A stretch of 64,000 nt of DNA from Verrucomicrobiales bacterium (GTDB lineage Bacteria > Verrucomicrobiota > Verrucomicrobiia > Verrucomicrobiales > DEV007): the NCBI GenBank assembly GCA_029213195.1, contig JARGNI010000004.1, positions 1 to 64,000 of the forward strand, read 5' to 3'. Positions 1 to 64,000 of the stretch are shown here, in pieces. Within the stretch, counting starts at the first letter, position 1; each line of letters opens with the position of its first letter. The translations under genes were made by a program, and so were the position numbers. The notes under the pieces are model-generated. The model was not told the origin of the DNA, made no database searches, and worked only from the letters and a program-made list of their open reading frames with translations.

Positions 1-48
1 TGCACACCCTAACACGAACATATTTCGCCGGGTTTTTCATGCCCGTTT

Positions 49-1023
49 TTGTCGAGGCGGGGCCTTAAAGCAGTGCCATTCGTGCTAGTCAGGTTCACTT
101 GTTGGCTGAACGCAGTCGAAGCGTTCCAAGATCACTATGGAGACGTGAGCAAGGCCAAGGACGGATACGAGATTCTGAAAGATGGCTTCTCCGGAGAAGC
201 ATACGAGGACGTTCGTAAGGGGCTTGAGCTCGCCGAAGCGATCGCTGCCTCGGTCCGGTTTCACCCGGCGGAGAATCGACAGTCGAATTGGGAAATAATC
301 TCAATCCAGGGAAGAGACTACGTCACGGCAAGCAATCTCGAACGCTTTTTCAAGTTTCGCAGCCAAGAGGAAGTGAAGCCGGGCCTCCTCCAACTCTACC
401 ATCCATCGATGAAGGCAGAGATCGATTTCGAAAATCAAGAGTTCCGATTTAACAACATTCGGGTTCAACCCCTTCGCTCCTTTCAGAAACAAGACGGGGA
501 CTATCTCATTTCAACCCCGGATCTAACGCTACTTTTCGATCCTATCGTCCGGCCTACCCATATCAAGAAGTGGAAATCGGAGCCGTCTGAAATCTGCTAC
601 GAGTTTCACGCAAAGAATGGCTTTCTCGTCCCCGATGAGTTGAAAGGCAAACTTCCTACTTCAAAGGAAAGGCCTTCCGCAGTCGCCTTTCACTTTTCAC
701 CATCTCCGGATCAGTTCAGCATGAAGACACGAATCATCAATCCCTTTGCGTCAGGTGACCGAGATCCGTTCACAACGTGGTACTCCGCGGTGGCAATGCT
801 GCACCACGCTGGCCTCGTCTATGAATTGAAAGGAATCAAAGATCTCGGGATGTCCCTGGATCAGGAAGAATCGTCGGAGAATGAAGTCCCACAGGTCCAG
901 ATTCATTTCACTGTCCCTACAGAATTTTCAAACTGGGACAGCTTCGAGAAGGCTCTCAAATCATCAATCGAGAGGCTTGAGAGAGTGAGAAAGCGCACTA
1001 TGACGCAAGAGAAGGAGGATTAG
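49..1023 (+). CDS. Orphan protein with amidase-N-like domain, no amidase domain
   Basis: Protein of up to 324 residues with no signal peptide in the annotated start. Residues about 85-175 resemble the N-terminal domain that precedes the catalytic domain in verrucomicrobial N-acetylmuramoyl-L-alanine amidases: a GRDYV stretch, a run of short beta strands, then YLISTPDLTLLFDPIVRP. This likeness is from memory of the family, not a search. No zinc-amidase signature follows; the C-terminal 150 residues are unrecognised and end in a charged helix. The start is weak: 49 is TTG, GTG codons lie at 73 and 82, and the frame is open from position 13, so the N-terminus may be wrong or truncated. It converges on the DUF1552 gene with a 31-bp gap. 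Function unknown; a cell-wall link is only an inference. Confidence 0.6.
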   Translation: MSRRGLKAVPFVLVRFTCWLNAVEAFQDHYGDVSKAKDGYEILKDGFSGEAYEDVRKGLELAEAIAASVRFHPAENRQSNWEIISIQGRDYVTASNLERFFKFRSQEEVKPGLLQLYHPSMKAEIDFENQEFRFNNIRVQPLRSFQKQDGDYLISTPDLTLLFDPIVRPTHIKKWKSEPSEICYEFHAKNGFLVPDELKGKLPTSKERPSAVAFHFSPSPDQFSMKTRIINPFASGDRDPFTTWYSAVAMLHHAGLVYELKGIKDLGMSLDQEESSENEVPQVQIHFTVPTEFSNWDSFEKALKSSIERLERVRKRTMTQEKED

Positions 1024-1054
1024 AATCCTAGTCCATCCTCAGGCTCAAGAAGCC

Positions 1055-2341
1055 TCAACTCAATCCCGTCATTCCACCGCTGCTCGTCGCAAAGGTTTCC
1101 ATCTGGAGACCGAGTTGGTGGAGACTGTTGAGATACAGATTCGGAAGCGGATAGTTCTTCTTCTGATCGAAGGCGAGGTGCTGTCCGTGCTTGAATCCAC
1201 CACCGGCGAAGAGAACTGGCATGTTGCGGTTGTCGTGGCTGGAGGCGTTTCCGAGGTTCGAGGTCAGGAGCACCATGGTCTCGTCGAGAAGGTTTCCGCG
1301 CTCGGTATCGGCTGCCTTGAGCTTCCGGAGGAAATCGGCCCACTCGTTGATCACGGCCTGCTCGACGATGGCGAGCTGCTCGATTTTCTCATCGTCCCGA
1401 CCGTGGTGGCTGAGGCTGTGGTAGCCCTCGTCGACGCCTTCGAGACTGCCGACCTTCGCATTGCCCGGCACGTGGAGCGTGACAAAGCGGGTCGAGTCGG
1501 TCTGCAGGGCCAGGTAGATGATCTCGAGCATGGCGCGCTCGATCGTGATCGTGTTGTTGCGATCGATATTCTTCGGAGGTCCCGAAGCGATCTTGGGCTT
1601 GGGGGAACGGACCCATTCCTCGTTGGCCTGGAGGCGCTGCTCCAGCTCGCGAACGCTGGTGAACCACCCATCGAGCTTTTCCTGGTCGCCTTTCCCGAGT
1701 TCCTTGCTCAGCGCCTTGGCCTCGGCATTGACCACATCCATGACGCTGCGGCCGCTCCGGATGAGATCGGCCTGTCGCTCCTGCTCGGCCTTGGAATCAT
1801 CGACAAAGAGCTGGGCGAAAAGCTTGATTGGGTCGTTCTCAGCGGGAATCATCGCTCCATTCTCCGTGTAGGAGGGACTCGTTTCGGAGCCGGTGTTGAG
1901 GACGAGCGAGGGGAAACGCGTCTCGTGCCCGAGGTGTTTCGCCATCAATTGATCGAGCGAGATCGTGTTGCGCGAGGTGGCTCCCCGTGAGTTGGGACAG
2001 GCCGAGAAGATGCTCCCTTCGGCGGTGTGTCCCCCTTCGACGCCGGGATGAGAGGATCCCGAAACAACGGTAAACTCGTCCCGAATATCCTGGAGGGGTT
2101 TCAGGTAAGGAGAAGGCTCGTAGTCACGCCCTTTCCCCTGCGGCACGAGGTGGGGATTGTGGAGACCGAGAGCGAGGCTGACTCCGACGAAGCGTCGTGC
2201 TTTCGGTGTCGACGAAGAGGTGACCGAGGCGAAGGCAGGAGTCATCGCGTCGAGCATGGGAAGCCCGAGGGAAACCCCTGCAGCACGCAAAGCGGTGCGT
2301 CGAGAGAGAGGGCGGGTCAAAGAGAAGTGGACGTTCTTCAT
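1055..2341 (-). CDS. DUF1552 domain protein with Tat-like signal
   Basis: 428 residues. I start at the ATG at 2341 because it opens an export signal: basic MKNVHFSLTRPLSRRTALR, then a hydrophobic stretch ending near PAFA. The twin-arginine pair suggests Tat export. The body matches DUF1552 proteins of Planctomycetes and Verrucomicrobia: RRFVGVSLALGLHNPH near the N-terminus, SLDQLMAKHLGHETRFPSL in the middle and FAGGGFKHGQHLAF near the C-terminus; 428 residues is usual. It lies 28 bp downstream of the multidomain cytochrome gene on the same strand, the standard pairing for this family, so the two are probably one transcript. The biochemical role of the family is not established; the fold is often compared with sulfatase/phosphatase-like DUF1501 proteins. 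Frame extension to 2479 upstream is not needed. Confidence 0.9.
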   Translation of the reverse strand: MKNVHFSLTRPLSRRTALRAAGVSLGLPMLDAMTPAFASVTSSSTPKARRFVGVSLALGLHNPHLVPQGKGRDYEPSPYLKPLQDIRDEFTVVSGSSHPGVEGGHTAEGSIFSACPNSRGATSRNTISLDQLMAKHLGHETRFPSLVLNTGSETSPSYTENGAMIPAENDPIKLFAQLFVDDSKAEQERQADLIRSGRSVMDVVNAEAKALSKELGKGDQEKLDGWFTSVRELEQRLQANEEWVRSPKPKIASGPPKNIDRNNTITIERAMLEIIYLALQTDSTRFVTLHVPGNAKVGSLEGVDEGYHSLSHHGRDDEKIEQLAIVEQAVINEWADFLRKLKAADTERGNLLDETMVLLTSNLGNASSHDNRNMPVLFAGGGFKHGQHLAFDQKKNYPLPNLYLNSLHQLGLQMETFATSSGGMTGLS

Positions 2342-2369
2342 AGCGTGGGGTCTGTGGCCGTGGCGGTGG

Positions 2370-4769
2370 TTACTTGTTCTGAAAAGTTTGAGAGGTGACG
2401 ACGGCTTCGAGGACGGAGCGTACTCCGTAGTCGTCCTTGGCCGCCTGCGCGACGATGGCATCGAGATCGGATCGATCACTGAAACGAATCAGCGCACCGG
2501 TCGAGTAGGTCAGCAATTGTTTGGCGAGATTCCGAGCGAGGACGTCGGGCTGTTCCCGATAAATGGATTTCCACTCGAGAACATCAGCAAACTCCTTGCC
2601 ATCGGGGGTGACTCCCGAAGGATCGACCTTGGCCGCATTCTTTGCCGTGCCGTACTTGGTTCGCCAGAGTCCCACGGGGTCGTACGACTCCAGGGCAAAA
2701 CCACCTGGGTCGAGCTTCTTGTGGCAGGCCGCGCAATCCATGCTGTTGCGGTGCTTGTCGAGTTGATCGCGAATGCTCACAGCGCCGCGGATATCCGGCT
2801 CGACGGCAGGCACACCCGGTGGCGGTGGTGGGATCTCGATACCGAGAATTCGCTCCGCGACCCAGGTTCCCCGGATCACAGGTGAGGTCGTCGTCCCGTC
2901 GGCAGTGACCTTGAGAACCGCTCCCTGGGTGACGAGACCTCCCCGACGAGGATCTTTCAGCGCAACCTTCTGTAGACCGTTTCCGAGCTTCAACTGCTCG
3001 GGCTTCTCCATGCCATAGAATCGCGAGAGTCGCTCGTTGAGAAAGGAATGATCTGAATGCACGAGATGCTGAACGGGGCGATCTTGGTGGACGAGATCAG
3101 CAAAGAAGGCGCGGGTCTCCGCGATCATCGACTCCTGCACGATGGTGTCGAAGGTCTTGTAGAGGCGTCGATCCGGGACCGTGAAGTTGATCAGGTTCAG
3201 GTTCAGCCACTGATCGGTGAAGCTTTCGACGAATCGCTCCGATTTCGGATCTTCAAGCAGTCGATGGAGCTGCTTCTTGATCACCGAGTCGTCCGATACC
3301 TTTCCTGCCTCCGCGAGGGCGAGCAGCTCCTTGTCGGGAACGGAATTCCAGATCATGTAACTGAGCCGGGTTGCCAGCTCGAAGTCATCCAGTTTCCCGG
3401 GCTTCTCGACGAAGGTGAGAAAACGAGGAGAACAGAGGATGGCGCGATAGGCCGATTTGAGGCCATCGACCCCGGTGCCGCCTTTCTCATCGCGAGCTTC
3501 CATGGCGAGGGCGAGATAGGGAGCGATCTGCTCCTTGCTGACCGGGCTGCGAAACGCTCTCTCGGCAAATCGCTGAATCGTCTGCTCCAGCATTTCGCGG
3601 GTCGCTTTCCTGCCCTCTCGATACGGGGAAATGTCGTCCCAACTGGAAGATCCCAACAGAGCCTTGCGAGTCGCTTTCTGATCACCACCGGGATAGATTC
3701 GCTCCATCGTGATCCCGCTGATCTCGATGCCCTCGTGACCCTCTTTCGTAATGTTGCGATTCTTGTATCCCACATTCCCGCCGCTCGCGCCGCTCCGGGC
3801 TTTTTTCACCGTGGCATCGCTCGGTTTGAACTCGAGCATGTGATCGTCCTCGATCCAGGCTTCGAACTCGAGGTCCCGCTTCTCCCGGGTCGCTTCGACG
3901 ATCCCGATCGAGTAGAGAATGGGCTCGTTCGAGGCGCAGGCTCCCGAACGCAGGGTTCCCCAGGTGACGCCGCGTTTGGAATTGATGGCGCGGACATCGT
4001 GCAACTTGATCCGATACCAGCCCGACTCCGAAACTCGAGTCGCGGGCATACGACCATAAAACTGCAAGGTCATCGGCCAGAAGAGCACGCGCCCCTCGAG
4101 GTCCTGGGGTCCCCGGTAGTTCCCGCCCCGCCAGTTGGCCCGACCGAGCTTCTTGGCCGGGAGTTCCTTTCGATCGGGCTCCGGCTTGTGGTAGGCCTTG
4201 TGAAAGGCATCGCGGAGAGCGTAATCCGCGACTTCGAGATAACGAGCGAGGTTGAAATGGGAAAACTGCTGCCCTTTCGCCACGGTCTCGAATCCGTGAG
4301 TCGCCTGCTCTTCCGGCAACAATGTCTGGAGGGGCAAATCGATCGCGAGAAGGTCATGCACCGAATGCTCGTATTCGGTCCGGGTGAGACGTCGGACCTG
4401 CACCCGTCCCTTTGCCTCCTTGTCAGCCAGGTCTGCGGCAAGCAGGGGGTTCTCGAGGGAAGAAAGAAAGCTCTTGGTGAGCTCTTTGTCGGGCCGGGGC
4501 TCTTCTTCGGGAGGCATCTCCCCTTCCCGAACGCGGTCAAAGACGCGTTGCCAGAGCTCGAAATTCCCATGATCGGAGAGATCCATGGGAAGATCGATCA
4601 GGTTGAGTCCTCCCTTGGTCGTCAAATCGTCATGACACTCGTAGCAGTGCTTCGACAACAGCGTCTCCAATGCGGCACGATCCGATTCTGCTGTCGCCTC
4701 GGAAGGCCCCGAGACAAGAGCGAAAAGCGTTCCCGACGCAAAAATAAGCTGATGGAGTGACTTCGACAT
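2370..4769 (-). CDS. Secreted cytochrome-like protein, PSCyt1-DUF1587-DUF1592-DUF1588-DUF1585
   Basis: 799 residues from the ATG at 4769, which begins a signal peptide (about residues 1-27). The N-terminal PSCyt1 module has a CYECH haem-attachment motif (Cys42, Cys45, His46) followed by GGLNL and GEMPP. Then come the DUF1587 region (around 125-190), DUF1592 (about 430-560), DUF1588 (about 565-690) and DUF1585 at the C-terminus. A second CxxCH, CAACHKKLDPGGFALE, lies at 679-694. Domain names are from family knowledge. Two CxxCH motifs imply covalent haem in the periplasm and hence an electron-transfer role, but no substrate is known. It precedes DUF1552 on the same strand with 28 bp between. 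The sulfatase gene at 4904 is divergent, leaving a 134-bp shared upstream region. Confidence 0.92.
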   Translation of the reverse strand: MSKSLHQLIFASGTLFALVSGPSEATAESDRAALETLLSKHCYECHDDLTTKGGLNLIDLPMDLSDHGNFELWQRVFDRVREGEMPPEEEPRPDKELTKSFLSSLENPLLAADLADKEAKGRVQVRRLTRTEYEHSVHDLLAIDLPLQTLLPEEQATHGFETVAKGQQFSHFNLARYLEVADYALRDAFHKAYHKPEPDRKELPAKKLGRANWRGGNYRGPQDLEGRVLFWPMTLQFYGRMPATRVSESGWYRIKLHDVRAINSKRGVTWGTLRSGACASNEPILYSIGIVEATREKRDLEFEAWIEDDHMLEFKPSDATVKKARSGASGGNVGYKNRNITKEGHEGIEISGITMERIYPGGDQKATRKALLGSSSWDDISPYREGRKATREMLEQTIQRFAERAFRSPVSKEQIAPYLALAMEARDEKGGTGVDGLKSAYRAILCSPRFLTFVEKPGKLDDFELATRLSYMIWNSVPDKELLALAEAGKVSDDSVIKKQLHRLLEDPKSERFVESFTDQWLNLNLINFTVPDRRLYKTFDTIVQESMIAETRAFFADLVHQDRPVQHLVHSDHSFLNERLSRFYGMEKPEQLKLGNGLQKVALKDPRRGGLVTQGAVLKVTADGTTTSPVIRGTWVAERILGIEIPPPPPGVPAVEPDIRGAVSIRDQLDKHRNSMDCAACHKKLDPGGFALESYDPVGLWRTKYGTAKNAAKVDPSGVTPDGKEFADVLEWKSIYREQPDVLARNLAKQLLTYSTGALIRFSDRSDLDAIVAQAAKDDYGVRSVLEAVVTSQTFQNK

Positions 4770-4903
4770 TTCTATCTCAGCTTCGATGCAGATGACTGGC
4801 AAAGACATCTACGCGTTTGAGCCACGATCCGTCTCTGAATTCTGCATCCACCATCGTAATCGCGGCCTCGCCAAAGCCGTTTTGTGGGGCTACGATCCGC
4901 CAC

Positions 4904-6373
4904 ATGACCGTCCCTAGACTCATCGCAGTTTCGTTTCTCTGCCTCGCCACTCTCCTGCACGCGGAGAACGCAAAACCCAACATCGTCTATATCATCTGTG
5001 ACGATCTCGGCTACGGAGACATCCAGTGTCTCGCTCCGGAAACCAGCAAGATCCCCACTCCTCATGCCGATCAGCTCGCCCGTGAGGGAATGACCTTTAC
5101 AGACGCGCACTCGGCTTCTTCCGTCTGCACCCCCACTCGTTATGGGATCATGACCGGTCGCTATCCCTGGAGGACCCGGCTTCAGAAAGGCGTCGTGACC
5201 GGTTTTGCCCCGAGCCTGATCGCCGAGGATCGGCCCACCGTAGCCGCTTTTCTGAAGGAACAGGGATACGACACCGCCATCGTCGGAAAGTGGCACCTCG
5301 ATTTCGAATACCTCGACCCGAAAACGGGAGAGGCCTACAGCCAGAAGAAACACAAGACTCCCCCGATCGGGGCGAAAATTCCGGATGGACCGATTCACCG
5401 AGGATTCGACTACTATCACGGTTTTCACCATGCCCGGAACATGGAAGCCGTCATCGAGGATGATGAAGTCATCGCCCACGACGATGTCGTGAACATGCTG
5501 CCTCGTCTCACCGAGAAGTCCGTGGAGTATATCGAGTCCCGGAAAAAGGACGATGCTCCCTTCTTTCTCTACATCCCCCTCGGATCCCCTCACACCCCCA
5601 TCGTTCCCAGCCCGGAATGGAAGGGGAAAAGCGGTCTTGGTGACTATGGCGACTTCGTGATGCAGACCGATCACGTCGTCGGGGAAGTTTCCAAAGCCCT
5701 CGAGCGAAAGGGGCTCACGGACTCGACCCTGTTCATCTTCACGAGTGACAACGGCTGCTCCAAGGCCGCCGGAATCCCGAAGCTGGCCGCCCAGGGTCAC
5801 ATCGTCAGCGCCCACCTGCGAGGCTCGAAGGCGGATATCTGGGATGGCGGTCACCGCATCCCATTCTTCGCCCGCTGGCCCGGGGTGGTGAAGCCCGGCT
5901 CGAGCAATGATCAGCTGATCTGCTTGAACGACCTGTTTGCCACGGTCTCCGAGATCACCGGAGCCCCTCTTCCCGACGACGGGGCGGAGGACAGCGTCAG
6001 CTTCCTGCCTGCGCTTTCCGGCAAGCCCATCGAATCGATCCGCAAGGGAGTCGTGCACCACTCTTTCTCCGGTCATTTCGCCTACCGGAGTGGACCGTGG
6101 AAGCTCGTTCTCGCTCGCGGTTCGGGAGGCTGGAGCTCGCCCAATGAAAAACAGATGCCCAAAGGTGCTCCCGAGGGACAGCTCTACCACATGGGAGAGG
6201 ACATCGGGGAGACGAACAATCTCTTTGAAGAAAAGCAGGAGAAGGTCAAAGAGCTCCTCGCACTTCTCGAAGCAGACGTCGTCAATGGTCGCAGCACCAA
6301 AGGGCCGAAAGCGAAGAACGACGTGCCGCGGGATCAGATCGATCTCTGGAAGAGCGAGAAGGACAAGAAGTGA
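4904..6373 (+). CDS. Secreted arylsulfatase A-like sulfatase
   Basis: 489 residues. The ATG at 4904 starts a clean signal peptide (MTVPRLIAVSFLCLATLLHA). The sulfatase signature is complete: the metal-binding pair in IICDDLGYGD (Asp33, Asp34), the formylglycine motif CTPTR (Cys75 to Arg79) followed by GIMTGRYPWR, a GKWHL motif (128-132) and TSDNG (280-284). Cys at the first position means it would be matured by a formylglycine-generating enzyme or an anaerobic maturase. Expected role is hydrolysis of sulfate esters, likely on a polysaccharide, in the periplasm or outside; the exact substrate cannot be read from sequence. Length is normal. It diverges from the cytochrome gene and converges on the beta-helix gene with 34 bp between. 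Confidence 0.93.
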   Translation: MTVPRLIAVSFLCLATLLHAENAKPNIVYIICDDLGYGDIQCLAPETSKIPTPHADQLAREGMTFTDAHSASSVCTPTRYGIMTGRYPWRTRLQKGVVTGFAPSLIAEDRPTVAAFLKEQGYDTAIVGKWHLDFEYLDPKTGEAYSQKKHKTPPIGAKIPDGPIHRGFDYYHGFHHARNMEAVIEDDEVIAHDDVVNMLPRLTEKSVEYIESRKKDDAPFFLYIPLGSPHTPIVPSPEWKGKSGLGDYGDFVMQTDHVVGEVSKALERKGLTDSTLFIFTSDNGCSKAAGIPKLAAQGHIVSAHLRGSKADIWDGGHRIPFFARWPGVVKPGSSNDQLICLNDLFATVSEITGAPLPDDGAEDSVSFLPALSGKPIESIRKGVVHHSFSGHFAYRSGPWKLVLARGSGGWSSPNEKQMPKGAPEGQLYHMGEDIGETNNLFEEKQEKVKELLALLEADVVNGRSTKGPKAKNDVPRDQIDLWKSEKDKK

Positions 6374-6407
6374 TCGGCTTCGCCCTTTCTTCCGCGATCG
6401 AGTTCGT

Positions 6408-8297
6408 TTACTTGCTGAGATACACCCAGGGACGCTCTTCCAGTTTTCGAGTATCCCCGCCCTGGGTTTCTTCGAACCAGAGGGAGACAGGACTGCGATT
6501 GAAGTTTCGTTCGTTGATCCCCCGGATCACGGCTGTGCCATCCCGAATCACGAAGGCGGGAACTTTCGGATCCCAGGGCTGGTTGGAATAGAGAAAAACT
6601 CCGTTCACCTCGGTGTGTCCCCCCTGGGTGGTTTCGATGAGCGTTCCGAGACTTTCCGTTTTGTAGCCAAGGATCCAGAGCTTCCCACCAGGGTTCCGGC
6701 ACTTCACTCCCTTTCGCTCGCTGTTGAGCTGGCGACACCACGCGCTCTGCCCCCGCGCGAGGCGGTCGAGGTGCCCACAGAAATCATCGAGAAAGAGATC
6801 TCCCCTGCCATGACCCTCGACCCGGAAACCGATCGTTGAACTCACCACCAGTGTTCTCGCGCTCTCCTGCCGGATGAGGAGGTCCTTGCCACCACTGCGA
6901 TGCGTCATCCTCTCGATGACAACGACGGGAGCATCGCGAAGGCCTTTGGGATGTTCCCCATCAACGAGACGCCACACCGCGCTGCCCTGCGTCGTGAACC
7001 TTCCCTCCAGCCCGATGATTCGCTCGACCGGACCACGAATCCGAACCGCACTATCAAATCGGAAATTCGCTCCTGCGGGCAGATAGACGGTCTTCTTCCC
7101 CGCATCGATCGCCCGTTGCAGCGCCGCACTGGAGTCCTTCTTGCCCGTGGGATCTCCTCCGAACTGGATGAGATTGACCCAGTCTCGGGCAACATTCCCC
7201 CAAGGCACTTCGGGGGTCTCCTTGACGGGGAGAGACGGAATCTCGCCTGCGGTCCGGAAAGTCTGGTCATCGATCTTTCGAAAGAGGGACTGCACCGTCT
7301 TGTGCGAAGTGTCATTCTCGATCTCGGCTTCGCGATCGATATCGCCTTTGTCTCGACCCTTGTCATCGTTGTCGACTGCCTTTCGGTATCCCAACACTTC
7401 CACACGATTCAGGACCATGTGTCTCTGGTTGCGGATTCCGGGATGATCGTTGTGGGCATTGACCCCGTGGAGATGAGAGTCCATCAGGGTCACGGTGCCC
7501 CACGAATTCTTCTCGTTGTACAAAGCCGAGACCCGACCTTCGGTGATCAATCCTCTCACGAAAACCATCTGGTGGTAGTTCCACCACCCGAACCTTCTCT
7601 GGTCCTTGAGATGAACATGCTCGAAGGTGTTCGAGTTGACCGGCCACTTCGTGCTGATCCCGATTTCGAATCCCTCAACGGTCAGGTTTCTCACCAGCAA
7701 AGGCCCAATCTCATCCGTGTGCCCGAGGTCGAGTCCGATTTTTCCCGCGCCATTCGCCGCGCGGATCGTGACGTTTCGGATGCAACCCTGGTTGCTTGCA
7801 TTGAACTGCAACCCGATTGCCTGGGGATTGTCTTTTCCCACCTCGATCGTGAGATCGCGCACCGCGTTTCGAAAACGCTGGGCCGGCTTGTTCCCCGTCC
7901 AGATCAGGGCCTTGGGCTTGTCTCGGAAACCGTTGGTGCGGTCGGGAAGTCGCAGAATGGAGAGCGACTCGCCCGCCCCCTGGAGGATGGTTCGTTTCTG
8001 CGCATTGCCGCTGTTGGTCCCCGCCCACTTGAGGGTATCTCGCACGATATAGATGCCCGGAGGCAGATAGATGATCCGGTTGCCACTGGGAAACTCGTCG
8101 AGAGCGGCCTGGATCGCTTCGGTATCGTCCTTGTCGTCGTCCGGAATCGCCCCGAAGTCCTTCACATTGAGAATCCCTCCATCCGCGGGAAACAAAATGG
8201 GCTTCACCATGTCGACGGTCTGCGCAGTTGCGCTCGTCCCCCTGAAAGCAGGGATCGCGAAACCGAGAAAAAGAAGAAACAAACAGGGTCGAGTCAT
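6408..8297 (-). CDS. Secreted tandem beta-helix protein (pectate_lyase_3 / GH55-like)
   Basis: 629 residues with a signal peptide at the start (MTRPCLFLLFLGFAIPAFRG). Two pectate_lyase_3-type openings are visible. The first is ILNVKDFGAIPDDDKDDTEA at about 40-60, followed by IYLPPGIYIVRDTLKW. The second is VNLIQFGGDPTGKKDSSAAL at about 376-395, followed by TVYLPAGANFRF. Each begins a right-handed parallel beta-helix. Two tandem copies in about 630 residues is the layout of GH55 exo-beta-1,3-glucanases, but many verrucomicrobial proteins with this layout are simply called GH28-related, and I cannot place the catalytic acid. Flanking sulfatases suggest action on the same type of polysaccharide. 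Carbohydrate binding or cleavage is likely; the bond is unknown. Confidence 0.85.
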   Translation of the reverse strand: MTRPCLFLLFLGFAIPAFRGTSATAQTVDMVKPILFPADGGILNVKDFGAIPDDDKDDTEAIQAALDEFPSGNRIIYLPPGIYIVRDTLKWAGTNSGNAQKRTILQGAGESLSILRLPDRTNGFRDKPKALIWTGNKPAQRFRNAVRDLTIEVGKDNPQAIGLQFNASNQGCIRNVTIRAANGAGKIGLDLGHTDEIGPLLVRNLTVEGFEIGISTKWPVNSNTFEHVHLKDQRRFGWWNYHQMVFVRGLITEGRVSALYNEKNSWGTVTLMDSHLHGVNAHNDHPGIRNQRHMVLNRVEVLGYRKAVDNDDKGRDKGDIDREAEIENDTSHKTVQSLFRKIDDQTFRTAGEIPSLPVKETPEVPWGNVARDWVNLIQFGGDPTGKKDSSAALQRAIDAGKKTVYLPAGANFRFDSAVRIRGPVERIIGLEGRFTTQGSAVWRLVDGEHPKGLRDAPVVVIERMTHRSGGKDLLIRQESARTLVVSSTIGFRVEGHGRGDLFLDDFCGHLDRLARGQSAWCRQLNSERKGVKCRNPGGKLWILGYKTESLGTLIETTQGGHTEVNGVFLYSNQPWDPKVPAFVIRDGTAVIRGINERNFNRSPVSLWFEETQGGDTRKLEERPWVYLSK

Positions 8298-8444
8298 TGA
8301 CCAAACAGATTCGGAATAAAATGGAGAGAGACGGAGAGATTCGAAGTCAATTGGATTCCAGATCCTAACGAGAAGACGTCTTCTTGTCGCGAACGAAGAT
8401 AGGCGAGCACCTCCTAGTCCATACGGGTCCCTCGAAAGGGTGCA

Positions 8445-9860
8445 CTACTTTCCTGGCTTCCTCAGATCTCCCACCGGTGGAGCCTCTTCCCTGGGGATCC
8501 AACGGCGATGCCGCGCGACGACTTCACGCCACTGCGGATCCTGCGCGAGGTTTGTCCACTCGTGGGGATCGTTGTCGTGATCATAAAGCTCCTCGGTGCC
8601 ATCTGCGTAGGAAATGTAGCGCCACCGGTCGGAGCGAACCGCATGATTCCCACGCTGGTAGCTCATCAGGGCAGGAAGATCCCACTCGGCTTCGGGATTC
8701 TCGAGGAGAGGACGCAGGCTGAACCCATCACATGCCGGATCCTCGGGAAGCCCGGCGAGATCGAGCAGAGTCGGGTAGAGCGCTGTGAGATCGACGGGAC
8801 GATCGCACACCGTTCCAGGTTTCGTGACGCCCGGAGCGACGATGAGAAACGGAATTCGATTGCTCTTCTCCCAGAGAGCAAACTTCTCGATGTGATCCTT
8901 TTCTCCGACATGGAAACCGTGATCGGACCAGAGAACGATGATGGTATTCTCAAGGCGTCCCGATTTCTCCAACCCATCAAGCAGCTTCCCCACGGAAGCA
9001 TCGGCATACCGACAACAAGCGGCATAGGCTTCGAGAAAGGCTTGGTAGGATCCGGGAGATTTCTGATCGAGATCCATCATTCCCTTCCAGAACCACTGCT
9101 TCTTTCGCATCAGCTCTCGTGCTCCACTGGGGAGATCGTCCCAGTCGTCTTCTTTTCGGATCGAAGTGAAATCGGATCCTTCATGATATCTAGCCGGGGC
9201 AAAAAAGGGCGAGTGAGGTTTGAAAATCCCACAGGCGAGAAAGAGGGGTCGCGAATCGGACCGGTCGGCCAACTTCTCAAGACAAACCTCCACCGTTTGG
9301 TGATCGATGCTGTCTTCCTCCTTCAGAGGCCAGACGCCCCAATCGGTATTGGGCGATCCGTATTCAGGCCCGCCATTCAGCTTTTTCCCAGGGTAGAGCT
9401 GCTTCCGCATCGGGGTGAAGGTTTCGAAGGATTCCTCGTCGTGGAAGGCTCCATCGAGATGATGATGAAAAATCTTCCCCGCACCGGTCACTCGATACTC
9501 GGCCTCGCGGAACTGCTGAAAGATGGTCTTCCGATCGGGGAGGGCTCCCCGCCAATCACTCTTGTTGCCATAGACTCCGCTCGTCGTCGGACGGAGACCG
9601 GTCAATGTGGCGACTCGGGAGGGATTACAGGCAGGAGAGGCACAGTAGGCCCGGGAGAATGACATCCCCAACGAGGCGAGTCGCTCGAGGTGAGGTGTCG
9701 GAATCGCCTTCTCCGAACTCAGGAGCGAAATCGCATCGCTCATGTCATCGATGGCGATGAAGAGGACATCGGGACGCTCCTCGGCCTGCGTTGCTTCCAT
9801 GGAGAAAGCCATTCCGAGAACGAGGAGCAGGAAAAAATTCGGGAGGGAGAGAAACTTCAT
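8445..9860 (-). CDS. Secreted iduronate-2-sulfatase-like sulfatase
   Basis: 471 residues from the ATG at 9860, which starts a signal peptide (hydrophobic FLLLVLGMAF). Asp38 and Asp39 lie in FIAIDDMSD. The formylglycine motif is CNPSR (78-82) in ASPACNPSRVATLTGLRPTT, the form typical of the iduronate-2-sulfatase-like branch. WSDHGFHVGEKDHIEKFALW further on fits the same branch. A frame extension to 9968 exists but lacks a signal and is not used. Expected reaction: removal of a 2-O-sulfate from a uronic acid or similar sugar; the true substrate is unknown because this branch is very diverse in Planctomycetes and Verrucomicrobia. It sits 147 bp downstream of nothing on its own strand, so it probably has its own promoter in the 9861-10047 region shared with ridA. 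Confidence 0.93.
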   Translation of the reverse strand: MKFLSLPNFFLLLVLGMAFSMEATQAEERPDVLFIAIDDMSDAISLLSSEKAIPTPHLERLASLGMSFSRAYCASPACNPSRVATLTGLRPTTSGVYGNKSDWRGALPDRKTIFQQFREAEYRVTGAGKIFHHHLDGAFHDEESFETFTPMRKQLYPGKKLNGGPEYGSPNTDWGVWPLKEEDSIDHQTVEVCLEKLADRSDSRPLFLACGIFKPHSPFFAPARYHEGSDFTSIRKEDDWDDLPSGARELMRKKQWFWKGMMDLDQKSPGSYQAFLEAYAACCRYADASVGKLLDGLEKSGRLENTIIVLWSDHGFHVGEKDHIEKFALWEKSNRIPFLIVAPGVTKPGTVCDRPVDLTALYPTLLDLAGLPEDPACDGFSLRPLLENPEAEWDLPALMSYQRGNHAVRSDRWRYISYADGTEELYDHDNDPHEWTNLAQDPQWREVVARHRRWIPREEAPPVGDLRKPGK

Positions 9861-10047
9861 ATCAGGACGAAAAAGCTGGCCAGGCATCGGCGGAACGATC
9901 TCCGCTGGCAGAATCCGAGGACCCCCAGATTTAGCAGTCCTTTCGTCTCCTGACGAGAGGCTTTGCACCCGTCATTGGGTCCCGAAACGAGTTCCCCTTG
10001 GCGGCAGAATACTGGCGAAGGTAGGCTCGGTGTGTTTCAATAGGAAC

Positions 10048-10428
10048 ATGACACTGATCAACTCTCCTCAAGCCCCTGCCGCCGTCGGTCCCTACTCCCA
10101 CGCCGCTCGAGTCGGAAACCTTCTCTTCTGCTCCGGCCAGATTCCTCTGGATCCGGAAACCATGAAAATCGTCGACGGAGGGATCGAAGCACAAACCCAA
10201 CAGGTCATCGCCAACATCAAGGCTCTCCTCGGAACCGTCGGTGCCGGTTTGCCGAATGTCGCCAAGACCACGATCTTTCTCACCGACCTGGGTGACTTTG
10301 CCACGGTGAATGGCATCTACGAAGAAGCCTTCGGGGACCACAAACCCGCTCGTTCCACCATCCAGGTGGCGGCGCTGCCTCTTGGCTCCAACGTCGAGAT
10401 CGAGTGCATCGTCGAACTGAACGCCTGA
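10048..10428 (+). CDS. ridA: RidA family reactive intermediate deaminase
   Basis: 126 residues, the standard length. The ATG at 10048 has an AGGA four bases upstream and opens directly into the family N-terminus (INSPQAPAAVGPYSHA). Conserved features: GNLLFCSGQIPLDP, the segment NIKALLGTVGAGL, VAKTTIFLTD, and the C-terminal PARSTIQVAALPLGSNVEIE that carries the substrate-binding Arg and the Glu of the active site. Known role: hydrolysis of enamine/imine intermediates such as 2-aminoacrylate released by PLP enzymes, in the cytoplasm as a trimer. It is divergent from the iduronate-type sulfatase and converges on the esterase gene with a 17-bp gap. No threonine dehydratase is nearby. Confidence 0.95.
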   Translation: MTLINSPQAPAAVGPYSHAARVGNLLFCSGQIPLDPETMKIVDGGIEAQTQQVIANIKALLGTVGAGLPNVAKTTIFLTDLGDFATVNGIYEEAFGDHKPARSTIQVAALPLGSNVEIECIVELNA

Positions 10429-10445
10429 TCACCCGGGAGTCGTGC

Positions 10446-11354
10446 TCACTCCGAATTCTCGTCGTGAGCCACTTCCCGGAACCAGGTTCGCAACTGACCT
10501 CGAAGAGGAAGGTCTCGAAGGACCCAGTCTGCCGTGTGCTCTCGGAAGGGGTGCACGGCAAAGGTGAAATCTCCATCGGGCTGCACTCGCATCAAGTAGT
10601 CGCGGGTTCCCTCAACGGAAAACTCGTGACTGATCCACTGCGGTCGTCCGCCGAGCCGAGCGAGACGACTCCGGGCAGATGCTTCATCGCTCCCCGGGTA
10701 TCCCCATCGCCTCACTCCGTCGTAGTGGCTGTGGCAGATCATCCCGCGCCAGAGTGAGGCAATGGCGTCGTCGTGGAGACCAACAAAATTGCACGCGATG
10801 GCACCTCGGGAGAACCCGGCAAGGAAGAGCTTTTCCCGGTCGCCGGAATACTTCTCGCAAACCTGCTCGACGGCGTCTCGGCAGTACTGAACCGTCGCCT
10901 CCAGGTTGCCCCACCATTGGGTCGCATGAGCCTTCGTCTCGGTGTCGACAAAGGGAAGACAAACCCAGATCGCCCCTTCCCCGCCGGTGATCCCGTAGCC
11001 GAGAACGCATTCTTCCTGGATCCCCTTTCCCTCCCGAAAGCGATTCCCGGGATACTCGAAGATCACGGGATACCTCTTCGAAGGGTCCCAGTCGCGGGGG
11101 AGATAGAGGAGATGAAAGAGACCGTCGGATTCCCGACCTTCCAGCGTCTGACGAACTCGCAGGCCAGGACCCGGCTCGCCGTCACTGAGCTTGGGAATCT
11201 CGAGATCCGCAGGGGTATCCGTCACGGACTCGCCTCGCCCCTCCAGAGACGAGATGACAAGGAACAGGCAAATCAAGAAGCCGGAGACAGCGATGGGTTG
11301 ACGTCGACTTCGCCGACCCGGATACTGGCCACTCTCTCGATTGTTTTTCCTCAT
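10446..11354 (-). CDS. Secreted alpha/beta-hydrolase (esterase-like)
   Basis: 302 residues from the ATG at 11354; an in-frame ATG at 11366 is the alternative. After a basic N-terminus (RRSRRQP) a hydrophobic signal AVSGFLICLFLVISS follows. The hydrolase core shows LLYLPRDWDPSKRYPVIFEY, a nucleophile elbow LFLAGFSRGAIACNF (Ser in GFSRGA) and a late His region. This pattern is usual in secreted esterases of the dienelactone-hydrolase or PHB-depolymerase type next to sulfatases. Substrate unknown; deacylation of decorated polysaccharide is plausible. Its start codon and the start codon of the opposite sulfatase share the CATG at 11352-11355, so the two 5-prime ends overlap and each promoter must lie inside the other gene. 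Confidence 0.82.
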   Translation of the reverse strand: MRKNNRESGQYPGRRSRRQPIAVSGFLICLFLVISSLEGRGESVTDTPADLEIPKLSDGEPGPGLRVRQTLEGRESDGLFHLLYLPRDWDPSKRYPVIFEYPGNRFREGKGIQEECVLGYGITGGEGAIWVCLPFVDTETKAHATQWWGNLEATVQYCRDAVEQVCEKYSGDREKLFLAGFSRGAIACNFVGLHDDAIASLWRGMICHSHYDGVRRWGYPGSDEASARSRLARLGGRPQWISHEFSVEGTRDYLMRVQPDGDFTFAVHPFREHTADWVLRDLPLRGQLRTWFREVAHDENSE

Positions 11355-12852
11355 GCGATTCGTCATTTGTCTCTTTCCCCTGCTCTTCCTCACTCTCGCA
11401 ATTTCCGCCGGAGAAGGAAAGCCGAACGTCATCGTGATCCTCGCCGACGATCTTGGGGTCATGGACACCTCGCTGCGGGATCCTCTTTTCTACGAGACCC
11501 CTGCCCTGGAGAAACTCGCCAGCGAGGGCGTACGATTTCTCAACGGGTATTGCGCTCATCCGCGTTGCGTTCCCTCCCGCTATGCTCTCCAGACGGGTCG
11601 GTTTCCGGCCCGGGATTCTCTCAACTCCGGCCCAACCGGTCCGGCCATGGCCAAGCGCAAGACCATCGCCCAGGCCTTTCGCTCCCAGGGATACGCCACC
11701 TTCTTTGCGGGAAAATGGCACCTTGGGAAAGAAGAATCCGAGTGGCCTCACGAAGTCGGATACAACGTGAACATCGGAGGATGTCACGCTGGAGCGCCGG
11801 GCAGCTACTTCTTTCCCTGGCACATCACTCGACCCGCCGGCAAGGAGAGTTCCTACGGCCCGCTCTACCAATTGGAGAAAGGAAAGCCGGACGAACACAT
11901 CACCGAGCGTCTCACCAAGGAAACCGAGAAGTGGGTCGAGCGGCAGGTGAAAAAAGAGCAGCCCTTCTTCGCGTTCCTGTCTCACTACGCCGTCCATACC
12001 CCCATCGAAGGAAAACCCGACGAAGTCGAAGCGTTCACCGAGAAGTTGGAAAAAATCGATCGCGACTCGGGACCCGCCTACCTGGCTCGGGACGGGCAAA
12101 CCAAGCAGTATCGCGACGACCCTCGATACGCCTCCATGATCAAGACCATGGATGAGAGCGTCGGTCAGGTCCTTGCATTCGTCGAGCGGCTCGGCATCCG
12201 GGAGAATACCATCATCGCCTTCACCTCGGATCACGGCGGGCTCTCGAATCGAGGGACCGAAAGCAATCGGGGAGTCGCCACCAGCAACGAGCCCTTTCGG
12301 GCTGGCAAAGGCCATCTCTACGAGGGGGGGCTCCGCGTCCCTTTTCTCATTTCCTGGCCGGGGAAACTCGAAGCCGGAAAGGAGCTGGAGACCGTGGCCG
12401 TAGGGACCGACCTCTATCCAACTCTCCTGGATCTCGCCGGGCTGGAGCTGTTTCCGAAAGCGCACGCGAGTGGCACCAGTCTCGCTCCCGCCCTGCGGGG
12501 AGAAGAGTTCACAAGAGAGAAACCTCTGATCTTCCACAGCCCGCTTCCTCGTCCGACCCAGACCGGGGACTCGGCCGCTTCGGCGATCCGAGTCGGAGAC
12601 TGGAAGCTCATCAAGACCTACTTCCCGGAATCTCTCGAGCTCTATCACCTCAAGGACGATCCGTATGAAAGAAACAATCTCGCAGACGAGAAAGCGGAGA
12701 AGGCAGAGACGATGAAAGCCCGGCTCGAGGCCAACCTGATCCGATGGGGAGCGATGCCGCCCCGAAAGGATTGGAAAAAGAAGGACGTCACCGCTCCGCT
12801 CTCGTCGAAATCGAAAGGTTCCGAGCCGCGGAGCGACGAAGAAAAGCCATGA
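11353..12852 (+). CDS. Secreted sulfatase (GalNAc-6-sulfatase-like)
   Basis: 499 residues. ATG at 11353 begins a signal peptide (MRFVICLFPLLFLTLAISAG); the TTG at 11341 upstream would only add MFFL. Metal ligands in ILADDLGVMD (Asp32, Asp33), formylglycine motif CVPSR at 72-76 within AHPRCVPSRYALQTGRFPAR, GKWHLGKEESEW, and TSDHGGLSNRG. The layout resembles the N-acetylgalactosamine-6-sulfatase-like branch. The C-terminus is long, basic and serine-rich and is not needed for the fold. The stop codon overlaps the next start as ATGA at 12849-12852, which points to translational coupling with the peroxiredoxin-like gene. It shares its start region with the opposite esterase. Confidence 0.93.
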   Translation: MRFVICLFPLLFLTLAISAGEGKPNVIVILADDLGVMDTSLRDPLFYETPALEKLASEGVRFLNGYCAHPRCVPSRYALQTGRFPARDSLNSGPTGPAMAKRKTIAQAFRSQGYATFFAGKWHLGKEESEWPHEVGYNVNIGGCHAGAPGSYFFPWHITRPAGKESSYGPLYQLEKGKPDEHITERLTKETEKWVERQVKKEQPFFAFLSHYAVHTPIEGKPDEVEAFTEKLEKIDRDSGPAYLARDGQTKQYRDDPRYASMIKTMDESVGQVLAFVERLGIRENTIIAFTSDHGGLSNRGTESNRGVATSNEPFRAGKGHLYEGGLRVPFLISWPGKLEAGKELETVAVGTDLYPTLLDLAGLELFPKAHASGTSLAPALRGEEFTREKPLIFHSPLPRPTQTGDSAASAIRVGDWKLIKTYFPESLELYHLKDDPYERNNLADEKAEKAETMKARLEANLIRWGAMPPRKDWKKKDVTAPLSSKSKGSEPRSDEEKP

Positions 12853-13520
12853 CCGACCCTGAACCGGAATCGACTGATTCTTCGCTCCGCGAACGCATTG
12901 ATGCCTGGTCTCGCGATCACGCCAGCGACTTCCCGGAAGAGGTCCAGAACCTCTTTGCGAGAAAAACCGAGGAAGTCCTGCGCTCCGGAATCCTCGACCG
13001 TTGTCTCCAGGAGGGAGATCGGGCACCGGACTTCTCGCTTCCCAGTGTCACCGGAGAAGAAATCCGGCTCAGCGAAATCCTCGAGAAAGGACCCGTCATC
13101 CTCAGCTTCTATCGCGGAACCTGGTGCCCCTACTGCAACCTGGAGTTTGTTTCTCTCCTCGAGGCGATGCCCCAGTTTCAATCCCGCAAGGCCACCGTCC
13201 TCGCCATCAGTCCCCAGATGCGGAATCGGCGCGAGGATCCCGCGATCCTCGGCTTCCACGATCTTTGCGACCATGACAACCGTGTCGCAAAGGAATTCGG
13301 ATTGGTACACGCCGTGGGAGAGGAGATCGAGGAAGTCTATCGGAACTTCGGGATTCAACTGGACCATCTCAACGATTCCACCCAAGGCGAGATCCCCATC
13401 CCAGCCACCTACCTGATCGATCAGGACTACGTCATCCGATACGCCCACGCCAACGCCGACATTGTCGAGCGAGCCGAACCGAGCGAACTGATCGGCAGCC
13501 TTGTCCAGCTCGCGGCATGA
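12849..13520 (+). CDS. Peroxiredoxin-like AhpC/TSA protein
   Basis: 223 residues from the ATG at 12849, inside the ATGA overlap with the sulfatase stop. After an acidic N-terminal helix, the thioredoxin-fold part begins at GDRAPDFSLPSVTGEEIRLS (about 56-75). The redox site FYRGTWCPYC has Cys93 and Cys96, the CxxC form of the peroxiredoxin-like AhpC/TSA family, rather than the single peroxidatic Cys of classical AhpC. No signal peptide, so cytoplasmic. Expected role: thiol-dependent reduction of peroxides or disulfides. Why it is coupled to a secreted sulfatase is unclear; the coupling may be incidental. The reading frame upstream to 12744 overlaps the sulfatase and is not used. Confidence 0.9.
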   Translation: MTDPEPESTDSSLRERIDAWSRDHASDFPEEVQNLFARKTEEVLRSGILDRCLQEGDRAPDFSLPSVTGEEIRLSEILEKGPVILSFYRGTWCPYCNLEFVSLLEAMPQFQSRKATVLAISPQMRNRREDPAILGFHDLCDHDNRVAKEFGLVHAVGEEIEEVYRNFGIQLDHLNDSTQGEIPIPATYLIDQDYVIRYAHANADIVERAEPSELIGSLVQLAA

Positions 13521-13563
13521 GAACATTGCCCGGCCCCCACTCCCTGTGATAGAGATTTCCACG

Positions 13564-14674
13564 ATGGCAGCTACCTCACGAGAGTGCCCGACTGGTGGAA
13601 CACGAATCCCTACCGCGTTTCCCGGCGGCCTGTGCCCATCCTGCATGTTGGCCGGAGTCGTTTCGAATCCACCTTCCGAGACTTCGCTTGAAGAGTCGGG
13701 AGGCAACGAGACCTCCCGGATCGAGGCAAGCGATTCTCCTGCGAGCGAAGCTCGTCCTGCCTCCTTGTCCGGCCCGAGGATGGAAACCATCAAGAGTGCC
13801 TTTCTCCAGTTCGAAAGCCTCACCCGGATCTCCGAGAACCAAGGACACAACATCTACCAGGGCCCACTTCGTTTCGATGGCAGAATCCTGACCCTGCAAT
13901 TGGTCCCCGTCGGGGAAGGAGACGAAGACGAGCTGGACCGAAAAAAACGATCCGTTCTTGGCGTCATCGAAGGCGATTTTCCGGGATGCCCCTCATGGGA
14001 GGATTCGGGCTGGATCGAGATCGATTCGCAGCCCTGCTTCTTTCTCCTGAGCAGTCCTGACACCGCCATATCCCTGGGCAAGTTTCTGCGAGAGGAGCAG
14101 CCCTCTCCTGAACGAGTCATCTCGATTTTTCGGAAACTCGGCGAACGGCTCGCTCCTCTCCACGCGGCGGGATTCGCCCATCTTGCGCTCTCGCCAGACA
14201 CGATTGCGATCTCTTCCGAAGACGTGGTGAGCTTCTCAGCCCAGGGGATAGGAGAACGATCGGCTCGACTTCTCAACGGTCATCTTCGGAAAGGCTTCGA
14301 CGCTACCTCTCCCTACCTCGCCCCGGAGTCCTGGGAGGAAACCGCATCAGGAGATACCCGAGCCATATGTCTTCGCCCTCGGAACGCTCTTCTACGAAGC
14401 GATTTCGGGAACTCCTCCCGGGGGAATTCCCGAGCCCCTGTCCAGTTTTCTCCCGGAAGAGTGGCACGACCTCGATACTCTTGTCTTTCGAACGATGGAA
14501 CGAGATCCGGAGAAGCGTCCATCGGTTTCCGAGATCATCGAGCGTCTCGCGCCCAAGCTTCCCGATCCGGAGCCCATTTCCCTGTCTTCTCCGAACGCGT
14601 CGCCTCCCTACCTTCTTTGGGCCCTGGGAGGGATGATCATTGCCGGAATCCTGCTGATCTGGATTTTTCGATGA
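13564..14674 (+). pseudogene. Frameshifted zinc-ribbon pseudokinase with C-terminal membrane anchor
   Basis: ATG at 13564. The N-terminus has an imperfect zinc-ribbon (CPTGGTRIPTAFPGGLCPSC) like that fused to verrucomicrobial Ser/Thr kinases. A kinase-like N-lobe follows up to YLAPESWEETASG. The first frame then loses homology, while the third frame picks it up from about 14352: EIPEPYVFALGTLFYEAISG, then MERDPEKRPSVSEIIERL, a proline-rich linker and a transmembrane helix ending IWIFR, stop at 14672-14674. One extra base near 14350-14351 reconciles the frames. The catalytic loop reads HLALSPDTI where HRDLKPxN is expected, so the catalytic Asp is missing; the N-lobe Lys (LTLQLVPV) and DFG (SFSAQGIG) are absent too. 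It was a pseudokinase even before the shift. A sequencing error is possible. Confidence 0.75.
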
Positions 14675-14782
14675 GCCACCCCTCGGGAAGTTCGTTCACA
14701 TGTCGAAAGGGAAACCTCTCCGTTTCTCTGAAAGGCCGAAACCTTCGCATCGTCGAACTCCCTCATTCGTAACCAGATTCCC

Positions 14783-15979
14783 ATGAGATCCGAAAACCAC
14801 CAGTTCCCCAACAGCCAGGGCCACCAACTTGCGGCTCGGCTCGACCTTCCCGGTGTCGGGAAACCGCGAGCCTACCTGCTGTTCGCGCACTGCTTCACCT
14901 GCGGAAAGGATCTCAAGGCGGTCCGCTCCATCTCGGAGGCTCTCACCGATCTCGGCATCGCCGTTTTCCGTTTCGATTTTCCGGGCCTGGGACAAAGCGA
15001 AGGTGAATTCTCCGATTCGACCTTCAGCTCGAACGTCGACGATCTTTATCGTGCCGCGCTCTACCTCGAGGAAATCGCCGAAGGACCCCAGATCCTGATC
15101 GGTCACTCCCTCGGGGGAGCCGCGGTTCTCCGGGCCGCTCCGCTCATCGAATCCGTCCGTGCCGTCGCCACGATCGGTGCTCCTTCCGATCCGGTCCATG
15201 TCACCCATCTCCTCGCCGGGAAACTCGACGAGATCCGGGAAAAGGGGGAAGCCACCGTTTCGCTTGCTCGACGCGAGTTTCTCATCAGGCAGGAGTTCGT
15301 CGACGATCTCGAAAAGGTCTCGACCGAAGACGCCGCCGGAAAGCTTCGGGAAGCCCTTCTCATACTCCACTCTCCCGTCGACGAAATCGTCGGCATCGAC
15401 AACGCCGGTCGCATCTACGATCGCGCGAAGCACCCCAAGAGCTTCGTCTCTCTCGATGACGCCGACCACCTCCTGACTCGGGAAGCCGATGCCCACTATG
15501 CCGCCCGCACCATCGCCGCCTGGGCCGAGCGATACCTCACCCCGGAAACCACGGATGCGGAACACGGCGACACCGTGGTGCGTCTCCATGGAAAAGGATT
15601 CCGGGCCGATGTCTGGACCGGGGGCCACCGTCTCGTCGCCGATGAACCGGCCTCCATCGGGGGCACCGATGCCGGGCCGGCTCCCTATGATTTTCTCCTT
15701 TCCAGTCTCGGCACCTGCACGGCCATGACCCTGCGGATGTATGCCGATCACAAGAAGTGGCCGCTCCAGTCCGTCGAGGTTCGGCTTCGGCACGACAAGC
15801 GGGATGAAACCGACGAAGCCGGGAAGAAGGTTCGGAAGGACACCATCGAGCGGGAGATCCTCGTCGAGGGAAACCTCGACGAAGAACAGCGAAACCGCCT
15901 TCTCGAGATCGCCGACAAGTGCCCGGTCCATCGCAGCCTCGAGTCCAAGGTCGAAGTCAGCTCGAAATTGGTTTCCTAG
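14783..15979 (+). CDS. Alpha/beta-hydrolase fused to OsmC-family peroxidase
   Basis: 398 residues, two enzymes in one chain. Residues 1-250 are an alpha/beta-hydrolase: LLFAHCFTCGKDLKA, FDFPGLGQSEG, the nucleophile elbow GHSLGG (Ser109) and a late His in DDADHLL (His229). Residues 262-398 are an OsmC/Ohr-type domain with Cys312 in SSLGTCTAMTLRMYADHKKW and Cys380 in DKCPVHRSLESKV, the two redox cysteines of the family. This bifunctional fusion is known in several bacterial groups. The OsmC half should reduce organic hydroperoxides; the hydrolase half may release or process an ester substrate. No signal peptide, so cytoplasmic. It follows the pseudokinase after 108 bp in which I see no gene. 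Confidence 0.92.
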   Translation: MRSENHQFPNSQGHQLAARLDLPGVGKPRAYLLFAHCFTCGKDLKAVRSISEALTDLGIAVFRFDFPGLGQSEGEFSDSTFSSNVDDLYRAALYLEEIAEGPQILIGHSLGGAAVLRAAPLIESVRAVATIGAPSDPVHVTHLLAGKLDEIREKGEATVSLARREFLIRQEFVDDLEKVSTEDAAGKLREALLILHSPVDEIVGIDNAGRIYDRAKHPKSFVSLDDADHLLTREADAHYAARTIAAWAERYLTPETTDAEHGDTVVRLHGKGFRADVWTGGHRLVADEPASIGGTDAGPAPYDFLLSSLGTCTAMTLRMYADHKKWPLQSVEVRLRHDKRDETDEAGKKVRKDTIEREILVEGNLDEEQRNRLLEIADKCPVHRSLESKVEVSSKLVS

Positions 15980-16057
15980 CGATTCCCGTTCCCGCTCGTC
16001 CACAAGAAAGGTCTGGCTGTCCTGATCGTCGGAAACGTAAACCAAACACCACCTGTT

Positions 16058-17161
16058 ATGCCGACGTCATCTCCCCACCTTCTCACTTCCTTCGAACTTC
16101 ACGACCTTCCCTTGAAGAACCGCGTCATCCTCGCGCCCATGACCCGGGCTCGCGCTGGAAAGGAGCGAATCCCCAACGAGATCATGGCGGAATACTATGC
16201 GCAGCGGGCCAGCGCCGGACTCGTCATCACCGAAGCGACCACCATTTCCGAACAAGCCAACGGGTGGAATGAATCTCCCGGAATCTACACCGACGAGATG
16301 GTCGAAGGGTGGCGCACGGTGGTCGATCGCGTTCACCAGGCCGGAGGCACGATCTTCCTCCAGCTCTGGCATACCGGCCGGGCCTCGCATTCCAGCTTTC
16401 ACAACGGCGACCTTCCCGTTGCTCCCTCGGCGATCCCGATCGATGGAGATTCCATCCACACCCCGAAAGGAAAGGAAGACTACGAGGTGCCCCGTGCCCT
16501 CGAGACCGACGAAATCCCCGGGATCGTCGCTGACTACCGGGCCGCCGCGGCTCGCGCAAAAGAGGCTGGCTTCGATGGAGTCGAAATCCACTCCGCCAAC
16601 GGCTACCTCCTCGACGAATTTCTCCAATCGAAAACCAATCACCGCGAGGATCGCTATGGAGGGAGTATCGAGAAGCGGTTCCAAATGCTGAAGGAAGTCG
16701 TCGAAGCCGTCCTCGAGGAACTGCCCGCCCATCGCGTCGGGGTCCGCTTCGCTCCCAATGGGGCGTTCAACGACATGGGCTCACCGGACTACCGGGAGCA
16801 ATTCACCTACGCCGCCCAACAGCTCGATGCCTACGGTCTCGCCTATCTCCATGTCATGGATGGGCTCGCCTTTGGATTCCACGAACTGGGAGAACCGATG
16901 ACCCTCGCTGAGTTTCGCGCCGTTTTCTCCGGTCCCCTCATGGGAAACTGCGGCTACGATCAGACCTCGGCCGAAGCCGCTATTGAAAGCGGCGACGCCG
17001 ATCTGATCGCGATCGGGCGCCCCTACATCAGCAATCCTGATCTCGTCGAACGCTACGCCAACGATTGGCCGCTGGCTCCAGACGCGGAGATGGAGGACTG
17101 GTACACTCCCGGAGGTGCGAAGGGCTATACGGATTTTCCGACCTACACCGAACAGGGTTAG
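16058..17161 (+). CDS. Alkene reductase, old yellow enzyme family (NemA-like)
   Basis: 367 residues, the usual size. FMN-dependent TIM-barrel reductase: LKNRVILAPMTRARAG with Thr29 near the flavin, LVITEATTISEQANGW, FLQLWHTGRASH, and the substrate-binding pair His178/Asn181 in EIHSANGYLLDEFLQ, then RYGGSIEKR. C-terminal IAIGRPYISNPDLVERYAN binds the FMN phosphate. This set is characteristic of the N-ethylmaleimide reductase / alkene reductase branch. Expected reaction: NADPH-dependent reduction of activated C=C bonds or nitro groups in the cytoplasm, usually a response to electrophiles. The neighbour upstream is the OsmC fusion and the gene before that a peroxiredoxin-like protein, so the stretch has a detoxification flavour (inference). 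Confidence 0.95.
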   Translation: MPTSSPHLLTSFELHDLPLKNRVILAPMTRARAGKERIPNEIMAEYYAQRASAGLVITEATTISEQANGWNESPGIYTDEMVEGWRTVVDRVHQAGGTIFLQLWHTGRASHSSFHNGDLPVAPSAIPIDGDSIHTPKGKEDYEVPRALETDEIPGIVADYRAAAARAKEAGFDGVEIHSANGYLLDEFLQSKTNHREDRYGGSIEKRFQMLKEVVEAVLEELPAHRVGVRFAPNGAFNDMGSPDYREQFTYAAQQLDAYGLAYLHVMDGLAFGFHELGEPMTLAEFRAVFSGPLMGNCGYDQTSAEAAIESGDADLIAIGRPYISNPDLVERYANDWPLAPDAEMEDWYTPGGAKGYTDFPTYTEQG

Positions 17162-17184
17162 GTGACCGACCCAACCCTGCTTCT

Positions 17185-17583
17185 TCACGCCAGAAACACC
17201 GGCTTCTTCCAGATCGGAACCGTCTCCTTGATCCGGCGCAGATACTCGCGGCTGATCTCGAACCCTTCCGCACTGTGAGCTGTCTGGACCCGGATGAGAA
17301 TGGATGCCTCTCCCACCGCGACGAATCCGATCTTGTGGTGAACCAACGCGAGATGTCCCGGAAACTCCGCAGTCATCGCTTCTCCGATACGATTGAGCTC
17401 TTTCAACGCCATATCCTCGTAAAACGAGTAGTCGATCCCCGAAATCTCACGTCCGTTTTCCCGATCCCGAACGACGCCATGAAAGCGCAGATCGGCCCCG
17501 TGAGAAGTCGATGGCTCGAGTCGTTTTTCGACTTCGGAAATCGATTCCGTGGTGATCGAAGCAAAAAAGCGCAGGCTGGCCAT
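17185..17583 (-). CDS. moaE: Molybdopterin synthase catalytic subunit
   Basis: 132 residues from the ATG at 17583; the longer frame to 17691 has no matching homology and crosses the gnd promoter region. Family features: LRFHGVVRDRENGREISGID, YSFYEDMALKEL, a VHHKIGFVAVGEASILI strand pair and the C-terminal RIKETVPIWKKPVF with the conserved lysines. MoaE with thiocarboxylated MoaD inserts two sulfurs into precursor Z to make molybdopterin. No moaD, moaC or moaA is in the window, so this is an isolated copy from a scattered pathway. It converges on the alkene reductase with a 23-bp gap and diverges from gnd. Confidence 0.9.
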   Translation of the reverse strand: MASLRFFASITTESISEVEKRLEPSTSHGADLRFHGVVRDRENGREISGIDYSFYEDMALKELNRIGEAMTAEFPGHLALVHHKIGFVAVGEASILIRVQTAHSAEGFEISREYLRRIKETVPIWKKPVFLA

Positions 17584-17683
17584 GAGAAATCCGGTGGATA
17601 GGAAACGAAATGAGCGCTTGCGATTGCCCCCACGTGAGTAGGATGGAGCCACAAACGATTCAAACAAACAAAGAACACGTGAG

Positions 17684-19129
17684 ATGAGCAAGAGCGATTT
17701 TGGACTGATTGGCCTCGCCGTGATGGGGCAGAACCTGGTGCTGAATGTGGAGAGCCGCGGATTTCGCGTCTCCGTCTACAACCGGACGACTGAGACGATG
17801 AAGGACTTCATCGCCGAGAATCCCGACAAGAACCTCTACGGAGCCGAAACGCTCGAAGATTTCATCGAGAGCCTGGAGCGCCCTCGCAAGGTCATGATCC
17901 TGGTCAAATCCAGTGCCGGTGGCGACCCCAACGATCGCGATGCCGTCGACAAGGTGATCGACAGCCTCGTGCCTCTCCTCGACGAAGGCGATCTCATCAT
18001 CGATGGAGGAAACACCTACTTCATCCACACCGAGCGTCGCTCCAAGGATCTCGCGGAGAAAGGACTCCTCTTCATCGGTTCCGGAGTTTCCGGCGGAGAA
18101 GAAGGAGCCCGCAAGGGACCTTCCATCATGCCTGGCGGACCCACCAGCTCGTGGGAAATCATCAAGCCGATTTTCGAGGCGATCACAGCCAAGGTCGACG
18201 GCGTTCCTTGCGTCACTCACATTGGAAAAGGAGGCGCGGGTCACTTTGTGAAGATGGTCCACAACGGGATCGAGTACGGCGACATGCAGCTGATCTGCGA
18301 AGCCTACGAGATCTTCAAACGCGCCGGCATTTCCAATGACGAGATGGCGGAGATCTTCACGAAGTGGAATGAAGGACCTCTCGAGTCCTTTCTCATCCAG
18401 ATCACGAGCAAGATCTTTGAAGAAAAAGATCCCGAAACCGGGAAACATCTTGTCGATCTCATCGTCGACAAGGCCGGACAGAAAGGAACCGGTCGCTGGA
18501 CGGTGATGAACGCCGCTGCCAACGCCGTCGTGATCTCGACGATCAATGCCGCCGTGGAAGCCCGGATTCTCTCCTCGAAGAAAGACGAGCGCCTTGCCGC
18601 TGCACCGATCCTGCAAGGACCCGAAGCCGACGTGTCCATGGACAAGGAAGAGCTCGTCCAGAAAGTGCACGACGCGCTCTACGCTTCGAAGATCATCTCC
18701 TACGCCCAGGGACTCGACCTCATCCAGGAAGTCAGCCAGGTGCATGACTGGGGAGTCGATCTCGGAAGCTGTGCCCGCATCTGGCGCGGGGGATGCATCA
18801 TCCGCGCCCGCTTCCTCAACCGCATCACCGAGGCCTACGAGCGGACTCCGGATCTCACGAACCTCATGCTCGACGATTTCTTCACCGAGATTCTCAACAG
18901 CAACCAGGGCGCCTGGCGCGAAATCGTTGCCCTCGGTGTGACCAACGGCATCCCGATGCCGGCATTCAGTGCCTCGCTGAGCTACTACGATGCCTATCGC
19001 TCCCCAGTTCTTCCCGCCAATTTGCTTCAAGCCCAGCGCGATTTCTTCGGTGCCCACACTTACGAGCGGGTCGACAAGCCTGCCGGCGAGTGGTTCCACA
19101 CCCAGTGGCCCGAGCTGATCGAGGACTAG
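17684..19129 (+). CDS. gnd: 6-phosphogluconate dehydrogenase, decarboxylating
   Basis: 481 residues, full length for the long, dimeric class. Rossmann nucleotide site FGLIGLAVMGQNLVLN at the N-terminus, with NRTT (33-36) positioned for the NADP phosphate. Catalytic segment GVSGGEEGARKGPS (134-147) and KMVHNGIEYGDMQL with Lys190 and Asn194. C-terminal PANLLQAQRDFFGAHTYER closes the partner active site. Oxidises 6-phosphogluconate to ribulose 5-phosphate with release of CO2 and NADPH in the pentose phosphate pathway. Transketolase of the same pathway is encoded at 50.7 kb. The gene has its own upstream region (100 bp divergent from moaE) and ends with a strong terminator at 19157. Confidence 0.98.
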   Translation: MSKSDFGLIGLAVMGQNLVLNVESRGFRVSVYNRTTETMKDFIAENPDKNLYGAETLEDFIESLERPRKVMILVKSSAGGDPNDRDAVDKVIDSLVPLLDEGDLIIDGGNTYFIHTERRSKDLAEKGLLFIGSGVSGGEEGARKGPSIMPGGPTSSWEIIKPIFEAITAKVDGVPCVTHIGKGGAGHFVKMVHNGIEYGDMQLICEAYEIFKRAGISNDEMAEIFTKWNEGPLESFLIQITSKIFEEKDPETGKHLVDLIVDKAGQKGTGRWTVMNAAANAVVISTINAAVEARILSSKKDERLAAAPILQGPEADVSMDKEELVQKVHDALYASKIISYAQGLDLIQEVSQVHDWGVDLGSCARIWRGGCIIRARFLNRITEAYERTPDLTNLMLDDFFTEILNSNQGAWREIVALGVTNGIPMPAFSASLSYYDAYRSPVLPANLLQAQRDFFGAHTYERVDKPAGEWFHTQWPELIED

Positions 19130-19156
19130 TCGTTCTGCGATCCTGTTTGATTCGAG

Positions 19157-19185
19157 AAAGGGAGACCAGCCGGTCTCCCTTTTTT
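19157..19185 (+). terminator. Rho-independent terminator of gnd
   Basis: Eight-base perfect stem GGGAGACC (19160-19167) and GGTCTCCC (19172-19179) with the loop AGCC, extended by AAA on the left and followed by six T. It lies 27 bp after the gnd stop. Textbook intrinsic terminator. Confidence 0.93.
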
Positions 19186-19254
19186 GTGGCGGGATTGGAA
19201 ACTGCGAAACTGAAATTCCAAGAAGAGACGTTTTCTTGCCTTTGCTTCGCGGTC

Positions 19255-19272
19255 GGAAGGCTTGTGCCTTCC
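19255..19272. repeat. Short hairpin GGAAGGC-TTGT-GCCTTCC
   Basis: Perfect 7-base inverted repeat with a TTGT loop in the spacer between the gnd terminator and the ThuA-like gene. There is no T-run after it. It has the shape of the small dispersed palindromes seen in intergenic DNA of this window, but the arm sequence differs from the copies at 32.1 and 43.7 kb, so it is a separate element or a chance hairpin. Confidence 0.4.
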
Positions 19273-19343
19273 GCTACAGAAAATCTTTCACCCTGATGAA
19301 GCTATGGCGAGCCCGGATCGAATCTGATAGGTCTCTCCCGTCC

Positions 19344-20147
19344 ATGCGATTTCTCCGATATACCTTTCCTGCGCTTCTTGCCTTCACCCTCCTCGCGACC
19401 TTTGCGATCGCGCAGAAGAAGAAGAAATCTTATCCCAAGAAGGAGTTTTACTCAGGCAAGCCGATCCAGGCATTGATCGTCACAGGAGGCTGCTGCCACA
19501 ACTACCTTTACCAGACTTTCGCCCTGGGATCCGGGGTGCAGAAGGTCGCCAATGTCGATTTCGAGGTCGTGCACGTCGGCGGAAAAGGCACCTCCGCCAT
19601 GATCGATCTCTACAATGATCCGGACTGGGCCGAACCCTACGACGTCGTGGTTCACAACGAATGCTTCGCCAACACGGCGGAACCCGACTACATCCGGCGG
19701 ATCACCGAAACTCACCGGGCCGGCACGCCATCCGTGGTCGTACACTGCGCGATGCATTCCTACCGAGCGGCGGAGATCGACGACTGGCGAAAATTCCTCG
19801 GAGTCACGAGCCGCCACCATGAACACCAGAGCAACTACCCGGTGAAAGTAGAAAAGCCGGATCATCCGGTCATGAAGGGCTTCCCAAGCGACTGGGTCAC
19901 GCCCAAGGACGAACTTTATATCATCGAGAAGGTCTGGCCGAACACCACGGTCCTCGCGACTTCGGTCAGTGAAAAGACCCAGAAAAAACAACCCGTGATG
20001 TGGGTGAATGACTTCGATGGCACCCGGGTGGTCGGCACCACCTATGGACACTCCGATGCGACATTCGACGACGATGTCTTCATCCGATTCCTCGCCCGGG
20101 CGATCGTCTGGACCTCCGGGGTCGAAGAGGCAGTGGCGACCGAGTAG
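19344..20147 (+). CDS. Secreted ThuA-like domain protein
   Basis: 267 residues from the ATG at 19344, which starts a signal peptide (RYTFPALLAFTLLATFAIAQ). A lysine-rich patch KKKKSYPKK follows. The ThuA fold (a glutamine-amidotransferase-like flavodoxin fold) is marked by QALIVTGGCCHNY, YDVVVHNECFAN, THRAGTPSVVVHCAMHSYR, VEKPDHPVMKGFP and a late GTTYGHSDATFDDD. In Verrucomicrobia and Planctomycetes such proteins are exported and associated with sugar catabolism; a role in trehalose or other disaccharide use is inferred from the founding family member and is not proven. Two adjacent Cys in GGCCHN are normal for this branch. The 19236 frame extension crosses a repeat hairpin and is not used. 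Confidence 0.88.
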   Translation: MRFLRYTFPALLAFTLLATFAIAQKKKKSYPKKEFYSGKPIQALIVTGGCCHNYLYQTFALGSGVQKVANVDFEVVHVGGKGTSAMIDLYNDPDWAEPYDVVVHNECFANTAEPDYIRRITETHRAGTPSVVVHCAMHSYRAAEIDDWRKFLGVTSRHHEHQSNYPVKVEKPDHPVMKGFPSDWVTPKDELYIIEKVWPNTTVLATSVSEKTQKKQPVMWVNDFDGTRVVGTTYGHSDATFDDDVFIRFLARAIVWTSGVEEAVATE

Positions 20148-20168
20148 ATTTTTCGTTTGGTTCAGATA

Positions 20169-20203
20169 CGGGGAGGTTGGAAATTCGTTTTCCGACCTCC
20201 CCG
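20169..20203. terminator. Long hairpin between convergent genes
   Basis: A 15-base-pair stem (20169-20183 with 20189-20203, a single G-U wobble, five-base TTCGT loop) sits between the ends of the ThuA-like gene and the PDZ gene, which converge. It is GC-rich at the base but no T-run follows on either strand. It is best read as a bidirectional terminator or transcript-end stabiliser. Confidence 0.65.
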
Positions 20204-20243
20204 GATTCTACTCTTCAACAAGAGCGAGTTTCAGATGCTCTCG

Positions 20244-21137
20244 CTAGAGAATCCGAGGTGGCATTTGCGGCGGCATGGGAGCCGATATTCTTTTCTTCAA
20301 AGGAATCGGAAGTGAAAGCTGGGATAGATCATCCAGCTTCATCTTCTTGAGGTGTTCGCGGGCCTTCTCCGGCAAACCTTCGACCCCTTTCTCGGCGTCG
20401 AGAGGCCCTTCGTGAATCAGCTGATCGCTCCCATCCCGGATCGTGATCGTGGTTTCTCCCCCATTGGTTTCGAGGGTCACCGATCCATTTGGATTGTCGA
20501 TCGTGACCATTCCTTCCTTTCCAAAAACATGGATGGGGAAGCTCGGCTCCCCCCTTCCACCGGTCGGGGTGTCCCCGTTCGCTTTCCCCAAAGATCCAGG
20601 AGGTTCCGCCCCGCTCCGATTTTTCATCCACTGTTCCCAGATTTCCTGCTGCTTTCTCATCTGATCCTTCCACGGATGCGATGGATCGGAGGCTCTGGCC
20701 TGAAGGTCGGGGCGAAAAACGGTGGGGATGGCTTCGGGGTCGAGAGCCCCCAACCGGACTTCCATCTTCGTTCGCTCTCCCTGACGGATGAGGTGAAGCT
20801 CTACTTTGTCGCCAGGAGCCCGCGTATTGATGAGAAGGGCCAAGTGCTCCGGACTGATAAGTCGCTGATTGTCGAGCTGGACGAGAATGTCTTTCGTCTC
20901 CAACCCCGAGTCGGCAGCTGGCGTGCCTTCGAGCACATCGTGAATCTGGATTCCAAATCCCGGATCAAGGCCGAGGTAATCCCGCAGAGAGGGAGAAACC
21001 GATGCCGTGGCGACGCCAAGCATCGCGCGCTCCTGCTCGGCCTGTGTCCCCTCCGCAGCTGCGCTCTCCGTCTCCGGACTCGCAAATGCGATCCCCAGCG
21101 AGGCGCCGAGACAAAGAAACAGTCCGAAGGTTTTCAT
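20244..21137 (-). CDS. Secreted PDZ-domain protein
   Basis: 297 residues with a signal peptide (MKTFGLFLCLGASLGIAFAS). A single PDZ domain spans about residues 38-133: LGVATASVSPSLRDYLGLDP, then VLEGTPAADSGLETKDILVQ and LHLIRQGERTKMEVRLG. This is the second, peptide-binding type of domain found in DegP-like proteases, but there is no protease domain. Residues 150-297 have a coiled segment, a beta-rich part (MVTIDNPNGSVTLETNGG) and a proline-rich end. It follows the small membrane protein gene on the same strand after 34 bp, so the two are probably one operon; a joint envelope role, such as stress sensing, is an inference. Confidence 0.85.
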   Translation of the reverse strand: MKTFGLFLCLGASLGIAFASPETESAAAEGTQAEQERAMLGVATASVSPSLRDYLGLDPGFGIQIHDVLEGTPAADSGLETKDILVQLDNQRLISPEHLALLINTRAPGDKVELHLIRQGERTKMEVRLGALDPEAIPTVFRPDLQARASDPSHPWKDQMRKQQEIWEQWMKNRSGAEPPGSLGKANGDTPTGGRGEPSFPIHVFGKEGMVTIDNPNGSVTLETNGGETTITIRDGSDQLIHEGPLDAEKGVEGLPEKAREHLKKMKLDDLSQLSLPIPLKKRISAPMPPQMPPRIL

Positions 21138-21171
21138 GAGAAGTTCAGGATCGGAGCAAACCCGTCTACCA

Positions 21172-21723
21172 TCATCTCGTCGGAAGTGGAACGATCACTT
21201 CTTCGCTGCGAGGTTTGAAATAGCGGATATTCGTTTCCGTCGCCGGGTCGTGCCAATGATAGGCATCCCGGTACTCCAGGTTGAGCTTTTCTCGAGGTCC
21301 CTCTGCGGTGTCGACGACACCACCTGAACTCGAGTCGATGAGGTATCCCTGCGCGGAAACCGGAACGAAGCCTTCGACCGAAGCCGAAGTGGAGGCAGGT
21401 GCGCCTCCAGGCACAGCAATAGGCCGACTCTCTGCCACTTCCGGGGTGGTTGCTCCCCGGAACAGCGGAGCGTACTGGAACGCAAGGTAGGAGGCAAATA
21501 CAACACAGGCGGCGATGGACAGCGGGATGAGTCGATGCCATCGCAGGGCAGTCGCTTCCGCAATTTCCGTTTCTGCGATTCGCTCGTAGTCTCCCTGGAA
21601 CTCGTTGAGAAGACGCACATCGAGCGCCGAAGGCTCAAGTTTTTTCAAAAGAGATTCCAACTCTCGATCCTCGAACTCGGGGGAGTCGGGTGAGAAGTCA
21701 GGGTCTGTCGGATTCGTGCTCAT
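21172..21723 (-). CDS. Single-pass membrane protein, anti-sigma-like layout
   Basis: 183 residues from the ATG at 21723 (an ATG at 21744 would add MSALRIK). Acidic N-terminal 60 residues, predicted cytoplasmic, then one transmembrane helix (IPLSIAACVVFASYLAFQY, about 65-83), then a periplasmic Ser/Pro-rich linker and a compact C-terminal part with YRDAYHWHDPATETNIRYFK. The order cytoplasmic helix, single TM, periplasmic domain is that of anti-sigma factors, but no sigma factor gene is adjacent and no HxxxCxxC motif is present. I do not recognise the family. Its position 34 bp upstream of the PDZ gene suggests a two-gene operon. Confidence 0.75.
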   Translation of the reverse strand: MSTNPTDPDFSPDSPEFEDRELESLLKKLEPSALDVRLLNEFQGDYERIAETEIAEATALRWHRLIPLSIAACVVFASYLAFQYAPLFRGATTPEVAESRPIAVPGGAPASTSASVEGFVPVSAQGYLIDSSSGGVVDTAEGPREKLNLEYRDAYHWHDPATETNIRYFKPRSEEVIVPLPTR

Positions 21724-21824
21724 CTTTATCCGTAGAGCGGACAAAGATCTGCAATTCGTTCAAAAAAATCGTTGGGCAGAAGGAAATCGCCCTTCTCCGA
21801 GTCGGAGGCTCTCTCGGCAACAAG

Positions 21825-23207
21825 CTAGGAAAGCGGCTTGGTCGAAGCGATGCGCTTCTGCCAACGACTGATCTGTCGATTCACATTCGCCGGAGAAGGC
21901 GCTCCGATGGCTTTCCTTGCTTTCAACGCGGTTTTCACATCGAGAACGCGAAAGACATCCGGCTCGAATGCAGGTGAGAACTGCTGAAACTCCTCGAGAC
22001 TCAAATCGGGAAATCCCCGATTCTCCTGGATGCTGTAGGCGGTCAGTTTCCCGATAATCTCATGGGCATCCCGGAAAGGGACCTTGTGCAGGACGAGGTA
22101 ATCCGCCAGATCCGTCGCGAGAAGAAACGGGTCGGATGTCGCGTTTGCCGTGCGATCCTCCCGCACCTTGGCAGCCTTCATCATCTCGGTGAAGACATCG
22201 AGCGCCAGCTTGATCTGGTCGATGGAATCAAAGAGCGGTTCTTTGTCCTCCTGGAGATCCCGATTGTAGGTCATGGGAAGTCCCTTGATCGTGGTAAGGA
22301 GAGAAGTCAGGTTTCCAATGAGTCGTCCGGTCTTTCCACGAGTCAGCTCGGCCACATCTGGATTCTTTTTCTGCGGCATCAAGCTGGAACCCGTGGTGTG
22401 GGCATCGCTCAACTCGATGAATCCAAACTCTGCGGAAGCCCAGAGAATCACATCTTCACTGAGCCGGGACAGATGGATCCCGACCATCGAAATGGTGAAG
22501 AGCAATTCGGCGATGTAGTCCCGATCGCTCACCGCATCCATGCTGTTTTGCGTGATGGCTGGAAACCCGAGCTTCTCGGCAACGAGAGCCCGATTCAGCG
22601 GGATTGTAGAACCCGCGAGAGCACCGGAACCGAGGGGCATGACGTTGATCCGCTTGTAGCCATCCCGAACCCTTTCCTTGTCTCGCTCAAGCGTTTCGAC
22701 ATAGGCAAGCAGATGGTGCGCAAAGAGGACCGGCTGTCCTCGCTGCAGGTGGGTGTAGCCCGGAACCACCGCCTCGGGATGATTCACGGAAAGCGTGAGA
22801 AGAGAATCCTGCATCGCGACGAGCCGATTGAAGATCGCCTGGGACTCGGCCCGGCAATAGAGGCGCGTGTCGAGAGCGACCTGATCGTTTCGACTTCTCG
22901 CAGTGTGAAGCTTCGCTCCGGGTGCCCCGATCTTCTCGGTCAGGGCCGATTCGATGTTCATGTGGATGTCTTCGAGACTGGTCCGGAAACGAAATTCGTT
23001 CGATTCGATCTCGGATTTGATCTCCCGAAGACCTTTCGCAATGGCGCGTTCTTCCGTCTTGTTGATGATGCCGGCATCCGCCAGGGCAGCGGCATGCGCA
23101 ATCGACCCCTCGATATCATAGGCATAGAGACGCCAATCGTAGGAGATCGACTCTCCGTAACGCTGCACCAGGTTTGAAGTCTCTGTCTGAAAACGGCCCT
23201 TCCACAT
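21825..23207 (-). CDS. argH: Argininosuccinate lyase
   Basis: 460 residues, full length. MWKGRF opening typical of ArgH, EDIHMNIESAL, TARSRNDQVALDTRLY (substrate-binding), GYTHLQRGQPV with the catalytic-base His, and the fumarase/lyase signature GSSLMPQKKNPD (273-284) with the catalytic Ser. C-terminal FRDAHEIIGKL. Cleaves argininosuccinate to arginine and fumarate, the last step of arginine synthesis, as a cytoplasmic tetramer. No other arg gene is in the window. The 101-bp gap to the next gene downstream shows no obvious terminator. Confidence 0.98.
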   Translation of the reverse strand: MWKGRFQTETSNLVQRYGESISYDWRLYAYDIEGSIAHAAALADAGIINKTEERAIAKGLREIKSEIESNEFRFRTSLEDIHMNIESALTEKIGAPGAKLHTARSRNDQVALDTRLYCRAESQAIFNRLVAMQDSLLTLSVNHPEAVVPGYTHLQRGQPVLFAHHLLAYVETLERDKERVRDGYKRINVMPLGSGALAGSTIPLNRALVAEKLGFPAITQNSMDAVSDRDYIAELLFTISMVGIHLSRLSEDVILWASAEFGFIELSDAHTTGSSLMPQKKNPDVAELTRGKTGRLIGNLTSLLTTIKGLPMTYNRDLQEDKEPLFDSIDQIKLALDVFTEMMKAAKVREDRTANATSDPFLLATDLADYLVLHKVPFRDAHEIIGKLTAYSIQENRGFPDLSLEEFQQFSPAFEPDVFRVLDVKTALKARKAIGAPSPANVNRQISRWQKRIASTKPLS

Positions 23208-23296
23208 ACCAGTGATTTCGTGCCGTCGGGACTCCTTTTCAACTTGGATTTTGTGAGGCGGTGCAACCGGAGTGCCTCACCAGACCCCGCAAGAAA

Positions 23297-23779
23297 TCAC
23301 CCCACCTTGCCGAGGCGCATCTCGATGAGATTTTCACACACCCCGTCGGAGCGCAGCTTGTCGCAGCAGGCCTCGATCCGCATCGACTTCGAGGAAGGTC
23401 GAAACCCGAGTCGACGGGTGATGCAATCGACCAGCAACGCCACGTTGTCGTCGGCAAACTCGATCACCTTTCCGCAATCCACGCAGATGAGATGGTTGTG
23501 ATCCGGCGAATCGAGAAAGTTGGGATCATAGACCCTTTCGTCCCGACCGAGATCGATCTCCCGCAGGAGTCCGCACTCGACGAGGAGACTGATCGTCCGA
23601 TAGAGCGTGGCCCGTGACGTTTTTGGATCGAGTTTCCGCGCCTTGGTGAGCAATTCCTCGGCGGTAAAATGATCATCACTATCGAATGCGGCATCGACGA
23701 TCACATCCCGCTGCGAGGTGCGTCGCATGCCTCGTTCGCTGATGAATTCGTCGAACTTTTTTTTGACCTCAGTCTTCAT
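23297..23779 (-). CDS. Fur-family transcriptional regulator
   Basis: 160 residues from the ATG at 23779. The winged helix shows MRRTSQRDVIVDAAFDSDDH and TSRATLYRTISLLVECGLL, the DNA-recognition helix pattern of Fur/PerR/Zur. The metal part has HNHLICVDCGKVIEF with Cys99 and Cys102, but the usual second CxxC near the C-terminus is replaced by Cys138-Cys139 and Cys148. A metal-responsive repressor acting as a dimer is expected; which metal or peroxide is sensed cannot be told. It diverges from manA across an 84-bp region. Codons upstream to 23977 are an open-frame extension over the manA start and are rejected. Confidence 0.92.
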   Translation of the reverse strand: MKTEVKKKFDEFISERGMRRTSQRDVIVDAAFDSDDHFTAEELLTKARKLDPKTSRATLYRTISLLVECGLLREIDLGRDERVYDPNFLDSPDHNHLICVDCGKVIEFADDNVALLVDCITRRLGFRPSSKSMRIEACCDKLRSDGVCENLIEMRLGKVG

Positions 23780-23863
23780 TTCGGTTCCCGGATGAGAAAA
23801 AGTGAGAGTTTCGGAAAGAATCCTGCTAAACCCTCTTCTATTCCTACCAGAAACTTCGTGAAC

Positions 23864-24835
23864 ATGTCCACCCCGTCTACCGCTATTCTTCGATTCGATC
23901 CGATTTTTCAGACCCGGGTTTGGGGAGGAAGAGCGATGGAAGAGCAATTGGGGAAAACCCTTCCCGATCCGGTCCAACCCTTTGGAGAATCCTGGGAGAT
24001 TTCGGCCCGAGACGAAGCCGACAGTCGGGTCCGGTCAGGAAAGTTTGCAGGGCAAACACTGAAACAGCTCTGGCAGAATCCCGAAACTCGAGCCGAGATC
24101 TTCGGTCCACGTGCCCCGAGCGGCGACCGATTCCCCCTCCTCTGCAAGATTCTCGATGCTCGCGACAAGTTGTCCATCCAGGTTCATCCTCCCGCCTCGG
24201 TTGCAGAGAAACTGGGAGGCGAGCCCAAGACCGAGGTCTGGTATATCGCTCATGCAGAGCCCGGAGCAGAACTCTATGTTGGTCTGAAAGAAGGCGTCAC
24301 CGATGAGATCTTTCACCATGCCCTGGAAAAAGGAACTGCCGAGTCGCTCGTTCATGCCATCCCGGTGAAGGCCGGGCAGCACATCTTCATCCCCAGCGGT
24401 AGACTGCACGCGATCGGTGCCGGGCTGCTCATATACGAGATCCAGCAAAACTCCGATACGACCTACAGGGTCTACGACTGGAACCGCACCGGACTCGATG
24501 GCAAGCCACGCGACCTTCATGTCTCGGAGTCGCTTCAATGCATCGATTTTTCCGACGTGGAACCAAAGATGGATTCCGCAAAGTGGTCCCTTCTTACCGA
24601 GTGCGAGCATTTTCGACTCGAAAAACACCGGGTCGGCCCCAGCCATTCCCTGAGCGACGCCACCGAGCAACGCTTTGCAATCGTCACGGTCGTCTCCGGA
24701 GAATTGACACAAAACGGAGATCGCTATCTTCCGGGTGATTTCTTCATGGTCGCCTCCGGATACAAGGGCGACTACCCCGTCGGTGGCCCCGAGGGAGCCG
24801 AAGTGCTTCTCACGTTGTGGCCCATGGGATCGTAG
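23864..24835 (+). CDS. manA: Mannose-6-phosphate isomerase, type I
   Basis: 323 residues from the ATG at 23864. Short Bacillus-like type I form: FDPIFQTRVWGGRAMEEQLG, ESWEISARDEADS, LCKILDARDKLSIQVHPP with the zinc-binding Gln-His, KTEVWYIAHAEPGAELYVGL with the zinc Glu, and FIPSGRLHAIGAGLLIYEIQ with the zinc His, followed by QQNSDTTYRVYDW. Interconverts mannose 6-phosphate and fructose 6-phosphate. Suits both sugar catabolism and GDP-mannose supply. kdsD follows convergently with a 15-bp gap. The Fur-family gene is divergent, so the 84 bp between may carry its operator. Confidence 0.95.
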   Translation: MSTPSTAILRFDPIFQTRVWGGRAMEEQLGKTLPDPVQPFGESWEISARDEADSRVRSGKFAGQTLKQLWQNPETRAEIFGPRAPSGDRFPLLCKILDARDKLSIQVHPPASVAEKLGGEPKTEVWYIAHAEPGAELYVGLKEGVTDEIFHHALEKGTAESLVHAIPVKAGQHIFIPSGRLHAIGAGLLIYEIQQNSDTTYRVYDWNRTGLDGKPRDLHVSESLQCIDFSDVEPKMDSAKWSLLTECEHFRLEKHRVGPSHSLSDATEQRFAIVTVVSGELTQNGDRYLPGDFFMVASGYKGDYPVGGPEGAEVLLTLWPMGS

Positions 24836-24850
24836 GAAAAGAGAAGTCGG

Positions 24851-25825
24851 CTAGACCACGTCGACCCGGGTGAGGTCCTGGGTATCGATCAATCCGACAG
24901 GACGGCTCGCCGCATCGACTACCACGAGATCATCGATGCGATGGTCCTCGAGAAGTCGGAGCACTTCTCCGACAAGTCGGTCTTCGCTGACGTGGATGGG
25001 ATCACGTGTCATCAACTCTCCGACAGGAATCGAAGCGATCTCGCAGTCCTGATCCTGGAAGGCTCGCACAAAATCGCCCTGGGTGAAAACCCCGGCGAGT
25101 TTCCCCGATTCGTCGGCCACGATAACGGCGCCGGAACGCGCCTGGGTCATGCGTGCAATCGCATCGGTCACCGTGAGATCGCCGGAAACGACGACAACCT
25201 CGTCGCCTTTCCGCATGATGTCACCCGCTCGGAGGAGAAGGGCGCGACCGAGAGATCCTCCTGGGTGAAGCTCGGCAAAATGTTCCTTGGTGAACCCCCG
25301 CGCCTCGAGGAGGACCATCGCGAGGGCGTCTCCGATCACGAGCGTATTGGTCGTACTCGAGGTTGGAGCGAGATTGAGGGGACAAGCCTCTCGTTTTACG
25401 TTGATATCGATCACACAATCGGCAGTCTTCCCCAGGGTGGAGCCGGGTTTTCCCGTAATCGCAATCACTTTCGCCTGTCTCCGCTTCAGATGGGGCAAGA
25501 CGCTGAGCAGTTCCGCGGTTTCTCCGGAATAGCTCAGGGCAATGACGCTGTCTCCCGCGTTGACCAACCCGAGATCGCCGTGGATTGCATCCTGACAATT
25601 CAAAACGGAGGCCGGAGCCCCCGTCGAGTTGAGCGTCGCCGCCAGTTTGCTCCCGACATTTCCGGATTTTCCCACCCCGACAATGGCAATGCGGGCCCCA
25701 CGATCGAGGGTAGATTTCAAGGTCTCTACCGCTTCGATAAAAGACGCATCCAATCGCTCATGGAGACGAGTGAGCTCCTCGATCTCCAGCGAGATGACAC
25801 GGCGGGCTTTTTCCAGATGATCCAT
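24851..25825 (-). CDS. kdsD: KpsF/GutQ family arabinose-5-phosphate isomerase
   Basis: 324 residues from the ATG at 25825. N-terminal SIS domain (about 35-170) with AIVGVGKSGNVGSKLAATLN, LNCQDAIHGDLGLV and the SYSGET sugar-phosphate loop, then AITGKPGSTLGKTADCVIDI. C-terminal pair of CBS domains (about 205-322) including GDIMRKGDEVVVVSG and GELMTRDPIHVSED. Converts ribulose 5-phosphate to arabinose 5-phosphate, the first step to Kdo for lipopolysaccharide; so an LPS-bearing outer membrane is likely. The CBS pair may bind a nucleotide or the downstream sugar. The upstream 156 bp carries two overlapping hairpins (25892-25923). Confidence 0.95.
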   Translation of the reverse strand: MDHLEKARRVISLEIEELTRLHERLDASFIEAVETLKSTLDRGARIAIVGVGKSGNVGSKLAATLNSTGAPASVLNCQDAIHGDLGLVNAGDSVIALSYSGETAELLSVLPHLKRRQAKVIAITGKPGSTLGKTADCVIDINVKREACPLNLAPTSSTTNTLVIGDALAMVLLEARGFTKEHFAELHPGGSLGRALLLRAGDIMRKGDEVVVVSGDLTVTDAIARMTQARSGAVIVADESGKLAGVFTQGDFVRAFQDQDCEIASIPVGELMTRDPIHVSEDRLVGEVLRLLEDHRIDDLVVVDAASRPVGLIDTQDLTRVDVV

Positions 25826-25891
25826 ACCTATTGACGTCGGAAACGATAGAGCCTCCGAACAAGGGATCAACCGCTGCCTTTGCCTCCCGCA

Positions 25892-25923
25892 CGAGCCATG
25901 ATGCAGCCTTCGGCTCGGGCTGC
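25892..25923 (-). promoter_or_regulatory. Two mutually exclusive hairpins upstream of kdsD
   Basis: On the minus strand GCAGCC/GGCTGC (25918-25923 with 25903-25908) and CGAGCC/GGCTCG (25912-25917 with 25892-25897) share the middle segment, so only one can form at a time. This is the geometry of an attenuator or a switching leader. It lies 67-98 bp upstream of the kdsD start, in a 156-bp gap that contains no supported gene. A dispersed repeat is an equally possible reading. Confidence 0.35.
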
Positions 25924-25981
25924 AGAACTGGGCCTCCTACCGTCGCAAGCAACCCTTTTCCTTGGTAGATCGTCTGCCGGA

Positions 25982-26653
25982 CTAGAGCTTTGTGATCGAG
26001 ATATTCCGGAAGCGATAGGTCTGACCCTTCTCCCCGTGATGCTGGATCCCCACCGGTCCGGACTGGTCGGTATCGTCCTCGATCTCCGTGGTGACGACTC
26101 CGTTGACCTCGATCTTGATGGAATTTCCTTTGGCCGTGATCCTGTAGGTATTCCAGCCGTTGCGCTTCAACGCGTCGCGGACCTCGGGCTTCTTGAAGTG
26201 GGCTTTGGACTCCTCTTCATGGGCAAGAAATTTCTCCTCCTTGGTCCGACCTTTCTGACTGGGCCAGATCCATCCGCGGCGTCCCTCGTCATAGAGACCG
26301 CCCGACCAGCGACGATCGGATCCGTCACACTCAGCCTGGTAGCCATAAACTTTTCCCGGCTCCACGTTCGCCCGGAACATCACTCCCGAGTTCGCCTTGC
26401 CTTCCGGGAGGTGAATGTCGACTTCGAGGATGAAGTCACCGAAAGACTCTTCCGTGACAAGAAAAAATTTCTTGTCGGCCGTGAGATGAATCTCCCCGTC
26501 GACGACCTTGGCATCCCCGTGCTTGTAGGGATTGGTCCAACCCGAGAGGTCCTTGCCATTGAAGAGAGCGACCTTTTCCCCCGCTGGCTTTTCAGCGAAG
26601 GCAACAGGGAGCAGGAGCGCGGTGGAAAGAAAGAGAGAGAAAAACAGTTTCAT
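25982..26653 (-). CDS. Secreted DUF1080 (3-keto-disaccharide hydrolase-like) protein
   Basis: 223 residues from the ATG at 26653, which starts a signal peptide (MKLFFSLFLSTALLLPVAFA). The whole mature chain is one concanavalin-like DUF1080 domain: VALFNGKDLSGW near the start, DGEIHLTADKKFFLV, FILEVDIHLPEGKANSGVMF, YGYQAECDGSDRRWSGGLYD, RNGWNTYRITAKGNSIKIEV, GPVGIQHHGEKGQTYRFRNI at the end. Some members hydrolyse 3-keto-glycosides; for most, including this one, the activity is inferred from the family. Periplasmic or surface location. The long upward frame to 27469 runs antisense through pepA and is rejected. It diverges from pepA across 211 bp. Confidence 0.93.
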   Translation of the reverse strand: MKLFFSLFLSTALLLPVAFAEKPAGEKVALFNGKDLSGWTNPYKHGDAKVVDGEIHLTADKKFFLVTEESFGDFILEVDIHLPEGKANSGVMFRANVEPGKVYGYQAECDGSDRRWSGGLYDEGRRGWIWPSQKGRTKEEKFLAHEEESKAHFKKPEVRDALKRNGWNTYRITAKGNSIKIEVNGVVTTEIEDDTDQSGPVGIQHHGEKGQTYRFRNISITKL

Positions 26654-26836
26654 AGATAGTGAGACGAACAGCTTACCTGATCGAGCGTTTCTTGCCGAAC
26701 CATTTCCACGGCAGAAAATTGCGCGAATCGGTGATGAACCAATGCCGAAAGTGATCCGAAACGTCGAATCAAAACTCCCACAACATTCCGGGACCTCATC
26801 AGGGACGAGACGCAGACTTTTCTTGTCAGCGAGATC

Positions 26837-26852
26837 TGCCAAGATGTTGGCA
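26837..26852 (+). promoter_or_regulatory. Palindrome TGCCAA-gatg-TTGGCA before pepA
   Basis: Perfect 6-base arms with a 4-base spacer, ending 12 bp before the pepA ATG. No Shine-Dalgarno purine run is seen between it and the ATG. It could be an operator or an mRNA hairpin that affects translation start. No experiment or repeat copy supports it. Confidence 0.3.
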
Positions 26853-26864
26853 CACTCACGCATC

Positions 26865-28322
26865 ATGAAAATCACCCGCAAAAAACTCTCCAGCTCTCTC
26901 TCCCCTACCGACCTGCTGATTGTCTTCGGACGAGAAGGCAAGAAGGCAAAGCTTCCGGCCGGGGTCGAAATTCCCGACCACGCGAGCGCGTCGTTCAGCG
27001 GAGAAGCCCGCGAAACCCGGCTCACCGACGCAACGAGCGGTCCGGCAAAGCGCGTCCTGATGATCGGTCTCGGGAACGATCGTGAACAGGACCTGGAGCG
27101 GGCCAGGCGCGGAGCGGCCATCGCAGTCAAGAAAGCCGAGAAGACCGGGGCGGCCTCGGCGACCTTCTGGATGGGACTTCCGACCGGAAAAAACGCAGCG
27201 GAGTTTGGCCAGGCCCTTTCCGAAGGAGCGGTGATGGGTTCGTATCGTCTCAGTGCATTCCAGAACGAATCAAAACCCGCGAACTTGAAACGCATTTCGA
27301 TCCATGGGGGCGCCGACTTGCACAAGGGCGCTCGTCGTGGCGAGATCATCGGAGGGGCCAACTGCCTCGCCCGCCGATTGCAGGACACTCCTGCCAACCA
27401 TATGCGACCGCGAGACATGGTCAGCGAAGCGCGCAAGATTGCCCGTGGAGGATCCAACCTCTCGATCAAGATTCACGATGAAAAGGCGATGAGGGAGCTG
27501 AAGATGGGGTCCCTGCTCTCGGTATCGCGAGGGTCCTCCGAACCCGCTTACCTGATTCACCTCATCTACAAGCCGGCCAAAAAGGCACGGCGCAAAGTCT
27601 GCCTGGTCGGCAAGGGGCTGACCTTCGACTCCGGTGGCATCAGCATCAAACCGTCCGCCAAAATGGACGAGATGAAGTACGACATGTCCGGGGGAGCCGC
27701 CGTGCTGGGAGCCTTCGCGGCACTGGCAAAGCTGGAGCCCGATGTCGAGGTGCATGGGTTGGTGCCGACCTCCGAGAACATGCCGGACGGCAAGGCGACC
27801 AAACCAGGCGATGTCGTGACCGCATGCAATGGCAAGACAATCGAGGTCCTCAACACCGACGCCGAAGGGCGGCTCATTCTCGCCGATGCCCTCGCTTACG
27901 CAGAAAAGAAGATCAAGCCGGATGCCATGATCGATCTCGCCACCCTCACCGGTGCCGTCGTCGTGGCACTCGGGCATGAACTTACTGGTGCCATGGGCAA
28001 CGATAAAAACCTGATCGAGGAACTGGTCACCAGCGGTGAGACCACGGGAGAGTTGGTCTGGCCCCTCCCCATCCTCGATGCCCATCGGAAAGCCATGAAA
28101 GGCACCATTGGGGATCTGCGCAACATGAGCACACCCGGCACCAACGCGGGATCTTCGGCCGGAGGAGCCTTTCTCGAGAATTTCGTCGGCGACGTGCCCT
28201 GGGTGCACCTCGATATTGCCGGAAGCGCGTGGGGTGCCACCGATCGGGACTACCAGGGTGGCAACGTCGGAACCGGTGTCGGCGTTCGCCTGCTCGTCGA
28301 CTACATCGAGAAGCAGGAATAG
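26865..28322 (+). CDS. pepA: Leucyl aminopeptidase (M17)
   Basis: 485 residues from the ATG at 26865; the extended frame to 26532 overlaps the divergent DUF1080 gene and is not used. N-terminal macro-like domain, then the M17 catalytic domain with all metal ligands: Lys250 and Asp255 in VGKGLTFDSGG, Lys262, Asp273, and the signature NTDAEGRLILADAL (330-343) with Asp332 and Glu334. C-terminal SAGGAFLENFVGDVPWVHLDIAG. Hexameric, two-zinc (or Mn) aminopeptidase that removes N-terminal Leu and similar residues in the cytoplasm; some homologues also bind DNA. It converges on the sialate esterase gene with 34 bp between. Confidence 0.97.
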   Translation: MKITRKKLSSSLSPTDLLIVFGREGKKAKLPAGVEIPDHASASFSGEARETRLTDATSGPAKRVLMIGLGNDREQDLERARRGAAIAVKKAEKTGAASATFWMGLPTGKNAAEFGQALSEGAVMGSYRLSAFQNESKPANLKRISIHGGADLHKGARRGEIIGGANCLARRLQDTPANHMRPRDMVSEARKIARGGSNLSIKIHDEKAMRELKMGSLLSVSRGSSEPAYLIHLIYKPAKKARRKVCLVGKGLTFDSGGISIKPSAKMDEMKYDMSGGAAVLGAFAALAKLEPDVEVHGLVPTSENMPDGKATKPGDVVTACNGKTIEVLNTDAEGRLILADALAYAEKKIKPDAMIDLATLTGAVVVALGHELTGAMGNDKNLIEELVTSGETTGELVWPLPILDAHRKAMKGTIGDLRNMSTPGTNAGSSAGGAFLENFVGDVPWVHLDIAGSAWGATDRDYQGGNVGTGVGVRLLVDYIEKQE

Positions 28323-28323
28323 C

Positions 28324-28347
28324 ACGGCAATCGTAAGTCTTTGCCGT
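28324..28347. terminator. Hairpin between convergent pepA and esterase genes
   Basis: ACGGCAA (28324-28330) pairs with TTGCCGT (28341-28347) across a 10-base loop, starting right after the pepA stop. No T-run follows on either strand, so it would be a weak or Rho-assisted bidirectional terminator. Confidence 0.35.
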
Positions 28348-28356
28348 TCGAAATCC

Positions 28357-29940
28357 TCACCAATCGTCCGTCCGAAACGGGCTCGCGGGCAAGCCTTCTC
28401 GATTGTAGAGGTTCGCGCCTTCGGGATTCCCGGAGAACGCGTAGCGGACCGCAACGGGATTCGGCACCTCGGGGCAGGAAACCACGACGCGGTCGCCGTC
28501 GATCACGGCGTCCGCCCAGTGGAATTTCTTGTCCTCACCGGCGATAGCAAAACGTTCCAACTTGCCGTCTTTGACTTCCTTGACCGGATCGAGACCAGCC
28601 TTCTTTCCGACGATGAGACCGCTGCCAGGGTGATCGAACTGGATCGTGACCTCGTTCCCCTCGACCGTGTAGTTGGCATAGAGGGGGCCCGAAGGGACGA
28701 TATCCTTGCCATAGTCCTTCGCCAACGCCCACTGGGCGAGGCGCTTGCCGACATCCTGCTTGTTCTTCGGGTGAATGTCGTTGGCCTCGCCGATGTCGAT
28801 GATCACGGCCATACCGGTGTTGGGGATGGCGAGGGACTGTTTCTGGGCATCCCGAATCCGGGCGTAACCATCGCCAGAGCCCGGCTGTTTCTGGTCCGGA
28901 CGAAAGTTGGCCAGCTGGACGTGGTAGAAGGGAAACTCCCCCTGCTCCCAGACCGATCGCCAACCGCCGATCAGGGCCCGCTTCTTGTGAAAGTAGCTCT
29001 CGCCTTCGCTCCCATTCGACTCGCCCTGATACCAGATCGCGCCCTTGATGCCATAGGGCACGAGGGGGTGAACGAGGCCGTTGTAGAGATGCGTCGGCTG
29101 ACCGGCATTCCCTTGAAAGACCGAAAAGTTGGGTGGAGTGGGCGGGTAATCACCGCTCTCCAGTTTTTGCTCGGCATCGGCAACCCAGGCTTTCGCCCTT
29201 TCGATGACCGCGGAAAACTGTTGCCGACCGGTTTCGCTGGTCGGATCCCTGGCCTCGATCGTCTTGAGAATTCCAGTCGCGAAATCTGCTCCCTCGTCCT
29301 TTTTGATCATCTCGAAGCCCACCGGTGGGGTCCACGGTTCGATTCGCGTACCTCCCCAGGAAGAATTGACGAGGCCGATCGGCACATCGAGTTGCTGGTG
29401 CAGCTCGCGCCCGAAGAAGTAGCCGACCGCCGTGAAATTCGAAACCGTTTCCGGGGAGCAGACCTGCCAGTTCGCATTGACGTCATCGACGGGAAAAGGC
29501 TGGGCCACGTTGGGGATCTTGATATGACGAATCAGTGGAAACTTCGCCGCTTTCGCTTCTTCCCCGGGCTGAGCGGCCTGGCGCACCGACCAAGCCATAT
29601 TCGATTGGCCCGAGCAGACCCAGACTTCGCCCACGAGGACATCCGCCAGGGTGATCGTATTGCTCCCGGTCACTACGAAGTCACGACCCTCGGCACTGGC
29701 CTCGAGGGCATCGAGAGACAGTTTCCAGGAACCTGCCTCATCAGCGGTGACCGACTTTTCCTGGCCCGCGAAAGAAACCGTGACCGATTTCCCCGGATCG
29801 GCCCAGCCCCACACCGGCAACGGCTGCCCCTGCTGGAGCACCATGTGATTTCCAAAGATCTTCGGAAGCCGCACATCAGCGGTGACCGACGAGACAAACA
29901 AAAGGGAAAAAGCGAACCAGCAGAAGAATCGGGATTTCAT
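28357..29940 (-). CDS. Secreted sialate O-acetylesterase-like protein (SASA/DUF303)
   Basis: 527 residues from the ATG at 29940, which starts a signal peptide (RFFCWFAFSLLFVSSVTA). After a beta-sandwich region (VRLPKIFGNHMVLQQGQPLP) the SGNH-like esterase begins at VGEVWVCSGQSNMAWSV with nucleophile Ser110. VNSSWGGTRIEPWTP and GAIWYQGESNGSEGE carry the oxyanion and Gln/Glu positions of the family, and a late DIHPKNKQDVGKRLA holds the catalytic Asp-x-x-His. Removes O-acetyl groups from sialic acid in founding members; in Verrucomicrobia these enzymes are thought to act on acetylated polysaccharides. It is followed on the same strand by nothing close; the gap upstream to dinB is 165 bp. Confidence 0.93.
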   Translation of the reverse strand: MKSRFFCWFAFSLLFVSSVTADVRLPKIFGNHMVLQQGQPLPVWGWADPGKSVTVSFAGQEKSVTADEAGSWKLSLDALEASAEGRDFVVTGSNTITLADVLVGEVWVCSGQSNMAWSVRQAAQPGEEAKAAKFPLIRHIKIPNVAQPFPVDDVNANWQVCSPETVSNFTAVGYFFGRELHQQLDVPIGLVNSSWGGTRIEPWTPPVGFEMIKKDEGADFATGILKTIEARDPTSETGRQQFSAVIERAKAWVADAEQKLESGDYPPTPPNFSVFQGNAGQPTHLYNGLVHPLVPYGIKGAIWYQGESNGSEGESYFHKKRALIGGWRSVWEQGEFPFYHVQLANFRPDQKQPGSGDGYARIRDAQKQSLAIPNTGMAVIIDIGEANDIHPKNKQDVGKRLAQWALAKDYGKDIVPSGPLYANYTVEGNEVTIQFDHPGSGLIVGKKAGLDPVKEVKDGKLERFAIAGEDKKFHWADAVIDGDRVVVSCPEVPNPVAVRYAFSGNPEGANLYNREGLPASPFRTDDW

Positions 29941-30105
29941 GCCGCTTTTGTAGCTCTCCCCAATAAAGACCACGAGAAGATTCTGTCCCGATTGACGGCA
30001 GCCGCTCGTTGCCGATTTTGTCTCAAGCAGGGTCATCGAAATTCCCGCCTGAGACTCTCTTTCCCCATGAGGAACCGGATGAACAATCGTCCCGACCCAT
30101 CCGGT

Positions 30106-31167
30106 TCAAAACATCTCTAGCTGCTCGACCCCATCGACCGCCAGCGGACGAAACCGGACCCCGGCTCCAATAAGCCGCACCGACTTCCCTTCCCCGCGTT
30201 CCCAGGCCTCGACGAGAAGTTCACGAAAGACTTCGGCATCGACATGATCACCCCCGCGCTGCGCGGAGGTGATCTGGAAATCCTCGAACTTCACCTTCAC
30301 GACGCACTCCCGGATCGTTCGGTCCTCGTGACGTCCCGAAAGGTCTTCCTGAAGCTCGACGATGAGCTTCTCCAGCTCCACCAACCCCTCGTCCACCGTG
30401 GTCAGATTCTCGCGAAAGGTCCGTTCGTTGCTGAGAGATTTTCGCTCCCGGTTCGGGTTCACGGGGCGCTCATCGATCCCGCGAGAGAGCCGGTAGAGGG
30501 AACGTCCAAACTTACCAAATCGCTGAACCAGTTCCACCTCGCTGCGCTGCCGCACCTCGCCACAGGTGCGCAGGCCTGCTTCGTGGAGACGTGCTGCGGT
30601 CCTCTTTCCCACCCCCCAGATCTTGTTCACAGGAAGGTCCGAGAGGAAATCATGGATCTCGTCTTCCCGAACCTCGAACTGCCCGTCGGGCTTCCTCCAG
30701 TCACTGGCGATCTTGGCGATGAACTTGTTCGGAGCAATCCCTGCCGAGGCGGCGAGCCCAGTCTCGATCCGAATTCGTTGGCGAATCTCCCACGCGATGG
30801 TCGACGCCTCGGAGCGAAGATGGGAAACATCGAGATAGGCCTCGTCGAGCGAAAGGGGTTCGATCAATTCGGTGAACTGAGCAAAGATCATTCGGATCCG
30901 CGCCGATTCCTTTCGGTAGAGATCAAAGCGTACCGGCAGGAGGATCAGGTCCGGGCAAAGATCACGAGCTTTGAAGGCAGGCATCGCCGAGCGACAGCCG
31001 AACTCGCGAGCCTCGTAGTTGCAGGTCGTCAGGACCCCTCGTCCACTGCTTCCCCCGACCGCGACGGGTTTGCCAGCCAGCTCGGGCTGCTCCCGAATCT
31101 CGATCGCCGCATAAAAGCAATCCATATCGACATGGATGATTTTGCGCTGCGTTTCGTTCTCTGACAT
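30106..31167 (-). CDS. dinB: DNA polymerase IV (Y-family)
   Basis: 353 residues, full length. Catalytic acids Asp14 and the motif SLDEAYLD (Asp108, Glu109) are in place, with HVDMDCFYAAIE at the N-terminus. Steric-gate Phe18 and the little-finger domain follow, preceded by the helix-hairpin-helix segment IWGVGKRTAARLHEAGL. The last residues VEQLEMF form the beta-clamp-binding motif. Translesion polymerase, error-prone, usually SOS-controlled. The divergent 120-bp region with the glycosyltransferase gene contains one 16-bp palindrome (31220-31235), a candidate operator; I do not see a consensus LexA box that I can name. Confidence 0.97.
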   Translation of the reverse strand: MSENETQRKIIHVDMDCFYAAIEIREQPELAGKPVAVGGSSGRGVLTTCNYEAREFGCRSAMPAFKARDLCPDLILLPVRFDLYRKESARIRMIFAQFTELIEPLSLDEAYLDVSHLRSEASTIAWEIRQRIRIETGLAASAGIAPNKFIAKIASDWRKPDGQFEVREDEIHDFLSDLPVNKIWGVGKRTAARLHEAGLRTCGEVRQRSEVELVQRFGKFGRSLYRLSRGIDERPVNPNRERKSLSNERTFRENLTTVDEGLVELEKLIVELQEDLSGRHEDRTIRECVVKVKFEDFQITSAQRGGDHVDAEVFRELLVEAWERGEGKSVRLIGAGVRFRPLAVDGVEQLEMF

Positions 31168-31219
31168 TCCGCGGAAAGATCGGGGAATTGACCCACGTTA
31201 TCTCTATCGAGTTTTCTAC

Positions 31220-31235
31220 CGTATCCTGTGATACG
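31220..31235. promoter_or_regulatory. Palindrome CGTATC-ctgt-GATACG between dinB and GT2
   Basis: Perfect 6-base arms with a 4-base spacer in the divergent region. Its size and spacing match a dimeric repressor site. It sits 53 bp from the dinB start and 53 bp from the glycosyltransferase start, so either gene could be controlled. No second copy was found by eye. Confidence 0.3.
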
Positions 31236-31287
31236 CACAACACTCCAGCTTTTGCTGCTTCCGTGTGGTATCCTACCTCAATCAACG

Positions 31288-32049
31288 ATGCCTGACTACG
31301 CTCTCATCATTCCTGCCTACAACGAGGAAACGCTGCTCGGTCAGACGATTGTGACCGCTCGCGAGGCGATGCGTTCGATCGAACTGGATGGAGAACTCAT
31401 CGTCGTCGACAACAATTCGACCGACCTTACTGACGAAGTGGCTCGCGAAGCCGGAGCCGATCAAGTGGTCTTCGAACCCCACAACCAGATTGCCCGAGCC
31501 CGCAACGCCGGTGCCGAATCCACCGATGCGAAGCAACTCGTCTTCGTCGACGCCGATACTTTGATCGAGGGGGAAACTCTGCAAATCGCGCTGAATCATC
31601 TCGCTTCGGGAAAGGTCGTTGCCGGTGGAGCCCGGATCGTCATGGATCAACCCGTCAGTCGCATCGTCCGCTGGCTCCTCGACAACTGGAATGCGGTCGC
31701 GAAACGATTTGCCTACGCGGGCGGGAGTTTCTTCTTCTGTCGACGAGACGCCTTCGATGAAGTAGGCGGGTTCGACGAATCGGTCTACGCTGGTGAAGAA
31801 GTCTGGCTGGCCAAGCGAGTCAAGAAATGGGGTCGCAAGCGGAAGATGCGATTCGAGTTGATCGCAGATCCTCCCGTCCTCACTTCGGGAAGGAAATCGG
31901 ACTGGTTCTCAACCTGGGATTTCGTCAGGCAGCTTGCTTTCATCTTTCTTCTCCCCGGAGCGACCAGGAATCGCAAGCTCTGCTCTCTCTGGTATCATCG
32001 ACCGCACGAAGAGATCGATCCGAAGGCACCCAACCCTGTTGAGGCCTAG
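31288..32049 (+). CDS. Family 2 glycosyltransferase
   Basis: 253 residues from the ATG at 31288. GT-A fold: ALIIPAYNEETLLGQTI, LIVVDNNSTDLTDEVA, the metal-binding VDAD (Asp88, Asp90) and the acceptor-side GGFDESVYAGEEVWLAKR with ED-like acids. A basic tail with RKLCSLWYH follows; a hydrophobic stretch (LAFIFLLPGA) near 215-225 may touch the membrane. The protein transfers a sugar from a nucleotide donor; donor and acceptor are unknown. No polysaccharide cluster surrounds it. A short upstream frame to 31228 is rejected because it crosses the palindrome and has no homology. Confidence 0.9.
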   Translation: MPDYALIIPAYNEETLLGQTIVTAREAMRSIELDGELIVVDNNSTDLTDEVAREAGADQVVFEPHNQIARARNAGAESTDAKQLVFVDADTLIEGETLQIALNHLASGKVVAGGARIVMDQPVSRIVRWLLDNWNAVAKRFAYAGGSFFFCRRDAFDEVGGFDESVYAGEEVWLAKRVKKWGRKRKMRFELIADPPVLTSGRKSDWFSTWDFVRQLAFIFLLPGATRNRKLCSLWYHRPHEEIDPKAPNPVEA

Positions 32050-32327
32050 ACCATACCCTCTTGTGAATGGAATTGGAGAAGGTTCTCCGGGGGACCTGAG
32101 GAGAAGGAGCTATTCGCTCTTCACCTTCCGCAAGCCCCTGCTCGGCGGACATCGAGGACGATGTCCCTCCATCTTGTGGGTGAGAAATCGGAAGAGGGGT
32201 TCTCCTCCAGTCTCATTCACCTCCACCTGCCCCTATTGATCCAGGTGATTCTCCGGCTTCGCGAAGATTGTGTCGCTATGAAGTAAAATCCTGACAACAG
32301 TAAAAAAAGAAAGCTTCCGAATTGCTC
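32050..32327. repeat. 278-bp spacer with a dispersed palindromic repeat
   Basis: No supported gene. Between 32147 and 32166 lies GGACATCG-agga-CGATGTCC, a perfect 8-base palindrome. Flanking bases (ttcacc upstream, gagaaatcg downstream) also match the copy at 43743-43762, so the repeat unit is about 80 bp. A smaller inverted repeat GGAGAA-gg-TTCTCC sits at 32075-32088. The T/A content of the last 40 bp could hold the HlyD operon 3-prime end, but no clear terminator is present. Confidence 0.6.
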
Positions 32328-33587
32328 CTACCTCCCCTCGATCCTCACCCCGTCCGCGACCCGGTCACCGGGATGGAGAATCACCTGGTCGCCTTCGTCG
32401 AGTCCCTCGGTGATCTCGGCTTCGATCCCATTGTCCTGCGCCCGGGTGACGGGCGTCAAAACAGCTCGTCCCTCGACGACCCGATAGACGGCCCAGCCTC
32501 CGTCCGCTTCATTGCGAAAGAGGGAGCCGGAGGGAGCCTTGATCGCATCGTCCTTCTTCCAGACGACAACCTGCGCCTCCACCCGATAGCCATCTCCAAG
32601 CAAAGCCCTCCCCGCAGGGATCTCGGGATCAAGGGTTTCCATTTCGTCGCCTCCTTTCGCGAAGTCGGCATAGACCCAGACGCGCTGTTCATCGACCCCG
32701 AGCGCAGAGACCTTCGTGAAGGCCGAAGGTTCGACCCGCCGAATGTGAGCGTTCAAGACTCCATTTCCTCCCCAGTTCACGAGTCGAACCGGCTGTCCCG
32801 GCTGAATCTTTACAGCATCCTCGGAAAGGACATCGATGCGAACCTCCAGATCTTCCGGGTCACCGATCTCGAGAATTCCACTCGCCGCGGTCAGCATCGT
32901 CGAACTCTCCTGGAAGCGCCGCAGGACCACTCCGTCGATGGGAGACCGAATCTTGAATTCGCGACCGGACAGAGTCTCGTCGCTGCCAAGGCTCCGTGAG
33001 TGGACCAGCGCCGCTTCGGCCTGATCCATCTCGAAGCGGGCCACGTCCTCGGACGACTGCGCAGCGGTGAGGCTTCCGAGGGCAACGCGAAGGGCATGGC
33101 GAGTGTCTTCAAACATGGGCGGAGAGATACTGCCTTTCTCGAGGAGCCTGCGATCACGCTCGACATAGCGCTCCGCCTTCTCCGCCTCCGCCCTGGCAAT
33201 CTCAACCTGGCTCAGGGTCCTCTTGTGAGCGGCTTCGGCAGCCTTGAGTCGGGCTTCCGCTTCCGCTCGAGAGCGGGCATCGAGCAGTCCGGGTTCTCCA
33301 GGATCGATCGCGGCAAGGACCTGCCCCTCCGAAATGATATCGCCCGGCTCGAGCTCGACTCGAATCAAGCGACCGCCGAGTGGGGCCGAGATCAGGTAGG
33401 GCTCGCGGATCCGGGTTTCCCCATCCTCGTCGACGGTCACCTCGAGCAGTCCCCGCGTGATTTCAGCGAGATCCACCTCCACGGCCTTGGGGCGAAAGCC
33501 AAGCCAGACGAGAAGAAGGAGCCCCCCGACGAGTGCAATCCAGCGAATTCGTTTTCGGAGGTGACGGGGTTGGGATGGGGCAGTCAT
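32328..33587 (-). CDS. HlyD-family periplasmic adaptor of ABC exporter
   Basis: 419 residues, with a cytoplasmic basic tip, a single transmembrane helix (WIALVGGLLLLVWLGF, about 16-31) and a periplasmic part. Biotinyl-lipoyl-like pieces LISAPLGGRLIRVELEPGDI and FKIRSPIDGVVLRRFQESST flank a long coiled-coil rich in Ala/Glu/Arg (about 105-190). Membrane-fusion protein that links an inner-membrane transporter to an outer-membrane channel. It is the third gene of an operon read leftward: ATPase (35991-36713), permease (33621-35984), adaptor, with 33 bp before it. No TolC-like gene is in the window. The set resembles DevBCA/MacAB exporters of lipids, peptides or glycolipids; the cargo is unknown. 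Confidence 0.93.
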   Translation of the reverse strand: MTAPSQPRHLRKRIRWIALVGGLLLLVWLGFRPKAVEVDLAEITRGLLEVTVDEDGETRIREPYLISAPLGGRLIRVELEPGDIISEGQVLAAIDPGEPGLLDARSRAEAEARLKAAEAAHKRTLSQVEIARAEAEKAERYVERDRRLLEKGSISPPMFEDTRHALRVALGSLTAAQSSEDVARFEMDQAEAALVHSRSLGSDETLSGREFKIRSPIDGVVLRRFQESSTMLTAASGILEIGDPEDLEVRIDVLSEDAVKIQPGQPVRLVNWGGNGVLNAHIRRVEPSAFTKVSALGVDEQRVWVYADFAKGGDEMETLDPEIPAGRALLGDGYRVEAQVVVWKKDDAIKAPSGSLFRNEADGGWAVYRVVEGRAVLTPVTRAQDNGIEAEITEGLDEGDQVILHPGDRVADGVRIEGR

Positions 33588-33620
33588 GATGAGATTGCTT
33601 TGAAAAATGGCACAGGCGGG

Positions 33621-35984
33621 CTATTCCCGCGACTTGAGAACCGCGACCATATCGAGATGATCGATGCCGCGACGAACGAGAAGGCTGGACAAGATGGTCG
33701 CTCCGACCACAACGAGGGCGGCGAAAGCAAAGGTCGGGGGATTGAGGACGAGAGGAATGCGATAGAGTTCGGTTTCGAGTGCCGTGGAAATGAAGCGGCA
33801 GAGACCGTAGCCAATCGCAAACCCGGCTGGGATGGCGAGCGCAGTGAGAAACGCCAATTCGCCGAGGAGAATGGTCGAAACCTCGCCGCGGGTGAAGCCA
33901 ATCACTCGGAGGGTCGCGAGTTCGCGGCCCCGTTCCGAAAGAGCGACCCGGGCACTGTTGTAGACCACGCCTATGGCGATGACACAGGCAAAGGTGACAT
34001 TGAAAAGACGCATCCGGAGAAGGTTTTCCGCGAAGGAGTCCATGAATCCCTCCACCGCGATGCGCTGCAGGGTGACCCCGGCGACCACGGGCGTTTCCTT
34101 GAGTTCCCGGAAAACGGATTCCTCGGCTCCCTCCCGAATCGAAATCCAGGCTCCGGAAATGACGGGCGGCTCGCGGAGGAGGCGATTCAGGGCGCGGATA
34201 TCCATGTAGGCTGACGTTCCCGCAAAATCGTCGACGAGGCCAACCACGGGTGCCTCCCTCACGACGCGTTCCCCTTCGAGGACCTCGATTCGGACCCTGT
34301 CGCCCACTTCGAGGTGAAGAATCCGGGCCAACGCCGCAGAGAGAACAAGGCCATCAGGCGGGAGGTCGACTTCCTCCCCGTCGGTGTTGAGCAGTCGAAA
34401 CAGTTCCCGTTTCGGACCGAGTCCCTGAAGCGAAGTCTGGCGCGAAAACTGGGAGAATCGAATCCGGGCAGGGACGGCTCGGAACGATTCGATGGCCTCG
34501 ATGCCCTCGATATGCCGCATGCTGGAGATCGCACGCGCGGGAACGGCTTCGTAGAACGAGATCGAGGCATCCTGACGCTCCTGGAGACCGAACTGGAAAT
34601 CGATGAGAAAGTCGACCGCGTCCTTACCAAAATTCCCCACGATGAGAATGGCACAGGCAAAAGCGATTCCGAGAGTGGTCATGATCGCCTTGGCGGGTCG
34701 TCGCGTCAGTTCCCGCAGGATCATGCGGGGTGCCTGGGGCAAAATCCGGTGCCAGCCGAGTCGCTCGATCAGGGAGGGTTCGTAGTTGGGAGGTGGCTCG
34801 GGGCGCATCGCCTCCGCTGGCTGGATGCGGACAGCACTGCGAACCGCAGCGAGAACGCCGATACATCCCGCCGAGAAAGTGAGGGCGCATCCAGCAAACA
34901 GGACCCGATAGTCAACGTGAAACAGGGTCGTTGGAAAGCGGTAGAATTCGGCATACATCTCGGTCATGCTGCGCCCCATCCAGGTTCCGAGCAGGCAGCC
35001 CACCAGACTGCCTGCAGCGATGATGAGACCGACCAGGCTGACGTAGTGCACACTGATTTCCCGGCTGCTGTAGCCAAACGCTTTCAGCGCGGCAATCTGC
35101 TCCCGCTGCAGGGTGAGGAGACGTCTCAGTGCAACATTGAGAAGAAAGGCGGCCACTCCAAGAAAGATCGAGGGAGGAATCACGCTCATGGTCTGGAGCT
35201 GTTTCAACTCGTCGGAGACAAATCGGTGGGAGAGATGAAGATCACGACCGATCGCGCCGAGCCCTCCATAAGGGGCCAGCAATCGATCAACCCTGCGAAC
35301 GACTTCCGCCTCGTTCGCTCCGGGCACGATGGACAGCGCGAGATCGTTGAAGGCACCCTCCATCTCGAACGCGGCTTCCATCTGCCTCCGAGGCATCCAG
35401 AAGATCGCGAAACGCCGGTCGTCGGGCCAGAGACTGCCGCCCTGGATCGTAGTGATATATTCCGGGGAGAGGCAGATGCCGACGATGGTGAGAGTTTGAA
35501 GACGGCCGTTCATGACCGCATCGACGGTATCTCCCGGCCGGAACCCGTGTTCCGTCGCGAAGGCTTCCTCCGCCACGACCTCGCCGGTTCGAAGGGGATC
35601 CGCATGACGCCCGACGAGGAGATGGATCTCATTCAGGGTGGGTTCCCCCCGGTCGGGATAGGAAATGAGCTTCGCGGTGGCAGGTTCGGTCAATCCCGGG
35701 ACATCGAGAGTCACCCCTTTCACGATCCTGTCGTCGACCCGTCTCACGCCTGGGATCTCCAGGGCGCGCTCGGCGACCGGATTCGGCGCTCGTTTCAAGC
35801 TGCTGAAAACATGGGAAAAGCGGTTTCGTTCGTAGTAAGCGTCTCGCGCCGACTTGAGAGACCAGAGCGTGGATTGAGCGCCAACGAACACTGCCAGACC
35901 GCAAGCAATGACCGAGGCGATCGCGACGGCCTGCCCCTTCATGTGGAGGAGGTCGCGGATCATCTTTCGCTCGAGGGCGCGCAT
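33621..35984 (-). CDS. ABC transporter permease, FtsX/MacB type
   Basis: 787 residues with two FtsX repeats. Each has an N-terminal anchor helix, a large periplasmic domain and three more helices. The first anchor is MKGQAVAIASVIACGLAVFV; its FtsX cluster is at about 265-390 (TLQREQIAALKAFGYSSREI). The second anchor is AKAIMTTLGIAFACAILIVG at about 430; its cluster near the end includes SERGRELATLRVIGFTRGEV. The EIAALKA-type and ELATLRV-type segments are the coupling helices that contact the ATPase. The stop of the ATPase gene is 6 bp upstream. It is MacB-like or LolCE-like, working by mechanotransmission rather than as a classic pore. Confidence 0.94.
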   Translation of the reverse strand: MRALERKMIRDLLHMKGQAVAIASVIACGLAVFVGAQSTLWSLKSARDAYYERNRFSHVFSSLKRAPNPVAERALEIPGVRRVDDRIVKGVTLDVPGLTEPATAKLISYPDRGEPTLNEIHLLVGRHADPLRTGEVVAEEAFATEHGFRPGDTVDAVMNGRLQTLTIVGICLSPEYITTIQGGSLWPDDRRFAIFWMPRRQMEAAFEMEGAFNDLALSIVPGANEAEVVRRVDRLLAPYGGLGAIGRDLHLSHRFVSDELKQLQTMSVIPPSIFLGVAAFLLNVALRRLLTLQREQIAALKAFGYSSREISVHYVSLVGLIIAAGSLVGCLLGTWMGRSMTEMYAEFYRFPTTLFHVDYRVLFAGCALTFSAGCIGVLAAVRSAVRIQPAEAMRPEPPPNYEPSLIERLGWHRILPQAPRMILRELTRRPAKAIMTTLGIAFACAILIVGNFGKDAVDFLIDFQFGLQERQDASISFYEAVPARAISSMRHIEGIEAIESFRAVPARIRFSQFSRQTSLQGLGPKRELFRLLNTDGEEVDLPPDGLVLSAALARILHLEVGDRVRIEVLEGERVVREAPVVGLVDDFAGTSAYMDIRALNRLLREPPVISGAWISIREGAEESVFRELKETPVVAGVTLQRIAVEGFMDSFAENLLRMRLFNVTFACVIAIGVVYNSARVALSERGRELATLRVIGFTRGEVSTILLGELAFLTALAIPAGFAIGYGLCRFISTALETELYRIPLVLNPPTFAFAALVVVGATILSSLLVRRGIDHLDMVAVLKSRE

Positions 35985-35990
35985 CAGGAA

Positions 35991-36713
35991 CTACCAGTTG
36001 AGTTGATCGGCCGGTTTGACCTCTTCGTTTTCCACGATGGATTCGATCTGGCCGTCCCGGAGTCGAATGACGCGATGGGCCATATCCGAAATCACGCTGT
36101 TGTGGGTAATGACTGCGGTGGTCGTTCCCAGTTCCCGGTTCACATTATCGATCGCCTCGAGCACCATGATCCCGGTTTCGAGATCGAGCGCGCCGGTGGG
36201 TTCATCGCAGAGCAGTACGTCGGGCTGTTTCGCGATGGCACGCGCAATGGCCACCCGCTGTTGCTCGCCCCCCGACATTTGGGAGGGGAAATGATCCATG
36301 CGCTCATCGAGGTCGACGAGGGCCAGGGCGTCCTCCGGTTTCATTGGGTCATTCGCGATCTCGGTGACGAGAGCCACGTTTTCACGAGCCGTCAGGGAGG
36401 GAATGAGATTGTAGAATTGAAAGACGAACCCGACATGCTCCCGGCGATAGCGGGTCAGCTCGGATTCGGAAAAATCGGACATCCGGTTTCCCCGGTAGAA
36501 CACTTCTCCCGATGAAGGAATGTCGAGTCCTCCGAGAATATTGAGAAGGGTCGACTTTCCACTTCCGGAGTGCCCGAGTAGAACGATCAGTTCTTTTTCG
36601 TAGAGATGAATATCGACACCGCGAAGCGCATGCACCGAGACTTCGCCCATGTGGTAGACCTTGGTCAGGTCATGCGCCTCATAGACGGCTTGGATTTCGG
36701 GGGGAGAATCCAT
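35991..36713 (-). CDS. ABC transporter ATP-binding protein, LolD/MacB class
   Basis: 240 residues. Walker [10 protein letters not shown] (47-55), Q-loop [17 protein letters not shown] (about 97-113), signature [14 protein letters not shown] (146-159), Walker [13 protein letters not shown] (166-177) and switch His in AVITHN. The sequence order and TARENV are typical of the LolD/MacB/FtsE-type ATPases that pair with FtsX-fold permeases. It starts the exporter operon; the upstream 142 bp is shared divergently with a small ORF and contains a 21-bp perfect palindrome. Confidence 0.97.
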
Positions 36714-36783
36714 CCGAGGTTTTCAGCGATACATCAATGCAGACTCGAAATTGAGATCCCTCGTCTATCGCTGGGAAAACACT

Positions 36784-36804
36784 AATCCTTTCAAGGAAAG
36801 GATT
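36784..36804. promoter_or_regulatory. 21-bp perfect palindrome AATCCTTTC-aag-GAAAGGATT
   Basis: Nine-base perfect arms with a three-base centre, midway between the ABC operon start (36713) and the 49-aa ORF (36856). It overlaps a possible -35 hexamer (TTCAAG, 36803-36808; TATAGT at 36825-36830, 16-bp spacing). The arrangement fits an operator for a repressor that controls the rightward promoter or both directions. No regulator gene is adjacent. Confidence 0.5.
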
Positions 36805-36830
36805 CAAGACATCAAACTGGATGCTATAGT
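36803..36830 (+). promoter_or_regulatory. Possible sigma-70-like promoter
   Basis: TTCAAG and TATAGT spaced by 16 bases, followed 12 bp later by the strong Shine-Dalgarno AGAAGGGGGG of the small ORF. The -35 is poor and overlaps the palindrome above. Inference from spacing and position only. Confidence 0.3.
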
Positions 36831-36855
36831 TCGCAGAGCCAGAAGGGGGGACCTC

Positions 36856-37005
36856 ATGCTCGCATTCACTCGACATACGGCACCTGCCCGATCAGAGTCT
36901 GAGACCGCCTTCTCCGACTTGAGCCAGGCGCTCCGCAAACGAGGCCTACACGGACGCAAGATTCGCGAGGAAAAACTTCTGCTGAAACGCCACAATGTAG
37001 CTTGA
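36856..37005 (+). CDS. Small 49-aa protein coupled to the next gene
   Basis: ATG at 36856 preceded at the right distance by AGAAGGGGGG (36841-36850). The product is 49 residues, Arg/Lys/Ser-rich with no membrane segment: it begins MLAFTRHTAPARS and ends LLLKRHNVA. The stop TGA (37003-37005) overlaps the next ATG (37005) as TGATG, a strong sign of translational coupling. I do not recognise the sequence. It could be a real small protein or a leader that couples translation of the secreted protein. The longer frame to 36751 covers the palindrome and is not used. Confidence 0.5.
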   Translation: MLAFTRHTAPARSESETAFSDLSQALRKRGLHGRKIREEKLLLKRHNVA

Positions 37006-38012
37006 TGAAGACCCGCTCAATTCCACTCGCGATTCTCTTTCTTGCGACCATCACGCTGCCCTGCAAAAGCAATGGCCAGCACAATGCTGATCCGCGAATG
37101 CTGGAGTTCGATCTGAACCGTGATGGACAACTTGAGAGGGTTACCTGGACCAAGTTCGCCGAAACGGAAGACGGCGACCTTCACCAACTGCGCGTCTTCG
37201 GTCATTCTGGAAATCTGATCTGGGAGGGTCCGCGAGAAACCGATCACCAGAGTCCTTTCTTCATTGGAGCTTTTCACTATGGGATCAGTTTGCCAGAGAT
37301 CATCGGCGATGTGGACGGAGATGGAGCCTTCGAGCTGGTCATTCCGGATCCCCAGAGCGACGTTTCCCCCACCTCTTATCGGGTTCTACGCTGGAAAGGA
37401 GGCCAGTTCGTAGAAACACGAAACCCTGCCGGTAGTCTCCTCGAATCGCCCATTGGTTCGGGAAGCTTTCCGTGGAAAAGAAACAGCAACTGGCAGGGCA
37501 CTTGGATTTCTTCGTTCCTTTCGGTCAATCCGGATGGATCGATCCTCGTGCAAGTCACCGAGTACAAACAGAATGGCTCGCCGAGGAATGGGGTCGCCTC
37601 GGTTGCGGTCTCTCCGGAAGGGTATCGGATTCTCAGATGGACCCGACCCCTGTCGGGGGCCGAACACGGAAACGGCGTTCCCATGGAGAAGCCATTCCCC
37701 AACCAGGGCGTGGTCTATCGCGCCAGGCTCAGTGCCCAGGACCACTTCAATTCAAAGGGAGAACGTCTCACGACCGTTCGAGACGTCCTCCGGCAGGACC
37801 GCGCGAATTTTCATCGGGGCAAGGGAGACCGCGAAGATGGTCACGATCCCATTTTCTCCACCCTGGCATCTCGAGAATCCATGGAGAAACTCACTCCCGC
37901 AGCCAAGGGCATTCATCCTTCCGCCTTGAAGAACGCCATCGTGGAAAGAACCCCTCTCGTGGAAATCGAACTCAAAGGCACGGTGTTGCGAGTGAAGATC
38001 CTGGAACCGTAA
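37005..38012 (+). CDS. Secreted protein with Asp-rich repeat-like loops
   Basis: 335 residues from the ATG at 37005, which starts a signal peptide (SIPLAILFLATITLPC). No lipobox is formed because the Cys is preceded by Leu-Pro. After that MLEFDLNRDGQLERVTW and EIIGDVDGDGAFELVIPDPQ are DxDxDG calcium-binding loops as in FG-GAP/VCBS or dockerin-like proteins. The second half (SVNPDGSILVQVTE, GEHGNG-like turns) is beta-rich. I do not recognise the exact family; a calcium-binding, exported beta-propeller-like protein is likely. It is translationally coupled to the 49-aa ORF and converges on the charged coiled-coil gene. Confidence 0.8.
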   Translation: MKTRSIPLAILFLATITLPCKSNGQHNADPRMLEFDLNRDGQLERVTWTKFAETEDGDLHQLRVFGHSGNLIWEGPRETDHQSPFFIGAFHYGISLPEIIGDVDGDGAFELVIPDPQSDVSPTSYRVLRWKGGQFVETRNPAGSLLESPIGSGSFPWKRNSNWQGTWISSFLSVNPDGSILVQVTEYKQNGSPRNGVASVAVSPEGYRILRWTRPLSGAEHGNGVPMEKPFPNQGVVYRARLSAQDHFNSKGERLTTVRDVLRQDRANFHRGKGDREDGHDPIFSTLASRESMEKLTPAAKGIHPSALKNAIVERTPLVEIELKGTVLRVKILEP

Positions 38013-38088
38013 GTGTGCGTCGTTCCCCAGGCGAATCGAAACGAGCCCATCGGATTCGATCTTCCATCACGGCTGCAGCTGGCGGAAA

Positions 38089-38868
38089 TCAATCCCGATC
38101 ACGACCTCCCCGGCCACGCTCATTCAACTCATCGCGGAGTTCCTCCACCTCGCGTCGAAGATCTTGGACCATCTCGTGCAGCTCACGGATTTCCGCCTCG
38201 AGGTGACCTCGACCTTCAGGCTCTCCATGCTCGCGTTCGTGGTGCCTTTTTCTCTGCTCATGCAGATCGCGCTCGATCTCTTCGGCCTGCTCGCGCAGTT
38301 CGTTTGCCTGATCGCGCATTCCTGCTCGATCGAGGTTCTCCGCCGCGACTCGAAGATGATGCATGCGAACTTCGGCCTCTTCGTGATGAGGACGAGGCTC
38401 TGGTCGCCTCATTTCCTGCGGACGTGCCATCGGCATCTTGTTTGGCACGACACGAGGAGCCATTGGTCTCACGACAACCGGACCGCGTCCTTGCAGACCG
38501 CGACCCTGCGGGCCAGCCTTCCGGTAGAGTTCCTTGAGCTCTTCCTGGATTTCCCGAGCCAACTCCGGATTCTTCTCCCGGTTTGCCTCAGCCAGCTCTT
38601 CGTGAAGCTCACGGATCTTACGAAATGTCTCCGGGGCGGGGCGACCCTGGGGGCCTTCTTTCCTTTCAGCAGATTCTCGGCGTGGCTTGGACTCTTCCTT
38701 TTCCGGTGCTTCTTTCTCTCTCTCGACTCCCCGTTTGGGCGACTCGGGAGCTTTCTCTTCCTTTGCCACTTCTGGCTTCTTTTCTTTCTGGGCCCAGGCA
38801 ACGGTATCCGGAACCACAAGTGCGAGGAAACCAAAAGCGAACAGGAAAGAGAGAGGGAGAGTTTTCAT
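38089..38868 (-). CDS. Secreted, highly charged coiled-coil protein
   Basis: 259 residues from the ATG at 38868, starting a signal peptide (LPLSFLFAFGFLALVVPDTV). The mature part is dominated by Glu, Lys and Arg: a KEKKPEVAKEEKAPESPKRG-type region, then heptad-like ETFRKIRELHEELAEANREK and ELRDELNERGRGG at the end, with a Pro/Met/Arg-rich linker near 150-170. Low sequence complexity makes family assignment unsafe. Periplasmic coiled coil, possibly structural or chaperone-like, is an inference. The antisense frames here (38013-38537, 38164-38955) are shadows. Confidence 0.75.
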   Translation of the reverse strand: MKTLPLSFLFAFGFLALVVPDTVAWAQKEKKPEVAKEEKAPESPKRGVEREKEAPEKEESKPRRESAERKEGPQGRPAPETFRKIRELHEELAEANREKNPELAREIQEELKELYRKAGPQGRGLQGRGPVVVRPMAPRVVPNKMPMARPQEMRRPEPRPHHEEAEVRMHHLRVAAENLDRAGMRDQANELREQAEEIERDLHEQRKRHHEREHGEPEGRGHLEAEIRELHEMVQDLRREVEELRDELNERGRGGRDRD

Positions 38869-38962
38869 AGCGAGTGCATGAGCATAGCGAAAAAGATTTC
38901 GTTTGGTCAATGGGTTTCCCGGTGTTGTCATCGCCCCTCTCTCATGATGGAATAACCGCCGC

Positions 38963-39922
38963 ATGAAGACCGCCCTTCTCGTCACCCCCTTTGACGATCA
39001 CCATCTCCAGCTCGCCGCCCAGGTGGGAACAGAGGAGATCGTCTCGATCTATCCCGGCCTGGAAAGGAAAACACTTCGCTCCATCCGAAAACAGGTGGAG
39101 AACTACGGGATGAAGCTCGGTGTCATCGAGCGATACGTCCCGACTCTCGATTTCATCCACGGCACCGAGCAAAGAGAGGCGCAGACCGAAGACTTTAAGA
39201 CCCTGATCCGAAATCTCGGGGAAGAAGAAGTGCCGGTGCTTTGCTACAGCTGGATGCCCGACGACGACTGGCAACGCACCAGCCTCACCGCAAAGGAACG
39301 AGGAGGCGCGCTTGTCAGTGAGTGCGACTTGCGAAATCTCGACGCCTTCGAAAGTGTCACTGGTTTCGATCGTCCCCAGGAAAATCCCACGAGCGAGTCC
39401 GACCTCTGGGACAACCTCGAGCGCTTTCTCAACGAGGTGATCCCAGTCGCCGAAGCGAGCGGAGTCCGCCTCGCGATGCATCCCGATGATCCTCCGGTCT
39501 CGCTCCTCAAGGGACAAGCTCGTATCCTATCGACGCCGGAAGCCTTTGAGAAAATGGTGGCCCTGGTGGACTCGCCAACCAATGGAATCTGCTTTTGTCA
39601 GGGTTCTTTCGCCTCCCATGAGAATGACTACGAAATCCCGGATCTGATTCGCCGTCTCGCTGACCACATCGTCTTTGCCCATTTTCGCGACGTCGTCGGA
39701 GCGGTGCCCTATTTCCGAGAGTCCTTCCACGACAACGGAAAAACGGACATGGCGGCCTGTCTCCGTGCCTACCACGAGGCCGGGCTCGATGTCCCGATTC
39801 GACCCGACCATGTCCCAACGCTTGCCGGGGAAACCAACGAGTTTCCCGGCTATCACATGCTGGGGCGGCTCTGGGCCGTTGGCTACATGAAGGGGCTGGC
39901 CGATGGACTCGGCCTCGACTGA
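38963..39922 (+). CDS. Mannonate dehydratase-like (UxuA family) protein
   Basis: 319 residues from the ATG at 38963. TIM-barrel sugar-acid dehydratase: VRLAMHPDDPP with the metal His, GICFCQGSFASHENDYEIPD, IVFAHFRDVVG and PIRPDHVPTLAGETNEFPGY with the Asp/His pair; the C-terminal MLGRLWAVGYMKGL is strongly UxuA. Full-length UxuA is 350-395 residues, so this is a shorter branch. Expected: Mn-dependent loss of water from mannonate to 2-keto-3-deoxygluconate in hexuronate breakdown, which fits the polysaccharide genes nearby; but short members may use other sugar acids. No uxaC or kdgK is in view. Confidence 0.85.
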   Translation: MKTALLVTPFDDHHLQLAAQVGTEEIVSIYPGLERKTLRSIRKQVENYGMKLGVIERYVPTLDFIHGTEQREAQTEDFKTLIRNLGEEEVPVLCYSWMPDDDWQRTSLTAKERGGALVSECDLRNLDAFESVTGFDRPQENPTSESDLWDNLERFLNEVIPVAEASGVRLAMHPDDPPVSLLKGQARILSTPEAFEKMVALVDSPTNGICFCQGSFASHENDYEIPDLIRRLADHIVFAHFRDVVGAVPYFRESFHDNGKTDMAACLRAYHEAGLDVPIRPDHVPTLAGETNEFPGYHMLGRLWAVGYMKGLADGLGLD

Positions 39923-39924
39923 AA

Positions 39925-39952
39925 GCTCTCCGCTTCTTTTGAAACGGAGAGC
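39925..39952. terminator. Hairpin between convergent genes
   Basis: GCTCTCCG (39925-39932) and CGGAGAGC (39945-39952) with a 12-base loop that contains TTCTTTT, right after the mannonate-dehydratase-like stop and before the DUF1501 stop. No T-run follows. Weak bidirectional terminator candidate. Confidence 0.4.
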
Positions 39953-39969
39953 CGGAGCTGCGGATTGAA

Positions 39970-41265
39970 TCAAGCGAAGAGATCGACGATGGGCTTGCCC
40001 TTGTGCGCTGCAGTGAACGGACGCTTGCTCGGACTGTAGAGCACCTGGTCGAGCGGCAAACCGAGCGCATAGCCGATCGTCGCGTTGATATCAGCAGGAC
40101 CCACCTGGTTCTCGACGACCGTCTCTCCTGTCTCGTCGGTTTTCCCCCAGCGACGTCCGCCGACGATTCCGCCACCCGCAAAGGCACAACTGAAGGCCTT
40201 CGGGTAGTGGTCACGCCCCACGTTCTGATTGATCCGGGGCGTCCGACCGAATTCCGAAGTGAGAACGATGAGCGTGTCATCGAGCAATCCACGAAGTTCC
40301 AGGTCCGAGATGAGAGAACTCATTCCGCGATCGAGAATATCGCATCGCTCCGGTACTCGCACAAAGTTCCCCTGGTGTGTATCCCATCCGCCAAGACTGA
40401 CCTCGACGAATTTCACTCCCGTTTCGACAAGGCGACGCGCGAGGAGACACCCCTGTCCAAAACGATCGGACCCATAGGCTTCTCGAGTCTCTTCCGATTC
40501 CTTGGAAAGATCAAAGGCTTCGAGGTCGGGAGAATCCATGAGCTTGACCGCATCATCGTAGGCCGAGCTGTAAGCACGGATGTTCTTCTTCGCCCCATAG
40601 GTTTCCCGAAAGTTCTGTCCGAGTTTCTCGGAAAGACCCACTCGATACTGGAAGTCTTCCTCCGAGAGATAGCTCTTCACATTCTGCAGCCCCTTCTTCG
40701 GGTCACCGATAGAGACCGGACCGAAAGCACTTTCAAAGAATCCAGCACCGGGATGACGGCTTCCGCCTCCGATCACGACGTTGGCCGGTAGGGTGGGGTT
40801 GTCGCGCCCCTTGAACTTCAAAAGCCAGGCTCCCATCCCCGGATGCTTAATCGTGCCACGCATCTCGTAGCTCGTATGCATGAGGTAGTTGCCCTGCTGG
40901 TGAGCCCCGGTCCGGGACATGAGCGAGTTCACGATTCCGAGATGGTGGCCGTGATTCGCGAGACGGGGAAGATACTCGGAAATCTGGAGTCCATCCGCAC
41001 TGGTCGAAATTGCTTTCGTGGGCCCCTGCGTCTCGGCGCCCGGCTTCACGTCGAGGGTGTCGAGATGGGACATTCCCCCGTTCATATAGAGGTAGATGAC
41101 CCGCTTGGCGGTTGCGATCTGTTTCTCGGTCGCCGCATCGGCACCGGCCCCGAAGAGGCTGCTCGAAGTGGCGGGGAGAAGCCCGACTCCGAGAAGCGAG
41201 CTGGCGGCATGCTGGGCGAACCGACGACGAGTCAGCTCGTTGGATTGATCAAGGATGTCTTTCAT
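39970..41265 (-). CDS. DUF1501 domain protein with Tat signal
   Basis: 431 residues. Twin-arginine signal TRRRFAQHAASSLLGVGLLP (12-31). DUF1501 landmarks: VIYLYMNGGMSHLDTLDVKP, SRTGAHQQGNYLMHTSYEMR, RHPGAGFFESAFGP, GGWDTHQGNF and LTSEFGRTPRINQNVGRDHY, the latter two resembling sulfatase/alkaline-phosphatase metal loops. The family is secreted, sulfatase-fold-like and of unproven activity. It lies 21 bp downstream of the DUF1549/DUF1553 gene on the same strand, the usual pair. The pair parallels the DUF1592/DUF1552 pair at the left end. Confidence 0.94.
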   Translation of the reverse strand: MKDILDQSNELTRRRFAQHAASSLLGVGLLPATSSSLFGAGADAATEKQIATAKRVIYLYMNGGMSHLDTLDVKPGAETQGPTKAISTSADGLQISEYLPRLANHGHHLGIVNSLMSRTGAHQQGNYLMHTSYEMRGTIKHPGMGAWLLKFKGRDNPTLPANVVIGGGSRHPGAGFFESAFGPVSIGDPKKGLQNVKSYLSEEDFQYRVGLSEKLGQNFRETYGAKKNIRAYSSAYDDAVKLMDSPDLEAFDLSKESEETREAYGSDRFGQGCLLARRLVETGVKFVEVSLGGWDTHQGNFVRVPERCDILDRGMSSLISDLELRGLLDDTLIVLTSEFGRTPRINQNVGRDHYPKAFSCAFAGGGIVGGRRWGKTDETGETVVENQVGPADINATIGYALGLPLDQVLYSPSKRPFTAAHKGKPIVDLFA

Positions 41266-41286
41266 GGCGACGATGGGGTGGTGGAG

Positions 41287-43470
41287 TTAACGGACGAAAA
41301 GAAATTCCTCGGTATTGAGGAGAGCAAAGGTGAGGTCCTGGACCAGTTTGTCACCGCGGAGTTCGGCATCGGACAGGATGAGGTTCATCTCCTCGGGGCG
41401 AGGGGCCCGTGAGAGAATGCTTTCGAAAACGCGGACAATCTTCTCCTCGTTGGTTTCGACCTGGCTCAGGTCTCGAGAAAGCACCGACTGCGGATTGGTC
41501 ACCATCCGGAAGACGGGACCATTCAGCAAGGTGAGCGCCTGGGTCACGGAAGCGGCATCTTCAGCATTCTCGATCGTCTCGCGATCGCTTTGACCAAACT
41601 GTCGAAGGAAATGCCCATTCGGAGCCGGGGAACTCAGGTGCGCGGCACGGGTATAGGTATTGGCCACATTCTTGCGAAATCCGAGATAGTTCTTCCGTTC
41701 GCGCTCATCGGTGACCCCCATCCGATCCATCTCGTTACGAATGATCTCGTCCTCTTTCTTCGCGAGCTCGCGAATCACATCCTGTTTGACCCGACCACTC
41801 TGATCGATCTTGGCACTGTCGATTTTCATCTCGACGGCAGCCATTCCATCGGGCATCACGAGGGAGACTTTCTCGACCATGCCTTTCTTCAGGACAGGTG
41901 CGTAGACGCGGTCGAAGATCATTCCGGAGAGCTTCCGTCGGATTCCGTTGGCTTCCTGGGCCAGCTTGCGAGCTTTCGCCTGGTCCTTGTTCTGGCGGGC
42001 CTCCGTCTGCTGCTTCTGCAGTGCGATCAATTTCTCCTGCATTCCCTTCTGAGCTGCCGCCACCGCTTTTACGTCTTTCAACAGTTGTTCCTGGGATTTC
42101 TTTTCCAGGGCGGCAGTCATCATCTCGGTTCCAGCTCCCCGAAGGAGCGCCTCCTGCTCACGTCTCCAATTCCCCATCTCGGGATTCGGATTGATCAGGG
42201 CCACATAGGAGTCCCAGATCTGCTCGGCCGTCATGCGGCGAAGAAGCGGACCGGTGAAAGCAAAGTCGGCGGGCAGTTGAACGTCATTGGCCACCGCTTC
42301 GCGTTGGTAAACCTCCGTCTTGTAGAGCATCCGGAGAAAGCTCTTCAGGTCGTAGTCCTGTCGCTTCATCTCCTCTTCGAGAAAGGCAAACAACTCGGGA
42401 TTGGCTGCCATCGTCACATCGGTGAACTCATCGACCGGTTCGATCAGCCCGATTCCCATGACTCGCTTCCACATCCGGTTGGCGATCACCTTGGTGAATC
42501 GAGGATTCTCAGGTGAGGTCATCCAGTCCGCGTAACTCTCAAGCTTTTCCTCGGGCTTTGCGATCTCCGGGTCGGCCCCGAAGATGACGCGCTCAGCGAT
42601 CTTCTCCTTGGGTTTCGCATCGTCGTACTGATAGTCGTGAGGAAGCTGCGGCATCTTGCTTCCATCGTAGTTCACGACAGGGATGTTCCGGATCGGTCGG
42701 CGAATCTCCTGGAGAGCTCGTTGGTAGCTGCGTTTCTTCTTCTGGTCGATCGACTTGTCCGAGTTCATCATGCGCTGAAGATCCCGAAGCTGATCGCCCC
42801 CCTGGTTGTTCTGCACATTCATTCCATAGCTGAAGGCAGCCATGTGATAGAAATCCATCTGCGTCCACTTGTCGAACGGGTGGTTGTGACACTGAGCGCA
42901 CTCGAGCCGAGTGCCCAGAAAGATGCGGACCGTATTGGCCATGTTGTCGAGAATCATCCCCCGATCCCGATAATAGTAGCCGATGGCGCCATTCTCGTAG
43001 GTATCTCCCTGTGCGGTCACGAGCTCGCGGACGAAATCGTCATACGGCTTGTTGTCACGCAGTGAATCTTTCACGTACTGCACATACGCCGGGACGATAT
43101 TCTGTCCCCCACCCTGCTGGCTGTGGATGCGCAGGATGTCCGCCCAGTAGTTGAACATGTGGTTGGTGAAGGACTCCGAGTCGATCAGCTCGTCGATCAG
43201 CTGATGCCGCTTCCCCGAAGAATCGTTGGAGAGAAACTCCCGCGTCTCGTCAGCGGTCGGAATCCGACCGGCGATATCGAGATACACTCGACGAACAAAG
43301 GTTTCGTCATCGACTCGCGCACCTGGCTGAACGTTTTTCTCCTTCCAGGACTCTGCGAGAATCGCATCGATTTTCTGAGAAGCCTTCGATTGAGTGGGCT
43401 GTTTCGCTGCCGGTGCCAATACCGGAAGAAGAGCGAGTGCCAGGAGACTGGCAAAAAGCGGTCGCTTCAT
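41287..43470 (-). CDS. DUF1549-DUF1553 (PSCyt2-PSD1) secreted protein
   Basis: 727 residues with a signal peptide (FASLLALALLPVLAPA). DUF1549 part: VDDETFVRRVYLDIAGRIPT, IDELIDSESFTNHMFNYWAD and a haem-binding-like CAQCHNHPFDKWTQMD (Cys191, Cys194, His195). DUF1553 follows from about 310 to the end with NPRFTKVIANRMWKRVMGIG, RRMTAEQIWDSYVAL and a long coiled-coil insert near 460-520 (LEKKSQEQLLKDVKAVAAAQ). Expected: periplasmic multidomain protein with one c-type haem, paired with DUF1501 downstream; the pair is common in Planctomycetes and Verrucomicrobia, function unknown. Confidence 0.94.
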   Translation of the reverse strand: MKRPLFASLLALALLPVLAPAAKQPTQSKASQKIDAILAESWKEKNVQPGARVDDETFVRRVYLDIAGRIPTADETREFLSNDSSGKRHQLIDELIDSESFTNHMFNYWADILRIHSQQGGGQNIVPAYVQYVKDSLRDNKPYDDFVRELVTAQGDTYENGAIGYYYRDRGMILDNMANTVRIFLGTRLECAQCHNHPFDKWTQMDFYHMAAFSYGMNVQNNQGGDQLRDLQRMMNSDKSIDQKKKRSYQRALQEIRRPIRNIPVVNYDGSKMPQLPHDYQYDDAKPKEKIAERVIFGADPEIAKPEEKLESYADWMTSPENPRFTKVIANRMWKRVMGIGLIEPVDEFTDVTMAANPELFAFLEEEMKRQDYDLKSFLRMLYKTEVYQREAVANDVQLPADFAFTGPLLRRMTAEQIWDSYVALINPNPEMGNWRREQEALLRGAGTEMMTAALEKKSQEQLLKDVKAVAAAQKGMQEKLIALQKQQTEARQNKDQAKARKLAQEANGIRRKLSGMIFDRVYAPVLKKGMVEKVSLVMPDGMAAVEMKIDSAKIDQSGRVKQDVIRELAKKEDEIIRNEMDRMGVTDERERKNYLGFRKNVANTYTRAAHLSSPAPNGHFLRQFGQSDRETIENAEDAASVTQALTLLNGPVFRMVTNPQSVLSRDLSQVETNEEKIVRVFESILSRAPRPEEMNLILSDAELRGDKLVQDLTFALLNTEEFLFVR

Positions 43471-43596
43471 GATGGAGATGTGGTGGGGTGATCCGTCCGG
43501 GAGAGAGCCGCTCTAGTGAGCTTCTTCTCGAAAAGGAGAGCCTCTTCTTTCCGAACGATTTCGACTATGCGGATTTTGCGAAATTTCGACAAGTCA

Positions 43597-43614
43597 TTGA
43601 TCATGCGTGATCAA
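43597..43614. promoter_or_regulatory. 18-bp palindrome TTGATCA-TGCG-TGATCAA
   Basis: Perfect 7-base arms with a 4-base centre, 127 bp upstream of the DUF1549 start. Size suits a dimeric DNA-binding protein (operator), but it may be part of the repeat cluster. Confidence 0.35.
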
Positions 43615-43683
43615 GGAGGCCCGAAAGGGCCTTCGTTGTCATCCGCATTCGCTAGCGATGCGTTCCCAGGTCATCGCTTCACA

Positions 43684-43766
43684 GGAGGGATGGCGTCCTC
43701 GCGGTCCGTTCGCCTTTCACCGTCCGAAATCCCCGCCTCTGCGGACATCGGGGACGATGTCCCTCC
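43684..43766. repeat. REP-like inverted repeat pair
   Basis: 43684-43708 (starting GGAGGGATGG) and 43742-43766 (ending GATGTCCCTCC) are 25-base units in opposite orientation; one is the reverse complement of the other except for about six positions, in two clustered triplets plus one. The right unit itself contains the perfect palindrome GGACATCG-ggga-CGATGTCC (43743-43762), which recurs at 32147. The layout is like bacterial interspersed mosaic elements. No transposase (such as RAYT) is in the window. Confidence 0.7.
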
Positions 43767-43872
43767 TTTCCATAGCTGTGAAATCGAAAGACGGTCTGTC
43801 ATCCATACCCTCCAGATCAGGACTGTCAAAAAAGAGAAAATCGGAAGTGCTTTCCGTATTTGATCGGATCGA

Positions 43873-45366
43873 TCACTTCTTCTTTTTCTTCTTCGGCTTT
43901 CGGGGAGCCTGGGAATCGGGCGCAAACTTGACCTCCGCGCCGGGTTGTCCTGATTTCCACTCCTGGCTTACGGCATTCGTCTTCACGTCCCAAGGTTGCT
44001 TGGCGAGCGGTTGGTAGATGGGATCGCTGTCCATCTCCGGCTGGCCAAGGATGACCGTGAAGAGGGTGTCGATCGTCCCCTGCAACTCCTCGCTTTCGAT
44101 GAGGTTCTCGGACTCGGTCAGATCCTTGGTCAGATCGATCAGCTTGACCGGTTGACGAGTTGGGGAAACCCAGAGCTTGTACCGCTCGTTGCGGATTACC
44201 CGATCCCGGAAATACCATTTGTTTTCCACCCCTTGGTCCGACAGTTTCGCTTCGTTCTTTCCTCCCATCGCCATCGACCATTTTCTGGGTCCCTGCTCGG
44301 TCCTGCCGAGAATGACATCGGCGAAAGAGATCCCGTCAAAGATGTGGTCGTCCGGCAGACTCGCTCCTCCGAGCTCGGCGAAAGTAGGGAGGAGATCCGT
44401 GACATCGCAAAGGGTCTCGTTCACCTGGCCTTCCGGCACCAGCCCGGGACCATTGACGATGAAGGGGCCGTTGATCCCGTTTTCCGTCGTCTTCTGTTTG
44501 CCCCCATTGACCTTGCGGTTCGCCAGGGTTCCCACGATACCGCCCGAGGTCCCATTGTCCGTCGTCACGATGAGGATGGTGTTGGCTCGAATCTCGAGTT
44601 TCTCCAACGCCTCGACCAGCTTGCCCACCATATGATCGGCGTAGCGCACCATCGCCTTATGCTTGCCCATCTTGTCCTGCACCTCCGGCTCCAGCGGGGT
44701 GGTCACGAGGGGGCCATGGGGCAGGCACATCGGGTAGTAGAGAAACATGGGCTCCTCCCGATTCTCAGTCATGAAATCGATGAGAAAGTCCACGAAGACA
44801 TCTTCGCCGAATTTCCCTTCGTAGGTACGGCTGCCCTCTTTGGTGTGAATGTAAGGATCCCAATAGCGTTTTCCGCTGGGAGGATTTCCCGCTTCGTATC
44901 CGGTCCACATGCAGTAGTCGTCGAACCCGTGTTCAACCATGATCTCCGGCTGCACACGAAAATCGTTGATCTGCCATTTGCCAGCGACGGCGGTCTTGTA
45001 TCCTGCGGACTGCATGACCCGAGCAATGCTGGGATTGGTCTCGGGATCGAAATGGCACCCTCCGCCCCAGCGAGGCACGTCCCAGTGATTGACCCAACCA
45101 TTGCGAAACGGATACTGCCCTGTCATGAAGGCCACCCGTGTCGGGGTGCACTGGGGCATGGAATAAAAGTTCTCAAAGCGAATGCCCTCAGCGGCGAGCT
45201 TGTCGAACACCGGTGTCTCCATATCGGTCGCCCCATAGCAACTCACCCATTCTTTCCCGAGATCATCGAGAAGGACGAATATGATATTCGGTTTCTCACT
45301 CGCGCCGAGGGAGCCGGCGAGAGAAACTCCAAGGAAGACAATGAAAAGAGAAATCCACTTCGACAT
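43873..45366 (-). CDS. Secreted arylsulfatase-like sulfatase with poly-Lys tail
   Basis: 497 residues from the ATG at 45366, starting a signal peptide (WISLFIVFLGVSLAGSLGAS). IFVLLDDLGKEW holds the metal Asp pair (34, 35); the formylglycine motif CTPTR is at 73-77 in MPQCTPTRVAFMTGQYPFRN; GKWQINDF and VTTDNGTSGGIVG complete the set. The chain ends PRKPKKKKKK, a lysine tail that may anchor it to a polyanion such as a sulfated polysaccharide or the cell surface (inference). It lies 87 bp downstream of the serine hydrolase gene on the same strand. Confidence 0.93.
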   Translation of the reverse strand: MSKWISLFIVFLGVSLAGSLGASEKPNIIFVLLDDLGKEWVSCYGATDMETPVFDKLAAEGIRFENFYSMPQCTPTRVAFMTGQYPFRNGWVNHWDVPRWGGGCHFDPETNPSIARVMQSAGYKTAVAGKWQINDFRVQPEIMVEHGFDDYCMWTGYEAGNPPSGKRYWDPYIHTKEGSRTYEGKFGEDVFVDFLIDFMTENREEPMFLYYPMCLPHGPLVTTPLEPEVQDKMGKHKAMVRYADHMVGKLVEALEKLEIRANTILIVTTDNGTSGGIVGTLANRKVNGGKQKTTENGINGPFIVNGPGLVPEGQVNETLCDVTDLLPTFAELGGASLPDDHIFDGISFADVILGRTEQGPRKWSMAMGGKNEAKLSDQGVENKWYFRDRVIRNERYKLWVSPTRQPVKLIDLTKDLTESENLIESEELQGTIDTLFTVILGQPEMDSDPIYQPLAKQPWDVKTNAVSQEWKSGQPGAEVKFAPDSQAPRKPKKKKKK

Positions 45367-45453
45367 GATCCTTCTTGTAATCGAGCGAGCCTTTCTCGAC
45401 AAGTCCAACAAGGCCGCTCCCGAGGAATGATCCCGCTTGCCGTTTCTCCGGAG

Positions 45454-46596
45454 CTACTCCTTGGCTTTCTTCTTTCGGAACAGATTGGGAAAGATCGGTC
45501 GAGTCTGTCGAGGACCCGCTGCTTCGGGCCCGGGGGTCGGGGCGTCGGCAAAGAGAATGCGCAAAAATTCGGCGTCTCGAAACTCGTGCCCGGGTTTACC
45601 ATGGTGAATCACGATCAGGTTTCGCGAAGGCAGAAGATAGAGACGTTGAAAGGTCGAACCGAGAGAAACGATCAGATCGCGGGGTGCCCCCTCACTGAGA
45701 CAGGCTCCTCTCCAGTCTTCCGGGAGAGGTTCGATCTCGAGGGTTTCCTCCACATCGATTTCCCGTGCACCTGGCTGACCGGTATAGGCATTGAGCCAAA
45801 AACAGAGACCGAACGCCGGATTGATCTCGGTCCCCCGGAAGCATTCCTGGAGGCTTTCCGACTTCACGAGCCGCCGACCTTTCCAGACTCCGCCCTGGTT
45901 GATCATTTCTCCGAACTTGACCCAGTCCTGCGCGGTCAGATACATCCCCGCAGAAGGAACGACATTCCCATGGGCATCCTCCCGCCATCGATGCACTTCG
46001 ATGCCGAGCGGACGTAGCAGTTTCTTCTCGAGATATTCTTCGTAGTTCATCCGCTTGCGCTCCAGCTTCCGATCGAGCACTTCGCAAAAGACATTGAGAT
46101 GGCTGGGGCCATAGACAAAGCTCTGCCCCCGATCCCGAGTCGCCTTCAATCCCACGGCGAGCTTGATCTTATCGGCAGAAGATCTCCCGTAGATTTCCTC
46201 GAAACCCGTCTCCAATCCGGAGGTAAAGTTGAGCAGGTCGCGAATCCGAACCTGGGCTTTGCGGGGATCATCCCGCCACTCGGGAAGCGTCTCGGCAACT
46301 CGCTCGTCGAGGGAAAGCAACCGTTCTTCCGCAGCAATGACCGCGAGAACACCGAAGAATGACTTCGTCCCCGAGTAGATGTGGAGCGGTTCTCCTTTCC
46401 GGTAGCCGCTGTAGTAATCCTCGAAACGCAGGTTTCCGTTTTCGTAGACGAGGAGCGCCCGTCCATTGTTCGCTGCCGAATACTGGTGGGCTCGCTTGAT
46501 CGAGTCCGAGGAAAGTTGCGCGGAAATGGAAGAACCCATCATCAACAGCCCGAGAGAGAGCGAAAGAACGGGAGCGCGAGATTCTCGACGAGGCAT
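45454..46596 (-). CDS. Secreted serine hydrolase, class C beta-lactamase fold
   Basis: 380 residues from the ATG at 46596, starting a signal region (VLSLSLGLLMMGSSISA). Nucleophile motif SGTK (Ser75-Lys78) in HIYSGTKSFFGVLAV; second motif Tyr162 in FVYGPSHLNVF; third motif HHGKPGHE near the end. LLNFTSGLE is a family hallmark. The Asn usually two after the Tyr is not there; YGP replaces it. Such proteins are esterases, transesterases or DD-peptidases rather than true beta-lactamases. Gene pairs with sulfatases are common in this phylum; a role in deacylating polysaccharide is possible. DUF1853 is 42 bp upstream. Confidence 0.87.
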   Translation of the reverse strand: MPRRESRAPVLSLSLGLLMMGSSISAQLSSDSIKRAHQYSAANNGRALLVYENGNLRFEDYYSGYRKGEPLHIYSGTKSFFGVLAVIAAEERLLSLDERVAETLPEWRDDPRKAQVRIRDLLNFTSGLETGFEEIYGRSSADKIKLAVGLKATRDRGQSFVYGPSHLNVFCEVLDRKLERKRMNYEEYLEKKLLRPLGIEVHRWREDAHGNVVPSAGMYLTAQDWVKFGEMINQGGVWKGRRLVKSESLQECFRGTEINPAFGLCFWLNAYTGQPGAREIDVEETLEIEPLPEDWRGACLSEGAPRDLIVSLGSTFQRLYLLPSRNLIVIHHGKPGHEFRDAEFLRILFADAPTPGPEAAGPRQTRPIFPNLFRKKKAKE

Positions 46597-46638
46597 GAAG
46601 AAAGATGCCCGATCCAGCGCAACCCGCAATCGCCGAAT

Positions 46639-47514
46639 CTAGTTCGCTGCTCGATGCGGCCACTTTTCATCGACCACGAAAACTCGGATCGGCTCCACTT
46701 CTTCCGCCTCGCCTGCCAGCGCCAGTTGGACCGGCTGATCACTCCCTGAAAAATGATGTTCGACCTCGTCGAGAAGCTCCTCGGACGAGAAGTGAGGCGA
46801 GCTCGCCAACCAGAACGGCTTTCGCAGGATTTCTCCACGAGTGAGCTCCGGCTTCTGTTCCAACCAGGCTCGAAACTCCCCCGCCCGCAACCACCATCCC
46901 CGACGATGAACCGACGAAAGGACTTCGAGAGGGCGCTCCGGCGGCTCCTCGTCCGGATGATAAAAAAGAATTCCGGGACAAAAGAGAAAACTGGACGCGA
47001 TCTCCGGATAAGCCTGCTTCCCGAGAGGCAACTGGTGCCCGAGCAGTTTGCTCGACTTCCTTTCCAGGGTATCTCCGGCGTTGGGACCGATGTAGTGACT
47101 GTCGAATTTCGTTTCCGATGCCGAGTAGAGATAGAACTTCAGGGCGATCTCGAGATGAAACAGCTCGTCCCGATACCGAAACAGGAAATCGAGTTCCCCA
47201 AGGGTCCGATTCCCTTCGCGAATCGGGAGACTGTGCTGGATCTCGCTGATCGCGGGAACAGACGCGAGTGCCGCCTCGACGAGAGTCTCGGTGTAAAACC
47301 CCACCCGGTTTCTGGCACGGGGAGAAGAATCGGGATCGAAGAACTTTTCAAGCACTTCAAGTGATTCGAGGGGACGATTCCACTCCGTGAGAATTTCTTT
47401 CGGGAGGCATGGCCCCAGGACCAAGGGAGGACAGTTCGCCAGCCATTCCCAATCGCGCTGCCAACGTTCGACCGACCCTTCCGGCCATGCAGACGAAACC
47501 ATTCGGCCAAGCAT
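46639..47514 (-). CDS. DUF1853 family protein
   Basis: 291 residues from the ATG at 47514 (a second ATG at 47502 is also possible; an ATG at 47601 would overlap the TPR gene). Core of the family: RVGFYTETLVEAALASVPAI, SLPIREGNRTLGELDFLFRY, LFHLEIALKFYLYSA, SHYIGPNAGDTLERKSSKLL and HQLPLGKQAY. The GELDFLF and LEIALKFYL strands recall the PD-(D/E)xK nuclease fold, and DUF1853 has been suggested to belong to it; that is family knowledge. Cytoplasmic. It starts 10 bp after the TPR stop, so it is in the same operon. Confidence 0.85.
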   Translation of the reverse strand: MLGRMVSSAWPEGSVERWQRDWEWLANCPPLVLGPCLPKEILTEWNRPLESLEVLEKFFDPDSSPRARNRVGFYTETLVEAALASVPAISEIQHSLPIREGNRTLGELDFLFRYRDELFHLEIALKFYLYSASETKFDSHYIGPNAGDTLERKSSKLLGHQLPLGKQAYPEIASSFLFCPGILFYHPDEEPPERPLEVLSSVHRRGWWLRAGEFRAWLEQKPELTRGEILRKPFWLASSPHFSSEELLDEVEHHFSGSDQPVQLALAGEAEEVEPIRVFVVDEKWPHRAAN

Positions 47515-47524
47515 CCTCGCCGGA

Positions 47525-49414
47525 TCAGGCCGCCTTCTTCTCTTCCGGCTTGGCTTCCGGTTTTTCAGGTGCGCCGGGAGAGGCGTTCTCCGGCTCGGCA
47601 TTCTTCAGATCAGGCGCAGAGGGATCCTTCTCGCCTTTCTCGAAAATCTTGAATCGCTCCTGATACTCCTTGTTCTCCGGCTCGAGTTCGAGGGCTTTCT
47701 TCATATAGTCGAGAGCGGGCTCCTTGTCTCCCAACTCATAGAAGACCCGGGCAATGTGATCGAAAATCACCGCATCCTGCTCCTCGATCAGTTGCTCTGC
47801 CCGAAGCAGTTCCTTCTTGGCTTCCTCGAAACGCCCTTTCTTGAAGTAAAACCACCCGAGACTGTCGGCAATCGCTCCACTCTCGGGAGCCAAATCGGAG
47901 GCGGTCTTGATCAACTCTCCGGCTTCGTCCACATTGAGATCATTCTCCAACCACATGTACCCGAGGTAGTTGTAGACGGTCGCGGTGAATTCATCGTCCT
48001 GCTCCGAGGGATCGCTCTCGGTGATCATCTCGATCGTTTTCTTGAACAGCTTCTCCGCTTTCTCGAGATCGCCGTTTCTCTCCACTGCTGCCGCATAGCG
48101 GAAGTAGAAGGATTCGTCGAGCATCTGGGGATTCTCGTCTCCCGCGACCTGGATCGTGAGCTCGAATCTCTTGATCGACTCCTCCCACCGCTCCATCCGG
48201 CCGAGGGGGAAGGTCGAAAGGAAGGGGAAATCCGGCACCTCGGGAAAAAGCGTGATCGCTTCTTCGAGAAACTCGGCGGCAGCTTCGTCCTGCTCGGCCT
48301 GGATCATGACCCGGGCCAGCGTGCCATACTCCGAAGCGCCCCCCTCCGAGAGCGCAAGCGCACGTCTCAGGTGAGGGATCGCGGAAAGATAGTCATCCTC
48401 TCCGATGTAGATCTGGGCGAGGGTGCGATGACTGGGTTCGTGATCCGGATCGATCTCGAGAATCTCTTTCAAGGTCTGGATCACTTTCTCCAGATCCTCC
48501 TTCGCCGCGTAAACGCTCGCCAGTTTCTGGCGCACTTCGAGCCGATCGGGATGCGCCTGGATCACATCGACGTAGCTGGCGATCGCGCGATCGAGATTGC
48601 CTGTTGCATGAAAGAAATCGGCCACTTCCTCGACCACCTGCTTGTCACTGCCCGCGGTAGAGAGCGCCTTTTCAAACAACTCATTCACCAACCCGTCGGG
48701 AGTGTCTCCCTGCCGCTCGGCCGCCCACACCTGGCCGGCAATCTTGCCCATCCGAAGCCAGAAGCGGGGATCCTTGGAGTCCTGCTGCAGGGAGGACTCC
48801 ATCACCGCATAGGCCTCGTCGCGCTGCTGAGCCGTCATGTAAAGCCGGACGAGATGCTCGTAAACGGCGGGAACCGTGGGGAATTTCTCAACCGCTCCCT
48901 TTGCGATATCGATCGAGCGAGCGCGCCCTGCAGCCTCGTTCCCCTGGTAGGTCGAGAGAAATTCCGAGAGCGCGATATGAGAAAAAGGCTGCTCGGGATT
49001 GTTCTTTAGATTGTCTTCGAGAATCTTCATCGCATCCTCGACACCGCCGTTTCTAGCGAGAAGGTAAGCGGTCTTGCGAGCGAGAAAGTGCTGTCCCGGG
49101 TCGTTCGCGAGGACCTTGCGATAGGCATCGATCGCCTCGAGAACCCGCCCCTTGGCTTCGTAGCTGCGACCCAGGGAGAAATTGGCGAGCGCCTGGCTCT
49201 TTTTCTTTCCCTCAGAGGAAAGCAGCAGGCTTTCCTCTGGCTCAAAGTATTGATTTACAAAGACTTCCGCAAAATCGTGGAGGTCACGCTTTTCTTCCTG
49301 GGCCAAGGAAGAGGTGCCCTTCCCCAGTCCTGCAAAAAGGAGAAACAGCGATGTGTACGCAACAATGCAGCGGTGTGAACATTGTTTCAGGTCACCTCGC
49401 TGCATTGTATTCAT
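47525..49414 (-). CDS. Secreted TPR-repeat protein
   Basis: 629 residues, start ATG at 49414 (or 49405). The N-terminal signal region reads IVAYTSLFLLFAGLGKG. From about residue 70 to 590 it is a run of tetratricopeptide repeats: ANFSLGRSYEAKGRVLEAID, TAYLLARNGGVEDAMKILED, VADFFHATGNLDRAIASYVD, ASVYAAKEDLEKVIQTLKEI, AQIYIGEDDYLSAIPHLRRA, YNYLGYMWLENDLNVDEAGE and several others. The last 40 residues are Glu/Pro/Lys-rich and disordered. Scaffold for protein assembly in the envelope; partner unknown. It is followed by DUF1853 after 10 bp and preceded by the COX24-like gene after 17 bp. Confidence 0.92.
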   Translation of the reverse strand: MNTMQRGDLKQCSHRCIVAYTSLFLLFAGLGKGTSSLAQEEKRDLHDFAEVFVNQYFEPEESLLLSSEGKKKSQALANFSLGRSYEAKGRVLEAIDAYRKVLANDPGQHFLARKTAYLLARNGGVEDAMKILEDNLKNNPEQPFSHIALSEFLSTYQGNEAAGRARSIDIAKGAVEKFPTVPAVYEHLVRLYMTAQQRDEAYAVMESSLQQDSKDPRFWLRMGKIAGQVWAAERQGDTPDGLVNELFEKALSTAGSDKQVVEEVADFFHATGNLDRAIASYVDVIQAHPDRLEVRQKLASVYAAKEDLEKVIQTLKEILEIDPDHEPSHRTLAQIYIGEDDYLSAIPHLRRALALSEGGASEYGTLARVMIQAEQDEAAAEFLEEAITLFPEVPDFPFLSTFPLGRMERWEESIKRFELTIQVAGDENPQMLDESFYFRYAAAVERNGDLEKAEKLFKKTIEMITESDPSEQDDEFTATVYNYLGYMWLENDLNVDEAGELIKTASDLAPESGAIADSLGWFYFKKGRFEEAKKELLRAEQLIEEQDAVIFDHIARVFYELGDKEPALDYMKKALELEPENKEYQERFKIFEKGEKDPSAPDLKNAEPENASPGAPEKPEAKPEEKKAA

Positions 49415-49431
49415 GCGCCAAAGATCAATGA

Positions 49432-49536
49432 TTAGCTCTTGTAACGCAAACGCTTCTTGTGGCGATTTGCCTTCATGCGTTTACGTCGCTTGTGCTTGTT
49501 GATCTTGGTTTTCCGCTTTTTCTTAAGGGATCCCAT
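49432..49536 (-). CDS. 34-aa AURKAIP1/COX24-like basic protein
   Basis: Only 34 residues: starts MGSLKKKRKTKINKHKRR and ends RHKKRLRYKS, start ATG at 49536, stop TAA at 49434. The KRRKRMKANRHKKR segment matches the AURKAIP1/COX24 C-terminal domain found as tiny stand-alone proteins in Bacteroidota and other groups, where they are thought to be ribosome-associated (family knowledge; related to the mitochondrial small-subunit protein mS38). 19 of 34 residues are Lys or Arg. It is too short for the usual gene finders, but codon use and context are normal: hisG lies 67 bp upstream and the TPR gene 17 bp downstream, all on the same strand. Confidence 0.85.
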   Translation of the reverse strand: MGSLKKKRKTKINKHKRRKRMKANRHKKRLRYKS

Positions 49537-49603
49537 AATCAAAATCAGTTTCGTGCCGCCATCTCCAGAATCGCCCGGAGCCCCGGCGGGAGGCGACTAT
49601 CGG

Positions 49604-50491
49604 TCACCCAATCACTTTATTCAAGGGGTATTCGATGATTCCTTCGGCTCCCAATTCCTTGAGTTGAGGGATCAGTTCGCGGACCTGAAGCTCGGTCAGC
49701 ACCACTTCGACAGCCACCCAGCCATCCTGGGTCAGTCTCGAAACCGTCGGCTTTCGCATCGAGGGCAGAAGCTCCAGGACCGAATCGCGTCGATCGTCGG
49801 GGAGGTTCATTTTCAGTCCCACCATGTCCCGAGCCGTCAATGCACCCTGCAAAAGGACCGCCATTCGCTCGATCTTGGCTCGTTTCCAGGGATCTTCCCA
49901 ACTTTCCTTTTTCGCGACAAACTGGGGATAGCTCTGCATGAGCTCATCGACAATTCGCAAATTATTGGCCCGGAGGGAGGATCCGGTCTCGGTGATATCG
50001 ACGATCGCATCGACGAGTTCGGGCACTTTGACCTCGGTCGCGCCCCAGCTGAACTCGACCTCGGCATTGACTCCATTCTTCTCGAGATATTTTTCGACGA
50101 TCCCGATCGCTTCGGCCGCAATGCGTTTCCCCTCGAGGTCTTTCACCGACTGAATCGGGGAATCGTTGGGAACCACGAGCACCCAGCGGGTCGGATTGGA
50201 AGTGGCCCGGCTGTATTGGAGATCGCAGACGACATGCACATCGGCACCGTTCTCCGCGATCCAGTCTTTTCCGGTAATTCCACAATCGAGGAAACCATGA
50301 TCGACATATCGACCGATCTCCTGGGCTCGGATCAAACGAACCTGCAGTTCTTCGTCGTCGATAGAGGGACGATACGAACGTGAGGCTCCGGTTATGTTGT
50401 AGCCGGCTTTCTCGAAGAGATCGAGCGTGGGCTCGAAGAGACTTCCCTTCGGCAAACCGATTTTCAGAATCTGGTTGGTGTCTGCTGCCAT
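49604..50491 (-). CDS. hisG: ATP phosphoribosyltransferase, long form
   Basis: 295 residues from the ATG at 50491; the much longer frame to 52693 is antisense to transketolase and is rejected. [20 protein letters not shown] at the start, [14 protein letters not shown], and the PRPP-binding segment [19 protein letters not shown]. The C-terminal third ([20 protein letters not shown]) to the end is the PII-like regulatory domain of the long, HisZ-independent form, the site for histidine feedback. First step of histidine synthesis: ATP plus PRPP to phosphoribosyl-ATP. No other his gene is here. It diverges from transketolase. Confidence 0.97.
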
Positions 50492-50677
50492 GTTGGCCGC
50501 TATATGGCAGCGGAACGGGCTCCTGTCATGTCCCTTTTTTGTAGCGGGCATGAAGTCTTTTCGCCATTTCTGTATCCAATGACCGCTTGCGAACCCCTCC
50601 AAATGCGCCAACGGTGGGCGCAAAATGGCAGCGGCGAGACAACGAGCTGCCCTGATTGTAAGGAATTGAGAAAACCT

Positions 50678-52669
50678 ATGAGTGAATTGAACCAAGAAGC
50701 CCTTTCCCGAGCCGCCAACGAAGCACGCGGTCTCGCCATCGACGCCGTCCATGCGTGCAGCTCCGGTCACCTCGGCCTCCCTCTCGGGGCAGCAGATATC
50801 GGTGCCGTCCTCTACGGAAACGCGATGACCTATCACCCCTCCCAGCCCAAGTGGCTCAACCGGGATCGTTTCATCCTCTCGGCAGGCCACGGTTCGATGT
50901 TCCTTTATGGCTGGCTCCACATCGCCGGCTACAACCTCTCGCTCGACGAGGTCAAAAATTTCCGCCAGCTCCACAGCATCACTCCCGGCCACCCCGAGTT
51001 TGGGGAAACCGATGGGGTCGAGGCGACGACCGGGCCTCTTGGCCAAGGTGTCGGCAATGCCGTCGGCTACGCGCTCTCCGGCAAAATGGCGGCCGCCAAG
51101 TACAACACCGACGAGCACACCATCTTCGACCAGACCATCTTCTGCCTCGCCGGTGACGGTTGCCTCCAGGAAGGCGTTGCCTCCGAAGCGATCGCTTTCG
51201 CCGGTCACAACGCACTCGACAATCTTGTCCTGATCTATGATTCCAACGACGTCACGCTCGACGCCATGGCCGACGTGACCCAGAGCTACGACGCCTGCGC
51301 TCGATTCGAAGCCTTTGGATGGGATGCCATCCAGGTCGACGGACACGATCTCGATGCCGTTCTCACTGCCATCGAAGACGCCAAGAAGAACAAGAACGGC
51401 AAGCCCAAGCTGATCGAAGCCAAGACCCTGATCGGAAAAGGTATTCCTGAAGTGGCCGGAACCGCAGCTGGTCACGGAGAAGGCGGAGCCAAGTTTGCCG
51501 AGTCCGCTCGCGCGGGACTGGGACTCCCCGCAGAAACCTTCTTTGTTTCCGAGGAAACCAAGGCCTATTTCGCCCAGCACCAGGAGAGTCTCACCGCCGA
51601 ATACGCGAAATGGGAAGAAACCTTCGCCGCCTGGAAGTCTGCCAATCCGCAGCTTGCGAGCCAGCTCGAGGATGCGGTCAGTGGAAACACTCCCGGAGAT
51701 CTTCTCGACCAGATTCCCGAGTTTGCCGCCGACTACAAAGGCGCCACTCGTGCTGCCGGAGGCGAGGTCATTCAGGCCGTCGCCGAAGCGGTTCCCAATC
51801 TCGTCACCGGAAGTGCCGATCTCTTCGGCTCGACCAAAAACTACATCAAGTCGAGCGGAGACCTTTCCAAGGAGGACTTCGGGCAGAAGAATATCTGGTA
51901 TGGCATTCGCGAGCACGCCATGGGCGCGATCTGCAACGGCCTTGCCTATGACGGTCTCTTCATCGCAACCGGAGCGACGTTCGCGGTTTTCGCAGATTAC
52001 CTTCGTCCTTCCATCCGACTCGCCGGACTCGCTCACCTCCCCGTGGGCTACATCCTGACCCACGATTCCGTCGGTGTCGGAGAAGATGGTCCTACCCACC
52101 AGCCGGTGGAAACCGTCAGCGGACTTCGGGTCATCCCGAATCTCGATGTCATTCGCCCGGGAGATCCGGAAGAAACCGCCGGAGCCTTTGCTGCCATGGT
52201 GGAGCGTAAGGATGGACCGACCGCCCTTTTCCTGACTCGTCAGGGGATCGACACCCTCAGCCAGATTCCGGTGAAGACTCGTCGCGAAGGAGTTTTCCGC
52301 GGGGCTTATGTCGCCAAAGAGGAAAGCGGAGATCTCACGACCATCCTCATTGCAACCGGGAGTGAACTCCAACACGCCATGAAAGCCGCCGATCAACTCG
52401 GTGATGGAGTCCGCGTTGTCAGCATGCCCTGCATGGAGCGTTTCGACCGCCAGCCGGCCGACTACCAGGAATCCGTTCTCCCTGCTTCCTGCACCAAGCG
52501 TGTCGCGATCGAGGCAGGAGTCAGTGGGCTTTGGTACAAGTATGTCGGAAGCGAAGGCAAAGTCGTCGCGATCGATCGCTTCGGAATCAGCGCCCCGGGA
52601 AACACCGTCATGAGCGAGCTCGGAATGACCCCCGAGAATCTCGTCGAGGTGGTTCAGTCCATGGGCTGA
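50678..52669 (+). CDS. tkt: Transketolase
   Basis: 663 residues from the ATG at 50678, preceded by TAAGGAATTGAG. Thiamine-diphosphate enzyme: [20 protein letters not shown] with His31, [20 protein letters not shown] with His71, the ThDP motif [18 protein letters not shown] (159-176) with Asn190 further on, and the pyrimidine-domain segment [20 protein letters not shown] with the catalytic Glu. [20 protein letters not shown] is part of the active-site cap. Moves two-carbon units among sugar phosphates in the non-oxidative pentose phosphate pathway; gnd at 17.7 kb feeds it. A strong terminator follows at 52701. Confidence 0.98.
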
Positions 52670-52700
52670 TTCCTTTTGGATATTTCTGACCACTCACAAG

Positions 52701-52730
52701 AAGCGGGGCCAAGAGGCCCCGCTTTTTTTG
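52701..52730 (+). terminator. Rho-independent terminator of tkt
   Basis: Ten-base perfect stem AAGCGGGGCC (52701-52710) with GGCCCCGCTT (52715-52724), loop AAGA, and seven T (52723-52729), 32 bp after the transketolase stop. The strongest terminator in the window. Confidence 0.96.
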
Positions 52731-52800
52731 TGCCGTTCTCAAGGGATCCCTCTCGCTTCGGAGTCGCATTCTCCAAAGAACTTCCCTAGGGTCTTCGGGT

Positions 52801-53172
52801 ATGAAAATCGAAGAAATTGCCTTCTCCTGTTACCCCGTCACCGACATGAAACGAGCCCGTCTCTTCTACGAGGGTGTACTTGGGCTCGAAGCGACGATGG
52901 ACCATGAAATGGAAGGAGGCCACTGGGTCGAGTATGACATCGGTGCAGGAACCCTCGCCCTTGGAGTGGCCCCCGGCATGGAACCCAGTCGCGATGGATG
53001 CAGCGCCGCGCTTGAAGTCGATGATTTCGATCAAGCCATCGAAGAGCTCAAGGCAGCCGGCGTAGAATTCAACTTCGGCCCTATGGAAACTCCCGTTTGT
53101 CACATGGCTTTCGTTCGAGATCCCGATGGAAACTCGATCGGGATCCATCGCCGAAAAGTGTCAGATGGATGA
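52801..53172 (+). CDS. VOC-family (glyoxalase/bleomycin-resistance-like) protein
   Basis: 123 residues. Two beta-alpha-beta-beta-beta modules: FSCYPVTDMKRARLFYEGVLG, then EMEGGHWVEYDIGAGTLALG, and CSAALEVDDFDQAIEELKAA with VCHMAFVRDPDGNSIGIHRR. The metal-binding positions are partly kept (Glu in WVEYD, His102-like in CHMAF). A dioxygenase, lyase or drug-binding role cannot be chosen. Its stop overlaps the next start as ATGA (53169-53172), so it is coupled to the small membrane protein. Confidence 0.88.
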   Translation: MKIEEIAFSCYPVTDMKRARLFYEGVLGLEATMDHEMEGGHWVEYDIGAGTLALGVAPGMEPSRDGCSAALEVDDFDQAIEELKAAGVEFNFGPMETPVCHMAFVRDPDGNSIGIHRRKVSDG

Positions 53173-53501
53173 GCTCCACTTCCTCTCGTAAATCGACCCG
53201 AGAAGAGCGCAACCCGTTCGCCATCGCAGCGATCGGAATGATCATCGCCCTTCCCTTCACTCGTATTCTCGAGGCGATCCTCCGGCTCGCCTTCATGCAT
53301 GACTACTACGGAAGCATCCGCGAAAGTCTGACGAAGGACCTCTGGTTCAGCGAGGGATGGCTGACCTACGTAAAAACTCCGCTGGGTTTGTCCATGACCC
53401 TGCTCCCGCTCGTCCTGATCTTCGGAGCCGTCGGCTCCTTCTTTCTCGCGATTCGATGGCATCGCAAACGCCTGCCGCAAAAGGATCCCGGCGATTCCTG
53501 A
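53169..53501 (+). CDS. Small two-helix membrane protein
   Basis: 110 residues from the ATG at 53169. Two hydrophobic stretches: NPFAIAAIGMIIALPFTRIL (about 15-34) and LSMTLLPLVLIFGAVGSFFL (about 75-94), with a short charged loop between them. The basic N-terminus and the basic tail IRWHRKRLPQKDPGDS suggest both ends face the cytoplasm. No known family recognised. Coupled to the VOC gene by a 4-base overlap. Converges on the TAXI gene with 7 bp between stops. Confidence 0.75.
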   Translation: MSSTSSRKSTREERNPFAIAAIGMIIALPFTRILEAILRLAFMHDYYGSIRESLTKDLWFSEGWLTYVKTPLGLSMTLLPLVLIFGAVGSFFLAIRWHRKRLPQKDPGDS

Positions 53502-53508
53502 GGAAGGG

Positions 53509-54918
53509 CTACTCCTTGGAGGGTAATTCGCATTCCTTCTCCCGTCGCTGCCGCCGCACCTCTTCCCTACCTTCAGTCAACAAGGCCTGGAAAATTCGAA
53601 ACGATTCATTCGCCTCCAGTTTCTCTGCAGCTAGCTGTCGAATCGCCTTCCGTTGCATGGAGCGCAGATCATCATCGAGAGACTCGAGGTCCTCGAGAGA
53701 CAGATGCGAGCGGTGCAGCGGGTCGATCAGCTGGTCGAGGTCGATGTAGTAGGCATCGATCCGATTCTTCCGAACCTGACCCAGCCACTTTCTCGCCGAG
53801 AGGAGAAATCCTCCCGCCGTGATCATCAGCGAGAGGAGAAACCCTAACACTTCCGCATTTCGTTGCAAAAAACCGGGGTCATCCCGATGGAAATAGGTAT
53901 GAGCGCCTCGATGAACGGGGAACTGCAGCTGCACGGGATCGAAATCCTCCGTGATCTGGGTCGCACTGGGATGGCTCCTGGACAGAGACGACTTGTTTTC
54001 GACCAGGGTGCGGGCAATCCGATTGGCAACCATGTCGGGAAGCTCACGATGAGCAACAAGGACGGCTCGTACGGCGATCGCGGGGACGGGCTTTTCCGGA
54101 ACTCCTTTTCGTCCACCAAAGGGCGCACTGTAGGCGTAGCGAGGAATCATCGTCGCCTGAACGAACGGGTAGGTCAGGCGAAAGCCTTCGATCTCGCTCC
54201 CCTGGGACACCGACTGCCCGATCCCAACGAAGCGGAGAGGAACATCGGCGACGAGTTTTTCGAACTCCGCAGATTTCAGTCCCATCGTCATCAGGATCGC
54301 ATCCACTTCTCCCTGCCGAAAGGCCTCCGATGATTCCTTCAGACTGAGGAATCGTTTCTCGACGCTCTCCATCGGAACTTCGTAGTGCCGCAGCAGCGCA
54401 GCAACGATCGGAGGAGAGCCGCTCTCGTGAGACCCCACCGCAACGACCTTTCCCCGAAGATCGGCGACCGAGCGAATCTCGGAATCTTCGGGAACGAGAA
54501 AATGCAGAACTCCATGATGGAGAGGAAGAAGCGAGCGCAATTCGACGACACCCCGCTCCATCAAATCATCCGGAAGAAAGACATCGTTCTGCACGATGCC
54601 GATCACTCGTCCGTTTTCGGCCTGGATCACGGAACGCAGATTTTCGAGGGACCCCTCGCTCTCCCGAACCTCGACCCGCAAACCGGAATTCTCGCGCTCC
54701 AGCAGCCCGGCGATTTCCCTGGCCAGGGGTTGGTAGGTTCCACCCACCTGTCCCGAGTAGAGGGCGAGCTGTTCCTCTCTCCCCTGGGTCATCCACCACC
54801 CAATTGCAATCGCGGCAGACACGATCGCGAGCACGACCATCGTGACCCCGTAGAGGGCTCCCGGGCTCATCAGTCCGATCCGGATTCGGCGTCGGACAGA
54901 TCGTAGGGTCAAGGCCAT
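53509..54918 (-). CDS. TAXI-type binding protein with membrane anchors and cytoplasmic tail
   Basis: 469 residues from the ATG at 54918 (TTG at 54930 is a poorer start). Residues 20-42 form a membrane anchor. The solute-binding core (about 50-345) has LALYSGQVGGTYQPLAREIA, GSLENLRSVIQAENGRVIGI, SEIRSVADLRGKVVAVGSHE and VDAILMTMGLKSAEFEKLVA, typical of TAXI (TRAP-associated extracytoplasmic) proteins. A second helix (LLSLMITAGGFLLSA, about 361-375) leads to a 90-residue charged cytoplasmic tail. No TRAP permease is nearby. Fused, anchored forms are known in some bacteria; here the tail suggests sensing or partner docking rather than transport (inference). 48 bp downstream of the SDR on the same strand. 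Confidence 0.83.
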   Translation of the reverse strand: MALTLRSVRRRIRIGLMSPGALYGVTMVVLAIVSAAIAIGWWMTQGREEQLALYSGQVGGTYQPLAREIAGLLERENSGLRVEVRESEGSLENLRSVIQAENGRVIGIVQNDVFLPDDLMERGVVELRSLLPLHHGVLHFLVPEDSEIRSVADLRGKVVAVGSHESGSPPIVAALLRHYEVPMESVEKRFLSLKESSEAFRQGEVDAILMTMGLKSAEFEKLVADVPLRFVGIGQSVSQGSEIEGFRLTYPFVQATMIPRYAYSAPFGGRKGVPEKPVPAIAVRAVLVAHRELPDMVANRIARTLVENKSSLSRSHPSATQITEDFDPVQLQFPVHRGAHTYFHRDDPGFLQRNAEVLGFLLSLMITAGGFLLSARKWLGQVRKNRIDAYYIDLDQLIDPLHRSHLSLEDLESLDDDLRSMQRKAIRQLAAEKLEANESFRIFQALLTEGREEVRRQRREKECELPSKE

Positions 54919-54966
54919 GCCGAGAGACAACCAGAAATCACGCGTTCCGACAAGCGATCGTGTTCC

Positions 54967-55782
54967 TCAGGATCCCGATTTCCCCAGACCGAATTGCCGC
55001 TGCACTCCCTGGAGAAACCATTTCTGGGGGAGCCACTTCTTCAATCCGGCGATCTTGTTCGCATCCTTGCCCACTCGAGTTCGAAAAGGAGGATCGGAAT
55101 GCTGGGCCAGATCGAGAACGACACGGGCGACTTCCTCGGGATCCCCGCCCTCGGCAAATTCGTTCCCGATTCTCTCCTTCAGGGAATCTCGAAGAGAATT
55201 GTAATCATCGACGGGGCGGTCGTCTCGCAGCATCGCCTTGTCGAACGGAGTTCGGAAAAAACCCGGCTCCACCAGGCTGATGGAAATGGGCAAGTGGCCG
55301 AGCTCCGCGTGCAGCGTTTCGCTGTATCCTTCGAGCGCATGCTTGGTCGCCGCGTAGTAGCCCTGGCCCGGGGTTCCGACCAGACCGGCCAGCGAACTGA
55401 TGTGGATGACATGACCTGCCTTCTGCGCTCTCATTTCCTCGAGCACGACAGCGGTCAATTCCGCGAGTCCCCAGAAGTTCACTTCAAAAAGCTGACGCGC
55501 ATTCTCGAGGGGAGTTTCCTCGATGAAGCTGCAATGAGACTGACCCGCATTGTTGACGAGGAGATCGATCCGACCCGCCTTCTCCTTCACCTCGGCAACA
55601 CATTGGGCGATCGATTCGGACGAGGTCACATCCAGCGAGAGCATCTCCCAATCTCGGGAGTCCGAATCCGGATTCCGACTCGTGCCGAAGACCTGGAAAC
55701 CCGAACGACTCAGCTGGCGGGCGATGCATTCTCCAAAACCGGAGGAAGCTCCTGTGACGAGAGCGATTCGAGACGAACTCAT
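54967..55782 (-). CDS. Short-chain dehydrogenase/reductase in the PKS operon
   Basis: 271 residues. Classical SDR: cofactor loop TGASSGFG (10-17), NNAG (77-80), catalytic Ser in HISSLAG (about 129) and Tyr143-xxx-Lys147 in GQGYYAATKHALEG. The acidic/basic pattern after the second strand (TSRNPDSDSRD) suits NADP. Its ATG (55782-55780) overlaps the PKS stop TGA (55781-55779) in an ATGA, so translation is coupled and it very likely acts on the polyketide product: keto reduction or oxidation. It contains no ACP-docking element. TAXI follows after 48 bp and may be in the same transcript. Confidence 0.92.
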   Translation of the reverse strand: MSSSRIALVTGASSGFGECIARQLSRSGFQVFGTSRNPDSDSRDWEMLSLDVTSSESIAQCVAEVKEKAGRIDLLVNNAGQSHCSFIEETPLENARQLFEVNFWGLAELTAVVLEEMRAQKAGHVIHISSLAGLVGTPGQGYYAATKHALEGYSETLHAELGHLPISISLVEPGFFRTPFDKAMLRDDRPVDDYNSLRDSLKERIGNEFAEGGDPEEVARVVLDLAQHSDPPFRTRVGKDANKIAGLKKWLPQKWFLQGVQRQFGLGKSGS

Positions 55783-58700
55783 GTGTTGGCAGTTTTTCGT
55801 TGGGTGATCCAGTAGTGCTTCCGTTCAAAGGGATAGGTCGGGACCGCAACTTTGTGAACGGAATCGCCTTCCATCATCGCAACGAAGTCGGGACGAAATC
55901 CGAGGGCAAAAAGTTCGGCGAAGACTTCCCGCAGCGAACGAGAGCCGCTTGCCCCTTCGACGAGAGCGGAAAGCGCTTGAGGGCGAGGCTCTTCCCAGGA
56001 AGAAAGGAGGGATCCCACCCAGCCATTTGCCAATCCCATTTCGAGGAAAGCGGCACAACCCTGCGACTGGAGAGAGAGCTCGCACTCCGACAAGGCGGCC
56101 TCCTTTGACAACTGATCTCTCCAATAGCTTCCGGCAAACACCTTGTGAACCGGAACCACCTTTCCGGTCGCGCTATCGATGATGGGACGATCGGGGGGAC
56201 GATTGTCGAAGGAATCCGCAAGCGCCTCGAAGGCATCGAGAGCTTCCTCGCTCGTCGAGTTGATGTCGTCACCCAGCTTGTCTCGCTCTTCCGCGAGCCG
56301 GAGACCATCCTCCCAATCCATCATCCCCGCCGCACAGGTCGCGGCAAACTGACCCGATCCGGCGCCGATGACGAGATCGGGCTCGAGGCCCCAGGATTCG
56401 AACTGCTTCGAGAGTGCCATCTGCACCGCGAACTGGATAGTGCCCGGTTGAGCAGAGAGAAGGTCCTCACCGCCATCCTCCGCAAAGAGATCGGAAAAGG
56501 AAATCTCCGACTCCAGGATTTCTTCACAGGCGACAAGAGTTTCGGAGAAAACCTTCTCGTTGCGGAATAGAGAACGGGCGCATTCCAAGGCCGCGGGCGA
56601 GAGCGCTTCCGAGTAACCCCAAACGAGATTTCCGGGAGCGCCTTCCACGATTCCGGAGAAGACCTGATCCGATTCCCCTTCCGCAAACTGACGCAAGGCC
56701 TGCGCCGCTTTTCCGGCATCGCCGGAAACCAGGGCGACCCGATGCGCAAAGGCTTTGCGACCCGTCGCGGCGGAGGCACAGAAAGAATGGAAGTCGACCG
56801 AAGGAAGATCGACGAGGTGATCCGCAAAGCGCTGCGACAAACGAACCAACCCACTTTCGGATTTGGCGCTCAGGACGAGCAACTCATCGGTGGGCTCGGA
56901 TTTCTCCGCCTCCACCTTCTCTCGGATCGGAAGACCCTCCACGATCACATGAGCATTCGTACCGGTCATTCCGAGAGCGTTCACCCCCGCGAGAGGTCGC
57001 TCTGGACGAGGCCAGGGAATCTCCTCCGTCACCACGGAAGCGCGAATCTGCTGCCATGGAATGTGCGGGCTCGGTTCATCGAAATGAATCTGGCGGGGAA
57101 TCACTCCGTGCTGCATCGAGAGGAGGACCTTGATCAATCCCGAGATCCCTCCAGCGGCCTCGAGGTGACTGATATTCGCCTTGGCGGATCCGACAAGAAG
57201 TTCATTCCCCGGTTCGCGACCCTTGCCCAAAACCTCCGCTGCGGCGCGCAACTCGATGGGATCGCCCAACTCGGTTCCGGTCGCATGGGCTTCGAGATAC
57301 TGGATCTCGGCCGGACGAACTCCGGCATGGGTCAACGCTTTCCGCAGCATCTGTTGCTGGGATCTTCCACTCGGAGCGGTGAGTCCACCACTTTGACCAT
57401 TGTGTCCCACCGCCGTTCCCCGAATCAGTCCGAGAATCCGGTCCCCATCTCGCTCGGCATCGCTGCGACGCTTGAGCACGACAACGCCACAACCCTCACC
57501 CCGTCCGAATCCATCGGCGGCGGCGGAGAATGACTTGCTACGCCCATCGGGAGAAAGGACCCCGCCCTTGGACAGGAGGATGGAATTGGTCGGGCTGAGA
57601 ATCGCATTCACCCCTCCCGCCAGCGCGAGGTTGCAATCCCCATCGAGAAGACTTCTCGCCGCCTGACAAACGGCGACGAGAGAACTGCTGCTCGCCGTAT
57701 CCACCGCGATACTGGGCCCCTCGAATCCAAACATATAGCTCAGTCGACCGACCCCGGCACTGTGACTGAGACCTGCCCCCTGGGAGCCCTCGAGAAGATC
57801 AGGGTCGACGCCTTCACGGATCTGGGCGTAGTCCGTCGACATGATCCCCATGAAGACCCCAACCGAAGGATCTTCGAGCTGATCTGGAACCACCCCGGCA
57901 TCCTCCATCGCCTGCCAGCTCACCTCGAGAAGCAGACGATGTTGCGGATCCATCCAGGCCGCATCCTGATCCGAAAGACCAAAGAACTCGGCATCGAAAT
58001 CTCCAATGTTCGAAAGGTAGCCCCCGCGATTGGTATACATTTTTCCCGGAGCCGGTTCGGGAGAATAGAACTTCTCCTGGTCCCACCGATCCTCCGGCAC
58101 CTCGCAGGTCGCGTCGATTCCTTCGTGAAGAATCCGCCAGTATTCCTCGGGGCCATCCGCCCCGGGAAAGCGACAACCCAACCCGACGACGGCGATGGAT
58201 TCTTCTCCTTCCACCACGTGAACCGGAGCCTCTTCCTCAATGTCTGGGGAGGCGTCGATCAGCCCCACGAGATGCTCGGTCAACTTCGCGACCGTGGGAT
58301 AGTCGAATGCCAGGGTCGGCGGGATCGCATACCGTGCTCCGACCTGCTGCTGGATACGGGTCGCAAACTCGACCGCCATGAGGGAATCGAGTCCCAGCTC
58401 CGCCAGGGGAACATCGGGCTCGGGCGGCTTGGCGAGGGAAAGAACCTGCTGAAGCTCGCCCTGGACGTGAGTCAGGAAAACCTCCTCGGCACCGACTCCT
58501 TCGCTTTCCGCTTCGCGAAGTTTCTCGAGGAGCACCGCTGGACCTCCCATATCTGCCGAGAGATCAGGCCAGAGCTCGTCGAGAATCGGTGGCGCTTCGA
58601 CTGGGAATCGCATTCTCATGCGACCCCAATCGACATCGAGCATCGTCGACTGGATCGCCTCGTTGGCAACCAATCGATCAATCGCCTCGTGGGCTTCCTC

Positions 58701-61700
58701 AGCTGTCAGCGCGGTCATCCCCTGCAGCTCGGTCGCCTTGGTCACCGTTTCCGTCGCCGCCATCCCCTCGTTCCAGGGACCGAAGTTGATGCTCAAGGCA
58801 GGAAGCCCGGCCGCTCTTCGCTGATAGGCCAGCCCATCGAGATAGGCATTCGCCGTCGCGTAGTTGGCCTGCCCGGGAGATCCGAGAACGGATGCTGCCG
58901 AGGAATAGAGAACAAAGAAATCGAGCTCGCGATCGAGAGTCAGTTCGTGCAGGGAACGTGCCCCGATTTTCTTGGGCGCGAGAACTTTCTCGAACCGATC
59001 CCAGGTCTGCTCGACGAAGAGACCATCGTCGAGTACTCCGGCTGCGTGGAGAATGCCTCGCAGTGGGGGAAGCTCTTCGTCGATTCGCGAAAGCAAATCT
59101 TCGAGGCTGGATCGATCGCTGATATCGGCCAGCATGACATGCACCTTGCTGCCCCCGGCCTCGATCTCATCGATCATGGCCTGCGTCGACTCGGTCGGTG
59201 CCCGGCGGGAAACGAGCACGATATGGTCCGCGCCACGCTCGCCCAACCATTCTCCGGCACGACGACCCAACATCCCGAGACCGCCGGTAATGAGATAGGT
59301 CGACTCGGGGAGAATCGGAAGCTGGTCGCCACCGGGAGCCTGTGAAGAAAGAAGACGAGGCACCATGGAGGTGCCTTCTCGAACCGCGATCTGGCTTTCC
59401 CGAGATTCCGTGAGGAGAACCTCGATCAACGATTCGACCGAGTCTTGGTTGTCATGATAGTCAAGGAGACGGCAGCGCAAGGGAGGATACTCGCTCCCGA
59501 CAACACGTCCGAGGCCCCAGAATTGAGCGGTATCCGGATCGACCGATTCGACTTCGTCGACGGAAACCGCATCGGTCGTGATGATTTGAAACCCACGATC
59601 GAAGAACTCCACCTTCTGACTTCGAAGCGATTGGAAAAAGGCGAGAATACCTGCGCAATGTCTCCGGGTGTATTCGTCAGGATCGAAATTCTCGTCGGAA
59701 TCGAATTTCTCCGTGAGCCAGACCACCCCGTTCGGTGCGACACCCTCATCCTTGAAATACTGTTCCAAAACTTCGTCCCAGTGATCGACGCGAGTCGGTG
59801 CGAGTGAGATCCGGTTTTTTTCGATGACAGGAGAATCGAGTTTCTCGTCCTCTGCGGAAATGCGAATGGAGAGACACTGCTGCCCTTTCTCGGAGAGACC
59901 TTTCGCCAGCGACTCGGACCAGACTTCGTGCTCGCCGATGATCAACCATTTCCCCTCTCTCATCGTGGGCGTTCCCAGGGGCATCTCCTGCCAGGCAAGG
60001 TGATAGAGAAGTCGTTCGCTGCTCGACCCAACCATCTGTCGCAGGGCGGTACGGGTGACGGCACGCACCTGGAGATCTTCGAGCAAGGCAACCCTGTTGC
60101 CTTGGTCATCGAACAGGGTCAAGTCCGCCGAGCGGGAATCTCCCTCGGTCTCTTTCCATTGACCATATGACCAGAGAGTCCCGGAAGCGGGTTGAAAGAC
60201 CTGGAAGCTCCCGATACCGACAGGAAGAAAAAGAGAAGAATCAGAATCCTTGAGCAGGCCGACGGCAAGAGACTGGAGTGCTCCATCGAGAAGCATCGGA
60301 GGAATGGTGTAACCGCGGTGATCGCCCGCCAATTCGAGCCGAGCGAGGACGCCTCCCTCCTCCTCCCGAAGTTCGCGAATCGCCTGGAACTCGACCCCAT
60401 ACTGGATTCCCAATCCCGCGAACATTTCGTAAAAGGCCTTGGGATCGACCTCCTCGAGACAGCTGTGTTTTGCCTCGGCGAGGGACTTGCCGGGGACAAC
60501 TTGTCCCGGAGACGCCTCCCATTTCGCGGAAGCGTTTCGAGTCCACGCTCCGCTGCCTTCTGCCGATGAGAAAATCTCGATACTTCCGTCTTCCCGGGAT
60601 CCCCGATAGACCGTCTGCATCAGGACCGGATCGGGAACCATCAGCGGGATTTCAAACGCAATATCTCGCAGGATCCCGACGCCCTTGGTCGCTGCGACCG
60701 CGAGTTCGACAAACCCGGCACCCGGAAACACGATGTCGTCGAAGACCCGGTGATCTCCGAGCCAATGCTGGCGATCGGATCGCACCCAGCTTTCGAATCG
60801 CTTCTCGTTCTGCACTCCCGCCAGGTTGCGCTCTTCTCCCAGCAGCGGGTGGGTCGTGCCCGCTTTCGCCCGTGCCGTCCCGGGACGTTCAGGTCCCCAG
60901 TGACGCTGACGCTGAAACGGATAGGTGGGCAGAGCGACAGGGAGAGCCGAGCTCGCTGATCCAAAACAGGCCGAAAAGTCGATCGGCGAGCCCTGGGTAA
61001 AGAGTCGACCCAGGGTCTCGATGAGAGCCGCGCCATCGCTTCGATCTTTTTTCAGGGTCGGGATCAGGTTGTCCCGCTCCCCTGACCAGCAGGCTCCGGC
61101 CATTCCCGTAAGAAAAGGTTGGGGCCCCAGCTCGATGACGAGGTCACAACCGAAATCGGCGACAGTGGCGATGCTCTTCTCAAACTGCACCGCCTCCCGA
61201 AGTTGGCGACGCCAGTAGGCTCCATCGATATTCTCGTTGGCCGCAATCACCTCACCGGTGACATTGCAGACCACCGGAATCTCGGCCGGCTGAAACTGGA
61301 TCGAGTCGGCAACCGCTTCGAACTCATCGAGAATCGGATCGAGCAGGGCGGAGTGAAAGGCGTGGGAAGTATCAAGACGCTTCGTCCGAATCGACTTCGC
61401 CGCGAAAGCTTCGATGGCGGCCTCGACTTCGGTCTCGTCGCCGCTGATGACCCGGTGGGAACCGTTCTGCGCCGCGATCGACAACGCGGGATGATGGGAC
61501 AATTCTGCCTCGACCTCTTCCGGGCTCGCGAAAACGGCAGCCATTGCTCCCCCCGCAGGGAGCGAATCGGTAAGGCGGCTCCGTTCATGAATCAGTCGGA
61601 TTCCATCCTTCCAGTCCAGCATTCCCGCAACGCAGGCGGCAGCGTATTGCCCAAGACTGTGACCTAGAACGAGATCGGGACGGATTCCCCAGCTCTGGAA

Positions 61701-63614
61701 AAGATCGGACAACGCGAGATGCATCGCAAAGAGCGCCGGCTGGGTCCAGTAGGTGCGTGCCAACTCGTCTTCCTGCTCAAAGATGACCTCGAGGAGGGAG
61801 CCGCTACGATACTGCGAAAGCTCCCCGGAACACCGCTCAAGCGTTTCGCGAAAAACGGGCTGGGTATCGAAAAGCGCTTTGCCCATCCCCAGGTATTGAG
61901 ATCCCTGACCGGTAAACTGCCAGGCAACGAGAGGTTGCGTCTTGGCTTGTCCGAGAATGACCCCCTCCCCTTCGCCCCCTGCGGCAAGCTGACTCAACAC
62001 CGCCAGCATCTCTTCTCGAGACGAGGCGACCAGGGCAGCGCGATGCTCGAAGTGTTTCCTTTCCGTGGCCGCGTGCACGCAGACCTCCCGTAGAGAAATG
62101 TCAGGATGCTCTTCCAGCCACTGGCGATATCTTCCCGCGAGGTCGGAAACGGATTGCTCGGTACGCCCCCCTAACGGTAAGAGAAAACCATCTTCCGTGC
62201 CGACCTCCTTCTCAAGCGAAATGCCATCGATGCGAGCTTCCTCGGGGGCTTCTGAAATCACGAGATGGGCATTGGTGCCGCTCATCCCGAAAGCACTGAC
62301 TCCGGCAATCCTTTGATCATCCGAATCCCAGGCGGTCGCCTCTTTGACGACCTCAACGGGCAACTGATCCCAGGCGATATGCGGATTCGGCGTTTCGAAA
62401 TGAAGGTGTGCCGGGATCTTCCGATGCTGAAGAGCGAGCACGGTCTTGATAACTCCCGCGATCCCCGCAGCCGCCTCGAGGTGCCCGAGATTGGTCTTCA
62501 CCGAACCGACGAGAAGGGGATCGTCCTTGCTGCGACCTTCGCCGAGGACAGATGCCGCCGCATTCATCTCGATGGGATCTCCAAGCTCGGTCCCTGTACC
62601 ATGAGCCTCGAGGTAGTCGATTTCCGAAGGCGCCACCCCGGCCTGTTCGAGGGCCTTGCGAATGACTCGCTGCTGCGAATCGGGATTGGGTGCGGTGAGA
62701 CCGCTGCTGAATCCATTGTGAGTGATCGCCGATCCGCGAATAACCGCGAGAACCGGGTCGCCGTCGCGCAAGGCATCGGAAAGTTTCCGCAGGGTCACGA
62801 CCCCACAGCCTTCTCCTCGCAAATATCCATCCGCAGAAGCATCGAAGGCTCGAGAATGCCCGGAAGGGGAAAGGGCATGCAGCTTGCAGGTCATGATCGT
62901 CGTCTTGGGCGACGCCATGATGTTCACACCTCCCGCAATCGCCCGATCACATTCCCCCTGCCGCAGGCTCTGGCAGGCCAGGTGGAGGGCAACCAGCGAT
63001 GACGAGCAGGCCGTATCGATCGCGAGGCTGGGTCCCTGCACGCCGAGATAGTAAGAAAGTCGGCCACAGAGAAAGCTGCCGGCCGATCCGGTCGCAATGT
63101 AGGGGTTCAGGTCGAGGAGCGATTCGCTCGCCTCATTCTGGTAGTCGTTGTGCATCCAACCGACAAAGACCCCCGTGCTTTTGTCGGTGCGATCGGAAGC
63201 CCAGCCAGCTCGCTCGAGGGCTTCCCAGCCCACCTCGAGAAAGAGACGCTGCTGCGGATCGATCCAGGTTGCTTCCCGCGGAGAGATGCCGAAAAAATCG
63301 GCATCCATCTCGTCGATGTCCTCGAGGAACGTTCCCTTCCGGGCATACATTTTCCCCGGCACATCCGGATCCTCATCGTAGTAGGCATCGAGATCCCACC
63401 GATCCTCAGGAAGCTCGGTAACGACATCGGTTTCCTCGAGCAGGTTTTGCCAGAAAGCTTCCGGTGTATTCGAAGTCTTCGGAAATCGACAGGCCGTTGA
63501 GACGATCGCAATCGGATCGTTCCGATCGCTCTCCGCCTCGGCAAGCTTCTGCTTCAGCTCGCGAATCTTGGCGAGCGCTTCTTTGGCAGCCGAGGCAGCA
63601 TTGGATTGAGACAT
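55779..63614 (-). CDS. Type I polyketide synthase, KS-AT-DH-KR-ACP plus degenerate KS-AT
   Basis: 2611 residues in one chain. Short N-terminal coiled coil (residues 3-30), then KS1 about 33-455 (DTACSSS Cys203, His338, His378), AT1 about 563-890 (GHSLGQ Ser653; HAFH at 751-754, so malonyl-CoA), DH about 920-1195 (His955 in [13 protein letters not shown], Asp1110), KR about 1436-1620 (TGGLGMLG, Tyr1585, Asn1589; LDD at 1528-1530, so B-type), ACP about 1710-1785 (GLDSL, Ser1744). The second half is KS2 about 1805-2230 with Ser1975 for the Cys in VDTASSSS (His2110 and His2150 kept), then AT2 about 2325-2560 with GAGSGQ for GHSLGQ. No ER, MT or TE. Partially reducing, perhaps iterative; product unknown. 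Coupled to the SDR by ATGA and 9 bp from the upstream ACP gene. Confidence 0.96.
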
Positions 63615-63623
63615 GGGGGAAAT

Positions 63624-64000
63624 TTATTCGTTGAGCTCCTTCAGGAGAGCTTGCATGGCTTCCTCCTCGGACATTTCGTCGATCGACTTGGATGGGGCCG
63701 CTTTCGTTTCGGAGGGAGCCGCCGGTTCCGGTTTCTCCGCACCCAGACCGAGAACCCCGATGAGATAGGATACGAGATCACCGATGCGAGGGTAGTCAAA
63801 AACCAGGGTAGCCGGAAGATCGAGGTTGGGGCCGAGCTGGTCCTGGAGGCGGGTGCTCAAGGTAATCATCATCACCGAGTCCATCCCCGTCTCGAGGAGG
63901 GCGGTATCGACCGCCGGAACCTCGTCCGCTCCGGTGAGCCCGCGGATCTCCTCCTGGAGAAACTCCGTCAGCATTCTCTCCCGGGCCGAGCGGTGAGCAG
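63624..64000 (-). CDS. C-terminal ACP domain of a larger protein (partial, runs off window)
   Basis: The frame stays open to the window edge, so this is the 3-prime end of a gene that starts beyond 64000; the ATG at 63974 lies inside a helix that continues upstream (AHRSARERMLTEFLQEE) and is not a likely start. The visible part is an acyl carrier domain: LLETGMDSVMMITLSTRLQD with the phosphopantetheine Ser (codon 63876-63878), then LPATLVFDYPRIGDLVSYLI. A Pro/Ala-rich linker and an acidic tail EEEAMQALLKELNE end the chain; this may be a docking element for the synthase whose N-terminal helix begins 9 bp on. It is probably another PKS or a loading protein of the same pathway. Confidence 0.9.
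   Translation of the reverse strand, partial: AHRSARERMLTEFLQEEIRGLTGADEVPAVDTALLETGMDSVMMITLSTRLQDQLGPNLDLPATLVFDYPRIGDLVSYLIGVLGLGAEKPEPAAPSETKAAPSKSIDEMSEEEAMQALLKELNE

Follow-up and report, generated by a model that had tools for sequence, protein, structure and literature searches.

A frame-split pseudokinase gene related to zinc-ribbon Hanks-type kinases in a draft Verrucomicrobiales genome

Organization of the locus

The window, i.e., the whole stretch of 64,000 nt analysed here (G000:C81:1-64000), belongs to the draft genome of a Verrucomicrobiales bacterium, which comprises 5.91 Mb in 115 contigs and is 95.4% complete. The nearest named matches of one neighbouring gene are to Verrucomicrobiales metagenome bins, with 75% and 74% identity. 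The gene of interest is flanked by those encoding an AhpC/TSA-family protein (12744–13520) and an alpha/beta-hydrolase + OsmC fusion (14783–15979). The AhpC-family frame (from 12744) and a sulfatase frame (to 12852) share up to 109 nt. The codon-usage HMM fuses these two frames, and thus the AhpC start may be located later than the first ATG.

Between these genes, frame 1 of the + strand, on which all of the parts of this gene are located, extends from an ATG at 13564 to a stop codon at 14770–14772 and encodes 402 amino acids (full ORF, 13501–14772). The kinase-like coding sequence is distributed over two frames, with the first 267 codons in frame 1 and the last 102 in frame 2. The N-part (13564–14364, frame 1; 267 aa) includes a degenerate zinc ribbon, a linker, the N-lobe, and the first half of the C-lobe, and aligns to zinc-ribbon kinases. 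The frame junction (14362–14368) falls at the codon for the conserved helix-F Asp, as placed by the ends of the homology matches, the codon HMM, and the alignment. The C-part (14369–14674, frame 2), which matches kinase C-lobes, contains the remainder of the C-lobe (VFALGTLFYEAISG ... DPEKRPS), a linker and a single hydrophobic helix, and is terminated by the stop codon at 14672–14674. This helix (LLWALGGMIIAGILLIWIF; 14612–14668, frame 2) is likely to be a C-terminal membrane anchor, its best 19-residue Kyte-Doolittle mean being 2.46 as compared with 0.36 for the out-of-frame tail of about 135 amino acids (14369–14772, frame 1; codon score -27.3) to which the N-part is now joined.

Relationship to zinc-ribbon Hanks-type kinases

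The alignment set consisted of 13 relatives, hand-picked among the matches obtained in searches with the N- and C-pieces. The motifs VA(L/I)K, HRDIKP and DFG are conserved in all 13 relatives, while the window protein keeps none of them. Strand beta3 reads LTLQL where the relatives have VA(L/I)K (13888–13902), with loss of the ATP-binding Lys; the catalytic loop reads HLALSP instead of HRDIKP (14179–14196), with loss of the catalytic Asp; and SAQGIG replaces (A/V)DFG (14236–14253), with loss of the metal-binding Asp. Furthermore, the helix-F Asp, present in 13/13 relatives, is a Tyr at the junction codon of the window gene, and the segment from DFG to APE has 22 residues, as against 24–28 in the relatives. 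An earlier sequence-only reading had noted that the catalytic Asp, the N-lobe Lys and DFG were missing, and had concluded that kinase activity was absent already before the break. The alignment bears out both statements (HRD to HLA, VALK to LTLQ, DFG to AQG), all three motifs being lost relative to 13/13 relatives. HxDxKxxN is conserved at its Asp, Lys and Asn in 29/29 loci from the N-piece search (L022–L050), and HRD is present in 7/7 order-level loci (L217–L223, sequence as printed). The window protein therefore lacks each of the residues that define an active kinase (catalytic Lys, HRD Asp, and DFG Asp). With kinase homology over both pieces and all three motifs lost, it is classed, from its sequence, as a bacterial pseudokinase, and is a degenerate version of the zinc-ribbon kinases of Hanks type.

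The zinc-ribbon-like motif (aa 8–27; 13585–13644) departs from the CxxC...CxxC pattern in that the second Cys, present in 13/13 relatives, is replaced by Gly; all four Cys are found in 12 of the 13 relatives, the remaining one being without two others. A zinc ribbon, a kinase-fold core and a C-terminal anchor had previously been proposed. The kinase-like core and the membrane helix are upheld, but the ribbon retains only three of its four Cys.

Zinc-ribbon Ser/Thr kinases of Hanks type from this order (e.g., the own-genome paralogue G000:C20 = L042, and loci L022, L023, and L217) likewise have an N-terminal zinc ribbon, a kinase domain and a hydrophobic helix. In contrast to the frame-broken window gene, the 13 aligned relatives have kept the Lys/HRD/DFG residues. 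The joined window protein aligns to L217 over residues 4–318 of 369 (E value 5e-33), and 38 of the 39 non-self matches of the N-piece lie in open frames of 529–1868 aa, the other being in a frame of 90 aa. Over the domain, the window protein has 20–26% identity with the 13 relatives, which share 42–78% identity among themselves (78 pairs). The matches at an E value of 1.7e-8 or better in the N-piece search and those of the order scan have 24–30% identity, and higher values in the N-piece search were found in short segments only, i.e., 49% over 45 residues (zinc ribbon), 46% over 35, 33% over 89, and 31% over 64. In Pfam, the pieces taken apart gave 10.5 bits to PF00069 (Pkinase) for one piece and no match for the other, while the joined protein scored 28.9 bits to PF00069 (cut-off 31.7) and 23.8 bits to PF07714 (PK_Tyr_Ser-Thr; cut-off 23.1).

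A role as an anti-phage kinase was considered and rejected. The NCBIfam scores were 10.9–14.2 bits against cut-offs of 125–460, and PADLOC, which states no cut-offs, gave at most 18.3 bits (best E value 3e-4) to several kinase models; we read the matches in both collections as general kinase resemblance.

A single net frame change at the helix-F codon

One net one-base frame change at approximately 14362–14368 splits the pseudokinase gene, as confirmed by two independent localisations of a single change. The first is provided by the ends of the homology matches. In the N-piece search, 26 of 39 non-self rows end at query residue 264–267 and none of the 39 extends beyond 267; in the C-piece search, 39 of 47 non-self rows start at C-piece residue 12–14, the best match to kinase C-lobes having 36% identity (E value 6.1e-9). 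In the own-genome paralogue (G000:C20), the N- and C-piece matches abut with zero gap (3275–4135, then 4136–4432). The second localisation comes from the codon-usage HMM, which was trained on unshifted genes of the source genome, had no homology input, and indicated a +1 change at 14364 under all 3 penalties tried.

The codon scores of the two parts are +1.4 in frame 1 for the N-part (-53 and -67 in the other frames) and +16.9 in frame 2 for the C-part (-21 in frame 1). The latter value, divided over 102 codons, corresponds to 0.17 per codon and is within the range of 0.07–0.27 found for 12 of 13 own-genome frames scored. The codon bias of the N-part is weak, about 0.005 per codon vs 0.17–0.33 for the 16 training genes of the window, which could mean a foreign origin or a longer decay. 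In frame 1, scores are poor for the first 180 nt, which comprise the zinc ribbon and the linker. Frame 1 is not the best frame for the first 120 nt, being outscored by frame 0 at 13560–13679, and the codon HMM starts the gene at 13645, with exclusion of the zinc ribbon. The proposed start at 13564 is taken solely from homology.

The sequence-only reading had assigned the kinase-like C-lobe and the membrane helix to a different frame from that of the zinc ribbon and N-lobe, and had ascribed this to a single one-base frameshift; match ends and codon HMM agree with both points. The switch had been placed near 14350 and the extra base had been given as a G. The same two lines of evidence relocate the switch to approximately 14362–14368, and nothing was found to support G. 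Slippage at the run of seven A residues at 13941–13947, inside the pseudokinase frame, was also considered. Read back from the junction, frame 2 stays open for just 117 nt and is closed between this run and the junction, so that slippage at the run would not lead into the C-part in frame 2.

Distribution among relatives

No close orthologue was found in the relatives, in 33 genomes of the genus, in 386 genomes of the order, or in a scan of the GTDB collection, which reaches close relatives only and may not include the source genome itself. With the own genome counted, matches at an E value of 1e-3 were present in 20 of the 56 relatives and in 13 of the 33 genomes of the genus, and matches at 1e-8 in 14 of 386 order genomes; the order scan was limited to 6 candidates per genome, of which those at 1e-8 or better were listed, and weak ones may be missed. 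The intact orthologues suggested earlier as a check did not appear, the proteins recovered being active kinases (24–30% identity in the stronger matches specified above). Neither piece matched at seven loci of 7 kb each that hold the best matches of the neighbours in other members of the genus (4 of 6 non-self hydrolase–OsmC matches and 3 of 20 non-self AhpC matches). The lack of a match beside the counterparts of the neighbours is to be expected if the gene is dispensable. Within the genomes sampled, the source genome alone carries the gene.

Age of the break and competing explanations

The break looks recent, because both parts are stop-free despite an identity of only 20–26% to the active relatives, and there is no second break in about 370 codons. 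In a neutral simulation, limited to substitutions and starting from the own-genome paralogue, all 40 runs had acquired at least one stop at identities of 50%, 35% or 26%, and at 70% there were 2 of 40 without any; by 26% identity the mean was 8.9 stops in 260 codons. This suggests that the sequence remained coding for most of the time over which it diverged, and that the only break was a late event. A stop-free frame is, however, no proof of selection after the loss of catalysis, since some of the divergence may predate that loss, when the protein was an active kinase. The two stop-free parts and the single break are in keeping with the earlier proposal of a recent mutation or an assembly error.

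Between these two, we consider it probable, with moderate confidence, that an orphan pseudokinase with a tail anchor has been inactivated through a single recent indel. In the proposed course of events, the ancestor would have been a zinc-ribbon, membrane-anchored Hanks-type kinase of the same order. Its descendant would have lost the catalytic residues together with one of the zinc ligands, as well as the long region found downstream of the membrane helix in the relatives. Selection may have kept the frame open for a while, giving a short tail-anchored pseudokinase that probably bound its active paralogues in a non-catalytic role, as a scaffold or decoy. Inactivation would then have followed from one small indel of recent date at the helix-F codon, presumably in the cell rather than in the assembly. 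The present product of 402 amino acids would contain half of the C-lobe, without helices F–I and without the anchor, and would probably be unstable.

An error of assembly or sequencing, with an uninterrupted orphan tail-anchored pseudokinase gene in the cell, is possible but not likely. It would account for two stop-free parts and a single break, and the genome is a draft in 115 contigs. Its frequency elsewhere was assessed by applying the codon HMM to 464 kb, made up of the window and 20 stretches of 20 kb. Shift calls numbered 45, 27 and 21 at the lax, middle and strict penalties, respectively; the 27 calls of the middle penalty formed the inspected set, and the extra calls of the lax penalty, which lie outside it, may include real breaks. 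Thirteen of the 27 were dropped, 11 being within 160 nt of the end of a stretch and 2 within about 10 nt of the end of a gene. In 11 of the 14 calls inspected, an upstream stop within 51 nt is accompanied by a next-frame start within about 60 nt, and we read these as overlapping gene pairs; 2 others (L131) lie on either side of a GGRGDGG-type repeat. This leaves the window gene as the sole call of the 14 explained neither by gene overlap nor by a repeat. At the middle penalty, the HMM detected 120 of 150 artificial single-base indels placed at least 300 nt from gene ends. The assembly is, therefore, not error-ridden. There is also no homopolymer of 4 or more at 14340–14400, and it would be a coincidence for a lone error to strike a degenerate gene known from a single genome. 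A recent loss of function is the likelier of the two explanations, and programmed recoding is very unlikely.

If the frame is intact in the cell, active zinc-ribbon kinases would once more have given rise independently to a membrane-anchored pseudokinase, in this case in a little-studied phylum. The fuller claim joins an assembly error to an intact pseudokinase, tail-anchored and of independent origin from zinc-ribbon Hanks kinases, which was kept by selection while the triad, the zinc site and the C-terminal domain were lost, in a Verrucomicrobiales lineage outside the families treated in the review PMC12599244; we regard it as rather unlikely. Most likely the case is an ordinary one, i.e., a gene that died recently (or one slip in the assembly). 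As such it provides a clear example of an orphan pseudokinase apparently being lost, and cautions against reading a scaffold into a broken gene known from a single genome.

A long-dead pseudogene in neutral decay, of which the frameshift would be one scar of several, appears quite improbable. The loss of a zinc Cys and of all the catalytic motifs would fit such a history, as would the weak codon bias of the N-part, which is worst over the first 180 nt, but the kinase C-lobe motifs are still recognisable and neither part contains a stop codon, where neutral drift to 26% identity would have introduced a mean of 8.9 per 260 codons. The least likely of the readings weighed is programmed recoding, in which a ribosomal frame change would yield the anchored form and the unshifted form would be soluble: frame 1 is indeed open for 408 nt beyond the junction, and a rare ATA codon (the second rarest sense codon) is located there, but there is no slippery run (no run of 4 or more at 14340–14400), the site is without a stop codon, the RNA fold is no stronger than those of shuffled sequences (z -0.03), and Rfam gave no match. 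The absence of a close orthologue from 386 order genomes means that no conserved two-frame arrangement is seen, and two-frame orthologues with a slippery site, which the sequence-only reading had named as evidence against its proposal, did not turn up.

Comparison with other pseudokinases

Among bacterial pseudokinases, EssB/YukC and ActPs3/MviN, from Firmicutes and actinobacteria, are described in the review PMC12599244 as proteins with a transmembrane region and with scaffolding roles in which the three catalytic motifs have all degenerated, and with activation loops that are reduced or carry a hallmark deletion. By description, the window protein resembles them in its degenerate motifs and membrane region; it differs in its activation loop, where the segment has 22 residues vs 24–28 in its relatives. 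The main text of that review contains none of the terms Verrucomicrob-, Planctomycet- or zinc. Among the literature matches listed, no title refers to Verrucomicrobia or to zinc-ribbon pseudokinases, and, judged by title, PMC12599244 alone deals with bacterial pseudokinase families. By analogy with EssB/YukC and MviN, the protein was, before the break, probably tethered to the membrane and bound to active paralogues in a non-catalytic role. The scaffold or receptor role proposed from the sequence is a putative one; no partner, operon or orthologue was found in its support.

In the source genome, three further kinase-like proteins with matches to PF00069 are without the catalytic Asp, namely L016 (HRL; G000:C89:184122-184499; open frame of 794 aa), L017 (HGH; G000:C57:31877-32656; 827 aa), and L019 (HGG; G000:C89:47975-48529; 969 aa). 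None has a significant match to the window gene, from which they differ in that their frames are open and that no zinc ribbon was found by pattern in the stretches examined. These three are apparently intact pseudokinases, and pseudokinases are thus not rare in this genome.

Two other loci are of related interest. A 90-aa open frame (L116:2824-2964; G006:C77:116323-116463) contains a zinc ribbon with 61% identity over 31 residues to that of the window protein, and its match to the N-piece is confined to this element. In another genome, an active zinc-ribbon kinase (L219; G214:C105:6501-7352) has an apparent frame break, its 359-aa frame departing, as read by eye, from kinase homology in the C-lobe.
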